This document shows positions 1-39,341 of a DNA stretch of 39,341 nt, one piece after another. Source of the stretch: a virus; IMG/VR virus record IMGVR_UViG_3300037674_001089, positions 1 to 39,341 of that record; one strand, given 5' to 3'. The stretch's first letter is position 1; each line of letters opens with the position of its first letter. The notes under the pieces were generated by a model. It was not told the origin of the DNA. It worked only from the letters and a program-made list of their open reading frames with translations, and made no database searches. A program made the translations under genes and the position numbers.

Positions 1-190
1 CATGAGACCCAATCCCTAGCCCGTGGCAATAGGCTTGCCGGTAGCGCCAGATATCTGTCACTAATCGCCGCGAACCATGCACAAACATCAGATTATGACG
101 GGCTAGGCGCCGTTTAGCGGGCGCCCGTGAGCGCTAGCGAACCTAACTACCGTGGCAGAATTCGCGCGCTTAGACGGGCGTAGGGACGGC
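1..190. repeat. Terminal direct repeat, left copy
   Basis: These bases recur at 39152-39341 with a single difference (T at 128, C at 39279). Such a repeat arises either when a circular or circularly permuted genome is assembled with overlapping ends, or from true direct terminal repeats. The left end lies inside an inverted repeat (39145-39164 in the right copy) and the right end stops in the middle of the palindrome at 186-197. The single mismatch could be a population variant or a sequencing error. It means the window is probably a whole genome, not a fragment. Confidence 0.95.
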
Positions 191-318
191 GCGCCGTAGA
201 CGCGAGACGGGCGCCCGTTAGGGCGCCCGTCGTCGTCGTTTAGTTGTCGTTTATATGTCGCCGAATAGGATCCCCGCGATTAGGCAAGCGATTAGGAACG
301 CGCCCGTGAGCGCCACGC
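1..318. other. Non-coding region rich in GC palindromes
   Basis: I see no supportable gene here. The stretch lies downstream of the leftward gene ending at 319 and, on the circle, continues into the non-coding DNA before the small terminase gene. It holds several perfect palindromes: ACGGCGCGCCGT at 186-197, ACGGGCGCCCGT at 207-218 and GGGCGCCC at 221-228. A 14-mer, GCGCCCGTGAGCGC, occurs at both 121-134 and 300-313. Structure of this kind next to terS fits a packaging site, a terminator region or a replication signal, but the sequence does not decide between them. Confidence 0.6.
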
Positions 319-741
319 TTAGCATGCGTTGATCGTGTCTATGTCGCCGCCTAGCCCGTAGGCGATAGGGAACCTATTCCCCGCGGTATGGGATAGCCAT
401 GCCATAGGCGTGCCGTACACGGGCGTCTCGTTCGGCAATGTGTGGAAGTACGGCAAGTGCCCGCGCTCTTTAGTGTTTAGAGATACGCGCCGTGAATTTA
501 TGGATGGTCGCCAATCGTCGCCATGCATGGCTACCAATTCGCCGCGCATTCTCGCGAATACGTGCCGCTGTATTGTTGCCGCGGCGAATCCTTTTGGCGG
601 GCATGCCCATGTCACGTTTTTAATTTCTAGCGTGACGTTCTGGAAGTGCATCACCTTCTGCCCGCTGTGCTGAGCACTTATGCAACCGCGGTTTAGATTG
701 GTCCACATAGCGATAGGTTCGCCTATTAGTAGCGCGTTCAC
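319..741 (-). CDS. Hypothetical protein, third gene of the leftward module
   Basis: A 140-residue protein starting with GTG at 741, whose GTGA overlaps the stop of the gene upstream, so the two are probably translationally coupled. The sequence has a hydrophilic middle and a motif-like stretch VTLEIKNVTWACPPKGF around residues 36-52, which vaguely recalls short unnamed actinophage proteins. No enzyme motif, signal peptide or membrane segment is visible. Its place as the last gene of a three-gene leftward operon suggests it works with the GP88-like protein. The base composition of this module differs from the main genome. Function unknown. Confidence 0.6.
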   Translation of the reverse strand: MNALLIGEPIAMWTNLNRGCISAQHSGQKVMHFQNVTLEIKNVTWACPPKGFAAATIQRHVFARMRGELVAMHGDDWRPSINSRRVSLNTKERGHLPYFHTLPNETPVYGTPMAWLSHTAGNRFPIAYGLGGDIDTINAC

Positions 742-1658
742 GTTGCCCGCCTAGGTGATAGATCGATCACTACCGACGCGGACGTGAGACCTAATAGGTC
801 GTCACGTATAAACGGCGATTCGGCGTGGAGCTTTTTTCCTTTTCGGGATAGGTGAACGATTACGCCGCGTGGATCAGTCCACCGCGCATCAGTCCTATCG
901 CCGTCAATGATTGGATAGATAGACGCTGGCAATGGTTCGCCGTAGCGCCGTGCACCAACAATCGCGACGTTGCGACCACTAGCGAACGCGGCACGTATAT
1001 CGGCGTGCGTTGTCCGTTCGTTAGCGCTTATCGTTAGGTGATAGTTGGGCACGTTTACCAGTGTTCGCGGGTGCCGTTTGGTGTAGTCGTAGAACGTGAT
1101 TAGGTTGCGATATTTAGCGAACCAATCTGTCCCCAATACCCGCGGCCAAATGACGTCAGAGTACGCATTCAATCGACACGCAATAGTTGCGTTAGGTCCT
1201 ACGTCGCGTTGACGTTTGAGTAGTCCGCGCCATAATTCGTCATCTAGGACAGTGACAAACGACCGCGGATACGCCGCGAGAAAGTAGGTCCGCATATCTT
1301 GCGCGGTTTGTGTTTCCGCGAAGATATTTCTACCGGCACACTTTCCTAGGCATGGATCCTCGCAGTAGTCGGTAGCACACGGGCACACGTTGTAACCGCG
1401 GCGACCGGCAGATAATGCCAGTGAATAGGTCGGCTTATTGGACCGCGCTATTTTGGCATTACCGTCGGGCGCCGTTAATAGTGGCGCGCTGTATTGGTTC
1501 GGCTTGCGCCCGTACACTTCACGCACCATTGCCCAATCCTGCCGCGCCACGTTTAGCGGTACTGGTTCGATTGGTCCCACGCGTTCTAGTGCCGCGGCAA
1601 GATTCTTAACTAGTGACCACTGCGTGCCGTCTCTCATTATTTGTGGTGATCCTGTCAT
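738..1658 (-). CDS. GP88/DUF7227-like cysteine-rich phage protein
   Basis: A 306-residue protein of unknown biochemical function that resembles a family widespread in actinophages (gene product 88 type, DUF7227-like). What I see: a cluster of five cysteines at residues 92, 94, 99, 103 and 107 in the pattern NVCPCAT...C...CLGKC; RLNAYSDVIWPRV near 162-174; FYDYTK at 189-194; NYHLTIS at 205-211; GRNVAIVG at 228-235; and IDGDRTDARWTDPRGV at 251-266. These blocks, in this order, are the family signature as I remember it. The cysteines could hold zinc or an iron-sulphur cluster. I chose the ATG at 1658 because its ATGA overlaps the preceding stop; the open frame extends further upstream but would run through that gene. 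Second gene of a leftward operon. Confidence 0.75.
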   Translation of the reverse strand: MTGSPQIMRDGTQWSLVKNLAAALERVGPIEPVPLNVARQDWAMVREVYGRKPNQYSAPLLTAPDGNAKIARSNKPTYSLALSAGRRGYNVCPCATDYCEDPCLGKCAGRNIFAETQTAQDMRTYFLAAYPRSFVTVLDDELWRGLLKRQRDVGPNATIACRLNAYSDVIWPRVLGTDWFAKYRNLITFYDYTKRHPRTLVNVPNYHLTISANERTTHADIRAAFASGRNVAIVGARRYGEPLPASIYPIIDGDRTDARWTDPRGVIVHLSRKGKKLHAESPFIRDDLLGLTSASVVIDLSPRRAT

Positions 1659-1873
1659 ACGGCGACCCCTGCGTTGTATGCGATACGACGGGCACGTTTG
1701 GTGAGTAGTCGCCCGTGCGTTTTTGCTACGCATCGTTCTACGGCGCCACGTTGCCGCGGGGTTAGCCGCACAAATGTTGGTGAGTAATACCAGCAGTGTC
1801 GACATAGCCCGCTTGCATAAGTAGGCCTATCGCTACGCCCGCATTCATCACACGGTAAGTAAATAGGTTCCAT
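1655..1873 (-). CDS. Small zinc-ribbon protein, first gene of the leftward module
   Basis: A 72-residue basic protein with two Cys pairs near the N terminus (CDEC at residues 8-11 and CRHC at 24-27), a likely zinc ribbon, followed by an arginine-rich helical tail. A good ribosome binding site, GGAGGG, lies 5-6 bases before the ATG. Its stop overlaps the start of the GP88-like gene by four bases. As the first gene leftward from the divergent control region it may be a DNA-binding or regulatory protein, but that is inference from the zinc ribbon and position only. Confidence 0.7.
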   Translation of the reverse strand: MEPIYLPCDECGRSDRPTYASGLCRHCWYYSPTFVRLTPRQRGAVERCVAKTHGRLLTKRARRIAYNAGVAV

Positions 1874-2092
1874 AAATACCCTCCATAGGTAGTTGCTATA
1901 GAGGATAGCGCCGTTTAGCGCCTAGATCTAGCCATATGCGGCGCCGTTATTGACTGTTGATGGGGATTGGTGCCCGTAGTGGTTGTGCCGTCGTTATCGG
2001 CGATTGGTGACGTACAGAGGAGACGCGGTTCGTGTTGAGTTTGTCGTCGTGATGGTTGGGTACTGGCCTCGCCGTTTTCTTTTCCGCTAGCA

Positions 2093-2136
2093 GTGAGGTT
2101 GTTCACTGGCCCTAGTAGTGGTGAGGTTGGGCACTG
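2093..2136. repeat. Pair of 16-bp direct repeats, GTGAGGTTGnnCACTG
   Basis: The copies are at 2093-2108 and 2121-2136, start to start 28 bp apart, and differ only at two internal positions. A weaker third copy (GGTTGGGTACTG) ends near 2065. Spacing of this kind places repeats roughly on the same helix face every few turns, as for operator or iteron sites. It sits just upstream of the 27-bp array and partly overlaps it. Confidence 0.7.
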
Positions 2137-2234
2137 TTCTGTTGTTGGTGATACCTGGCCTTTGGTGTTGTTTCTCGAGTCCTGGCCTTTGGTCGCGGTT
2201 GCTGATCACTGGCCTATGTTGAGGTCTAGGTTGA
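2105..2234. repeat. Iteron-like array with 27-bp period
   Basis: Copies of (A/C)CTGGCC begin at 2105, 2154, 2181 and 2208, with a degenerate copy (CACTGTT) at 2132. Start-to-start distances are 27, 22, 27 and 27 bp. The two central copies share CCTGGCCTTTGGT exactly. An additional CTGGCC lies at 2063. The regular period in a divergent intergenic region fits an origin with iterons or a multi-copy repressor site. In one frame each unit would encode a nine-residue repeat beginning Trp-Pro, so a translated repeat is the alternative. Confidence 0.65.
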
Positions 2235-2365
2235 TGCAGGGGCCTCAAAATTTTGGGGTGCAGCAAAGCTGTGGTGGGGCCAAAAATTTGGTGGCTAGTT
2301 GTGAGGCGTTGGCTGCTAGTTGTGGTTCTGCTACCCTGTATAGCGACCAATTATTTGGAGGGATT

Positions 2366-2644
2366 ATGGAAACTATTCATGCTGGTTCGGTGTCTGTTGA
2401 CAGCGGCCAGATCTTATTGATCGACCCTTGTTATTTGAGGGGCGAGGGGATGACAGAGGACCATTTCAGATCGGTCTGTGATGTCACCATAGGGGCAGAC
2501 TTCGGTGAGTGTTACACGCCGTCGCCGTCTCGTATCGGAACATTGGGAGTCGCGTTTGCCACTGGTGGTGATGGCGGTTTTCCTGTGACTGTTGAGCGTG
2601 ATGCTCATGGTATTCGTCGTGTGATTATCGAGGTGCGCTCATGA
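2366..2644 (+). CDS. Small early protein with DPCY motif
   Basis: A 92-residue protein with the N-terminal pattern VSVDSGQILLIDPCYL at about residues 9-24, seen in many short phage proteins that begin with a Ser-Gly-Gln stretch followed by DPCY, and a glycine-rich centre (ATGGDGGFPV). Biochemical function is unknown. The start at ATG 2366 is chosen for the strong GGAGG ribosome binding site at 2357-2361; the longer open frame upstream consists of the repeat array. First gene of a six-gene rightward operon in which every stop overlaps the next start. Confidence 0.75.
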   Translation: METIHAGSVSVDSGQILLIDPCYLRGEGMTEDHFRSVCDVTIGADFGECYTPSPSRIGTLGVAFATGGDGGFPVTVERDAHGIRRVIIEVRS

Positions 2645-3000
2645 CTGTTTATGTTGTTCAAAGAAGGACAGTCATCACTGAACATGGTGACATTGAGGCT
2701 GACTCGTTAGAGGGGGCTTGGGAACTTTATGAAGAGTCGCCCCATGACCTGTTGGACTATTCCGATGGGGATACTGAGGCGTCTGTCCAGATTGTTGAGG
2801 ATGCTAAGTATTTGAATCCGACTGGCTGGGACGAGGCTTCTTGTCCCAGGTGTGGCGACAACGAGTGCATTGAGGTTGAGGATCAGACAGGCACCCATGA
2901 GTTCTTTACTGCTTGGGCAAATTGCTGTTCTGTCCAGTGGTGCCTTTTCGATCTTGCTTCTGCTGCGAAGTGTGATCCTGCATGGAAGGATGTCGGCTGA
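2641..3000 (+). CDS. Small early protein with putative zinc site
   Basis: A 119-residue acidic protein. CPRCGDNEC at about residues 68-76 and two more cysteines in NCCSVQWC around 93-100 could form a zinc ribbon. The N-terminal half looks like a small beta domain (TVYVVQRRTVITEHGDIEADSLEGAWELY). The ATGA overlap with the preceding gene suggests translational coupling. The 3' end carries the first copy of a 28-bp exact repeat (2959-2986). Function unknown; its operon position suggests an early host-takeover or counter-defence role, which is inference. Confidence 0.7.
   Translation: MTVYVVQRRTVITEHGDIEADSLEGAWELYEESPHDLLDYSDGDTEASVQIVEDAKYLNPTGWDEASCPRCGDNECIEVEDQTGTHEFFTAWANCCSVQWCLFDLASAAKCDPAWKDVG
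2959..2986. repeat. 28-bp exact direct repeat, copy 1
   Basis: The 28 bases from TCTGCTGCGA to TGCATGGA recur exactly at 3347-3374, a distance of 388 bp. In this copy they encode SAAKCDPAW near the end of the 119-residue protein, and they end 13 bases before the start of the next gene. Copy 2 is read in a different frame, so the identity cannot be due to protein conservation. Confidence 0.9.
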
Positions 3001-3629
3001 TGGGTACCTGGATTGTTAAGCAGGCACTTTCGATTGTTCGGACTGCGGAGGTTGAGGCTGCCAATCCGACCGAGGCCGCCGATGTCATGTCGTCAGCCCG
3101 TGTCGCTTCTAAGTGCAGTGATCATGAATGGCCTCATGGCATTGACATGGTTGAGGAAGTGATTGTTGAGGGCGACTGCGGTATCACCGTGGCACCCAAG
3201 ACGATCAGTATGAATTGCCGGCAGATCATGGCGGTGCTTGTTCCGTTGGTTGCTCCTTATGGGTGGCAAGTGATCTGGGAGCACACTGGTGGTGGTTGTA
3301 TGTCGATCACTATCGTGCCGCCCAAAGAGCGGTGGGTGCGCCCTGATCTGCTGCGAAGTGTGATCCTGCATGGAGGGGCTGCCTCCCCGATGAATGCGGA
3401 ACAGATCATGATTACTCTTGCTGTGGATGTGTTCGGCGACGGCGACTTTGAGACGCCGTTAGCGGAGACGTACGGTGATGACGACTGGGATCGGTTCCAA
3501 CTCGGCGCTTATGAGGATCATGAGGAAGGGTTCTGTATTCCATTCTTTGAGGCTGCTCCGCAGAATGTTGGGGCACTGGCCGACTGTGTGTTGGAGTGTG
3601 TTCATAACTTTGAGGGGGTAGAGAGATGA
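3000..3629 (+). CDS. Early hypothetical protein with internal repeat
   Basis: A 209-residue protein beginning at ATG 3000, which overlaps the preceding stop as TGATG. No known domain is recognised. Two segments resemble each other: MNCRQIMAVLVPLV at about residues 71-84 and MNAEQIMITLAVDV at about 131-144, suggesting an internal duplication or a fusion of two related small proteins. The second copy of the 28-bp repeat lies just before the second segment, and a GGAGGGG stretch 11 bases before the internal ATG at 3390 could allow a shorter product. Third gene of the early operon. Confidence 0.7.
   Translation: MGTWIVKQALSIVRTAEVEAANPTEAADVMSSARVASKCSDHEWPHGIDMVEEVIVEGDCGITVAPKTISMNCRQIMAVLVPLVAPYGWQVIWEHTGGGCMSITIVPPKERWVRPDLLRSVILHGGAASPMNAEQIMITLAVDVFGDGDFETPLAETYGDDDWDRFQLGAYEDHEEGFCIPFFEAAPQNVGALADCVLECVHNFEGVER
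3347..3374. repeat. 28-bp exact direct repeat, copy 2
   Basis: Identical to 2959-2986 but translated in another frame (LLRSVILHG). It ends 15 bases before an in-frame ATG at 3390, much as copy 1 ends 13 bases before the ATG at 3000. Both copies therefore sit just ahead of a possible translation start. Confidence 0.9.
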
Positions 3630-4063
3630 CCGCCCGTGAGATGTGGAAGTCCATCTCTGATCTGAGCAGCGGTCCATCGTGGACCGAGGGGTGCCCTGAG
3701 TGTGGGACGGTCGACACCGGCCGCTTCTATGACGCTGGGCGCGAGTGTGTTGATTGTGGTTTCTATGTGTGCCCCACTGCTGAGGAGCACGATATCTGGC
3801 GTAACGATCAGGCCGAAGAGGCTTGGTCGGGTGCGTATCCGATGCGTGTCAGAGATCTTCGGGAACTCCTTGATCGTTGGTCGAATGATGAGCGCGACAA
3901 CATGATCGTGTGTTTCGCTACCGATGCCAGTTACGTCGATATCACTTCGATCAGTGCGCCGTGCCGTGTGGCTGATGGTGGATGTGGGTCGTTCTCGGCT
4001 GTCACCTTGTGGTCCATGGGTGAGGATGGCAAAGAGGTCCATACGGAATGGAGAGACGTATGA
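3626..4063 (+). CDS. Early zinc-ribbon protein
   Basis: A 145-residue protein with CPEC at about residues 23-26 and CVDCGFYVC at about 41-49, a plausible zinc ribbon, and a second part (MRVRDLRELLDRWSNDERDN) resembling short phage proteins in which a helix of the type xVRELxxLL is followed by a beta strand. The ATGA overlap with the gene before it indicates coupling. No catalytic motif is visible. Fourth gene of the early operon; function unknown. Confidence 0.7.
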   Translation: MTAREMWKSISDLSSGPSWTEGCPECGTVDTGRFYDAGRECVDCGFYVCPTAEEHDIWRNDQAEEAWSGAYPMRVRDLRELLDRWSNDERDNMIVCFATDASYVDITSISAPCRVADGGCGSFSAVTLWSMGEDGKEVHTEWRDV

Positions 4064-4443
4064 TCAGTTTCCTTACTAACGTCTATCTCGACTACTTGGA
4101 TTCGAATGACCTGCCTATGGTGCCTGTCGAGGAGTTGCCGTTCGCGGTTGATGACTTATCAGGGCATGAGGACTGGCTCGCCGACTTCTCCAAGGTGTGG
4201 GATCAGGCTCTGGCTGTGGAGGATCTGCAACGCAGGTACCTGTTCGAGGTCAGGTTCTGGAGCGTCACTGAATCGACTCCCACCTGCGTTTTCTCGACCG
4301 AGGTAGCGAGTTGTGATGTCACAGCGTCGACAGTCGCCGAGGCAGTGGGACTCGCCGAGTCGCTGTGTCAAGCCAACCACATCCTCTCCTGGCCGCTGAC
4401 ATACGACCATGTTGATACTAAGTGGTACGGGGAGTTTGTCTGA
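4060..4443 (+). CDS. Early hypothetical protein
   Basis: A 127-residue acidic protein. I chose ATG 4060, in ATGA overlap with the preceding stop and with GGAGA six bases upstream; an in-frame ATG at 4048 would add four residues but lies inside the preceding gene. The sequence looks soluble and mixed alpha/beta, with no motif I recognise. It may be a counter-defence or host-takeover protein by position only. Fifth gene of the early operon. Confidence 0.65.
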   Translation: MISFLTNVYLDYLDSNDLPMVPVEELPFAVDDLSGHEDWLADFSKVWDQALAVEDLQRRYLFEVRFWSVTESTPTCVFSTEVASCDVTASTVAEAVGLAESLCQANHILSWPLTYDHVDTKWYGEFV

Positions 4444-4670
4444 TGAGCGGACTGCACAATCACAGTTTCACGGTGACGTTCAATACTGAGAGTACTTACC
4501 GTGACCCATGGGATGCGGCGTGGCACAGTCGCGACCGTCTCCTGTCGGACCTGATCAGGCGGGCGTTGGAACTGATGGAGCATCCTGAGGAGATCGCTGA
4601 GGCGCTCTACCACGGTGAGTCGCTTGATCCGTATGGCGTACAGACATCCTCGGATCAAAACTTCGGTTGA
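4443..4670 (+). CDS. Early hypothetical protein, last gene of operon
   Basis: A 75-residue protein starting at ATG 4443, in TGATG overlap with the stop before it. The centre (RDRLLSDLIRRALELMEHPEEIAEALYHG) is predicted helical from its heptad-like leucine pattern. No family recognised. It is followed within about 16 bases by a strong rho-independent terminator, so it closes the early operon. Confidence 0.65.
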   Translation: MSGLHNHSFTVTFNTESTYRDPWDAAWHSRDRLLSDLIRRALELMEHPEEIAEALYHGESLDPYGVQTSSDQNFG

Positions 4671-4685
4671 CGGTTCGATCTGGAG

Positions 4686-4719
4686 GCCCCCGCTGAGAGG
4701 CGGGGGCTTCTCCATTTTT
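4686..4719 (+). terminator. Rho-independent terminator after the early operon
   Basis: A perfect 8-bp stem, GCCCCCGC at 4686-4693 with GCGGGGGC at 4700-4707, has a six-base loop and is followed by TTCTCCATTTTT. It lies directly after the last early gene on the + strand. Confidence 0.9.
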
Positions 4720-4803
4720 GGGGGTAAGTGTCCTCGGTGACCGATAATCGGCGAAAAGGTCCGCATGAGACGCCGTCTGAGACGTTTATAGAGCGGCGCC
4801 CTG

Positions 4804-5079
4804 GTGTTCCTATCTGGGTTTTTGGGACATCTGGGGGCTTTCAGTGTGGCCCAGGGACGTATCTCAGGTGGTGTTGGTTGGGCGATGATCGCTGCAGTGG
4901 TGCTCGGGTGGGACATGTGGGCTTGGTGGTCCCATCAGCAAACATTGTCGGCATGGTTCCTGGGTCAGGTGCGTCGACCGCGGCGCCGGTGGCTACTGGC
5001 CTCAGGTTGGGGCTTGCTGACTTGGCATCTATTTGGTGGCCGACCTGACCCGTTGAGACGGTTGCTCGACCCTCGCTAA
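4804..5079 (+). CDS. Small membrane protein of actinophage type
   Basis: A 91-residue protein with a hydrophobic segment near residues 24-41 (VGWAMIAAVVLGWDMWAW) and a second near 62-74, and an arginine-rich C terminus ending HLFGGRPDPLRRLLDPR. The pattern of two membrane helices, a His-Leu pair and a DP(L/F) end resembles small unnamed actinophage membrane proteins (DUF7427-like). The start is GTG at 4804; an in-frame stop lies just upstream and no good ribosome binding site is seen, so the start is uncertain. It converges on the lysozyme-like gene with a 4-bp overlap. Confidence 0.55.
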   Translation: MFLSGFLGHLGAFSVAQGRISGGVGWAMIAAVVLGWDMWAWWSHQQTLSAWFLGQVRRPRRRWLLASGWGLLTWHLFGGRPDPLRRLLDPR

Positions 5080-5411
5080 CGGTTAGGTGGTCCGCATGCC
5101 CACCATCTGAAGGATCTGCCTGCAGCCTCCCATACGTGGTAGGCCATGGCCGTATTGGTCCGCACCTCGAATCGCTTTTCCCATACCGCTGGGCTGAATA
5201 CGGTCTTCCACCATGTTCGATTCAGTTGGTACACGCCTGAGTCAAACCCGTTGTAGGCGGTTGGGGTGAACTGACTCTCGCACCATGCGACAGCGAGGGC
5301 GTCGGTGACCGGCCAATCGTAGGCGTTGGCTGCCTCAACAATCTGAAGGTGGGTCGAGCTAGATGCGTTCACGCCTGCGATGTCGATCAGCAGCCAGATG
5401 GCTACCCACAC
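5076..5411 (-). CDS. Secreted lysozyme/transglycosylase-like protein
   Basis: A 111-residue protein with a hydrophobic N terminus (about residues 2-16, a possible signal peptide or signal anchor) followed by a small lysozyme-like domain. ALAVAWCESQF at 39-49 contains the likely catalytic Glu, and DSGVYQLNRTWW around 57-68 matches the Gly-x-x-Gln block of SLT and resuscitation-factor-like folds. Such enzymes cleave peptidoglycan glycan strands. It starts at GTG 5411, overlapping the methyltransferase stop by ten bases, and sits far from the late lysis cassette, so it may act in host wall remodelling or superinfection control instead of lysis. The last two points are inference. Confidence 0.6.
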   Translation of the reverse strand: MWVAIWLLIDIAGVNASSSTHLQIVEAANAYDWPVTDALAVAWCESQFTPTAYNGFDSGVYQLNRTWWKTVFSPAVWEKRFEVRTNTAMAYHVWEAAGRSFRWWACGPPNR

Positions 5412-6232
5412 AGGATGTTTAATCCCAGGAGTGCTTGAGGTGGGCAGACACCATTGCCGAGCAGTCGTAATGCTGGCGTACGGTGGGTGACCACCGAGGT
5501 TACGTGTCCTTCATCGAGTCCTTGTAGCCACTCAACGAACCTGGGGCTGAGACGGCCGTCGGTTAGAGCAGGCGGTGCTGGCCGTCCGATGGTGTGCTCC
5601 CATCGTCGTAAGGCTCGGTCATAAGCCGTGCCTCGACCGACAGGCTCTTGCCGTGGCCGTTGCTGTTGTTGTGTTGCAGTCTCTTCTCTTTGATCCAGTC
5701 GTGCCACCACTCGAGTGTCTTGTCGTCCCCCATGTCGTTCACTACTGGCGTCGGCAGCAGCGGCAACACAGAACCAGCGCGCTCTTCGATGAGGTGCATG
5801 GGCGTCGCTTGCTCGAACAACAGTCCATCTGATGTCGTCATACCCGTGGGAGGTAAGCGTGGCAATGACTTCTGGGCCTCCCCTAATAAGGATGCCTCCG
5901 ACGTTTTCCAGCACGACGAGTCGCGGTCGAATGTTGCCAATAATGTTCCCGATATGGGGGAAGATTGCTCGCTGGTCATGAGTACCTTTCAGTAGGCCCG
6001 CATTCGAATAGGGTTGGCAGGGGAAACCTGCAGTGATGATCTCAATGTCGTCAAGCTGATGCGAATTCAGCTGTCTCAGATCCCCTAGTGGTGAGGCGTC
6101 GGGCCATCTGGCCTCCATCACTTTGCAGGCGGCGCTGTCTGTCTCGGACCAGTGGGTGGTGGTGGCTCCAAAGAATTGTTCGACTGCTAGGTCGAGGCCA
6201 CCGTACCCTGAGCACAGGCTAAGGATCTTCAT
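5402..6232 (-). CDS. dcm: C5-cytosine DNA methyltransferase
   Basis: A 276-residue enzyme that transfers a methyl group from SAM to C5 of cytosine in DNA. Motif I LCSGYGGLDLA (6-16), motif IV GFPCQPYSNAG with catalytic Cys72, motif VI ENV (109-111), motif VIII HRRARWF (148-154) and motif X GNGVCPPQA (259-267) are all present and in order. It is short for the family, with a small target-recognition region (about 165-235). I chose ATG 6232 (MKILSLCSG), inside the end of the preceding gene, over a longer N terminus. No restriction enzyme is adjacent, so it is likely an orphan protecting the phage or altering expression. A second frame is open across its centre (see 5563-5979). Confidence 0.93.
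   Translation of the reverse strand: MKILSLCSGYGGLDLAVEQFFGATTTHWSETDSAACKVMEARWPDASPLGDLRQLNSHQLDDIEIITAGFPCQPYSNAGLLKGTHDQRAIFPHIGNIIGNIRPRLVVLENVGGILIRGGPEVIATLTSHGYDDIRWTVVRASDAHAPHRRARWFCVAAAADASSERHGGRQDTRVVARLDQREETATQQQQRPRQEPVGRGTAYDRALRRWEHTIGRPAPPALTDGRLSPRFVEWLQGLDEGHVTSVVTHRTPALRLLGNGVCPPQALLGLNILCG
5563..5979 (-). CDS. Overprinted ORF inside the methyltransferase gene
   Basis: A 138-residue open frame on the same strand as the methyltransferase but in another frame. It starts at ATG 5979 with an AAAGG ribosome-binding-like stretch 6 bases upstream. The product reads like a real protein: DRDSSCWKTSEASLL near residue 19, LPPTGMTTSDGLLFEQATP near 42, then LLPTPVVNDMG near 73. I recall similar CWKTSQ...SGMT...LLPTP proteins encoded beside or within C5 methyltransferase genes of other phages, which argues against a chance frame. 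Function unknown. The alternative is that the frame is open only because of the constraint from the methyltransferase frame. Confidence 0.5.
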   Translation of the reverse strand: MTSEQSSPISGTLLATFDRDSSCWKTSEASLLGEAQKSLPRLPPTGMTTSDGLLFEQATPMHLIEERAGSVLPLLPTPVVNDMGDDKTLEWWHDWIKEKRLQHNNSNGHGKSLSVEARLMTEPYDDGSTPSDGQHRLL

Positions 6233-7007
6233 CGTATTCGACCATACAGCCGCACCCGCCCCAATCAAACAGATCGAGTTGCGTGTCTTTCTCTTGGACT
6301 CGCTCTCGGAACTCGGTCATAGTCATTGGTCGAGTTGTCCCACCGCGGCGGTCCCGCAGTATCGCCACATCGGCTTCCAGGTAGTCTCGCAACGCTTGCT
6401 CTTCCAGTTCCCACACTCTGTACGTCTCAGGAATATTTTCAAGCGCCCACTTAAAATGGCCGTGCCCTGCCCTGACGCACAGCCCACCACAGTTGTTGTG
6501 CGGAGCACCGAGGTCGTACAGGTGGGGCTGCTCAATTCCGTACCTCGCTAACAACATGTCGGCGTCGGTTTTGTCGGTGACTGGTTCCCACAACAGCGGG
6601 AAGTCCACCTCATATGGTTCCCAATGTTTAGGTATGCGGTCGGCACGGTGCGCTTCGGTCCAATCAATCCCGAAGTACAGCACCGAGTCGTCAGGGTCAT
6701 AGTTCTCTCGCACATACTTCGCTGACGTTTCTTGCTTAAGGACGCGTGAGCAGATAGGGACTCGGTTGTTCCCTAGGAATCGTTCCTCTCGGAATACCTC
6801 CCAAATGTTTCGACCGTCGGCTACCTCTATGAGTGGGAGGTTGAGTGCTTCAGCCCCCTCACTGAGGAACCTGTACAGGTCTTCGTCCTCAGTTCTGGTG
6901 TCAGCAAACAAGAGGTCTATCTGATCCTCTGGGTACCGGTCCTGAACTTTCCATGCCGCTAGCCATGATGCTTTCCCCCCTGAGTACATCACTACGTGGG
7001 TTGTCAT
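6219..7007 (-). CDS. PAPS-reductase-like PP-loop ATP pyrophosphatase
   Basis: A 262-residue enzyme of the phosphoadenosine-phosphosulphate reductase / adenine nucleotide alpha-hydrolase family. The PP-loop SGGKAS is at residues 9-14, FADTRTEDEDLYRFL at 34-48 is the second family block, and RVPICSRVLK (82-91) matches the CC/C-type motif. Later cysteines (NNCGGLC and GGCGC) could bind zinc or an Fe-S cluster. Phage members are common, and the substrate is usually unknown; sulphur transfer to DNA or nucleosides is a possibility by analogy with DndC. Its 3' end overlaps the methyltransferase start, so the two are co-translated. The transcript may be leaderless (see the promoter at 7015-7020). Confidence 0.85.
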   Translation of the reverse strand: MTTHVVMYSGGKASWLAAWKVQDRYPEDQIDLLFADTRTEDEDLYRFLSEGAEALNLPLIEVADGRNIWEVFREERFLGNNRVPICSRVLKQETSAKYVRENYDPDDSVLYFGIDWTEAHRADRIPKHWEPYEVDFPLLWEPVTDKTDADMLLARYGIEQPHLYDLGAPHNNCGGLCVRAGHGHFKWALENIPETYRVWELEEQALRDYLEADVAILRDRRGGTTRPMTMTEFRERVQEKDTQLDLFDWGGCGCMVEYDEDP

Positions 7008-7010
7008 CAG

Positions 7011-7038
7011 TTGAATAATACCGTGCGGTTGCTATGGT
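7011..7038 (+). promoter_or_regulatory. Putative rightward promoter
   Basis: TTGAAT at 7011-7016 and TATGGT at 7033-7038, separated by 16 bases, lie upstream of the small gene at 7066 in a 58-bp divergent gap. It is a moderate match to sigma-70-type promoters. It overlaps the leftward -10 at 7015-7020, so transcription in one direction would exclude the other. Confidence 0.5.
7015..7020 (-). promoter_or_regulatory. Putative leftward -10 element, leaderless transcript
   Basis: The complement reads TATTAT, seven bases before the ATG of the PP-loop gene at 7007. A transcript from here would start at or next to the start codon, and no ribosome binding site is visible, which is the usual picture of a leaderless mRNA. 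No good -35 is present. Confidence 0.5.
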
Positions 7039-7065
7039 GGAGTGCATACCTAGTTGTGAGGGACA

Positions 7066-7266
7066 ATGGCAAATAAACAAAGCAAAGGCCGGCAGCGGCG
7101 AGCCGAGCTTATCCAGGCTGCCGATCAAGATCGGAAGTCGAAGAAGACACCGATGAAACGAAACCTGACGACGCCAACAGAATTTGTTGCGACACTCGAG
7201 GAACGAGTGCGGCAGAACCCAGAGTTGGCATGGACGCAGAGGCAACGGGAAATGGCAGGAATCTGA
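7066..7266 (+). CDS. Small basic hypothetical protein
   Basis: A 66-residue, strongly basic, hydrophilic protein (KQSKGRQRRAELIQ near the start). The GAGGG three bases upstream of the ATG is a close but usable ribosome binding site. No domain recognised; nucleic-acid binding is possible given its charge. First gene of a rightward operon and followed by a TGATG overlap. Confidence 0.6.
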   Translation: MANKQSKGRQRRAELIQAADQDRKSKKTPMKRNLTTPTEFVATLEERVRQNPELAWTQRQREMAGI

Positions 7267-7538
7267 TGATGTGTTCTTGGGAGTACGGTTTCTTCTGGGT
7301 GCTTCTCGTTCCTATAGTTGTCGCTCTAGTTTTTCTAGGTGCTGGTTACGTGATGGGTTTCATGGCGCGGCGAGATAGGGAATACCCTCCCCCTTATCTT
7401 GGACCGCACTGTGCGGAGTGCGGCGATGGTTTCTCTCACCTTGAGTGGGACCATCGCCACACTCGTGAGGACGGGGAAGATGTTCACGGCGAGTGTTGCA
7501 TCGCTACGACATGCGAATTCGCAAGGTCAGTAAAATGA
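7266..7538 (+). CDS. Small membrane protein with cysteine-rich tail
   Basis: A 90-residue protein with one strong membrane helix at about residues 8-32 (FFWVLLVPIVVALVFLGAG) and a hydrophilic tail containing CAECGDGFSHLEWDHRH and CCIATTC, which could bind zinc. I chose ATG 7266, overlapping the preceding stop as TGATG; the open frame starts earlier but in the preceding gene. The tail would face the cytoplasm if the basic ARRDR stretch is inside. Function unknown. Confidence 0.6.
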   Translation: MMCSWEYGFFWVLLVPIVVALVFLGAGYVMGFMARRDREYPPPYLGPHCAECGDGFSHLEWDHRHTREDGEDVHGECCIATTCEFARSVK

Positions 7539-7747
7539 ATCTGACTGCTTCGTGTCTGATCTGCCAACAGAAAGACAGCGTCAGTGTGTGGCCCCAGGAC
7601 TGGAACAAGTACGCAGGGGGAGCAAACTTGCAGGCTGTCTGGCCTGGGATGGATCCCGCTAAACGCGATGTCATCCACGGCTACGCCACCGGCGCCTATT
7701 TGTGTGTCCCCTGCAACGACAGGGGAGCCGAGGACGAGGACGAGTGA
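7535..7747 (+). CDS. Small zinc-ribbon protein
   Basis: A 70-residue acidic protein with two Cys pairs, CLIC at residues 7-10 and CVPC at about 59-62, typical of a zinc ribbon. ATG 7535 overlaps the preceding stop as ATGA. Its own stop overlaps the GTG start of the methyltransferase, so expression is coupled in both directions. It may be a cofactor for, or regulate, the adjacent methyltransferase; that is inference from position. Confidence 0.65.
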   Translation: MNLTASCLICQQKDSVSVWPQDWNKYAGGANLQAVWPGMDPAKRDVIHGYATGAYLCVPCNDRGAEDEDE

Positions 7748-8292
7748 GGTTCGCCTACGCTGACCCTCCCTACCCTGGGTACTCTGCCGCCTACTACAAA
7801 GACCACCCTGACTTCGATGGTGAGGTCGACCACACCAAACTGTTCGAACGTCTAGACACCTACGACGGGTGGGTGCTACACACAGCATCAGTCACGTTGG
7901 AGCATGTCATGAACTGTGCCGCTGACGCAGGTGTCGACGGGTATCGGATAATGTCGTGGATGAAAACTTTTGCAGCCTTCAAGCCGAATGTGCCAGTGGC
8001 GTACGCCTGGGAACCAGTGCTTGTGAAGGCGATTCGTAAGCCCGTGGTGAGCGACCGTCTCACATTGCGTGATTGGGTAGCGGAACGCATCACCATGCAA
8101 AAAGGGCTCGTGGGTGTCAAACCTGAAGCCGTGTGCATGTGGGCGTTCGAAGTAGCAGGAGCGGAACCGACTGACGAGTTCGATGACCTGTTCCCAGGTA
8201 GTGGCGCTGTCACCGCTGCGTGGCACAAGTGGCGTCTAGCCGTCTCAGAGGGAATCGGCGATGTCAACGGAACGCTGTTCGAAGATGAGTGA
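7744..8292 (+). CDS. DPPY-type DNA N6-adenine/N4-cytosine methyltransferase
   Basis: A 182-residue Rossmann-fold methyltransferase. DPPYPGY at residues 7-13 is motif IV, the catalytic block of amino-methyltransferases, and DLFPGSGAV at 148-156 is motif I (SAM binding). Motif IV precedes motif I, the order of beta-class or MT-A70-like enzymes. The start is GTG 7744, in GTGA overlap with the zinc-ribbon gene, which puts the DPPY block at the very N terminus. It lacks a recognisable target-recognition domain, so the DNA target may be short or set by a partner. No restriction enzyme is nearby; likely an orphan modification enzyme. Confidence 0.8.
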   Translation: MRFAYADPPYPGYSAAYYKDHPDFDGEVDHTKLFERLDTYDGWVLHTASVTLEHVMNCAADAGVDGYRIMSWMKTFAAFKPNVPVAYAWEPVLVKAIRKPVVSDRLTLRDWVAERITMQKGLVGVKPEAVCMWAFEVAGAEPTDEFDDLFPGSGAVTAAWHKWRLAVSEGIGDVNGTLFEDE

Positions 8293-8518
8293 TGATGACC
8301 GAGAGTGTCCTCTTCAGATGATGAGCGCCCCAAGAAGGTTCGGGGACAAGTTCATGGAACTGTCTTCGATGCACCTAGAGTTGGCACACGTTTATGAAGA
8401 TCTAGCAATACTGTGCGCTGAGCTTATTGTTGCCTCTGCCAGCGAGTACGATCATCCCGCTGTTGTCAGCAAATTGCCTGAGAACGTCATCCCGTTCCCA
8501 CGTCCAGAGGAGGACTGA
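8285..8518 (+). CDS. Hypothetical protein
   Basis: A 77-residue protein starting at ATG 8285, overlapping the methyltransferase stop by eight bases. The middle (SMHLELAHVYEDLAILCAELIVAS) is a likely helix and the end (NVIPFPRPEED) is a proline-rich tail. No family recognised. It is followed by GGAGG and the overlapping start of the HTH gene. Confidence 0.55.
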   Translation: MSDDDRECPLQMMSAPRRFGDKFMELSSMHLELAHVYEDLAILCAELIVASASEYDHPAVVSKLPENVIPFPRPEED

Positions 8519-8778
8519 TGTCAAACACTGTCATGGATATTAATGAAGCCCGAAAGCAGACTCGACTGATCATGGCTTGGCTGGCCTCTCTCTCCGATAA
8601 TCCGCTTGAGCACCTCAAGGAAGCCCAAGCGTTAAGCGACATGGTAAGTGACATGCGTTCAGAGGTGGCCGTTGCCCGCCAACAGGCAGCCTCCGCATGT
8701 GACGGGTACGGGGACACTGAACTAGCAAAACATGTTGGTGTTCACCGCTCTGCCATCTATCGGCTTCGCAACTCCTAA
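8518..8778 (+). CDS. Small helix-turn-helix protein
   Basis: An 86-residue protein: an N-terminal helical part and a C-terminal helix-turn-helix, DTELAKHVGVHRSAIYRLR at about residues 66-84, like a homeodomain or Fis-type fold. The ribosome binding site GGAGG lies five bases upstream, and the start overlaps the previous stop. It lies directly before the integrase gene and its promoter, so it could regulate integration, or be an excisionase-like factor; that is inference from position. Confidence 0.65.
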   Translation: MSNTVMDINEARKQTRLIMAWLASLSDNPLEHLKEAQALSDMVSDMRSEVAVARQQAASACDGYGDTELAKHVGVHRSAIYRLRNS

Positions 8779-8793
8779 CCATAACGCTATACT
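8765..8793 (+). promoter_or_regulatory. Putative integrase promoter
   Basis: TTCGCA at 8765-8770 and TATACT at 8788-8793 are 17 bases apart, with the -10 24 bases before the integrase ATG. The -35 lies within the end of the HTH gene. The -10 is followed by CCCTAGCAGTAGG, shared with the leader at 9862-9880. Confidence 0.65.
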
Positions 8794-8809
8794 CCCTAGC
8801 AGTAGGGAG
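8792..8809. promoter_or_regulatory. Palindrome covering the integrase leader and ribosome binding site
   Basis: CTCCCTA at 8792-8798 and TAGGGAG at 8803-8809 are perfect inverted arms around a GCAG spacer. The right arm is the ribosome binding site GGGAGG of the integrase, so an RNA hairpin here would hide it. At the DNA level, the arms overlap the -10 and could be an operator. Both roles would limit integrase expression. Confidence 0.6.
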
Positions 8810-8816
8810 GAATGTT

Positions 8817-9749
8817 ATGGGTAGTAGATCAGCAGAAGAGTTAGTTGCGGAATATTTGGAGTGGCGCAAACGCAGAACCGAGGCCACTGACCAGACGATG
8901 CATTCGTTACGTCACGTTCTGTCTAACTGGTTGAAGGTCGACACTGACCAGTTGGCGCCAACCGATGGGGATCTAGTTGACTTCGCTTATCGGTCGCGTA
9001 GAACAGGTGAACCGTCGAAGTACCGAATCAAGAACGACTTAAATGTCCTGCGCTCTTTTTATGATTGGGCGTACAGGTACGAGCACCTTCCGAAGGACTA
9101 CGGGTTGAGGCTGAGGGACGCTGTTCCGAAAATTTCTGAGCGCCTCAAACGTCATGTCCCCTTGGAAAATTTTTATTCGTTGCCGCACGCTGAGTTTCGG
9201 GACGAGTTGCGTTTCTGTTTGGGGCTTGGCTGGTTCGGAGGGTTGCGTGCCAACGAGATGGCTCGACTCAAAACGGAACATGTGCAGAACGACCGTTTGT
9301 TGGTTCAGAGGAAACGCACCAAACGAGGGACAGACCACCAGTCACTCCCTTGGGTAGCTGTTGGTGAGTTTCTTGCTGAGAAACATGAAGAGTGTGGTCA
9401 TGATGCGTGGCGTGTGTGGCTGGCCTACAAGGAGTTGATGTTGCGATCAGAGTCCCGTGGTGGCTACCTGATTCCCCAGGGTCGAGGTGAGCCCGAGTCG
9501 ACCCGTCGCCTTCAAACTTTCTTTTGGAACCCTGCTGGGTTCGTCTATTCAGGGAAAAACGAATCGTCGTTGCCGTTCACCCCGCACGACTTGCGGCATT
9601 CGTTCGGTCACAACCTTTTCCAAGCAGGACTGCCCATTGAGAGGGTCGCAGGATTGATGAATCATGCCACCAGTGCGACGACACAAAAATATTATGTGGA
9701 CATGAGTGACGGGTTAGAGGAAGACCTGAAGGAACGGATGTCGGCGTGA
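8817..9749 (+). CDS. int: Tyrosine recombinase (integrase)
   Basis: A 310-residue site-specific recombinase. The N-terminal half (about 5-100) is the core-binding SAM-like domain. The catalytic domain shows Arg144 in GGLRANEMARL, a Lys region near 166-170 (RKRTKR), His257-x-x-Arg260 in HDLRHSFGHNL, His283 in GLMNHATSATTQ and the nucleophile Tyr292 (or Tyr293) in QKYYVDM. These are the complete R-K-H-R-H-Y set. It would catalyse integration and excision of the phage chromosome. Its own promoter and palindrome precede it. The attachment site is not identified; no tRNA gene is present in the window. Confidence 0.93.
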   Translation: MGSRSAEELVAEYLEWRKRRTEATDQTMHSLRHVLSNWLKVDTDQLAPTDGDLVDFAYRSRRTGEPSKYRIKNDLNVLRSFYDWAYRYEHLPKDYGLRLRDAVPKISERLKRHVPLENFYSLPHAEFRDELRFCLGLGWFGGLRANEMARLKTEHVQNDRLLVQRKRTKRGTDHQSLPWVAVGEFLAEKHEECGHDAWRVWLAYKELMLRSESRGGYLIPQGRGEPESTRRLQTFFWNPAGFVYSGKNESSLPFTPHDLRHSFGHNLFQAGLPIERVAGLMNHATSATTQKYYVDMSDGLEEDLKERMSA

Positions 9750-9853
9750 GTGAAGAGGAACCACCTATCGACCTGTGTAAGTGCCACGGGTTGCTGCCGG
9801 CTTACTGCCCGTGGCGACGACTATTTGTTCCCAAAGACGTGACAGACCCTTGA
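9746..9853 (+). CDS. Tiny cysteine-rich protein after integrase
   Basis: A 35-residue frame beginning at GTG 9746, overlapping the integrase stop as GTGA and ending at 9853. The product has a CKCHGLLPAYCPWRR motif (C at about 11, 13 and 21), possibly a minimal zinc site, with a basic C terminus. It is too short to identify, but the overlap follows the coupling pattern used throughout the genome. Its end overlaps the promoter at 9839-9867. Confidence 0.4.
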   Translation: MSEEEPPIDLCKCHGLLPAYCPWRRLFVPKDVTDP

Positions 9854-9867
9854 CAAACCGTTACAAT
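9839..9867 (+). promoter_or_regulatory. Putative promoter of a short transcript
   Basis: GTGACA at 9839-9844 and TACAAT at 9862-9867 are separated by 17 bases, each matching five of six consensus positions. The -10 is followed by CGCTAGCAGAAGG, like the integrase leader. A terminator hairpin begins only 16 bases downstream of the -10. Confidence 0.6.
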
Positions 9868-9882
9868 CGCTAGCAGAAGGAT

Positions 9883-9910
9883 GGCCGCCCCAGGCGGCCT
9901 CTTTCCTTTA
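9883..9910 (+). terminator. Rho-independent terminator after integrase
   Basis: GGCCGCC at 9883-9889 pairs with GGCGGCC at 9893-9899 across a three-base CCA loop and is followed by TCTTTCCTTTA. It ends the integrase transcript, or the short transcript from the promoter at 9839-9867. Confidence 0.85.
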
Positions 9911-10016
9911 TGAGGGCTTGTACGTCTTGACAGCGCGAGCGTCACTGAGTGTCCCACCTCTCTTCTAGTTTAAATCCCGTAATACCGCGCACCGGCACGG
10001 TACATTTGAGGTTGAA

Positions 10017-10892
10017 ATGGTCACACCCCCTAAGCACATACACAAGTTCCGTCAGTCAAACATCAATGACTTCTGGAAATGCCCTGAGTACGGTCGACGT
10101 AAACATGCTGGCCTGATCAAGGAGCAAAACAACTCTGACTTCGTTCGAGGCAATGCTGTCCATAATTCGATTGAAGCGTTCGGTCTTGAATGGATGATCG
10201 AAGATACCCAGATGCCGTTGGTGACATTGCTCGAACTTGGAGAGCGATGCTTCGAAGAGGAATCATCAATGCCTGACACAACGTGGCGGGCGAACCCAGA
10301 AAAAGTTTTGGAGCAGGTCAACCAGCGGTTGACGCAGTGGTACGAGAAGGCCCTCCCTGTTTTGCGTCGCCCCAGTGCCATTGAACAGAAGTTCGAATTC
10401 TTGGCGTACGAGGATGCTGTACGTCAAATCTATTTAACAGGGACGCCTGACTGGGTTGAAGGTGAACCAGGGGATCCGTTGTCTCGAATCGTGGACTGGA
10501 AAAACCCAGGCGGCCCACCCCGAGATGAGTGGCTGACGCGTCGCTCCAATCTGCAATCAGTTGTGTACACATTTGCTACAGGTATCGAACGGTTCACACT
10601 GTGCCATCTTCTCCCTCCCGTGAAGAAAAGAAATGGACTAATAGTTGACGAGCCCTCTTGGATAGAGATGGGTCGCAACGAACGAGAACACGAGGCACTC
10701 ATCGACATGATCGTGGGTTTAGCCGTGACTCTCGAAGCGAACTTGACAGCTCTCCCGCAGAAATGGGACTCGTGGTTCTGTTCCGCAGACTGGTGCCCAG
10801 CGTGGTCTGACTGTAGGGGTAAGTACGTGACCGATGATGTAAGAGATCTTGGTCGACCGATTCTGACAATAAAGAAAGAAGTCAGTGTATAA
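10017..10892 (+). CDS. Fe-S cluster PD-(D/E)XK exonuclease (Cas4/RecB-like)
   Basis: A 291-residue nuclease. RGNAVH at 44-49 (His49), TPDWV with Asp145, VDWKN with Asp160 and Lys162, and QSVVY at 180-184 form the RecB-family PD-(D/E)XK core. Cys22 near the N terminus and Cys255, Cys260 and Cys266 near the C terminus have the spacing of the 4Fe-4S cluster of Cas4 and AddB-type nucleases. Such enzymes degrade DNA ends for recombination. The ATG has GAGG five bases upstream. First gene of the replication/recombination block; likely acts with the downstream helicase and RusA in replication and repair. Confidence 0.85.
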   Translation: MVTPPKHIHKFRQSNINDFWKCPEYGRRKHAGLIKEQNNSDFVRGNAVHNSIEAFGLEWMIEDTQMPLVTLLELGERCFEEESSMPDTTWRANPEKVLEQVNQRLTQWYEKALPVLRRPSAIEQKFEFLAYEDAVRQIYLTGTPDWVEGEPGDPLSRIVDWKNPGGPPRDEWLTRRSNLQSVVYTFATGIERFTLCHLLPPVKKRNGLIVDEPSWIEMGRNEREHEALIDMIVGLAVTLEANLTALPQKWDSWFCSADWCPAWSDCRGKYVTDDVRDLGRPILTIKKEVSV

Positions 10893-10915
10893 ACATAAAC
10901 AAACTAGGAGGCCAG

Positions 10916-11422
10916 ATGGCCGATAACTACAACCCCCAAGTGGGGATCATACAAACAGCCGCCCATGTGGCGGGACGAATACACGCAGGTTCAGGCGATC
11001 AAAACGCTTGGGGAGCCACATTCGAGACGGTTCTTTCGGCACTCTTGGAAGAGGTCGAAGACACCAACTCTAAAAGCGTTGCGAATACTGCACCGCCACT
11101 TCCCGCAACTGACAATAGTCAGCCTGCAGCACCCCAGCCTGCCCTAGCTCAAGCACCATCGACTGGGAACAAGAAGCAAACAATGTGGGACTACTTGTTC
11201 ACTAACCCAGGTTCAGCGTTCTGCAACGTCAATGACCCTCGGTCCAAGACAGGTGGAGGTAAAGGCCCCGACTTCAGATTCAAGAACGTCGGCAACCCCT
11301 ATCTCGAGGAAGGCTTGTGGGCTGACTCGGTACCAACACGGTTCAATACTGCGGAAGGCATCGTGCAGTTCGCTACAAAGATGGAAGCCATCGCAGAATT
11401 ACGACAGAGGATGGGCCATTAG
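10916..11422 (+). CDS. Hypothetical protein of replication block
   Basis: A 168-residue protein: a helical N-terminal part (1-50), a Pro/Ala-rich linker (about 58-80), and a C-terminal part containing a Lys/Gly-rich stretch SKTGGGKGPDFRFKN (about 109-123). It has a strong AGGAGG ribosome binding site and its stop overlaps the start of the helicase gene. The layout and place between exonuclease and helicase suggest a replication accessory factor such as a helicase loader or ssDNA-binding protein, but I see no diagnostic motif. Confidence 0.6.
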   Translation: MADNYNPQVGIIQTAAHVAGRIHAGSGDQNAWGATFETVLSALLEEVEDTNSKSVANTAPPLPATDNSQPAAPQPALAQAPSTGNKKQTMWDYLFTNPGSAFCNVNDPRSKTGGGKGPDFRFKNVGNPYLEEGLWADSVPTRFNTAEGIVQFATKMEAIAELRQRMGH

Positions 11423-12420
11423 TGAGTGACGCGCCGGTACTTCTGGAGCGATCCGATATTGAGCAAAGCGTCCTCTCCCTGCGTTCTGCCAATAAAGAAA
11501 TCGATCAAACTCCGAAAGTGCCGGCGCGTTCTTTTAACCTGATCGATCCGACGAGCACAGCAGTCTCTTCATGGATCGATTACGCCACCAACCCTGAGGC
11601 CCGCTGGCTCACTGGATTCCATCGACTCGATGTAATGACCAGGGGCCTCGGGCGAGGTGAACTTGCATTGTTCATGGGGAGATCCCACATGGGAAAATCG
11701 CAGGTTGTATTCAACGCCTGCATCCACTCTCTTTTAAACGTGGAGGACGTTCGCATCATTCTGTTTAGCCCAGATGAGCCTCGCGAACTGATCGTCGCAA
11801 AGTTCTACTCGCTCATGTTTGGGCTCAACTCGATTGAGGTAGAGAAACGAATGCGTGAAGGTGACCCTGCTCTCGTTGCTCACCTGACCGAACTAGCAGA
11901 GCCAGGGAACTACCTCGACAAACTCTTGATCTATGACGGTTCGCCGTCGTTTCAAACGATGCATGATGTCGTCGTCGAAGCGGAAGACTACTGGCAGATG
12001 CCAGCGACGCTAACGGTCTGCGACTACCTCGAACTCTTCGGTGGCGCAGGCGCAGCTGACTCTCAAGGGGTGATCGCTAAAGCGCAGGGCATGAAAATAT
12101 TTGCTAAAGAGGCAGACATCCCTGTCGTACTCATCCACCAGCAGGGGAGATCGGGAACTGTCGGCGAATCCGCTGGCCTGTACTCCTCGCGTTTCGGTGG
12201 AGAACAAGAAGCTATCTTCGCTTACGAGGTGTACCGTCAGCGGGACCGTTCGGACTTGAGCGCAGCCGAACGTCGCTTTCATGAGAACTCGATCAACATC
12301 AACCTTGTGAAGAACAAGCGCGGCAACCTCCGAGGCGACCTCACCTACTATTTGGATCCTGAGTCTGGTCAGATCAGGGAGTACACCACAGATCTAGTCC
12401 CCGAAGCCGATGACTTCTGA
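11422..12420 (+). CDS. DnaB-like replicative helicase (RecA-fold ATPase)
   Basis: A 332-residue ATPase. The Walker A block is GRSHMGKS at 86-93, followed by a FSPDEP block (115-120). The Walker B equivalent is TLTVCDYLEL at 196-205, and VVLIHQQGR and NLVKNKRG are the later DnaB-like motifs. It lacks the large N-terminal DnaB domain, so it corresponds to the C-terminal ATPase part with a short leader. It should unwind DNA at the fork. The start is GTG 11422, overlapping the preceding stop. The following primase gene overlaps its end by eleven bases, so both are made together. Confidence 0.85.
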   Translation: MSDAPVLLERSDIEQSVLSLRSANKEIDQTPKVPARSFNLIDPTSTAVSSWIDYATNPEARWLTGFHRLDVMTRGLGRGELALFMGRSHMGKSQVVFNACIHSLLNVEDVRIILFSPDEPRELIVAKFYSLMFGLNSIEVEKRMREGDPALVAHLTELAEPGNYLDKLLIYDGSPSFQTMHDVVVEAEDYWQMPATLTVCDYLELFGGAGAADSQGVIAKAQGMKIFAKEADIPVVLIHQQGRSGTVGESAGLYSSRFGGEQEAIFAYEVYRQRDRSDLSAAERRFHENSININLVKNKRGNLRGDLTYYLDPESGQIREYTTDLVPEADDF

Positions 12421-13384
12421 ACTCGTTCAAAACTTTGCCGACCTCCATCAGGGAGGCGCAGTAGCTGACGCTGGCGATGAGTTTCGTCCACGTAAAGACC
12501 CTGATGGGAAACCAACTGCCCACGAAGGGCCAGCATATCTCGCTGCGATAGACGACCACCTATACGGGGATGAACCCCTCGGTGTGTACCCATTGATGTC
12601 CACCACTCCCCCCACCGTATGGTGGGGTGCAGTTGATTGGGACCTAGATAAAGATCGGGACTACCCCGAACACTCACTCATACATGCAGCGAACGTAACG
12701 AACGTCCTCGACATGTATGGAGTTACCTCTTTCACTGAGATCTCTCGCAGCAAAGGTGTCCACCTGTGGGTGTACGCCAAAGAACCAGTCTCAGCGAAGA
12801 CAATGCGGAACGCATTGATGGCTGCGTGCTCGGTGGTCAAGGCCCCAGTCGTTGAGGTCTATCCGAAACAGATAGCGCTATCTGGGAAAGGGTTCGGGAA
12901 CGGCATCCGTTTGCCCTACCCCAGGGTTGGGTTCCATGGGAAGCAAGTAGTGCGTCGAGGATCTTGGACCCTTAGCGTCGATGAGTTCGTTAAAGAAGCG
13001 ACAGCCCACCGCTACCCAGCGCCAGTCTTCGAGGAACTCGAAGATCTTGCCCCCAAGGTGGTGACCCCGTCACCGATACCTACCCGCCGTTTGTCGTGGG
13101 CGAAACGCCGACGAGTGGGTTCAGTCAGTCAAGAAATATTGGACCGTGGACCAGCCATGATTAACGGCAAAGTGGATCGTTCAAAATCGATGTTCACTCT
13201 CGCTGTGGGACTACTTGGCGCTGGATGGCCGCACGATGAGGTGATCCGAACTTTGTCTGACTGGGATGCACGCTTCGCTCGAAAGTTCTCTGACCGGCCC
13301 GACGCCGATCAGCGTTACGCTGAGATGGTCGCTGCTGCTGACCGTCGTTACCGAGCCGACCAAGGAGTTCTCCATGGAACCTGA
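12410..13384 (+). CDS. Archaeo-eukaryotic primase (TOTE-type PrimPol)
   Basis: A 324-residue primase. WWGAVDWDLD at about 71-80 supplies the catalytic Asp76-x-Asp78, SRSKGVHLWVY at 112-122 carries the catalytic-site His118, and VEVYPKQ with GFGNGIRLPYPR (148-172) is the third block characteristic of TOTE-conflict primases. The C-terminal part (about 220-324) looks like a primase-associated helical domain. It should make primers and may also polymerise. It overlaps the helicase gene and precedes RusA. No separate DNA polymerase is found in the window, so it may supply priming for the host polymerase. Confidence 0.85.
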   Translation: MTSELVQNFADLHQGGAVADAGDEFRPRKDPDGKPTAHEGPAYLAAIDDHLYGDEPLGVYPLMSTTPPTVWWGAVDWDLDKDRDYPEHSLIHAANVTNVLDMYGVTSFTEISRSKGVHLWVYAKEPVSAKTMRNALMAACSVVKAPVVEVYPKQIALSGKGFGNGIRLPYPRVGFHGKQVVRRGSWTLSVDEFVKEATAHRYPAPVFEELEDLAPKVVTPSPIPTRRLSWAKRRRVGSVSQEILDRGPAMINGKVDRSKSMFTLAVGLLGAGWPHDEVIRTLSDWDARFARKFSDRPDADQRYAEMVAAADRRYRADQGVLHGT

Positions 13385-13748
13385 GGGATACTTTTGTCAT
13401 GTCGATTCTCGACCTAAGCCGAAAGAGCGGCCAAGGATGTCGAGAAGGCGAACCTATACACCAGCGACGACGATCTTGGCAGAGCAGTGTGTGCGTCAAG
13501 CATGGCACAATGCCGGCCACCCAATGCTTGATGTGCCTGTCGATGTGACTGTCATCTACGACAGGAACGGTTCCTCGATCTGGGTGAAAGAGATCGAGCA
13601 TCCAACCTCTCATTGGGGAGGGGATCTAGATAACCTCGTAAAGCTGACGCTCGACGGGTTACAGCAAGGTGCAATATTCGACGGGAGCATCAGTGGTGCG
13701 TTCACGAACGACAAACTGGTGAAAAGTATCAACGCATTCAAGTTGTGA
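13374..13748 (+). CDS. rusA: RusA-like Holliday junction resolvase
   Basis: A 124-residue endonuclease. The catalytic signature GGDLDNLVKLTLDGLQ at about 82-97 gives Asp84, Asp86, Lys90 and Asp94, the RusA pattern, and the N terminus has the basic RPKPKERPRMSRRR block. It resolves four-way junctions in replication and recombination intermediates. I chose ATG 13374, with AAGGAG six bases upstream, over a longer frame that starts within the primase gene. Its stop overlaps the next start as GTGA. Confidence 0.87.
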   Translation: MEPEGYFCHVDSRPKPKERPRMSRRRTYTPATTILAEQCVRQAWHNAGHPMLDVPVDVTVIYDRNGSSIWVKEIEHPTSHWGGDLDNLVKLTLDGLQQGAIFDGSISGAFTNDKLVKSINAFKL

Positions 13749-14233
13749 GCGACTTCAGTAGTCGACCGCTGGTTGAAAGGTATAACGGCGACTGGGCAGC
13801 CGAGGCTGAAGGGCACTTCATGTGTTTATATGGGGGACTGGCCTCACCTCCTCTCCGCTTCGGCCTCGACCGGCCCTCACTGGACTGGGGCGTGCAGAAT
13901 CTTCCGAAGTTCGTACGGAACTCTCCCGACTATCTGCTGCCGAAAGCGTTCGTCGAAGTGCAAGGGTTTGGCAGAAAGGGGATTCTCTTCAAGATAGGGA
14001 AACTCGTAGAACTCTCAAAATGGAACGACCACTACCCTGTCTGGTTTTGGCTGTGGTCAAGAGTTAAGGAAGAGGGGCTTTGGATGCCTCTGGATTCGGC
14101 ATGGGAGCTTTGGGATAGACAAGAAGGACGCATCGAGAGACTAGACACGTATAACGCCACTTCAAGGGGGAAAGCAGCATTGAGGGTTACCTCAACGAAA
14201 CTCCCTTGGGGTGTCTACGATGCCCCTATCTGA
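13745..14233 (+). CDS. Putative PD-(D/E)XK-like nuclease
   Basis: A 162-residue protein starting with GTG at 13745. SPDYLLPKAFVEVQGFG at about residues 60-76 looks like a restriction-like core, Pro-Asp ... Glu-Val-Gln, with Gln in place of the usual Lys, and is followed by a helix (FKIGKLVELSKWND). Similar small nuclease-like proteins occur in actinophages. It follows RusA with an overlap, so a role in recombination or DNA end processing fits. The missing Lys makes catalysis uncertain. Confidence 0.6.
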   Translation: MSDFSSRPLVERYNGDWAAEAEGHFMCLYGGLASPPLRFGLDRPSLDWGVQNLPKFVRNSPDYLLPKAFVEVQGFGRKGILFKIGKLVELSKWNDHYPVWFWLWSRVKEEGLWMPLDSAWELWDRQEGRIERLDTYNATSRGKAALRVTSTKLPWGVYDAPI

Positions 14234-14570
14234 ACCAAGACGTAAGCGTGTGTCGCCGCGTGACCCAAGTCAAGAATGGTGGATCCCTCAGGCGCCAGCG
14301 AAAGAAGCCGAAGACTCGAGTCGTTCTGTCGCAATGCAAAACTTTTATGAGGTTTGCAAGACCTGCATCGAAGACGAAATTGACCAGGACGTATTTGATT
14401 GCATCCTGATCGCTAACCTTTCGCTGCGTGTCGCTGCCGCCTTTACAGGGATCCCCAAGACAACCCTGGCCCGCAGAAGAGATCTCCTTCGGGACCGAAT
14501 TGGGGAAACAGTCCGAAACGACAGTGGCTTATGGACAGACCTACTGGTCACAAGCAGCATCAATGAATGA
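14220..14570 (+). CDS. HTH protein, sigma-region-4-like
   Basis: A 116-residue protein. LSLRVAAAFTGIPKTTLARRRDLLRDRI at about 67-94 is a helix-turn-helix of the kind seen in sigma region 4 and small transcription factors. The start may be ATG 14220 or the in-frame GTG at 14211; both lie within the end of the preceding gene. It is the last rightward gene and could act as a late-gene activator, since the late block faces it, but that is inference. Its 3' end overlaps the leftward gene ending at 14541 by 30 bp. Confidence 0.6.
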   Translation: MPLSEPRRKRVSPRDPSQEWWIPQAPAKEAEDSSRSVAMQNFYEVCKTCIEDEIDQDVFDCILIANLSLRVAAAFTGIPKTTLARRRDLLRDRIGETVRNDSGLWTDLLVTSSINE

Positions 14571-14852
14571 CATGAAGGTGTGTAACCAGCCGGCCACAAA
14601 ACTTCCCCCGTTCGAGTCCCCCTCCTTGGCTTCCTCCCAAGCACACAGCAGGTCAGCGAGTTCATGATGGGAGAACATGAGCAACACCCCCAGGGACTCG
14701 TCGGCACCTTGGAACGGTGTCACCCACTTGGCGTGGATCCCGTCAGCAGAATCGAACAGAGGCATAGAGATCTCAACGTCGCCAGCGATCTCCTCAGCGA
14801 CAGCTTTACCCTCTATCTCTAACCATTCTTCGAAGCGGGCATTGAAGTCCAT
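14541..14852 (-). CDS. Hypothetical late protein after holin
   Basis: A 103-residue acidic protein. I chose ATG 14852, just past the holin stop; a longer frame exists but would overlap the holin gene. MDFNARFEEWLEIEGKAV and HHELADLLCAWEEAKEG are likely helices. No motif recognised. It is the last leftward late gene; it may be a lysis regulator by position. It converges with the HTH gene with a 30-bp overlap and no terminator between them. Confidence 0.6.
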   Translation of the reverse strand: MDFNARFEEWLEIEGKAVAEEIAGDVEISMPLFDSADGIHAKWVTPFQGADESLGVLLMFSHHELADLLCAWEEAKEGDSNGGSFVAGWLHTFMSFIDAACDQ

Positions 14853-14856
14853 TGCA

Positions 14857-15048
14857 CTATTTGTTGAGCCGCGCCTTGGCGAGGGTCTTAACAGCAGCGA
14901 TGCCAGCAGCAAGCGCAGCAGCCCCCGCTGCTTTCCATGTGGAGATATCGGTGACAACCATCACCGCTAAACCTGCCTCAACAGCAGTCCACACAGAACG
15001 CTCAACCCAGTCAGTCCAGTCGAACGCTGTCTTCTCGTTGTTGGTCAT
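14857..15048 (-). CDS. Holin, r1t type
   Basis: A 63-residue membrane protein. The pattern DWVERSVWTAVEAGLAVMVV (13-32) followed by a second hydrophobic segment AGAAALAAGIAAVKTLA (about 42-58) matches the r1t holin family, common in phages of actinobacteria and firmicutes. The holin makes the membrane pores that let the amidase reach the wall. Its ATG overlaps the preceding stop (ATGA). It lies two mini-genes after the amidase in a classic lysis cassette. Confidence 0.85.
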   Translation of the reverse strand: MTNNEKTAFDWTDWVERSVWTAVEAGLAVMVVTDISTWKAAGAAALAAGIAAVKTLAKARLNK

Positions 15049-15176
15049 TTTCGTTTCCGTTTCTTTGCATTGTCGTATGCGATGGCGGCAGCCTGCTTTC
15101 GGTCGTAGCCCTCGCCAATGAGCTTGCCGATGTTACGTCCGATGGTTTTACGCCCTCTGCCAGATTCGAGTGGCAC
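15045..15176 (-). CDS. 43-residue basic mini-protein
   Basis: A frame beginning with GTG at 15176. It contains GRGRKTIGRNIGKLIGEGYDRKQAAAIAYDNA, split here as GRKTIGRNIGKLI (9-21) and KQAAAIAYDNA (27-37), a very characteristic pattern of short phage proteins (KTIxxNIxxLIxxGxxxKQAxAIAxxxA). The start overlaps the stop of the 48-residue gene, and its stop overlaps the holin start. It is probably real although tiny; function unknown, possibly DNA-associated. Confidence 0.75.
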   Translation of the reverse strand: MPLESGRGRKTIGRNIGKLIGEGYDRKQAAAIAYDNAKKRKRK

Positions 15177-15322
15177 TATTTGCCGAACGGCCTGCCCCCG
15201 AAGGCGGCGTTGCCGAGTTTTGTTTTACGAAGGAACGCTGCAGCGCGTTTGGCTTTCTGGCCTATCGCTTGCATGTTATCCACCGAGGACGAATCTTTGT
15301 ACTGTTTGCTATCGTTAGCCAC
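15176..15322 (-). CDS. 48-residue hypothetical mini-protein
   Basis: It starts with GTG 15322 behind a good ribosome binding site (TAGGAG, seven bases). The product is basic (KAKRAAAFLRKTKLGNAAFGG near its end). Its stop overlaps the start of the 43-residue gene, so these two and the holin are translationally coupled. Function unknown. Confidence 0.65.
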   Translation of the reverse strand: MANDSKQYKDSSSVDNMQAIGQKAKRAAAFLRKTKLGNAAFGGRPFGK

Positions 15323-15335
15323 TGTTGGCTCCTAA

Positions 15336-16112
15336 CTATTGAATAAATAGGGCATGAAAAGTTCTCGTATCGACAACACCGTCAGGCTTCAACCAGCCAC
15401 ACGCCGATTGGAACGACTTGACAGCGGCCTCAAATAAAGGCCCCGCCACTCCATCGGCGACCCCAGGGTCATGCCCACGTTCCTTGAGACGCACCTGTAC
15501 GACACGAACAATTTCCCCCCTGCTTCGCCGCCGGCGACTCAACGGGGCTTTACGAATCTCTTCTAAATAGCGGTCGTTGAAACTGCGTCGCTTGAAGTGC
15601 GCCATATCAACAACTGCCCAATCGAATGAACTTTCGGTGCCAGATGGCATACCCTCAGATAACCAGTTGATCAGGAATGACCCAGGGCACGATGTGGTCC
15701 CCAAATTTTTGTGAGGCTTCACCCACAGTGAATCCAAATACCTGTCTTGCACATCCTCGATGACTCTCTTTAAGGAGTGCAGTGCTGCCTCAGGAACAAT
15801 CCCAGAACCCCAGCCTGTGTACATCACACTCTCTGTCCGCGAGTTCCATCCTTTGGTAGCTGCTGAGACAGCACCTGCACCCCGCCCCTCGAGGACTTCG
15901 CCCGATTCAGTGACCATCCAGTTGTAGGCGATGCCTGCCCATCGTTTAGATAGGTGATACGCCTCGAATGCTCTAGCAGCGTCGTGTCCTGTGGGGCCGT
16001 TTTTCACCCCGCTGTGATGCAAAACGACGCCAACGACCCGTGAGGGTCGAAGCCTACTGAAAGGCTTTTTAGGTGGCGTTGCGCCCCACTGTTTGCGAGA
16101 TGTGTACTCCAT
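15336..16112 (-). CDS. Endolysin: PGRP-type amidase with peptidoglycan-binding domain
   Basis: A 258-residue N-acetylmuramoyl-L-alanine amidase that cuts the bond between glycan and stem peptide. In the amidase_2/PGRP domain (about 1-150), VVLHHSG gives His32, KPHKNLGTTSCPG gives His134 and Cys142: the zinc ligands. A basic linker (RRRRSR) leads to a C-terminal peptidoglycan-binding domain (about 200-255) with VRVVQVRLKERGHDPG and VKSFQ. Start: ATG 16112; a GTG three bases upstream is equally possible, and the ribosome binding site is weak. It leads the lysis cassette. Confidence 0.9.
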   Translation of the reverse strand: MEYTSRKQWGATPPKKPFSRLRPSRVVGVVLHHSGVKNGPTGHDAARAFEAYHLSKRWAGIAYNWMVTESGEVLEGRGAGAVSAATKGWNSRTESVMYTGWGSGIVPEAALHSLKRVIEDVQDRYLDSLWVKPHKNLGTTSCPGSFLINWLSEGMPSGTESSFDWAVVDMAHFKRRSFNDRYLEEIRKAPLSRRRRSRGEIVRVVQVRLKERGHDPGVADGVAGPLFEAAVKSFQSACGWLKPDGVVDTRTFHALFIQ

Positions 16113-16138
16113 CACACATAAGTGTCAGGTGTCCCGAA

Positions 16139-19100
16139 TTATCGGTCAGCGTCTCTCAAATCGCGTCTATCTTGCCGTGCAGCAGCACGGTCACGGGCAC
16201 GCTGGTTACGGGCCATACGTTGAGCATCCCTGTTGTTGAACCGTGCAGGCAACCCGAGCCCCATGGACAAGAACGACTGCAAATGTCGATCCCCTTGATA
16301 CCGCTCTTCGGTGGGGATGATGCGTCTCATGCGTCCAAACATTGGAATCATTTGCTCAATAAAATACAGATGGTTAGCTCGTATCTTGCCATCGCGTATC
16401 AGTGGTAAAGCGCTTATTGCTTGCTTCAGTCCTGGCACCTGACCGAGCACAGGAAATTTTTGGTATCTGTTGGATATCGGTATGCCCTTGAAGAACTGTT
16501 TGCTCAGAGCTAACTCGATGGGTGCTTTTACGACAGGAGTCATGTCAGACAAAATAGTTTTCGTAAGGAACTCTTCTGATGTGAAGTCGGCTCTGAATAG
16601 ATCCACGAACGGCAAATCAGGAACGAAATATATTTGTGACCCACCAGGAGCGAACGGTAGGCGTACACCAAACGGTTCCATAAAGAACGCTGGCACGTTC
16701 CTTTCTTCCTCAGACATCGCTTCGATATTGTCCTTGATAGTGAGCAGCCGATTCAGTTTCCCTGGCTTGCGCCACAGCATGCTTAACTGCAACGGCAAGT
16801 TCTTCCTCGTCCATGTCCAGAACGGGAACACGAACTGCTTCAACCAGCGTTCAGCTTCACTGAGCTCGTTGTAATCGAACTGGGTTCGAGCGATCAATTC
16901 GAGAGCCTCACCGATGGTGCCGCCCTCGTAGCGGACATGCATACCAGTGCCCAAACGGACAGCATCTTCAACCATGTTGTTCGCAGAACGAATACCTTGG
17001 TTGACTGCGAACTCAGGGCGCAACGGGTTCATCTCAAACCTGTACGCCTGACCCTCTTTCGGTCCACTTTTACGTCGACCAATCTTGACCGCCAGATTCA
17101 CATCTACAGCCAGAGCCTGCTCAACCGACTGAGCGCCCATACCTGAACGCATCACACCAGAGTCCATCAACTCCAGCATGTTGTTCCAGTCGTTCCTGCC
17201 TGTCTCTTCGGCAAGTTGCCGCACACCAGCCTGATAGTCGCCGTTGCCGATCTCCCTGGCATGCCTCAACATTCTGAACGCGCGAATCAAATCGCTGGGT
17301 GGCACACCCATCTGCCACGCATTCCAGAAAGCACCCTGTGTGTTACGCAGCACGAAACCAGGAGTAGCCAACTGCTGTGACTTCAAGAATCTCTGAATCG
17401 TGTTCCAGTGTTTGATAGCGCCCTTTACGCTCTCGCGGTGGTTGATCTGCTGGAAGGTAGTGAGCATGTCTTGGACTTCGCGTGTTGTTATCTCTTCTGA
17501 ACCAAGAACCTGCCAGTTACCCCAACGGTCAACATCATCACGCAATATCTTTTGTAGATCGTCAATCGCTTCAGCAGTTTCGCGGACAGGCATCGCACCT
17601 AACTCCTCGAGGCCCTGCTCCAAAGTTCCGTACGCTTCAGAGATACGCATCCCAGCGGCTTCAGTGCCATCCATGCCACGTTGCACACGACTAGCGATCT
17701 CATCAAGAGTGCGTTGGAATTCGTCGTACAGTGGGATCAGTTCATCGAACTCCAGTTGAGCAGCGTCGTACTCGTACTGCGCCATCTTCCCCAACTCTTC
17801 TTCACGCTTAATGTTTCGAGCCGCACCCAATTCTATGGCTCGTTGCGCTTTAGCAAACTGCTCATTCATCGTCACGTACAAGGCGTTGATCTGTTCGTTC
17901 TTTGCAGCGAGTTCAACGAGTATTTCGTTTTTGCGTTGATCCAGCTGGGTTTTCTCCAACCCCAAGCGTTTACGTCGACTCACCAACTGAGTCGGTAACT
18001 CCAATGGGCCAGACGGCAAATCGATAACCGTGCCGGCAGGAACCAGTTCCCCGCCGCCACCGACTGCAGCCATCTGCTGCTGTATCCACTGGTTCTGCCG
18101 TTCCAAATTGGTTTGAGCAATAAGGAGTTGCTGCTCTAAAGGAATATCTGGGTTAGCTGAAGCGAGTTGAGTTTCATACCCCAACTCTGAGTCCAGATCT
18201 TTGAACTCTCTAATTCGGTCATTAAATACTTTGACTCGGGAATCGATCTTCTGTTTCCTGTTGCGGGCTACACGTAGTTCGCCTCGACTGGCCGCTACCA
18301 AATCCTGTAGTTGTTCTGCCTCTCTAGTGGCGAAACCGAACCGTTCAGCTAGTTCGCGAACCGACGGTATTACCTGAGTTTCGATACGGTCCAACTGGGC
18401 AGCCAGGATGTCATCAAGTTCCTGATACATGACGAAGGGGACTGCCTCGTCGTCAGCCGTCACACCACGGCGGGCTCTCGACATGACCCGAGCCTCGGGT
18501 GTCAGATTCCTGGGATCACCAGCCTGTTCAAGAGCACGCATACGTTGCAACGTGTCGACCACCTCATCGATGGCTTTACGCATATCTTCAATCGCACGTA
18601 CTCGAGCAGCCAACTCGTTGGCTCGCTCAACAGCATCCAAATACTGTTTGTTCTTAATCGAATTATTCGCACCGTCCTTGGGTAGGTCACGTAACTGTGC
18701 CCGAACCACATCAAGTTCAGCATCAATGATCTCTAACTCGGCACTCAAAGCAGACTTCTCGTTGAAAGCCTGCTCCATCTTCACCGCAGTTCGTAATCCA
18801 TCTTCACTGTTAGGGAACCGTGGCCGCGAATCTCCCTTCCATGCCTCCCGACGTTTCCTATCAAAATCTTTAGCTTCCTTCCGAGCCTTAACCACTAAGT
18901 CTTTGGCTTTGTTGACCTTGGGTTCTATTTTCCCTATGTTGTCCCGAATCTTCCCCAACTTCGTCAAAGCCTCACGGTCATCGATGATCAACCCGAGCTT
19001 CTCGAACTCGTTCTCTATGAGACGAAGCCTGTAGTCGTCACCCATGACATTGCCGTAACGGCCCCATGTCTCCAAGAAAGATGTTTCATACACCTGAGGG

Positions 19101-21061
19101 AGTCCCGCTTCATTAGCGGCATCATTCACCTGCTTGACAACAGAACGACCCGACTCCCGCGGATCCAACACCTCATCAAGGACACGAACCTTCTGACCAG
19201 TCTTAGGGTCAATCAGATCAACAGGGTCACCAACTCTTATCTTGCGGTCCTTCAAGTTTGATGCTTCGAAACGTCCCTCGAATTTGATTTTCCCGTGAGG
19301 TAACTCGCCACTGCTTTCTTTGCCAAGCATCTCGTAGCCCTCTTCAGTGGGGAGGCGCGGCTGATACGCACCCTCCATCTCGAGGATCTCATCGACACTC
19401 ATCTTGAACTCTGCTCCACGGGCAGCCATCTGGGTTTCCCGTGTGAAAATCTCAACCTGTTTCACAAGGTCGAACAGGTTCGTCAACTCGTCGTCAGTCA
19501 ACGCACCAAGATCACCAGTAGCGACCTGTGGTCTACGTGACAGAATCTCCCCGTCAGCACCACGAATCCAAATGTCATCCATGTACGCCAACTCTTGAAG
19601 CGCATCGCCCTTCGCAAGATTCTTATTCAAAACATTGGCTTCGTTCAAAGCTTTCTGAACCCGATTAACTAGCTCGGCGTTAAAATCGCGGGAACGCCAG
19701 TCAGCGTTACGGCCAGCCTCTTTGATACGGGCACCAACAAACCCGACGATAGGATTATCGGAATTGATGAAAGTATCCAAGAATTTGTATGGACTGGTGA
19801 ACATCGCTGGGAGCGCCATCTTCATCGCCGCATCCCACTTCTCAGGATTTATTCCCCGTAAAGCATTGCGGCCCCGAATCGGAGCATCCATTACGTGAGC
19901 AACACCGACGCTGCCCTTTTGCCCAGGAATCACCAACTCGATTGGTTGCTTCGAAGAACGACGAGCAAGAGTCTGAATAGGATCGTTCGGATTGACGACT
20001 GCGTCGTCGCCGATACGCCACCAATCGAACGGTTTATGGGCCTGACGTTGCCGCAAAATTTCTGCAGCAAGTTCTTCATCAGTGACTTTCGCTGCTCGCT
20101 TATAGAACTCTGGGGTTTGGCGTGCCCTTACCGCAGCCACGCGTTTACCAACTCCTGGCAAACGATCTAAACCAAACCAGCGGGTAACAGGCCCAGTACC
20201 TGGGACACGGAACCGTATGCCAGGGGTGATACCCATGACCCGCATGACTTCCTGACCAGCAGGAGTCTTGTTCAAATATCTGACACCAGCAGAAATAGAC
20301 TTCTCTCGACGTATAATCCCTGAAGCAACAAGTGCCACTTCCTGCTGTGCGCTACCTGCAGCGAACACACCTTCACGCCCACCTACCCTGCCAGCCGCTT
20401 CCACCAAGTCGTCAGCTATACCAGCGGCGCCTCTGGTCCAACCAGCAAACTTTCCCAAACCGCCGGCAACATTCCAAAGATCGAATGTCATGTCGGCAGC
20501 GAAATCTGCTCCCGTTTCCCAGCCCGCTAGGTCGAGAGTCGCAGGTATCCAAAAGAGAGGAGCAAAGGGTTGAACGGGAAGAGCGCCCCACTTGTACACA
20601 TCTGGGTGTTTCTCACGTACATGACGCCATCCGATAGGTTCATTGAACGACTGTTTCCACCAGTCTTTCGCTGACGGTCCCTGGCCTGTGAGTAGGTCCA
20701 TTGTTTCCATCGCTGTTGACGCAGGAATGGATACGCCGAAACGCAACGCTTTCATGCCAGCAGATCCCTTGGCTCGACCCAGTAATGATCGCGGCTTGTC
20801 AGCTTTCTCGATATCTAGCAGGTCGCCTCTGGGGTAGCCGGCCTCAGGTATGTCGAAACGTAGAGACGGGACTGGAGTTGTCAACAGCCCCTGCTCTTCG
20901 AGTTTTATTAGGGCGTCATCAAGCATCCCTGTGTACGACGTAGGGCTACCGATAGGCAACGCCCCCATGATGGCAGCCCTGTTGCTGCCTTTGGTTCGAC
21001 CAGTGTTGATGATGTCCGATCTCGTTCCAAGACCAGCAAGGATATCGGCCCTGTCGGCCAT
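16139..21061 (-). CDS. Very large internal/ejection protein (1640 residues)
   Basis: The largest gene. The 1640-residue protein has long coiled-coil stretches (about 690-1180), and near the end a conserved-looking block (ARTQFDYNELSEAERWLKQ followed by FVFPFWTWTRKN) of the type found in large internal virion proteins of podoviruses; it is also related in layout to T7-like core proteins. I see no lysozyme motif. It would be packaged in the capsid and ejected into the host with the DNA. It starts one base after the stop of the previous gene. Confidence 0.7.
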   Translation of the reverse strand: MADRADILAGLGTRSDIINTGRTKGSNRAAIMGALPIGSPTSYTGMLDDALIKLEEQGLLTTPVPSLRFDIPEAGYPRGDLLDIEKADKPRSLLGRAKGSAGMKALRFGVSIPASTAMETMDLLTGQGPSAKDWWKQSFNEPIGWRHVREKHPDVYKWGALPVQPFAPLFWIPATLDLAGWETGADFAADMTFDLWNVAGGLGKFAGWTRGAAGIADDLVEAAGRVGGREGVFAAGSAQQEVALVASGIIRREKSISAGVRYLNKTPAGQEVMRVMGITPGIRFRVPGTGPVTRWFGLDRLPGVGKRVAAVRARQTPEFYKRAAKVTDEELAAEILRQRQAHKPFDWWRIGDDAVVNPNDPIQTLARRSSKQPIELVIPGQKGSVGVAHVMDAPIRGRNALRGINPEKWDAAMKMALPAMFTSPYKFLDTFINSDNPIVGFVGARIKEAGRNADWRSRDFNAELVNRVQKALNEANVLNKNLAKGDALQELAYMDDIWIRGADGEILSRRPQVATGDLGALTDDELTNLFDLVKQVEIFTRETQMAARGAEFKMSVDEILEMEGAYQPRLPTEEGYEMLGKESSGELPHGKIKFEGRFEASNLKDRKIRVGDPVDLIDPKTGQKVRVLDEVLDPRESGRSVVKQVNDAANEAGLPQVYETSFLETWGRYGNVMGDDYRLRLIENEFEKLGLIIDDREALTKLGKIRDNIGKIEPKVNKAKDLVVKARKEAKDFDRKRREAWKGDSRPRFPNSEDGLRTAVKMEQAFNEKSALSAELEIIDAELDVVRAQLRDLPKDGANNSIKNKQYLDAVERANELAARVRAIEDMRKAIDEVVDTLQRMRALEQAGDPRNLTPEARVMSRARRGVTADDEAVPFVMYQELDDILAAQLDRIETQVIPSVRELAERFGFATREAEQLQDLVAASRGELRVARNRKQKIDSRVKVFNDRIREFKDLDSELGYETQLASANPDIPLEQQLLIAQTNLERQNQWIQQQMAAVGGGGELVPAGTVIDLPSGPLELPTQLVSRRKRLGLEKTQLDQRKNEILVELAAKNEQINALYVTMNEQFAKAQRAIELGAARNIKREEELGKMAQYEYDAAQLEFDELIPLYDEFQRTLDEIASRVQRGMDGTEAAGMRISEAYGTLEQGLEELGAMPVRETAEAIDDLQKILRDDVDRWGNWQVLGSEEITTREVQDMLTTFQQINHRESVKGAIKHWNTIQRFLKSQQLATPGFVLRNTQGAFWNAWQMGVPPSDLIRAFRMLRHAREIGNGDYQAGVRQLAEETGRNDWNNMLELMDSGVMRSGMGAQSVEQALAVDVNLAVKIGRRKSGPKEGQAYRFEMNPLRPEFAVNQGIRSANNMVEDAVRLGTGMHVRYEGGTIGEALELIARTQFDYNELSEAERWLKQFVFPFWTWTRKNLPLQLSMLWRKPGKLNRLLTIKDNIEAMSEEERNVPAFFMEPFGVRLPFAPGGSQIYFVPDLPFVDLFRADFTSEEFLTKTILSDMTPVVKAPIELALSKQFFKGIPISNRYQKFPVLGQVPGLKQAISALPLIRDGKIRANHLYFIEQMIPMFGRMRRIIPTEERYQGDRHLQSFLSMGLGLPARFNNRDAQRMARNQRARDRAAARQDRRDLRDADR

Positions 21062-21062
21062 A

Positions 21063-23060
21063 TCACCATGAACCGCCTTGGAGAATATCTCCGCGGCTTA
21101 GCATGCCTCCGTTAGAGTTCCCCGTCTGTTCAGCGATCTGTTTGTCGATGTCAGGTGACCTGCCGAGAATGGCGTTAATGATGTCTTGCAACCCCCCTGT
21201 GCGAAAATCGGTGCCTGAAGGCGCTGCTCCCTCAGAGCGAGTCCTACCGCTTGAATCTTTGACAATGGAATCAATCAACGCTTGACGTTGCGCTTGCTCC
21301 CCAGCAGCAACTTCTGCAGCCTGCGCTTCTGCCTGTAAGGATGAGTCACCTTCCAACATCGCAAGCAAAAGATCAGTTGGCGGCGCTTTATCTGCTTCCG
21401 CATATATATCCAAAATAGATTTGAGTGTTTCGCTGTTTATTGGAACGCCAGCAGCCATCAACTGCTCAATCAAATCCATATCGTCAAGAGAGCTCTGCTC
21501 AAACTCGTAGGCGTCCTGCTGTTGCTCTGCCATCTGTAAAGCACGACCAGTGTTTCGATCTTCCATCTCGAAATACGCCTCAGGACTCATAGTCACATCA
21601 ACGGTTTCACCATTAATAACCAGAGGCACAGTGATGTCACCACTGGTCAGAGTTTCGATGTACACCTTTTGTTGAGCCTCAGACATACCGCCCCAAGCAG
21701 CCGCAACTTCAGGCGGGAAACCAAGGTACTTCGCAGTTTCCTCACCACGACGCATCTTCAAATTCCAGCTCTGCTGCTCCTTCGCTTTAGCAGCCAACAT
21801 CTGCTCACGAGCCTCTGCTCGCCCGATCTTGCCCTGGGTTTCAGCAGCCTTAATCGTGTCGATCTGCGTCACCAAAGCCTTATCAGCTTCATACTTGTCA
21901 ACAGCGAACGACTCGTTCGCCTGAAACTGTGCCCCCGACATAGCCAAACTAAGATCGTTCTTCTGCTGCAGCGTTGCCTGAGCAACCGCATTCAACGACT
22001 CAGTACTCTGAATTCCAGCAGCACCCAACGCTACAGCCAAACTAGCGTCCGCAGCAGCAATCGTGTCAAACGCTTGCAATGCGGCAGCATCTTTCGTGTC
22101 AGCCACACTGTTCTCTAAACGAGTACGAGCATTCCACACATCATGCTTCAACTGAAGTCTGACCTTAGAGAACTCAGACTTCACACCCAAAGCACGATCA
22201 ATAGCGATCTGCTCATCGATCCCAATCATCATGTCTTGGAACTCCAACGAAACATTCGCTGATTGCGACAACAGAGCCGTGGTTTCGGCACCAGCCGCAG
22301 ACACCATCGGATCAAGGTGCTGGGCTAAATTGTTTTGGCGACGTATGTTCGCCTGTTTCGCATCCTCATACCCCTGAACACTTTCTCTGCGCGAATCGGC
22401 ACTCATTCCTCGCCGAATATCTTCAGCACCAGATAGGTAATCCAAGGCAGCAGTTTCCTCCTCACCGTAACCACCAAGCATCATCGACTCGTAGTTGTCG
22501 ATCTGACCGCCGACACGACCCATGCGGGCATCCTGCTGTCCACCAATCAGATTCTGGCGACCCGTCGCACCTGAGGTGACCGCACCATGTACGCCTTGAG
22601 CGCCAGCCTGTTGAGCAGCCAACAAATCTGCGATGCCTGCAAGTTGCAGGTCATTCATTGCGCCGATGTTACCCGTCGTCAAATCGTTCAGTTCGTTCAG
22701 GTAGCCGCCCGAGCGAACACCACCAGCTTCAGGGACCATCAACCCCAACAGGCGATCGCGCTGATCAGACGCAAACCCTGCATCTAAAGCGTGAGTGTCT
22801 TGAGCGCTTTGGTTGAGCATGGCGTACAGGTCTTCCTCGAGGGAAGCACTACTAGGGGGAAGCCTTCGTTGTTCCAACCCATCAAAGTTGTACGACATAT
22901 CTGAACTAGGCATACTGATCGGGGGGCGGTCGGTATCCCAGCCTGAGGGAAAATCGGCTGGCCCGTACACGCGGGGAGTGGAACGCTTCCGAAACGATTC
23001 GGGTTCGTAATGCTCGTATAAATAGCGAGCCTCTTCAGGAGTCATATTCCCGACGCCCAT
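21063..23060 (-). CDS. Internal virion protein, coiled-coil rich
   Basis: A 665-residue protein, Ala/Gln/Glu-rich, with long helical, heptad-like stretches from about 150 to 520 (for example AALQAFDTIAAADASLAVALG) and a disordered N-terminal region. The ribosome binding site GGAGG lies seven bases before the ATG, and TAATG overlaps the preceding stop. Neighbours on both sides are internal or ejection candidates, so it is likely an internal core or ejection protein. Confidence 0.65.
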   Translation of the reverse strand: MGVGNMTPEEARYLYEHYEPESFRKRSTPRVYGPADFPSGWDTDRPPISMPSSDMSYNFDGLEQRRLPPSSASLEEDLYAMLNQSAQDTHALDAGFASDQRDRLLGLMVPEAGGVRSGGYLNELNDLTTGNIGAMNDLQLAGIADLLAAQQAGAQGVHGAVTSGATGRQNLIGGQQDARMGRVGGQIDNYESMMLGGYGEEETAALDYLSGAEDIRRGMSADSRRESVQGYEDAKQANIRRQNNLAQHLDPMVSAAGAETTALLSQSANVSLEFQDMMIGIDEQIAIDRALGVKSEFSKVRLQLKHDVWNARTRLENSVADTKDAAALQAFDTIAAADASLAVALGAAGIQSTESLNAVAQATLQQKNDLSLAMSGAQFQANESFAVDKYEADKALVTQIDTIKAAETQGKIGRAEAREQMLAAKAKEQQSWNLKMRRGEETAKYLGFPPEVAAAWGGMSEAQQKVYIETLTSGDITVPLVINGETVDVTMSPEAYFEMEDRNTGRALQMAEQQQDAYEFEQSSLDDMDLIEQLMAAGVPINSETLKSILDIYAEADKAPPTDLLLAMLEGDSSLQAEAQAAEVAAGEQAQRQALIDSIVKDSSGRTRSEGAAPSGTDFRTGGLQDIINAILGRSPDIDKQIAEQTGNSNGGMLSRGDILQGGSW

Positions 23061-24406
23061 TAGAAAGCCTCCATAATGTTTGGCTTCATTGCCGCCCTCA
23101 AAGCGACATCTGCTTGATATTTTTGCATTGCGTTAAGGAATGCTTGCCGGCGAGCAGCATCATCCTGCACTGCCCTGTCTTCCATATAGTCGCCGTAGCT
23201 GATGTCGTAGCGACCCAACCCGCGAATATGGGACTCACCCAAACGGCCCTTGTCACGAGAAATCAGACCAGTGTCAGGCCCAAGACCTCGCCGATTATAT
23301 TGCGCTCCGACCTCATTAATTTTTTTGTTGAAGTCTCTTGACGCATCGTCGTGATACATCGCTCTGTCACGCATTGCCCGCTGCTTCATGCGGTAAGAAT
23401 TCGCAAGCTTTGCTTTTAAAGCAATGAGTTCGGGGGCCAAATAGCCACCATAGGTGGGTGACCCGTAGTCGGCTGACCCAAATTTGGGTTTCCCCGTAAG
23501 ACTGCCAGGAGCAATTTGGCTGCCCAACCCGCCAAGAACAGCACTCTGCTGATCGCTTGTCTTCACTGGCAGGTTATTGTCCCCTCCAAGGGCTTCGCTT
23601 TCTGTGCTGGTTCGAATTCCGCTTGACAGAACCTTCGGCGTCATATCGATGCCCAGGTACTGGGCGTCTAAGTCACGCTGATTTTTTAGGCCATCAGTTA
23701 AAGCCCATAGATCTAGTTCGCGTTGGTAGCGTCCTGTGTCGTCTTGCGGGTACCACCCCATTGGGATATCAGTCGGGTAGTCGGTCACTCTTCGGTCAAC
23801 GGGAATATCCAGCGGATAGTCAGTCATGCCGCGTGTCTTCAGCGCCGATTCCATGTCCTGACCTGAACTGTGTAAACGGCTCTGCGGCATACCGAGTTGG
23901 TCAATAGCTGCTCGACGTTGGATCTCTACTATCGCATCATTGATTCGCTTGGCGTTCGGCGTTCCAGGGATACCGGCCTTGACAACATCACCAGTTCCAT
24001 AGGGCGCACCATCAGGCCGCTGGTAAGCGCCCCAACGATCCACATCGGAATCACGCCGGCTCATATATTGCAGCGCAGCTGTCGCAGCATCAGCTATGTG
24101 AGTTCCCTTTGTGGGGCGTACAGGCTCGGGGGTGAACTCTGGGATGGGTCCCTGTGACTCTTGCCCAAGTCGCTGAATGACATCAGGGTTTGGTTGCGTC
24201 GGCGGGGTGTAAGGCATGATCCAATCATTAGGATTTGGTTGGATCGTCGATGGACGGTAGGGTTCAGCCTCTATCGGATGCCGTTCGAAACGATTCGGGT
24301 TCTGTGCTGGAAGACTTGGGATCCCAGCGCTATACAAGTTTCGGTTAGGGGTTGACTTGCGGCGCCCTGGCCCCATCGTTCCCACTGGCTCAACAATCGA
24401 CGCCAT
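23060..24406 (-). CDS. Putative internal virion protein
   Basis: A 448-residue protein, Pro/Arg-rich and largely disordered in its N-terminal half, with a repeated TDYPxDIP motif (MTDYPLDIPVDRRVTDYPTDIP at about 195-216). The C-terminal third (about 325-448) is rich in basic and helical residues. It lies first in the run of three large proteins. The TDYP repeat may bind a partner. No enzyme motif is seen. Confidence 0.6.
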   Translation of the reverse strand: MASIVEPVGTMGPGRRKSTPNRNLYSAGIPSLPAQNPNRFERHPIEAEPYRPSTIQPNPNDWIMPYTPPTQPNPDVIQRLGQESQGPIPEFTPEPVRPTKGTHIADAATAALQYMSRRDSDVDRWGAYQRPDGAPYGTGDVVKAGIPGTPNAKRINDAIVEIQRRAAIDQLGMPQSRLHSSGQDMESALKTRGMTDYPLDIPVDRRVTDYPTDIPMGWYPQDDTGRYQRELDLWALTDGLKNQRDLDAQYLGIDMTPKVLSSGIRTSTESEALGGDNNLPVKTSDQQSAVLGGLGSQIAPGSLTGKPKFGSADYGSPTYGGYLAPELIALKAKLANSYRMKQRAMRDRAMYHDDASRDFNKKINEVGAQYNRRGLGPDTGLISRDKGRLGESHIRGLGRYDISYGDYMEDRAVQDDAARRQAFLNAMQKYQADVALRAAMKPNIMEAF

Positions 24407-24422
24407 ACCTAGATCACCTCAT

Positions 24423-24575
24423 CTACGTGGGCTCTGATGTCCCACAACAACAGTCGCAAGTACATTGCGCTGCCTCCAACTGCTCCAACTGTGTTCGCAA
24501 CACAGCGTTCTCCCACTCCATCTGACCCATAGGGGAAAGGTGGGCGATTACGTCTTCTAGCCCTATGTCAATCAT
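24423..24575 (-). CDS. 50-residue cysteine-rich protein
   Basis: A small frame whose ATG overlaps the preceding stop (ATGA). A helix with heptad leucines (MEWENAVLRTQLEQLEAAQ) is followed by a tail CTCDCCCG with five cysteines. It could bind metal or be a small trimer-like coiled coil; function unknown. It lies between the tail-protein and internal-protein genes. Confidence 0.65.
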   Translation of the reverse strand: MIDIGLEDVIAHLSPMGQMEWENAVLRTQLEQLEAAQCTCDCCCGTSEPT

Positions 24576-24937
24576 TCCTCTTCCTCTTCCTCGGGCACAG
24601 GAGTTTTCTCATCCCAGTCCTCAATCAGATCATCCCACCACCAAGTGTTAGGTGGTTCGCCATAGCCATCTGGGTAAGGTTTGTCAGCAGGTGGACCCCA
24701 CTCATAGTTAGCGTCTAACACCCATCCGTTATGTGGAGATCGAGGATAAAACAATCCGAGAGGATAGCCGTCTGCTTCTGGAACAAACGTCGAACCAACT
24801 CCTGCTGGGTTTTTGCGAATGTTCTCTGCGGTTTCATACCACCCAGACCACCCTAAATCTACAGGAGTTTTATCATCTCCAAAGATAGCAACATTAACTA
24901 CAAGGTTGTTTCCATCTACTTCAGCAAAAGTTCTCAT
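24572..24937 (-). CDS. Small tail-associated protein
   Basis: A 121-residue protein. The pattern MRTFAEVDGNNLVVNVAIF, a tryptophan-rich middle (GWSGWYETAENIRKNPAGVG) and a Tyr/Pro-rich end with an acidic tail (EEEEEE) resembles short proteins found beside tail fibres of marine phages. Likely a fibre cap or assembly chaperone, by position. It lies after the glycine-rich fibre gene. Confidence 0.65.
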   Translation of the reverse strand: MRTFAEVDGNNLVVNVAIFGDDKTPVDLGWSGWYETAENIRKNPAGVGSTFVPEADGYPLGLFYPRSPHNGWVLDANYEWGPPADKPYPDGYGEPPNTWWWDDLIEDWDEKTPVPEEEEEE

Positions 24938-24940
24938 CAG

Positions 24941-25855
24941 CTACCCGTCCGTTAAATACCGTACGATAAAGACACCATTTTGACCGAGTTGGTTGTAATA
25001 ACCTTGGCCTCGTCCGTAAGCAGTAGCCTCAGGACTGTTTGTGCCACCTCCATCACCACCAGCACTGTACGTATTGCCATCTAACCACGTATAACCAGCA
25101 GGGCCATCTGCGCTAAAAGAACTGCTACCGCTGCCACTGCCGCCACCGCCGCCTCTATTCTCGTAAGAGTTATAACTCCCGTTACCGTTACCTGCTGTAA
25201 TGGTGCTCCAAGTACCTCCACCGCTACCAGTACCAGCACTTGCGGTTACTGAACCATAGCCAGGGCCACCAGAACAGTAGCCGTACCAACTACCCCCACC
25301 GCCACCTGCTCCACCTGCACGCTGGTAAGGAGTTACTTGACCTGTCGCTCCTCCTCCTCCACCAGAAGTACAATTTGCGTAGCCGCCGTAGCCGCCGTTA
25401 CCGCCGCCACATGCGTAAAGATTCCAGCCAGCTATAAGGATGTGGGTATCACCACCAGGGTCGCCAGTATTGAGAACAGGGGTAGCACCAATAGTTAAAG
25501 TGTAATCGCCTGCTTCTACGGTGACAGTAGTACCAGCAAGACAACCGCCACCACCGCCACCGCCAGTATTCTGACCAGTCGCAGCGCCCATTCCGCCGCC
25601 AGCGCCAACGACTAACAAATCAATTTCGCCACCGCTAACACAAGTAATCGTCCCACTTGACGCATACGTCACATAAGTATAATCACCCACAACGGAACTA
25701 GACCCACCAGAAAATTCCACTGGGCCACTACCAAACAACCCGCCGTTCATCCAAGTAGAAACAGCGGTAGACGGCCAGCCTTTAAGAGTAGACGACCTAC
25801 CCTTAAAGTTGCTGGCAGCCTGACTTGGGTTAGTACGGAACTGATTAAACGACAT
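24941..25855 (-). CDS. Glycine-rich tail-fibre/adhesin-like protein
   Basis: A 304-residue protein. From about residue 85 it is dominated by glycine (GGGGGGG, GGAGGGGG and similar runs) mixed with Ser, Thr and Tyr, with a conserved C terminus (GQNGVFIVRYLTDG). Such polyglycine blocks occur in receptor-binding tips like those of T-even gp38. The ribosome binding site AGGAA is present. It likely mediates host recognition at the fibre end; substrate unknown. Confidence 0.7.
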   Translation of the reverse strand: MSFNQFRTNPSQAASNFKGRSSTLKGWPSTAVSTWMNGGLFGSGPVEFSGGSSSVVGDYTYVTYASSGTITCVSGGEIDLLVVGAGGGMGAATGQNTGGGGGGGCLAGTTVTVEAGDYTLTIGATPVLNTGDPGGDTHILIAGWNLYACGGGNGGYGGYANCTSGGGGGATGQVTPYQRAGGAGGGGGSWYGYCSGGPGYGSVTASAGTGSGGGTWSTITAGNGNGSYNSYENRGGGGGSGSGSSSFSADGPAGYTWLDGNTYSAGGDGGGTNSPEATAYGRGQGYYNQLGQNGVFIVRYLTDG

Positions 25856-25867
25856 TCAGATTCCTAG

Positions 25868-26236
25868 CTAGACTGTGATCTGATTTACATAACCATGAAG
25901 AATAACATTCGCCGCATTCTCAGCAAACGCTCTAACTACCAAAGCAGCACTAGCATTTCCCTGGAGAATTAAACCAGGAGTAATAAGAACCAATCCTGTT
26001 TCAGCCGTAACTGTTTGCTCGATCCAGTCATTAGCGTCACCTGTAACACCCCACTGAACAGTTAACTTGTAATCTGTGGCACTACTCTTGTTGACAGCAT
26101 AAAGCCATACTTCGTCTATGGTTGTTGCCACAGAACTACCAGTATGAATAGTAGTCCCTGGCTCGCCAGTAGTAGCGACAAGAATGCCTCTACCATCTGT
26201 ACTAGCAGATAATTTTGTTTTTGTATATGTCGCCAT
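25868..26236 (-). CDS. Small virion protein, beta-rich
   Basis: A 122-residue protein of mostly beta-type sequence (EVWLYAVNKSSATDYKLTVQWG, GLVLITPGLILQG) in the receptor-binding cluster. It resembles small phage base or fibre-associated proteins, but I cannot name a family. AAGGAA precedes the start. Confidence 0.6.
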   Translation of the reverse strand: MATYTKTKLSASTDGRGILVATTGEPGTTIHTGSSVATTIDEVWLYAVNKSSATDYKLTVQWGVTGDANDWIEQTVTAETGLVLITPGLILQGNASAALVVRAFAENAANVILHGYVNQITV

Positions 26237-26245
26237 AATGATTCC

Positions 26246-26689
26246 TTAACTAAATACTTGGACTTGAAGGATTGATGTTGATGGAGCAGCAGCCACCGCA
26301 GCCGTAACGAAAGCAGTAGTGCTGAGTTGCGTAGTGTTCGTCCCTGCCACAGCGGTAGGCCCAAGAGGCGCACCCGTGAATGTTGGAGAAGCCAAAGGAG
26401 CGTAATCACCGAGTTCGGTCATCACAAACGCAGTCGTCGCCAACTGCGTAGTATTCGTATCCGCTGCCGCTGTAGGCGCAACAGGAACCCCCGTAAACGT
26501 CGGTGACGCCAACGGCGCAGTCCCAGACGGCAGCGACGAATACCCCAAAGAGGTCCACGCCGTAGCCCCGTCACCAATCTTATAAAAATCGGTGTCGGTT
26601 TCGATACAAAACTCTCCCGAAGCGGGAGTCGGATTGTTCGATGTCCAGTTCGCAGCGGTATCCCTCCGCAATTGAATAATTATTGCCAT
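26246..26689 (-). CDS. Tail-fibre adhesin with Mtd-like N-terminal domain
   Basis: A 147-residue protein. RRDTAANWTSNNPTPASGEF at about 8-27 and ETDTDFYKIGDGATAWTSL at 30-48 form the Mtd-type N-terminal domain found in phage adhesins. The remainder holds two copies of a fibre repeat, PLASPTFTGVPVAPTAA and PLASPTFTGAPLGPTAV, each followed by a TTQLxTTAFV block. Start overlaps the previous stop (TAATG). A paralogue of its neighbour at 26689-26952. Confidence 0.8.
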   Translation of the reverse strand: MAIIIQLRRDTAANWTSNNPTPASGEFCIETDTDFYKIGDGATAWTSLGYSSLPSGTAPLASPTFTGVPVAPTAAADTNTTQLATTAFVMTELGDYAPLASPTFTGAPLGPTAVAGTNTTQLSTTAFVTAAVAAAPSTSILQVQVFS

Positions 26690-26952
26690 TACTGTGCTCC
26701 TGAGTTCCCGCCATCGACTGGCCCAGCGATGGTGTATACCGAGTTACTTAAACCGCCATCAATGTTGGCAAGAGAAGGCCCTACAGGCCCAACTATGCCC
26801 CCATACGGCAAACTGACGTACGCTGTCGTACCGTCACCTATTTTGAACTTGTCCGTGTCAAGCTCCAAAGCGAACTCGCCCTGAGCCAACGTCGGATCTG
26901 CGGCAGCCCACGCTGAAGCTGTGCCTCGTCTGAACTGAATCTGCAACGGCAT
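26689..26952 (-). CDS. Short adhesin paralogue with Mtd-like domain
   Basis: An 87-residue protein that begins QFRRGTASAWAAADPTLAQGEF (residues 5-26), then ELDTDKFKIGDGTTAYVSL, the same Mtd-type domain as the neighbouring 147-residue protein, followed by a Gly-rich tail. The two genes are tandem paralogues. Probably binds the fibre or baseplate. Confidence 0.75.
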   Translation of the reverse strand: MPLQIQFRRGTASAWAAADPTLAQGEFALELDTDKFKIGDGTTAYVSLPYGGIVGPVGPSLANIDGGLSNSVYTIAGPVDGGNSGAQ

Positions 26953-27678
26953 TTACGGCCCTCCTGCATCAACAGGGGAAACTCCCCCATACGTGCTGGT
27001 TGGCAAACCGCCGTCCAGCAAACCATTCCCTGTGCCAGCAGGCCCAATCGGACCGTCAGGTCCCGTGCCACCTGTCGGACCTGTCGGACCGTCAGGTCCA
27101 GGCGGTCCACCTGGATCACCTGTCGGACCAGTCGGACCAGTCGGACCAATGCCACCAGTATTTCCTGTGTTCCCTGTAGGCCCCGTCGAACCTGTCGGAC
27201 CGAGCGGTCCTGTCGGCCCAGTGCTCCCCCCTGGCCCTATGAGATTCGTTCCCGTACCCCACGAAGGACTGGGAGAACCAACTTTAGGACCGAAGATCTG
27301 GCTGCTTGCAGTATTGATAAAGAAGTCGCCTATGTCGCCAGTACCGACGAGAGGGTCGCTGCCACCGTTCAGCAAAGATATGCCATCGGGACCTGTAGGC
27401 CCAGTCGACCCTGTCGAACCCGTCGGCCCTGCAGGCCCAGTAGCGCCGGCACCACCAGCCGACGGAGTTGGAGCCATCTGCTGCCAGTAAGCTGTATTCC
27501 CAGGTGTCTGACCTGTGCTGCCTTGACGCGCTATGTACGCAGTGTCGTTATACGTCACAACATCCCCAGCCTGATACGCAGTACCGCTCGACCATGCCCC
27601 CTCATAGGTGGGGCCATCAGTGAGCGTTATCGCTACCTGGGGAGTTAACTCCTGCGTGTACTGCGTCGTCAGAGGCAC
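26953..27678 (-). CDS. Collagen-like tail fibre with carbohydrate-binding module
   Basis: A 241-residue protein. At about 26-68, AWSSGTAYQAGDVVTYNDTAYI, ending in YWQQM, matches carbohydrate-binding module 5/12, a chitin- or cellulose-binding fold. From about 75 the sequence is Gly-X-Y collagen-like (GPTGSTGSTGPTGPDG and more) in two blocks, with a break (about 97-140). Such repeats form triple helices in phage fibres. Starts with GTG, overlapping the fibre gene upstream (TAGTG). It may bind host surface sugars. Confidence 0.8.
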   Translation of the reverse strand: MPLTTQYTQELTPQVAITLTDGPTYEGAWSSGTAYQAGDVVTYNDTAYIARQGSTGQTPGNTAYWQQMAPTPSAGGAGATGPAGPTGSTGSTGPTGPDGISLLNGGSDPLVGTGDIGDFFINTASSQIFGPKVGSPSPSWGTGTNLIGPGGSTGPTGPLGPTGSTGPTGNTGNTGGIGPTGPTGPTGDPGGPPGPDGPTGPTGGTGPDGPIGPAGTGNGLLDGGLPTSTYGGVSPVDAGGP

Positions 27679-28832
27679 TATTCGAGAGCCTCCAACCGCT
27701 GGTCAATGTCCTGCACCGCTTTCACGAGCAACGCAAGCATCGACTTATCTCGGTACACGATTGGGTCGCCGTTCTCGTCGTACAAGGTTGCGTCTGGCGC
27801 TGCCTCATGGACTTCCTCAGCTATGAACCCTGGTTCTGGCGTCTGCGTTTCGTAATCCAACCCTGAACTTGTTGCTATCTCCTCGTTCCAACGGAACGTG
27901 CGAGGCTTCAGAGCCCTCAACTTTGCCCAAGTATCTTCAGTGGGGAGATCCTCTACATCTTCTTTGAAACGGATAGAAGAAGACGACAACCCGAGTTGTG
28001 AACTCCCAGTCGTTGTGATCACAGCAGCAGTGCCAGAGAGGACAGGCCACTGAGAACCTGACGCCGCACGCAAGTCGAGAGCAATACTCCCACTGTAAGA
28101 CGATTCGGAAATAACTAGATGCGGGTTACCGTTATGGACAAACTGGAATCCTGGGAGACTCGTGTTAGGTAAAGTGTCATTCCACTCGATGTAATCTTCA
28201 GCAGAACTGTAATCGTTCCCCATATACAGGCGTGCGTAGTCATAGTCTGTTTGGATTCGACAGTAGCCGTTGATGTCCACGTTCTCTCTAACATTCAACC
28301 ACTGGCACTCTATCCGAGAGCCATCCCCAGCCGTATACGTCGCACTGTTCCCAGTCCACTCGTCGGTGTACCCGATGATGTCACCGTTAACGAGAATGGA
28401 ACCGTTGATCACCAACCGATATTTAGACTTAGGTCGGTCGGCTCCTGCTCCACCGCCACCCGATTGGGTGTCGTATTTGGAGTACTGGTAGTGGTTCCCG
28501 TTGTAAGGCGCATTGGTGTTTGTGCCCACAGGAACGCCTGCGTCAAACAAGAACGACCCCACGTTGTTGTTCGTGATGTCGGTCCCTGTGGCAAAACCCG
28601 TCACCGTTTCAGTGGCATCAATATAGACCTGATTGTTTGTACCCAAACTCGAGGTGCCCGAAACAGTGAAATCGTTACTAAAGATCACTGCCCCAGTGAC
28701 AGTCCCCCCAGTCTTTACCAGCACTCCAGGGGACGTATTTATGTACGCCTCCACATCGTTGAAGTTCGCATTCATTTCACTGGCGACAATGGACGCCCCA
28801 GCAGAAAATGAATTCGTCACAGCAAGCGTCAT
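27678..28832 (-). CDS. Tail fibre with S74 intramolecular chaperone
   Basis: A 384-residue fibre protein. The C-terminal domain (about 283-384) is the peptidase S74 chaperone of endosialidase type: SSSIRFKEDVEDL gives the Ser286/Lys290 dyad, then LKPRTFRWN (about 308-316) and GFIAEEVHEAAP (about 333-344), with a final coiled coil. After folding a trimer, the chaperone is cleaved off. The body is a beta-rich shaft. AGGAGA precedes the start, which overlaps the previous stop (ATGA). Confidence 0.88.
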   Translation of the reverse strand: MTLAVTNSFSAGASIVASEMNANFNDVEAYINTSPGVLVKTGGTVTGAVIFSNDFTVSGTSSLGTNNQVYIDATETVTGFATGTDITNNNVGSFLFDAGVPVGTNTNAPYNGNHYQYSKYDTQSGGGGAGADRPKSKYRLVINGSILVNGDIIGYTDEWTGNSATYTAGDGSRIECQWLNVRENVDINGYCRIQTDYDYARLYMGNDYSSAEDYIEWNDTLPNTSLPGFQFVHNGNPHLVISESSYSGSIALDLRAASGSQWPVLSGTAAVITTTGSSQLGLSSSSIRFKEDVEDLPTEDTWAKLRALKPRTFRWNEEIATSSGLDYETQTPEPGFIAEEVHEAAPDATLYDENGDPIVYRDKSMLALLVKAVQDIDQRLEALE

Positions 28833-30409
28833 CGTAATCTCCTAGGGCGGTACGTGAACATCATTGAGTTGACCTCCCAGGCCGACGTATGGTCGGGACC
28901 GTTAACTTTCATTGCAATGGCTTTCGCCGATCCCATCGTTGTGAGTTTGATGATGTCGGTGATGCTGGTGTCAGCCGAAGCAGCCCACACAGCATTCCCA
29001 CCGGCACCAGTAGAATCTGTACACCACGTAGCCGTATCCCACACTGAGGTGGAACCGCGACCTGTCACGTTAAACGAATTGCTAACGGATGTGGCTTTAT
29101 CGTAATCCTTGTACACCTCGAGGTTGACCGTCCCTGACGCCGAAGTGTCCATGATGAAACGCGGTTTACCCCAGCGTTTCTGAACAATAGGGTTCTTCCC
29201 AGCAACCCAAGGCGTCGTGAAATACGATGGGATTGCTGCGGCAGCACCTGAGACGTACAGGTCTGTGTACCGGTCTTGTTCAAGTCTGATAACTCGACCC
29301 GTGGTATCAGCGCATGCACCCGCAAGGAATGGCTCACCGCCAGGAGGAGTATGGGAATGCAAACCCATAGCGTCAATGTCGGTGACAGTCCAGGCACCAT
29401 CTGCGCTAAGCGACGGATCCAAAATCAGTACCCGTCGACTGGTGACACCCTCCTCGGTCCAGTCAACTGACACGTAGAGGCGATTACGGAACCATGCGAG
29501 TTGTGGTGCGTCAGTGAAGCGGAGGCGACCATCATCGATAGCTGGCTTCAGTTTGTCGAACAGGTAATTGAATCGCTGGCCGTCGTACAGGTAGACGCCG
29601 TTCTGGTCATGCCAGAAGAACACACCTATGGGTGTGGACACAGGCGTCGACAAAGCAATCGATCCCACATCGCGAGTTAACGGCACCATTTGGAAAGTAT
29701 CTGTGTCATCGCCGTAGATAGCGAAAACAGAGTTGCTTTTGAAGATCAGCAGGCGGTCTGCCATCGGAGCGAACCCTGTAATCTGGTCGCCTCGTTCACC
29801 GATATCGATGTCAACGTAGCTGGTGTTCGCCCACGTTTCTGGATCGTTCAGATTCGACCATCGAACCCGAGAGTTGTAGGCAGTACCACCCTCCAAAGTT
29901 TTCCCCGTCCACATGTGGTTATTCCAGAAAGTCACGTACTGTGCAATAGGGAAGTTGCCGGCGGTCCCGTTCAGGTTGGTGCCAAGGTCTGTGCCGCTGT
30001 TACCTGCAGTCACTTTGAAAGAGACAACATCACCGCTGACTGCGTAGAACAAGTTGTTCATAGTTACGCCGTACATCCGAGTACCGGTAGTGCGAGCAGT
30101 CTGCCCAGTGATAGTTGTCCACGCTGACGACCCAGTACTGTACGCCACCGCAGTGCCGTAGTTGACAACGAGTTCAGAGAGGCCAGCATCAGTAAAGAAC
30201 GAGCCGATACCTTCCACATTTGACCCCAAAGCCGTGTTATCACCATCGATAACTTCGACTCCTCGACGCAAACGAACCCCACCACGCGGATCAACATCCA
30301 CGTTCAACAAATCAGGCGACTCGTTCTGCGCCAGATTGAACTGGTCAGAACGAAGATTCAATCCCCCACTGAAACTCTCAAGAGATTGGAGATAGTAGTT
30401 GCGTGGCAT
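28829..30409 (-). CDS. Tail or stabilisation protein, beta-propeller type
   Basis: A 526-residue protein. It starts SLESFSGGLNLRSDQFNLAQNESPDLLNVDVD, shown here as FSGGLNLRSDQFNLAQNESP, a pattern common to podovirus tail-needle-base and stabilisation proteins. The middle has repeating beta-propeller-like blades (WSNLNDPETWANTSYVDI; GVFFWHDQNGVYLYDGQ). GGGAG lies six bases before the ATG. It should form part of the short tail, below the adaptor. The P22 gp10 equivalence is an inference. Confidence 0.75.
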   Translation of the reverse strand: MPRNYYLQSLESFSGGLNLRSDQFNLAQNESPDLLNVDVDPRGGVRLRRGVEVIDGDNTALGSNVEGIGSFFTDAGLSELVVNYGTAVAYSTGSSAWTTITGQTARTTGTRMYGVTMNNLFYAVSGDVVSFKVTAGNSGTDLGTNLNGTAGNFPIAQYVTFWNNHMWTGKTLEGGTAYNSRVRWSNLNDPETWANTSYVDIDIGERGDQITGFAPMADRLLIFKSNSVFAIYGDDTDTFQMVPLTRDVGSIALSTPVSTPIGVFFWHDQNGVYLYDGQRFNYLFDKLKPAIDDGRLRFTDAPQLAWFRNRLYVSVDWTEEGVTSRRVLILDPSLSADGAWTVTDIDAMGLHSHTPPGGEPFLAGACADTTGRVIRLEQDRYTDLYVSGAAAAIPSYFTTPWVAGKNPIVQKRWGKPRFIMDTSASGTVNLEVYKDYDKATSVSNSFNVTGRGSTSVWDTATWCTDSTGAGGNAVWAASADTSITDIIKLTTMGSAKAIAMKVNGPDHTSAWEVNSMMFTYRPRRLR

Positions 30410-30412
30410 CCG

Positions 30413-31117
30413 CTACTCCCACGAGTAGCGGAGACGACCAGGGAGATTCACTGAGCTCATCCACCGACGGCTAGAAGAACCATTCAACACCACAGGCTGA
30501 GGAGCAGGCGCATCCAAATAGCGTGCCCGCAAATTATCTAATTCTCTTGTAAACATCCTGTGATACGAATCGGCCATCTCGATATCCTCTTGCTGCTCGT
30601 ACGCTCGAGCAATGCCGTAAGTCGCAAAGAGAATATGGAACGGATCAGGAAAATCGGAAGGACTCGTCCCATCAACGGACCCTATGCCGAAAGCAGAAGG
30701 ACTTGACCAGCCCCGCACATAGATCGTCTTGACAGCTGCAGGAGTCGGATAAATCCGAACGCTTTCCCCCCAGAAAGACCAACGATACGGTTCTCCAGAC
30801 CCAGCCGAATTCAACGGGTAGCTGAGATCCCCAGCGTCGCGGCCAATGAACTCAAGAACCTGAGAGTCGGTGCGAAGCGCACCAATTTCACGCAACCCGT
30901 TCGTGACCGCTGCCCCAACGGTCGCCATCGAATAATCCGAAGTGTCCGAAACAGTCGAAAACGTCGTTGAAGCCTCATACCAAGGCCACCGTTTTTCGGA
31001 ATACACGACTAGGTCATACGCCTCACCGAGGAAGCGATTCAGAACGTCATTGCTTATGTCGTCAGAATCGATCTCCACAACAGAGTGAATGTACGACCTC
31101 ATGTCCTGAATTTGCAT
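30413..31117 (-). CDS. Head-tail adaptor protein
   Basis: A 234-residue protein. I chose ATG 31117, three bases after the previous stop; the longer frame runs into the preceding gene. YIHSVVEIDSDDISNDVLNRFL near the start and VVYSEKRWPWYEASTT after it are typical of adaptor proteins in P22/T7-type portal complexes, which are helical at the start and beta-rich at the end. It would sit below the portal and connect to the tail. Confidence 0.7.
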   Translation of the reverse strand: MQIQDMRSYIHSVVEIDSDDISNDVLNRFLGEAYDLVVYSEKRWPWYEASTTFSTVSDTSDYSMATVGAAVTNGLREIGALRTDSQVLEFIGRDAGDLSYPLNSAGSGEPYRWSFWGESVRIYPTPAAVKTIYVRGWSSPSAFGIGSVDGTSPSDFPDPFHILFATYGIARAYEQQEDIEMADSYHRMFTRELDNLRARYLDAPAPQPVVLNGSSSRRWMSSVNLPGRLRYSWE

Positions 31118-31119
31118 TG

Positions 31120-31356
31120 TCACCCACCGTGAAAGACACACGTATCTGTGCCCGACACAGGTGGTGCCTTGCACGGATTCCCCGACTTCGTCGGGGTAAC
31201 ACAGGAAGAAGCAGGAGCAATCTCCCCCAGATAGTCAGGCACCCGAGTGACATTCCTGCCACCCACGAACTCAGTAATGTATTCCTGAGAGTCGTCTGCG
31301 GGTTGACCATACGGTCTAGCGTTGCCACTGTACCCAATCTGAAGGGACCGCCCCAT
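31120..31356 (-). CDS. Small protein with Cys/His (DUF5763-like) tail
   Basis: A 78-residue protein. Start ATG 31356 with AGGAGA six bases upstream. The C-terminal part CVTPTKSGNPCKAPPVSG, ending TCVFHGG, has the CxxxTKSGxxCK...CxxH pattern of short zinc-binding proteins (DUF5763-like). It follows the capsid gene and may be a head decoration or head-completion factor, by position only. Confidence 0.7.
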   Translation of the reverse strand: MGRSLQIGYSGNARPYGQPADDSQEYITEFVGGRNVTRVPDYLGEIAPASSCVTPTKSGNPCKAPPVSGTDTCVFHGG

Positions 31357-31370
31357 GCTTCTCCTGAGAT

Positions 31371-31398
31371 TAAAGGCGGGGGTAGTCAGACTACCCCC
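31371..31398 (-). terminator. Weak terminator-like hairpin after capsid gene
   Basis: A nine-base stem, GGGGGTAGT at 31378-31386 with ACTACCCCC at 31390-31398, and a three-base loop; on the leftward strand it is followed by GCCTTTAAT. It sits right after the capsid gene and could lower expression of the genes downstream, a usual arrangement for highly expressed capsid genes. Confidence 0.6.
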
Positions 31399-31411
31399 CA
31401 CCGAATGGCTG

Positions 31412-32362
31412 CTAGGCAGTTGCACCCTCGAGGTAGCCGTGACGGGCACGGTTACTGCAAGTTAGCTGGCCGTAGCAGAGGATTTGGCTATACACCGCAT
31501 CTTTGTCAGTTGGGCGTACAAACGGAGTCGGTTTGAACCAAGTGTCCGAGTGGCGCACAAGCTGCAGGTATTTGGTGTTTAGGAAATAGACCACACCCGA
31601 AGTGTTTTGCCCATCAAATGTCATGGGCGCACCTTTGTACATCAGGTTTTGGAAACCTGCGTCAGCCATATCGGTATCTGTGTACCGAATGTTGCTGGTG
31701 AGCAGAGCCTCATAAGCCTCATACAAAGTTACGGTTGTGATGATAATGGTGGGTTGGTCATTGCCGACCGACACAGCGTTATAGCGTGTAGCTAGTTTCG
31801 CTAATGTCAGGGCTCCTGCCGCCGTTGTTGCTGACGACTTCCAGAAACTGTTACCAGCCACCGACGGATCGATGCCACCAAGAGTGTTGGCTGTGAGAGC
31901 GGAATCGTTAACAATGTTTTCGAGTCCGTTCCAGTCAGTCGCCTTGGCGGTTCCATCACCGTGAAACATTTCGTTCATGTTCTCGATAATGGATTCTTGA
32001 GTCTGAAAGATCTTGCCTTCGAGAAGGTCAATGATCTGTGCCTCACCGTTGTTTTTTGCTTCTTCTAAACCGTTGATCGTTACGGTGGCTGCATACTGGC
32101 CCCAGTCATATGCGGCAGACGTAAGACCTGTCTGCGCTGCAATATCAATGGTTTCAGTTCCAGCGTAAGATTTTGCGGTTGAGTTTGCGCCATAGATGAT
32201 CGGTACAACAATCTGTGCGCCACCCGAAACCGTTCGCAGACCAGAACCATTAGTTAAGGCATAGAACAGTGGGCGAGCACTAAATATGTTGTCTGTCAAC
32301 TTGGGCACATAGTTGTTGAGAGTCGTAGTCAGAATCTCATCAAAATTGGCGTTACCGGCCAT
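31412..32362 (-). CDS. Major capsid protein, HK97-like
   Basis: A 316-residue protein. It shows HK97-like capsid features: an N-terminal arm (ANFDEILTTTLNNYVPKLTDN), a long helix region (EEAKNNGEAQIIDLLEGKIFQTQESIIEN near 100-128), a central P-domain-like LATRYNAVSVGNDQPTIIIT, and a C-terminal beta part (DAVYSQILCYGQLTCSNRARHG). It follows the scaffold gene with a good AGGAG site. It builds the shell. The family call is by pattern. Confidence 0.8.
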   Translation of the reverse strand: MAGNANFDEILTTTLNNYVPKLTDNIFSARPLFYALTNGSGLRTVSGGAQIVVPIIYGANSTAKSYAGTETIDIAAQTGLTSAAYDWGQYAATVTINGLEEAKNNGEAQIIDLLEGKIFQTQESIIENMNEMFHGDGTAKATDWNGLENIVNDSALTANTLGGIDPSVAGNSFWKSSATTAAGALTLAKLATRYNAVSVGNDQPTIIITTVTLYEAYEALLTSNIRYTDTDMADAGFQNLMYKGAPMTFDGQNTSGVVYFLNTKYLQLVRHSDTWFKPTPFVRPTDKDAVYSQILCYGQLTCSNRARHGYLEGATA

Positions 32363-32385
32363 ATTTGTTTGCTCCTAGTTGTGCT

Positions 32386-33129
32386 TTAGCTGTGCTGTTT
32401 GAGTGCCATAGCGAAAGCTTCACGAAGCGTTCCCGCCTCTTGAGACGGTTCAGTAATCGCAGAGGGCTGTTTCGAACCACCAGACTCCACTAACGCAGCG
32501 CCCTCACGTTTCTTGTCCAGCACCGAAAGCTCATCACGCAGTTTGTCAGCCTCAGCTGTCAAACCGTCATACCGCATATCTTTCAACGCGGCTTCCAAGT
32601 TTCCGATGCCTTTCTTAAGGGCATGGCTAAAGAGTTGCTGGGAATCAAATTCCCCATACCGATCCTGTAACTCGGTCACTTCTTTCTGTATGGCTTGTTG
32701 GCGTGCGTTGCGCTCCTGAGCCTCGAGGCGACCCTCAAGTTCTGTGATGCGTTTGATCTGGGGATCGTCATCCTCAGCATTCCAACTATCGTCAGATAAG
32801 TCAGATGCTTTGGTGCCGGTATCCACAGCCACATCGAATGATCGTGCCAGAGCCTGAATTGTCCCCGAAGGGTCACTTTCAAGCGCAGCCACAATCGCTT
32901 CAGCTTGCGACAATCGTTGCCGTTCTGTAGCTATCTCTTGCGTTTTGCGGGTGTAATCCGCTTGCCGTTGATAGCCGTTTCTGAGTTCATCGAGACTGAC
33001 CTGTTCCTCACCGCCATCAATTTTGATGGTGTATGACTCGTCAGGTTCCCCAACTACTTCATCTGGTGCTGCTGCTTCAGGATTATCCTCGACGGATTCC
33101 TCAACAACTGCGTCTTCTTCTTCAGGCAC
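32386..33129 (-). CDS. Scaffolding protein
   Basis: A 247-residue, very acidic protein (EEEDAVVEESVEDNPEAAAP at 3-22), with helical coiled-coil stretches in the middle (about 125-210) and a basic end, the usual make-up of capsid scaffolds. It starts with GTG 33129 behind AGGAGG. It lies directly between portal and capsid genes, as usual. Confidence 0.8.
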   Translation of the reverse strand: MPEEEDAVVEESVEDNPEAAAPDEVVGEPDESYTIKIDGGEEQVSLDELRNGYQRQADYTRKTQEIATERQRLSQAEAIVAALESDPSGTIQALARSFDVAVDTGTKASDLSDDSWNAEDDDPQIKRITELEGRLEAQERNARQQAIQKEVTELQDRYGEFDSQQLFSHALKKGIGNLEAALKDMRYDGLTAEADKLRDELSVLDKKREGAALVESGGSKQPSAITEPSQEAGTLREAFAMALKQHS

Positions 33130-33185
33130 AAAGCCCTCCTAGGAGTCCAAAAGGTTGCTCACAAAGGACTTGAGGGGTGTCCCAT

Positions 33186-35042
33186 TTACGATGCAGGAAG
33201 CGCCATTCCCATCTGATTTTGTAACTGCGCCACCAACTCAGGAGGTACGCCACCAGTCGGAGCGAACGCTTCACCTGGGGCTTCAGGTATAGGTGCCGGT
33301 GGAACACCAGCAGCATCAGGGCCTTCAACCATCGGCTGCTGCTGCATAATGAAACGCTCAGGATCAGAGATACCGAACCCAGATTGGAGTACATGTTTAG
33401 CAATTTCACCCGCATCGATCACAGTGCCCACCAAGGGGGCAACCGCATTCAAAAGCGAAACCGCTTGCTGTTTACGAATTGTGTCGTTCATCGGCTGAGT
33501 CGAACCAGCCTCAACATTAAAGTCGAACTCGCCAACAATCTCCTCACGACTATAAGCAATCCACGCATCCTGCCCATCAGGACCAACAATGCGAGCAAAA
33601 TCTTCACCAGTCATGTATTGCTGCAGTAGCTGGATGACTCGGCGAGCGATACTCCCAATAGAAAGTTCTATTGTTGCCAGTTTGTCCGCTGCCCGAGCAT
33701 TCTGGGCGTCAGCAATAATGGACGCTTCGGTCGCTGTACGCCGAGTCTCTGGTAGAGCTCCTCGCGCATATTCACTGATGCCTGAAACAGTGTTGATATC
33801 GTTCTCAATAATGGCTGAATAGTTATAGATCTCAGGTGGTACAGGCGTCTGCGGCATCGGTACCACAACCTCAGACAAAGGCCGGTTCTCATCAACGACA
33901 GGAACCAGACGGCCATCGTCATCAGACTCCAAAGCCTCGCGGCCAGCCCCATCAAACGAACGCTCATGGTACAGATACTTCCTTTGTCCACGCTTACGGT
34001 CATTCATCAACTGCGAGCGAGTCTTATCCAACTCGAGTTGCAAACTCTCAATACTTTCCAGATCACCCATCGGGTAGAAAGAATCAGGAACATCATAATT
34101 TCGAAGCATCACAAACGGCTGACCGTAGGCGTACGGCATGGGCGTAGGTTCCACAAGTTCCCCCACACCATTCTCAGCGAACACACATAACGTGTTATCA
34201 GTGATGTTGTAAAACTCCCAGACGGTTACAAGATCTTCCTGCTGCGTGTACTCGTCCGTTTCAAGACGCTGCGGAGGACCATCCCCATACATAACGAGAC
34301 TGCCACCATCAGGAGTAACCGACTTCCGCGCCGACGCCCTGTAACGCTTATCATTCTGCACCTCATCTAAGGTTCGAAGAACTCTTTGGCAGATCCACTG
34401 AGCGTCTTCCATGCAAGTCGCTTCAGGGTCAACAAATACATCGAACGGGGAGACACGTTCAACAAACGGCTGATCCTCGACTACAACCATCTCCGTATTC
34501 GGGAGATTAGCAATCACATCCTCATCCGAGGGAAGATCGCCAGCCATCTCAGGGTTCTCAACGGCGTACGCATCAAGTTCAGCGAACGCCCGATCAGCTG
34601 CCCCAACACGGGCAGACTCAGATACCGATGTTTCCTGTTCTTGGAAACGCCACCCAACCTTTATCCAGCCATGCCCAAAGATCAGAAAATCCTTGACAGA
34701 GCGCCTAAACGAATCCTGAAAATCGTGATGCTTCCACAAGTAGTTGACAATCGACTCAACGGTACTGGCCGCTGCCACATCCTCAGCACGATTCGCTGAC
34801 ACCACCACCTTCGGATGGTTCACCGAAACAGCAGGCCCCAGCACGTTGATAGTCGAAAAACTTAGATTGACCGCTATCAGATCTTGCTGATTAGACGTAG
34901 TCGCAGGCCAGTGCTTCCCCCGATACAGGTCGATCATGCGACGCCACAGATCGTCATACCCCTGGTCGGAACGCCACCGCCGCGCTCGAGTTAAACGCTC
35001 ACGGTACTTCTCTAATTTCTTGCTCTTCGACATTCGAGCCAT
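33186..35042 (-). CDS. Portal protein
   Basis: A 618-residue protein. An N-terminal basic part, then RRMIDLYRGKHWPATTSNQQ near 50-69, a portal hallmark in podoviruses, the clip/stem region (about 300-400) and a C-terminal helical barrel. LQLELDKTRSQLMNDRKRGQ (near 330) is a stem-helix type stretch. The portal is the dodecameric ring through which DNA is packaged and ejected. It overlaps the preceding small gene's stop. Confidence 0.85.
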   Translation of the reverse strand: MARMSKSKKLEKYRERLTRARRWRSDQGYDDLWRRMIDLYRGKHWPATTSNQQDLIAVNLSFSTINVLGPAVSVNHPKVVVSANRAEDVAAASTVESIVNYLWKHHDFQDSFRRSVKDFLIFGHGWIKVGWRFQEQETSVSESARVGAADRAFAELDAYAVENPEMAGDLPSDEDVIANLPNTEMVVVEDQPFVERVSPFDVFVDPEATCMEDAQWICQRVLRTLDEVQNDKRYRASARKSVTPDGGSLVMYGDGPPQRLETDEYTQQEDLVTVWEFYNITDNTLCVFAENGVGELVEPTPMPYAYGQPFVMLRNYDVPDSFYPMGDLESIESLQLELDKTRSQLMNDRKRGQRKYLYHERSFDGAGREALESDDDGRLVPVVDENRPLSEVVVPMPQTPVPPEIYNYSAIIENDINTVSGISEYARGALPETRRTATEASIIADAQNARAADKLATIELSIGSIARRVIQLLQQYMTGEDFARIVGPDGQDAWIAYSREEIVGEFDFNVEAGSTQPMNDTIRKQQAVSLLNAVAPLVGTVIDAGEIAKHVLQSGFGISDPERFIMQQQPMVEGPDAAGVPPAPIPEAPGEAFAPTGGVPPELVAQLQNQMGMALPAS

Positions 35043-35314
35043 CAGAACACCGCCCGCTCAGAAACCTTCTCGACGTTACGACCCGACGACATCACCTCAG
35101 CATGAATCTTTCGTTCACGCTCCACCTTCGTCAAACCCTGCTCATCTGCAGGCAAAATCGACTGCAACCCCTGACCGGTAGAAATCGTCACCGACTTCAA
35201 CCGTAGGCGCCGCTCGTAAAGTTCGCGAAGCTCCATCAAAGGAACCTGACCACGCCGTTTCAAAACGTAGTCAGTGAACTCCTCAAAGGTCGCCCCATCT
35301 GACAGGACGGCCAC
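35042..35314 (-). CDS. Small late hypothetical protein
   Basis: A 90-residue protein, basic, mostly helical (FEEFTDYVLKRRGQVPLMEL; ERERKIHAEVMSSG). Between portal and terminase genes; perhaps a packaging accessory. Its end meets the portal start (its stop overlaps the portal ATG). No family recognised. Confidence 0.65.
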   Translation of the reverse strand: MAVLSDGATFEEFTDYVLKRRGQVPLMELRELYERRLRLKSVTISTGQGLQSILPADEQGLTKVERERKIHAEVMSSGRNVEKVSERAVF

Positions 35315-35316
35315 GA

Positions 35317-35598
35317 TCAGCCAGCGTTATGGCCGCGAAGATTCGGTTGCTTGCCCGCAGGCTCAACCTTGCCAGTCGTCCCGTGCTGATTCTTGGGAGT
35401 ATCGCGGACAGTAGTTTCACCATACCCACCAGTCTGATTCGCATATTTAGGCGAGTCAGTACGTTGCCTAGGACTTTGTCCACCCCCAGGCGACCAGATC
35501 GGATTAGCTGAAACGCTAGAACCACGTTCCATTTTATTGTTTTTCCCCTTAGCCCCATCAACTGTGGAACCAGGAGTATGAGCGATGTTTCTTCCCAT
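35317..35598 (-). CDS. Small disordered late protein
   Basis: A 93-residue protein. I chose ATG 35598, with GAGG six bases upstream, over a longer frame inside the terminase gene. It is Gly/Asn/Lys-rich (GAKGKNNKMERG, GGGQSPRQRTD, GTTGKVEPAGKQPN), low in hydrophobics and probably unfolded. It may bind DNA or be a head component. Function unknown. Confidence 0.6.
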   Translation of the reverse strand: MGRNIAHTPGSTVDGAKGKNNKMERGSSVSANPIWSPGGGQSPRQRTDSPKYANQTGGYGETTVRDTPKNQHGTTGKVEPAGKQPNLRGHNAG

Positions 35599-35620
35599 CG
35601 ATAACCTCAAAAAGTAGGCG

Positions 35621-36304
35621 TCAATAGCCCTTGCGGGGTGTCCCACGCAACGTATTCCCACCGATCCGAGTCCCTGCAGCCGCCGGCACACCCGAAGCAA
35701 GACGGGCAAACCAGTTCACCGTCCAGTAATCATCTTCCTTCTCAACATATTCGGGCGCATGAGCGTACTTACGCATCTGATTCGCCAAAGCCAACGACAT
35801 CACACGGTCATCGTAAGGAGAACCAGACATCGAACCCCTCTCGTTACGCACAAACGTCCGCAACTCGGCAATCGTATGTTTGTCGTACAAGCAAATCTCG
35901 TCATTCCGCAACGCAGAACTCAATTCGTCAATCATCAACGGCTTAGAAGTACGAGTCGTCTTCCACCCATACTCCTGAGACACCCGATTCGACACCTGAT
36001 TCAACGCTCGACGGCGAAACAACCTCGGATACCCCAAATGCCGTAACTCAGTGATCGTCGTCAACCCGTGGTTGTTGGACTCCACACAACAAAGTGCGTC
36101 CATGTAATGCAAACCAACGGCGTACACCTCTTCGGCCAACAAATCAGGCGCAATGTGTCCATGCCAAATAGCAGACTGCTCCCCAGTCCCAACATCCAAC
36201 ACCTGAATCGCCGAATAATCGCCGTGAGCTAAACCCTCAGCAGTATCAACCCCCATCACGTAGGCATGACCAAGCTGTGGTGGCTCAAAAATCGTCATAC
36301 TCAT
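35621..36304 (-). CDS. terL: Terminase large subunit, nuclease part (split gene)
   Basis: A 227-residue protein with the RNase-H-like nuclease domain that normally forms the C-terminal part of the large terminase: GVDTAEGLAHGDYS (Asp20), CCVESNNHG (Glu75) and SPYDDRVMSLALA (Asp165/Asp166). This domain cuts concatemeric DNA during packaging. The gene is separate from the ATPase gene (36301-37185): its ATG overlaps the ATPase stop as ATGA, and GGAG eight bases before gives it its own ribosome binding site. So this terminase is made as two proteins which presumably join. No stop-free fusion exists in any frame. Confidence 0.85.
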   Translation of the reverse strand: MSMTIFEPPQLGHAYVMGVDTAEGLAHGDYSAIQVLDVGTGEQSAIWHGHIAPDLLAEEVYAVGLHYMDALCCVESNNHGLTTITELRHLGYPRLFRRRALNQVSNRVSQEYGWKTTRTSKPLMIDELSSALRNDEICLYDKHTIAELRTFVRNERGSMSGSPYDDRVMSLALANQMRKYAHAPEYVEKEDDYWTVNWFARLASGVPAAAGTRIGGNTLRGTPRKGY

Positions 36305-37185
36305 ACCCGAAACTCCACATGCTTACCGTTACGCCACATAAACCCCTGCTTGCCACGCTTCACACGCTTCGCCATATCATCCAAAACGTCTAAATCGAAA
36401 ACAGGGTTACCTGACTTAACAAACGCCTCCTCAGCGGTAGTCGGATACTCCTGAGCGAGTTGCCACGGCAACATCGAATCAACCTTCTCCGCATACCACG
36501 CCTCACCCCGATCCTCCACCGCAGACCACGGAAAAAACATTGGACTGAACTTATTCGCCCCAGTCGTAGCACCAACCCACAACTCATGAAAAAAGTTTCC
36601 CGAACCATTCGCCGTACTCAAACCAATAATACGGCCCCCAACATCAGCAACAGGCTCAATACTGGCCCACGCCTCCTCCGCATTAGGAAGAAACCCCCAC
36701 TCATCAACCACGATCAGAGTCGCAGATTCACCTCGAGCGGGATCAGACGCCGAAGGCATCGACGTAACCTGACTCCCATTCTCAAACTGCATTCTCTGCT
36801 GATGATCCACAAGCGACTTAGGGCCACGCGCCACCATCCACCTAGGCAAATGCTGAAAGCCATACTTCGTTTTACGCAACAACAAAACCGCTTCCCGCTC
36901 TGTACGACTCAAATCAATAATGTTCTGATCGTCATGAAAAAACGCCAACCAAAACTGGTGCGCCGCAACCAACGTCGTCCACCCAATCTGGCGAGCCTTA
37001 AGAGTCAACGAATAACGCGCAGAAGCCCACTCCCCCAAAGCATGCTCCTGCGAAGAACGCAAATCGAAAAGAATACGACCATGCGCTGGATGAGCGATAG
37101 ACCAGTAGTTACGCAAGAAGTAAGATTCATCACGTACACACTTACGCCACTCCACTTCCTTCCTCAAATCATCGAATCGAGACAT
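36301..37185 (-). CDS. terL: Terminase large subunit, ATPase part (split gene)
   Basis: A 294-residue ATPase, the motor half of the large terminase. The Walker A-like block LKARQIGWTT is at 62-71, Walker B is TLIVVDEWG at 156-164 (Asp161-Glu162), and the coupling motif GLSTANGSG is at 188-196. It ends shortly before the nuclease would begin, and the nuclease is the next gene. The combined length (294+227) fits a normal undivided terminase. I chose ATG 37185; a TTG at 37194 would add three residues. The ATG overlaps the start of the divergent 2OG oxygenase gene within one CATG. Confidence 0.88.
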   Translation of the reverse strand: MSRFDDLRKEVEWRKCVRDESYFLRNYWSIAHPAHGRILFDLRSSQEHALGEWASARYSLTLKARQIGWTTLVAAHQFWLAFFHDDQNIIDLSRTEREAVLLLRKTKYGFQHLPRWMVARGPKSLVDHQQRMQFENGSQVTSMPSASDPARGESATLIVVDEWGFLPNAEEAWASIEPVADVGGRIIGLSTANGSGNFFHELWVGATTGANKFSPMFFPWSAVEDRGEAWYAEKVDSMLPWQLAQEYPTTAEEAFVKSGNPVFDLDVLDDMAKRVKRGKQGFMWRNGKHVEFRV

Positions 37186-37792
37186 GCTTACCAACCACTA
37201 CTGGTACGTCCCAGAGGCATTAACCCAACAGCAATGCGACGACATCCAACACGCCGCAGCTGCAACCGAACAAATCGAGGGAATCCACTTCGGACATGAC
37301 GAAAACCATCGCGACTCCCAAGTCTCCTGGCTCTACGACCCCCACCTAACAGACCTAATCGCCGCACTGGTACGTCAAGCCAACACAGAAGCAGGATGGC
37401 GATACGACCTACAGGCCACAGAAGCCGTCCAGTACACCCGATACCACCCGCAAGGAAGATACCGTTGGCACATCGATGGGAACCAAGACCACCACGCCGC
37501 CCGCAAATTCACAACCCAAACCGAGCACCCAAACCCACTGACCTTCACACCCTTCCCCAAACTCCAAGGGCTCGTCCGCAAACTCTCGGCAACAGTCAAC
37601 CTAACAAACCCCGAAGACTACGAAGGCGGCGAACTACAGATCCGCTGCTACGACCAACTCCACACCTTCAACAACGCCCCCAGAGGATCAATGACCGTAT
37701 TCCCCAGTTTCATGGACCACCAAATAACACCCATCACCAAAGGCCAGCGACACAGCGCAGTGATGTGGTACAACGGCTACCCACTTCGTTAG
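37184..37792 (+). CDS. 2OG-Fe(II) oxygenase
   Basis: A 202-residue dioxygenase of the prolyl-4-hydroxylase/PKHD type. The iron ligands are His96 and Asp98 (WHIDGN) and His179 (FMDHQI), and Arg189 (KGQRHS) would bind 2-oxoglutarate. ATVNLTNPEDYEGGELQI (136-153) is the core beta strand pair. It hydroxylates an unknown target, protein or nucleobase. It is read against the surrounding late genes, between the terminase genes, so it is likely a moron gene under its own control. No promoter of its own is obvious. Its 5' end lies inside the terminase start region. Confidence 0.85.
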   Translation: MLTNHYWYVPEALTQQQCDDIQHAAAATEQIEGIHFGHDENHRDSQVSWLYDPHLTDLIAALVRQANTEAGWRYDLQATEAVQYTRYHPQGRYRWHIDGNQDHHAARKFTTQTEHPNPLTFTPFPKLQGLVRKLSATVNLTNPEDYEGGELQIRCYDQLHTFNNAPRGSMTVFPSFMDHQITPITKGQRHSAVMWYNGYPLR

Positions 37793-37968
37793 CTTTCGCC
37801 CCCGTGTATATGCTCAGGCACATACTTTTTGTACGGGTACATCGACGGGGAGTCACTGAACACACACACATCAGGAAACCACACCCGATCATCCCTCCTA
37901 TATTCACGGATAATCGGAGGAATCTTAAACCCCTGACCCGCACACACCGAAACCCTAAAATTTGTCAT
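37789..37968 (-). CDS. 59-residue late hypothetical protein
   Basis: A frame beginning at ATG 37968, one base after the stop of the preceding gene, ending at 37789 where its stop overlaps the stop of the 2OG oxygenase on the other strand. The protein has REYRRDDRVWFPDVCVFSDS in the centre. A different frame covering 37734-37943 is open but less plausible. No domain recognised. Confidence 0.6.
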   Translation of the reverse strand: MTNFRVSVCAGQGFKIPPIIREYRRDDRVWFPDVCVFSDSPSMYPYKKYVPEHIHGGES

Positions 37969-37969
37969 A

Positions 37970-38242
37970 CTAACAGCCTAGATCTTTCCGCAACTGCTCC
38001 CACACAGACCACTGCGACTCAGTCCACGTATGATCCATAGCGCTATACAACTGCGAACACTGCGACCCCCAACCCTCAACGGGAGACTCATCCACAGACT
38101 CACTCACCCCAAAGGGCCACCACATCAGCACACCACCAATCGCTGCCGCCAACGCGACGCCAGCCGCAACAATGGCCTTAACAATCTTCCTAATAGCCTC
38201 AGACCAAACATCGGCCTTCTCAGCCACATCCTCGATACTCAT
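37970..38242 (-). CDS. Small membrane protein in terminase region
   Basis: A 90-residue protein with an amphipathic N-terminal helix (SIEDVAEKADVWSEAIRK), one membrane helix (IVAAGVALAAAIGGVLMWW, about 23-41) and an acidic, Trp-rich tail outside or inside the membrane. GGGGG precedes the ATG. It resembles small holin-like or entry-exclusion proteins, but I cannot assign one. Located between terS and terL. Confidence 0.65.
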   Translation of the reverse strand: MSIEDVAEKADVWSEAIRKIVKAIVAAGVALAAAIGGVLMWWPFGVSESVDESPVEGWGSQCSQLYSAMDHTWTESQWSVWEQLRKDLGC

Positions 38243-38251
38243 CCCATCCCC

Positions 38252-38404
38252 CTAAGTGCATGAATCACACACCTCATAACCATCAACCGAACACTCAATA
38301 GGAGCGTCATCATCAAACGGATCAACACCACGCTCCCCCATCAACTCAGGATGCTCCTCAAAAACCTCCACCAACGTCTTCGGATCCCCCAACTCAGTCC
38401 CCAT
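38252..38404 (-). CDS. 50-residue acidic protein
   Basis: A frame starting at ATG 38404 inside the end of terS (11-base overlap) and ending at 38252. Acidic, with a helix (DPKTLVEVFEEHPELMGERG) and a Cys-rich tail (CSVDGYEVCDSCT). It may be coupled to terS translation. Function unknown. Confidence 0.6.
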   Translation of the reverse strand: MGTELGDPKTLVEVFEEHPELMGERGVDPFDDDAPIECSVDGYEVCDSCT

Positions 38405-38843
38405 CCCGAAGAGCATCCAAAAGATCCTCCAACTCAGTAATCAACGCACCATCCGACAACGCCGAAGCCTCAGCCTCATCAACAATCACCTGACGCTTCG
38501 GAGTAAACCGATCCACATACTGCAAATACAAAGACGCAGCCTTCACATCCCCCTTCGCAGCCTCCCGATACACAGCATCAATCACCGTCTGCACACGCTC
38601 AACATGCACATTCAACTCAGCCGCCCTGGCCTCCCACTCCTTACGAAACCGCGGATCACGCTTCCACCGACGCAACGAATCCTCATGTACGTCATGATCA
38701 ACCGCCCAAGCCTTCTGCGTCTTCGGCTCACGCTCAGGCCCCAACAACAACCACTCCAAAAACTCGCGCCAATGATCAGGCATCACCTTCACACCAGAAT
38801 CAGGATCAGTCACCCAACCCTTACCGCCACCATTCTGAGGCAT
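38394..38843 (-). CDS. terS: Terminase small subunit
   Basis: A 149-residue protein. HWREFLEWLLLGPE and, later, VHEDSLRRWKRDPRFRKEW around 54-72 form a phBC6A51-type helix-turn-helix used in small terminases, then a helical part with VIDAVYREAAKGDVKAASLYLQYV that assembles the ring. It binds the packaging site and loads the large subunit. I chose ATG 38843, with GGAG six bases upstream, over a longer frame. First late gene, next to the non-coding region at 38844-39151. Confidence 0.85.
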   Translation of the reverse strand: MPQNGGGKGWVTDPDSGVKVMPDHWREFLEWLLLGPEREPKTQKAWAVDHDVHEDSLRRWKRDPRFRKEWEARAAELNVHVERVQTVIDAVYREAAKGDVKAASLYLQYVDRFTPKRQVIVDEAEASALSDGALITELEDLLDALRDGD

Positions 38844-39151
38844 CCAAAACTCCAATCGCTCAAAAACATGAGCACACCGTCCCACCAAAATAGCAATGGG
38901 ACACCCTGCAGTTTGTAACCAAACAGGGACAGCGCTAGAGCTAGCGCGATCAACTTAAAAACAAGTGGCGTACAGAGCTAGCTCACGACAGACAAACAAC
39001 AGCAACGACATCCGCTCGAATGGGCCAGCCAAGAAAAAAAGTAGTACGCACTGTCGATCCTTATCTATACACCCCGCCCGCCCGCCGGCCCGCCCCCCCT
39101 GGGGGGTGCCCTCGGGCAGGGGCAGCTGAAGCTGCGGGCGTGCGATTGGGT
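38844..39151. other. Non-coding region upstream of terS with inverted repeats
   Basis: I see no supportable gene. On the circle it joins 1-318. It holds an inverted repeat GTCCCA/TGGGAC (38879-38884 and 38897-38902), GTTTG/CAAAC (38911-38924), GCGCTAG/CTAGCGC around AG (38932-38947), the perfect palindrome GAGCTAGCTC (38975-38984), and the palindrome run at 39094-39164. Leftward promoters for the late operon should lie here, but I could not find a good -35/-10 pair. A packaging site is likely because terS is adjacent. Confidence 0.6.
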
Positions 39152-39164
39152 CATGAGACCCAAT
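39094..39164. repeat. Run of four palindromes at the circular junction
   Basis: In about 70 bases: CCCCCC/GGGGGG around T (39094-39106), TGCCC/GGGCA around TC (39107-39118), GCAGCT/AGCTGC around GA (39122-39135) and ATTGGGTC/GACCCAAT around ATGA (39145-39164). The last crosses the point where the terminal repeat begins. A stretch of C-rich repeats (CCCGCCCG, 39073-39090) precedes them. Such structure fits a packaging or terminus site or a single-strand initiation site; it is not a normal terminator. Confidence 0.7.
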
Positions 39165-39341
39165 CCCTAGCCCGTGGCAATAGGCTTGCCGGTAGCGCCA
39201 GATATCTGTCACTAATCGCCGCGAACCATGCACAAACATCAGATTATGACGGGCTAGGCGCCGTTTAGCGGGCGCCCGCGAGCGCTAGCGAACCTAACTA
39301 CCGTGGCAGAATTCGCGCGCTTAGACGGGCGTAGGGACGGC
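39152..39341. repeat. Terminal direct repeat, right copy
   Basis: Repeats 1-190 with one difference (C at 39279, T at 128). It starts inside the inverted repeat at 39145-39164, where the window otherwise would join itself as a circle, and ends inside the palindrome at 186-197 of the left copy. See the left copy for interpretation. Confidence 0.95.

Follow-up and report, generated by a model that had tools for sequence, protein, structure and literature searches.

The large terminase (TerL) of the virus sequence analysed here is encoded by two genes. In the window, that is, the whole stretch of 39,341 nucleotides corresponding to positions 1 to 39,341 of the IMG/VR virus record IMGVR_UViG_3300037674_001089, the locus is a two-gene variant of the T4 gp17-type large terminase and not a standard TerL. 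The ATPase open reading frame (ORF) runs on the minus strand from an ATG at 37185 to a TGA stop codon at 36303-36301, and the nuclease ORF, on the same strand, from an ATG at 36304-36302 to its end at 35621. The nuclease start codon thus overlaps the ATPase stop codon, and it is preceded by GGAG (36316-36313) at a spacing of 8 nt. A sequence-only reading had proposed this split, together with the ATGA overlap and the GGAG upstream of it, and all three were found in the sequence. We consider it likely that the arrangement reflects one ancient fission, translational coupling of the two genes and non-covalent reassembly of the two subunits in the motor. The split locus comprises the following features:

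36301 to 37185, minus strand: TerL ATPase half, 294 amino acids, T4 gp17-type, ending at the hinge (ORF, Pfam, PDB, AlphaFold2).
35621 to 36304, minus strand: TerL nuclease half, 227 amino acids, RNase-H-like fold, with the triad D20/E75/D166 (ORF, Pfam, gp17, AlphaFold2).
36301 to 36304, minus strand: ATGA, the nuclease start codon overlapping the ATPase stop codon (sequence).
36313 to 36316, minus strand: Shine-Dalgarno-like GGAG of the nuclease gene, within the V-E codons of the ATPase gene (sequence).

The identity of the two halves is supported by sequence as well as by fold, both of which match T4 gp17 and RB49 gp17. Firstly, the Pfam family Terminase_6N matches the ATPase half (E 1.7e-7) and Terminase_6C the nuclease half (E 5.7e-4, just under the cut-off), and PHROGs too place both halves as domains of a T4 gp17-type large terminase. 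Secondly, searches of PDB sequences returned T4 gp17 for the ATPase half (7e-28), and RB49 gp17 (2e-9) and T4 gp17 (9.5e-7) for the nuclease half. Thirdly, the AlphaFold2 model of the ATPase half (mean pLDDT 85.7) superimposes on residues 100-360 of T4 gp17 with a Z score of 27.0 and an rmsd of 2.5 over 249 aligned residues, and that of the nuclease half (mean pLDDT 84.8) on residues 382-562 with a Z score of 22.4 and an rmsd of 2.0 over 172 aligned residues. Since the halves align to these two segments, the chain break lies between gp17 residues 360 and 382, which is the hinge. In T4 gp17, the flexible hinge joins two domains of a single chain, whereas the chain of the window stops and restarts there; gp17-type TerL proteins are normally single polypeptides, and in the window and in all its clade relatives we found two ORFs instead.

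When the halves are aligned with fused relatives, the first Met of the nuclease occupies the position of a loop residue immediately ahead of the strand LxVWxxP, and few residues have been gained or lost at the joint. AlphaFold2 predicted a beta strand at the C-terminus of the ATPase (residues 289-293) and another at the N-terminus of the nuclease (residues 2-5). Plausibly, the two could pair with each other where the loop used to be, as far as can be judged from single-chain models with a pLDDT of about 76-83 at the ATPase end.

The catalytic motifs of a large terminase are distributed over the two proteins, those of the ATPase half being the following:

36973 to 37002, minus strand: deviant Walker A LKARQIGWTT, residues 62-71, in which K63, R65 and G68 are invariant (alignment).
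36700 to 36717, minus strand: Walker B and catalytic Glu, LIVVDE, residues 157-162 (alignments).
36607 to 36618, minus strand: coupling motif STAN, residues 190-193, in which S190, T191 and A192 are invariant (alignment).

The catalytic E162 is likewise invariant in the alignment, and the nuclease triad D20, E75 and D166, which corresponds to D401/E458/D542 of T4 gp17, is invariant or nearly so in a broad alignment. The ATPase half had been read as ending with its motifs complete. The motifs are indeed present, and Walker B and the coupling motif are shared with T4 gp17, but Walker A differs from that of gp17: it reads KARQIGWTT, with Trp at the position of the usual P-loop lysine. The fused relative MW202803 has Phe at this position, and the invariance of K63, R65 and G68 extends to the fused relatives. 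HK97 TerL requires an additional upstream lysine, K57, both for its ATPase activity and for packaging (PMC9410871); by analogy, the ATPase motor of the window is plausibly active despite its deviant Walker A. The invariant upstream Lys63 resembles this second, essential lysine of HK97.

How general the split is was examined with two IMG/VR scans, one per half, which yielded 159 loci plus the outgroup MW202803; since each half was used separately, the sampling was not biased to split forms. Nearly all of the 159 loci were readable in both halves. These relatives are 60-100% identical and come from uncultured phages, for the most part environmental ones. Together with the outgroup they provide 140 distinct junctions, one of which is that of the fused MW202803, while another, that of L131 (a frame break within the ATPase), was set aside. 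The remaining junctions are all split (138/138), always at the same place, and none is fused. The proposal that the window contains two separately translated genes is supported by about 138 distinct related junctions, among which an undivided close relative was sought and not found. In L131, an apparent frameshift at position 1732 breaks the ATPase ORF early, which is likely a sequencing error or a sign of a decayed copy.

The form of the junction varies. A 4-nt ATGA/GTGA overlap is present at 90 junctions, an overlap of 7 nt at 20 and of 20 nt at another 20, a 1-nt overlap (TAATG/TGATG) at 4, and TAGATG at 1. The other 3 junctions carry an insert between the halves: a gene for a 280-aa PAPS-reductase-like protein in L093 (2153-3001) and L114 (2168-3001), and a short zinc-ribbon-like ORF of about 44 aa in L150 (2867-3004). 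All these inserts are joined to the halves via overlapping stop and start codons, and the split point thus tolerates gene gain. The window has a PAPS-reductase-like gene of its own elsewhere (6219-7007, minus strand; weak PF01507 match).

The surroundings of the two genes are those of a packaging module, with a portal gene and a weakly matching small-terminase (TerS)-like gene near the terminase:

38394 to 38888, minus strand: small-terminase-like gene, the conserved upstream neighbour (weak PHROG terminase small subunit match, E 3e-4; synteny).
35042 to 35604, minus strand: two small ORFs, 35317-35604 and 35042-35314, between nuclease and portal (conserved in most relatives).
33186 to 35042, minus strand: portal gene, the conserved downstream neighbour (Pfam SU10_portal, 6e-26; synteny).

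The conserved order is TerS-like gene, in some cases an antisense 2OG-Fe oxygenase gene, ATPase, nuclease, the two small ORFs and portal. Searches of Pfam and PHROGs gave no family match for the small ORF at 35317-35604. In the window, the ATG of the ATPase gene (minus strand) and that of the 2OG-Fe(II) oxygenase gene (plus strand, 37184-37792) overlap in CATG at 37183-37186, so that this divergent pair has zero intergenic space; an antisense relative of the oxygenase lies upstream of the ATPase gene in about 45 loci. The sequence distances of the ATPase correlate with those of the nuclease (Spearman 0.53; 0/2000 permutations), which indicates that the halves mostly travel together; with a mean distance of 0.30, against 0.21 for the ATPase, the nuclease is the faster-diverging of the two. 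As for the host, two contigs of metagenome-assembled genomes (MAGs) that carry the packaging module, L192 and L193, are labelled as a TMED189 actinobacterium and a SAT11 euryarchaeote, and these may be virus contigs binned by chance. The window also holds a GP88 gene, of a family that we take to lean to actinobacteria, and a primase gene (12410-13384, plus strand) with a match to the AEP-TOTE archaeo-eukaryotic primase domain, located beside a DnaB-like helicase gene. We found no tRNA or Rfam matches in the window.

Assembly of the two products for packaging, or else separate regulation of the nuclease, had been suggested from the sequence, and either may hold. Non-covalent reassembly of two translationally coupled products is the reading we favour. 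According to it, an ancestral single-chain TerL gene would have been broken once, early in the clade, at the loop between ATPase and nuclease. The upstream gene would now provide the ATPase motor; the ribosome would halt at the TGA and, aided by the GGAG, re-initiate at the overlapping ATG to produce the nuclease, so that both proteins would be made from one message in a coupled ratio. The subunits would then re-join non-covalently into the packaging motor at the portal, plausibly held together by pairing of the ATPase strand 289-293 with the nuclease strand 2-5 and by an interface like that between the two gp17 domains. In the T4 model, a flexible hinge connects engine and wheel, and the nuclease domain also holds the DNA translocation groove. 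According to reviews of T4, when gp17 was split at the linker, the ATPase and nuclease activities were kept and DNA translocation was completely lost (PMC3012670, PMC9958956). Because of that loss, a working two-piece motor needs compensating contacts, and the clade must either have acquired such contacts in place of the covalent hinge or divide the labour differently.

Such a different division of labour is what the most serious alternative proposes, namely that the halves form no lasting motor: the ATPase would package alone, and the nuclease, free or only transiently bound, would make just the initiation and termination cuts. The two genes can be 840 nt apart in relatives, the nuclease diverges faster, and in T4 the cleavage step can be separated from translocation, all of which would fit this possibility. 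Against it stand the translocation groove, which the nuclease domain also carries in the T4 model, and the fact that the genes have remained adjacent, overlapping and largely co-inherited. We therefore regard this alternative as unlikely, and infer that the halves reassemble into one motor.

The junction sequences also bear on how the nuclease is made. Programmed -1 frameshifting would yield a complete TerL chain, the short ATPase being only its by-product, and the two frames in the window do differ by -1 with an overlap of 4 nt. This frame change had been read as lacking a slippery sequence, and re-initiation had been preferred on that basis; the relatives point the same way. A canonical slippery heptamer within 15 codons of the junction was present at none of 132 distinct junctions, and the frame relation between the halves, which programmed frameshifting would keep fixed, is of three kinds (108, 23 and 1 junctions). 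At most junctions, the nuclease frame upstream of the start is open for just a few codons, and in L093, L114 and L150 entire ORFs lie between the halves. Moreover, the nuclease start codon (ATG at 98 and GTG at 34 of the 132 junctions) and the Shine-Dalgarno sequence are conserved, although frameshifting needs neither. Programmed frameshifting was rejected on these grounds, and we consider it highly improbable.

By contrast with the missing slippery site, overlapping stop and start codons and a Shine-Dalgarno sequence inside the upstream gene, as expected of a coupled gene pair, are both found. GGAG is present at 104 of the 132 junctions. The Glu codon that forms it is GAG in 117 of 120 relatives, where 72 would be expected from each gene's own Glu codons, these sequences being related and the counts hence not independent. 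GAG is also kept in 26 of the 29 genes in which it makes up <40% of the Glu codons elsewhere, and in 32 of 33 representatives thinned to <88% identity. Where it has been lost, in L016 and L030, AAGG stands upstream of TGATG instead. These codon counts indicate that GGAG is kept beyond the constraint on the protein and that the Shine-Dalgarno sequence is under selection. No sigma-70-like internal promoter ahead of the nuclease gene was found in 35000-37400, and promoters of other types are possible. Together, separate translation of the nuclease is well supported by comparison of the junctions, and expression probably occurs through translational coupling.

With regard to the origin of the split, a search with the fused TerL of MW202803 gave 30 further loci; none of these is a split form, and one of them, the fragment L164, ends at a contig edge before the joint. 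A maximum-likelihood tree was computed from 34 split and 20 fused sequences. A single branch (98/94, 98% of bootstrap trees) separates all split forms in it from the fused ones, and the split forms adjoin the fused MW202803 and L162, the outgroup branches being long and the order among the fused forms unsure. As the split forms make up one clade with the fused forms outside it, a single ancient fission is the simplest account, and one fission early in this phage clade is well supported by the sequence comparisons. Relatives at 45-60% identity, by which the break could be dated, did not turn up in the searches. The nearest fused relatives are the TerL (561 aa) of MW202803.1, Podoviridae sp. ct52p938, and the IMG/VR loci L162 and L163. 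These relatives are 54% identical in the ATPase and 45% in the nuclease, have a similar gene order and also lack the usual Walker A lysine (F); unlike in the window, their gene is a single fused ORF. For the nuclease half, the best database matches after MW202803 are terminases of Stx-type and Vibrio phages (about 36%), and for the ATPase half they are T4-like terminases from Flavobacterium and cyanophage sources; domain shuffling may have occurred in the history of TerL.

A group I intron, an intein or a homing endonuclease could split a gene whose single product is then restored by splicing, and terL genes split by introns or inteins have been published (PMC12363816, PMC3322345). At the window junction, however, there is no insert but a 4-nt overlap, with no ribozyme, intein or endonuclease between the halves; the window has no Rfam match; and the inserts of L093, L114 and L150 are PAPS-reductase-like or short zinc-ribbon-like, not endonucleases. 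Splicing was rejected accordingly, and there is very little chance that it applies, while an ancient endonuclease insertion, later lost, could have caused the original break. Finally, a sequencing or assembly indel in one real ORF could be suspected in the window, which comes from a single metagenomic viral record. This is so improbable as to be negligible and is out for the clade, because L003, a contig of 99% identity that stems from a separate data set, and about 138 junctions carry the same split at the same residue, and the nuclease Shine-Dalgarno sequence is under selection.

In actinobacteriophage annotation, the ATPase and the nuclease domain of terminases are labelled separately, and hence other cases of split TerL probably exist. 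A spread sample of 60 relatives of the nuclease, taken from the phages collection, contained no feature with a separate-nuclease-gene label. Among the papers examined we found no report of the split of this clade, the sole domain split found being that of Parabacteroides phage phiPDS1, a single isolate (PMC10773633). Its authors suspected the codon table or an assembly artefact behind the split (PMC10773633), which, unlike that of the window clade, comes without conservation or start-site evidence. Jug phages (PMC12363816) and Campylobacter phage IBB_35 (PMC3322345) resemble the window in having terL in more than one ORF, and RNA splicing of terL has been shown for the Jug phages (PMC12363816). 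In these phages an intervening sequence is present, whereas the window has none and its downstream half has its own start codon and Shine-Dalgarno sequence.

Few phage proteins are as conserved as TerL, which is commonly regarded as a single chain with two domains. An old and widespread natural two-chain TerL would make the need for covalent linkage directly testable, as the ATPase and the nuclease could be purified separately and mixed. It also calls for caution with gene callers and with phage taxonomy based on TerL, both of which may halve this clade or overlook it. We tentatively suggest that the motor of this whole phage clade may consist of a separate ATPase and a separate nuclease/translocation protein, that the covalent hinge, which seemed essential from the work on T4, may be dispensable, and that the nuclease may be exchanged or dosed independently of the motor.
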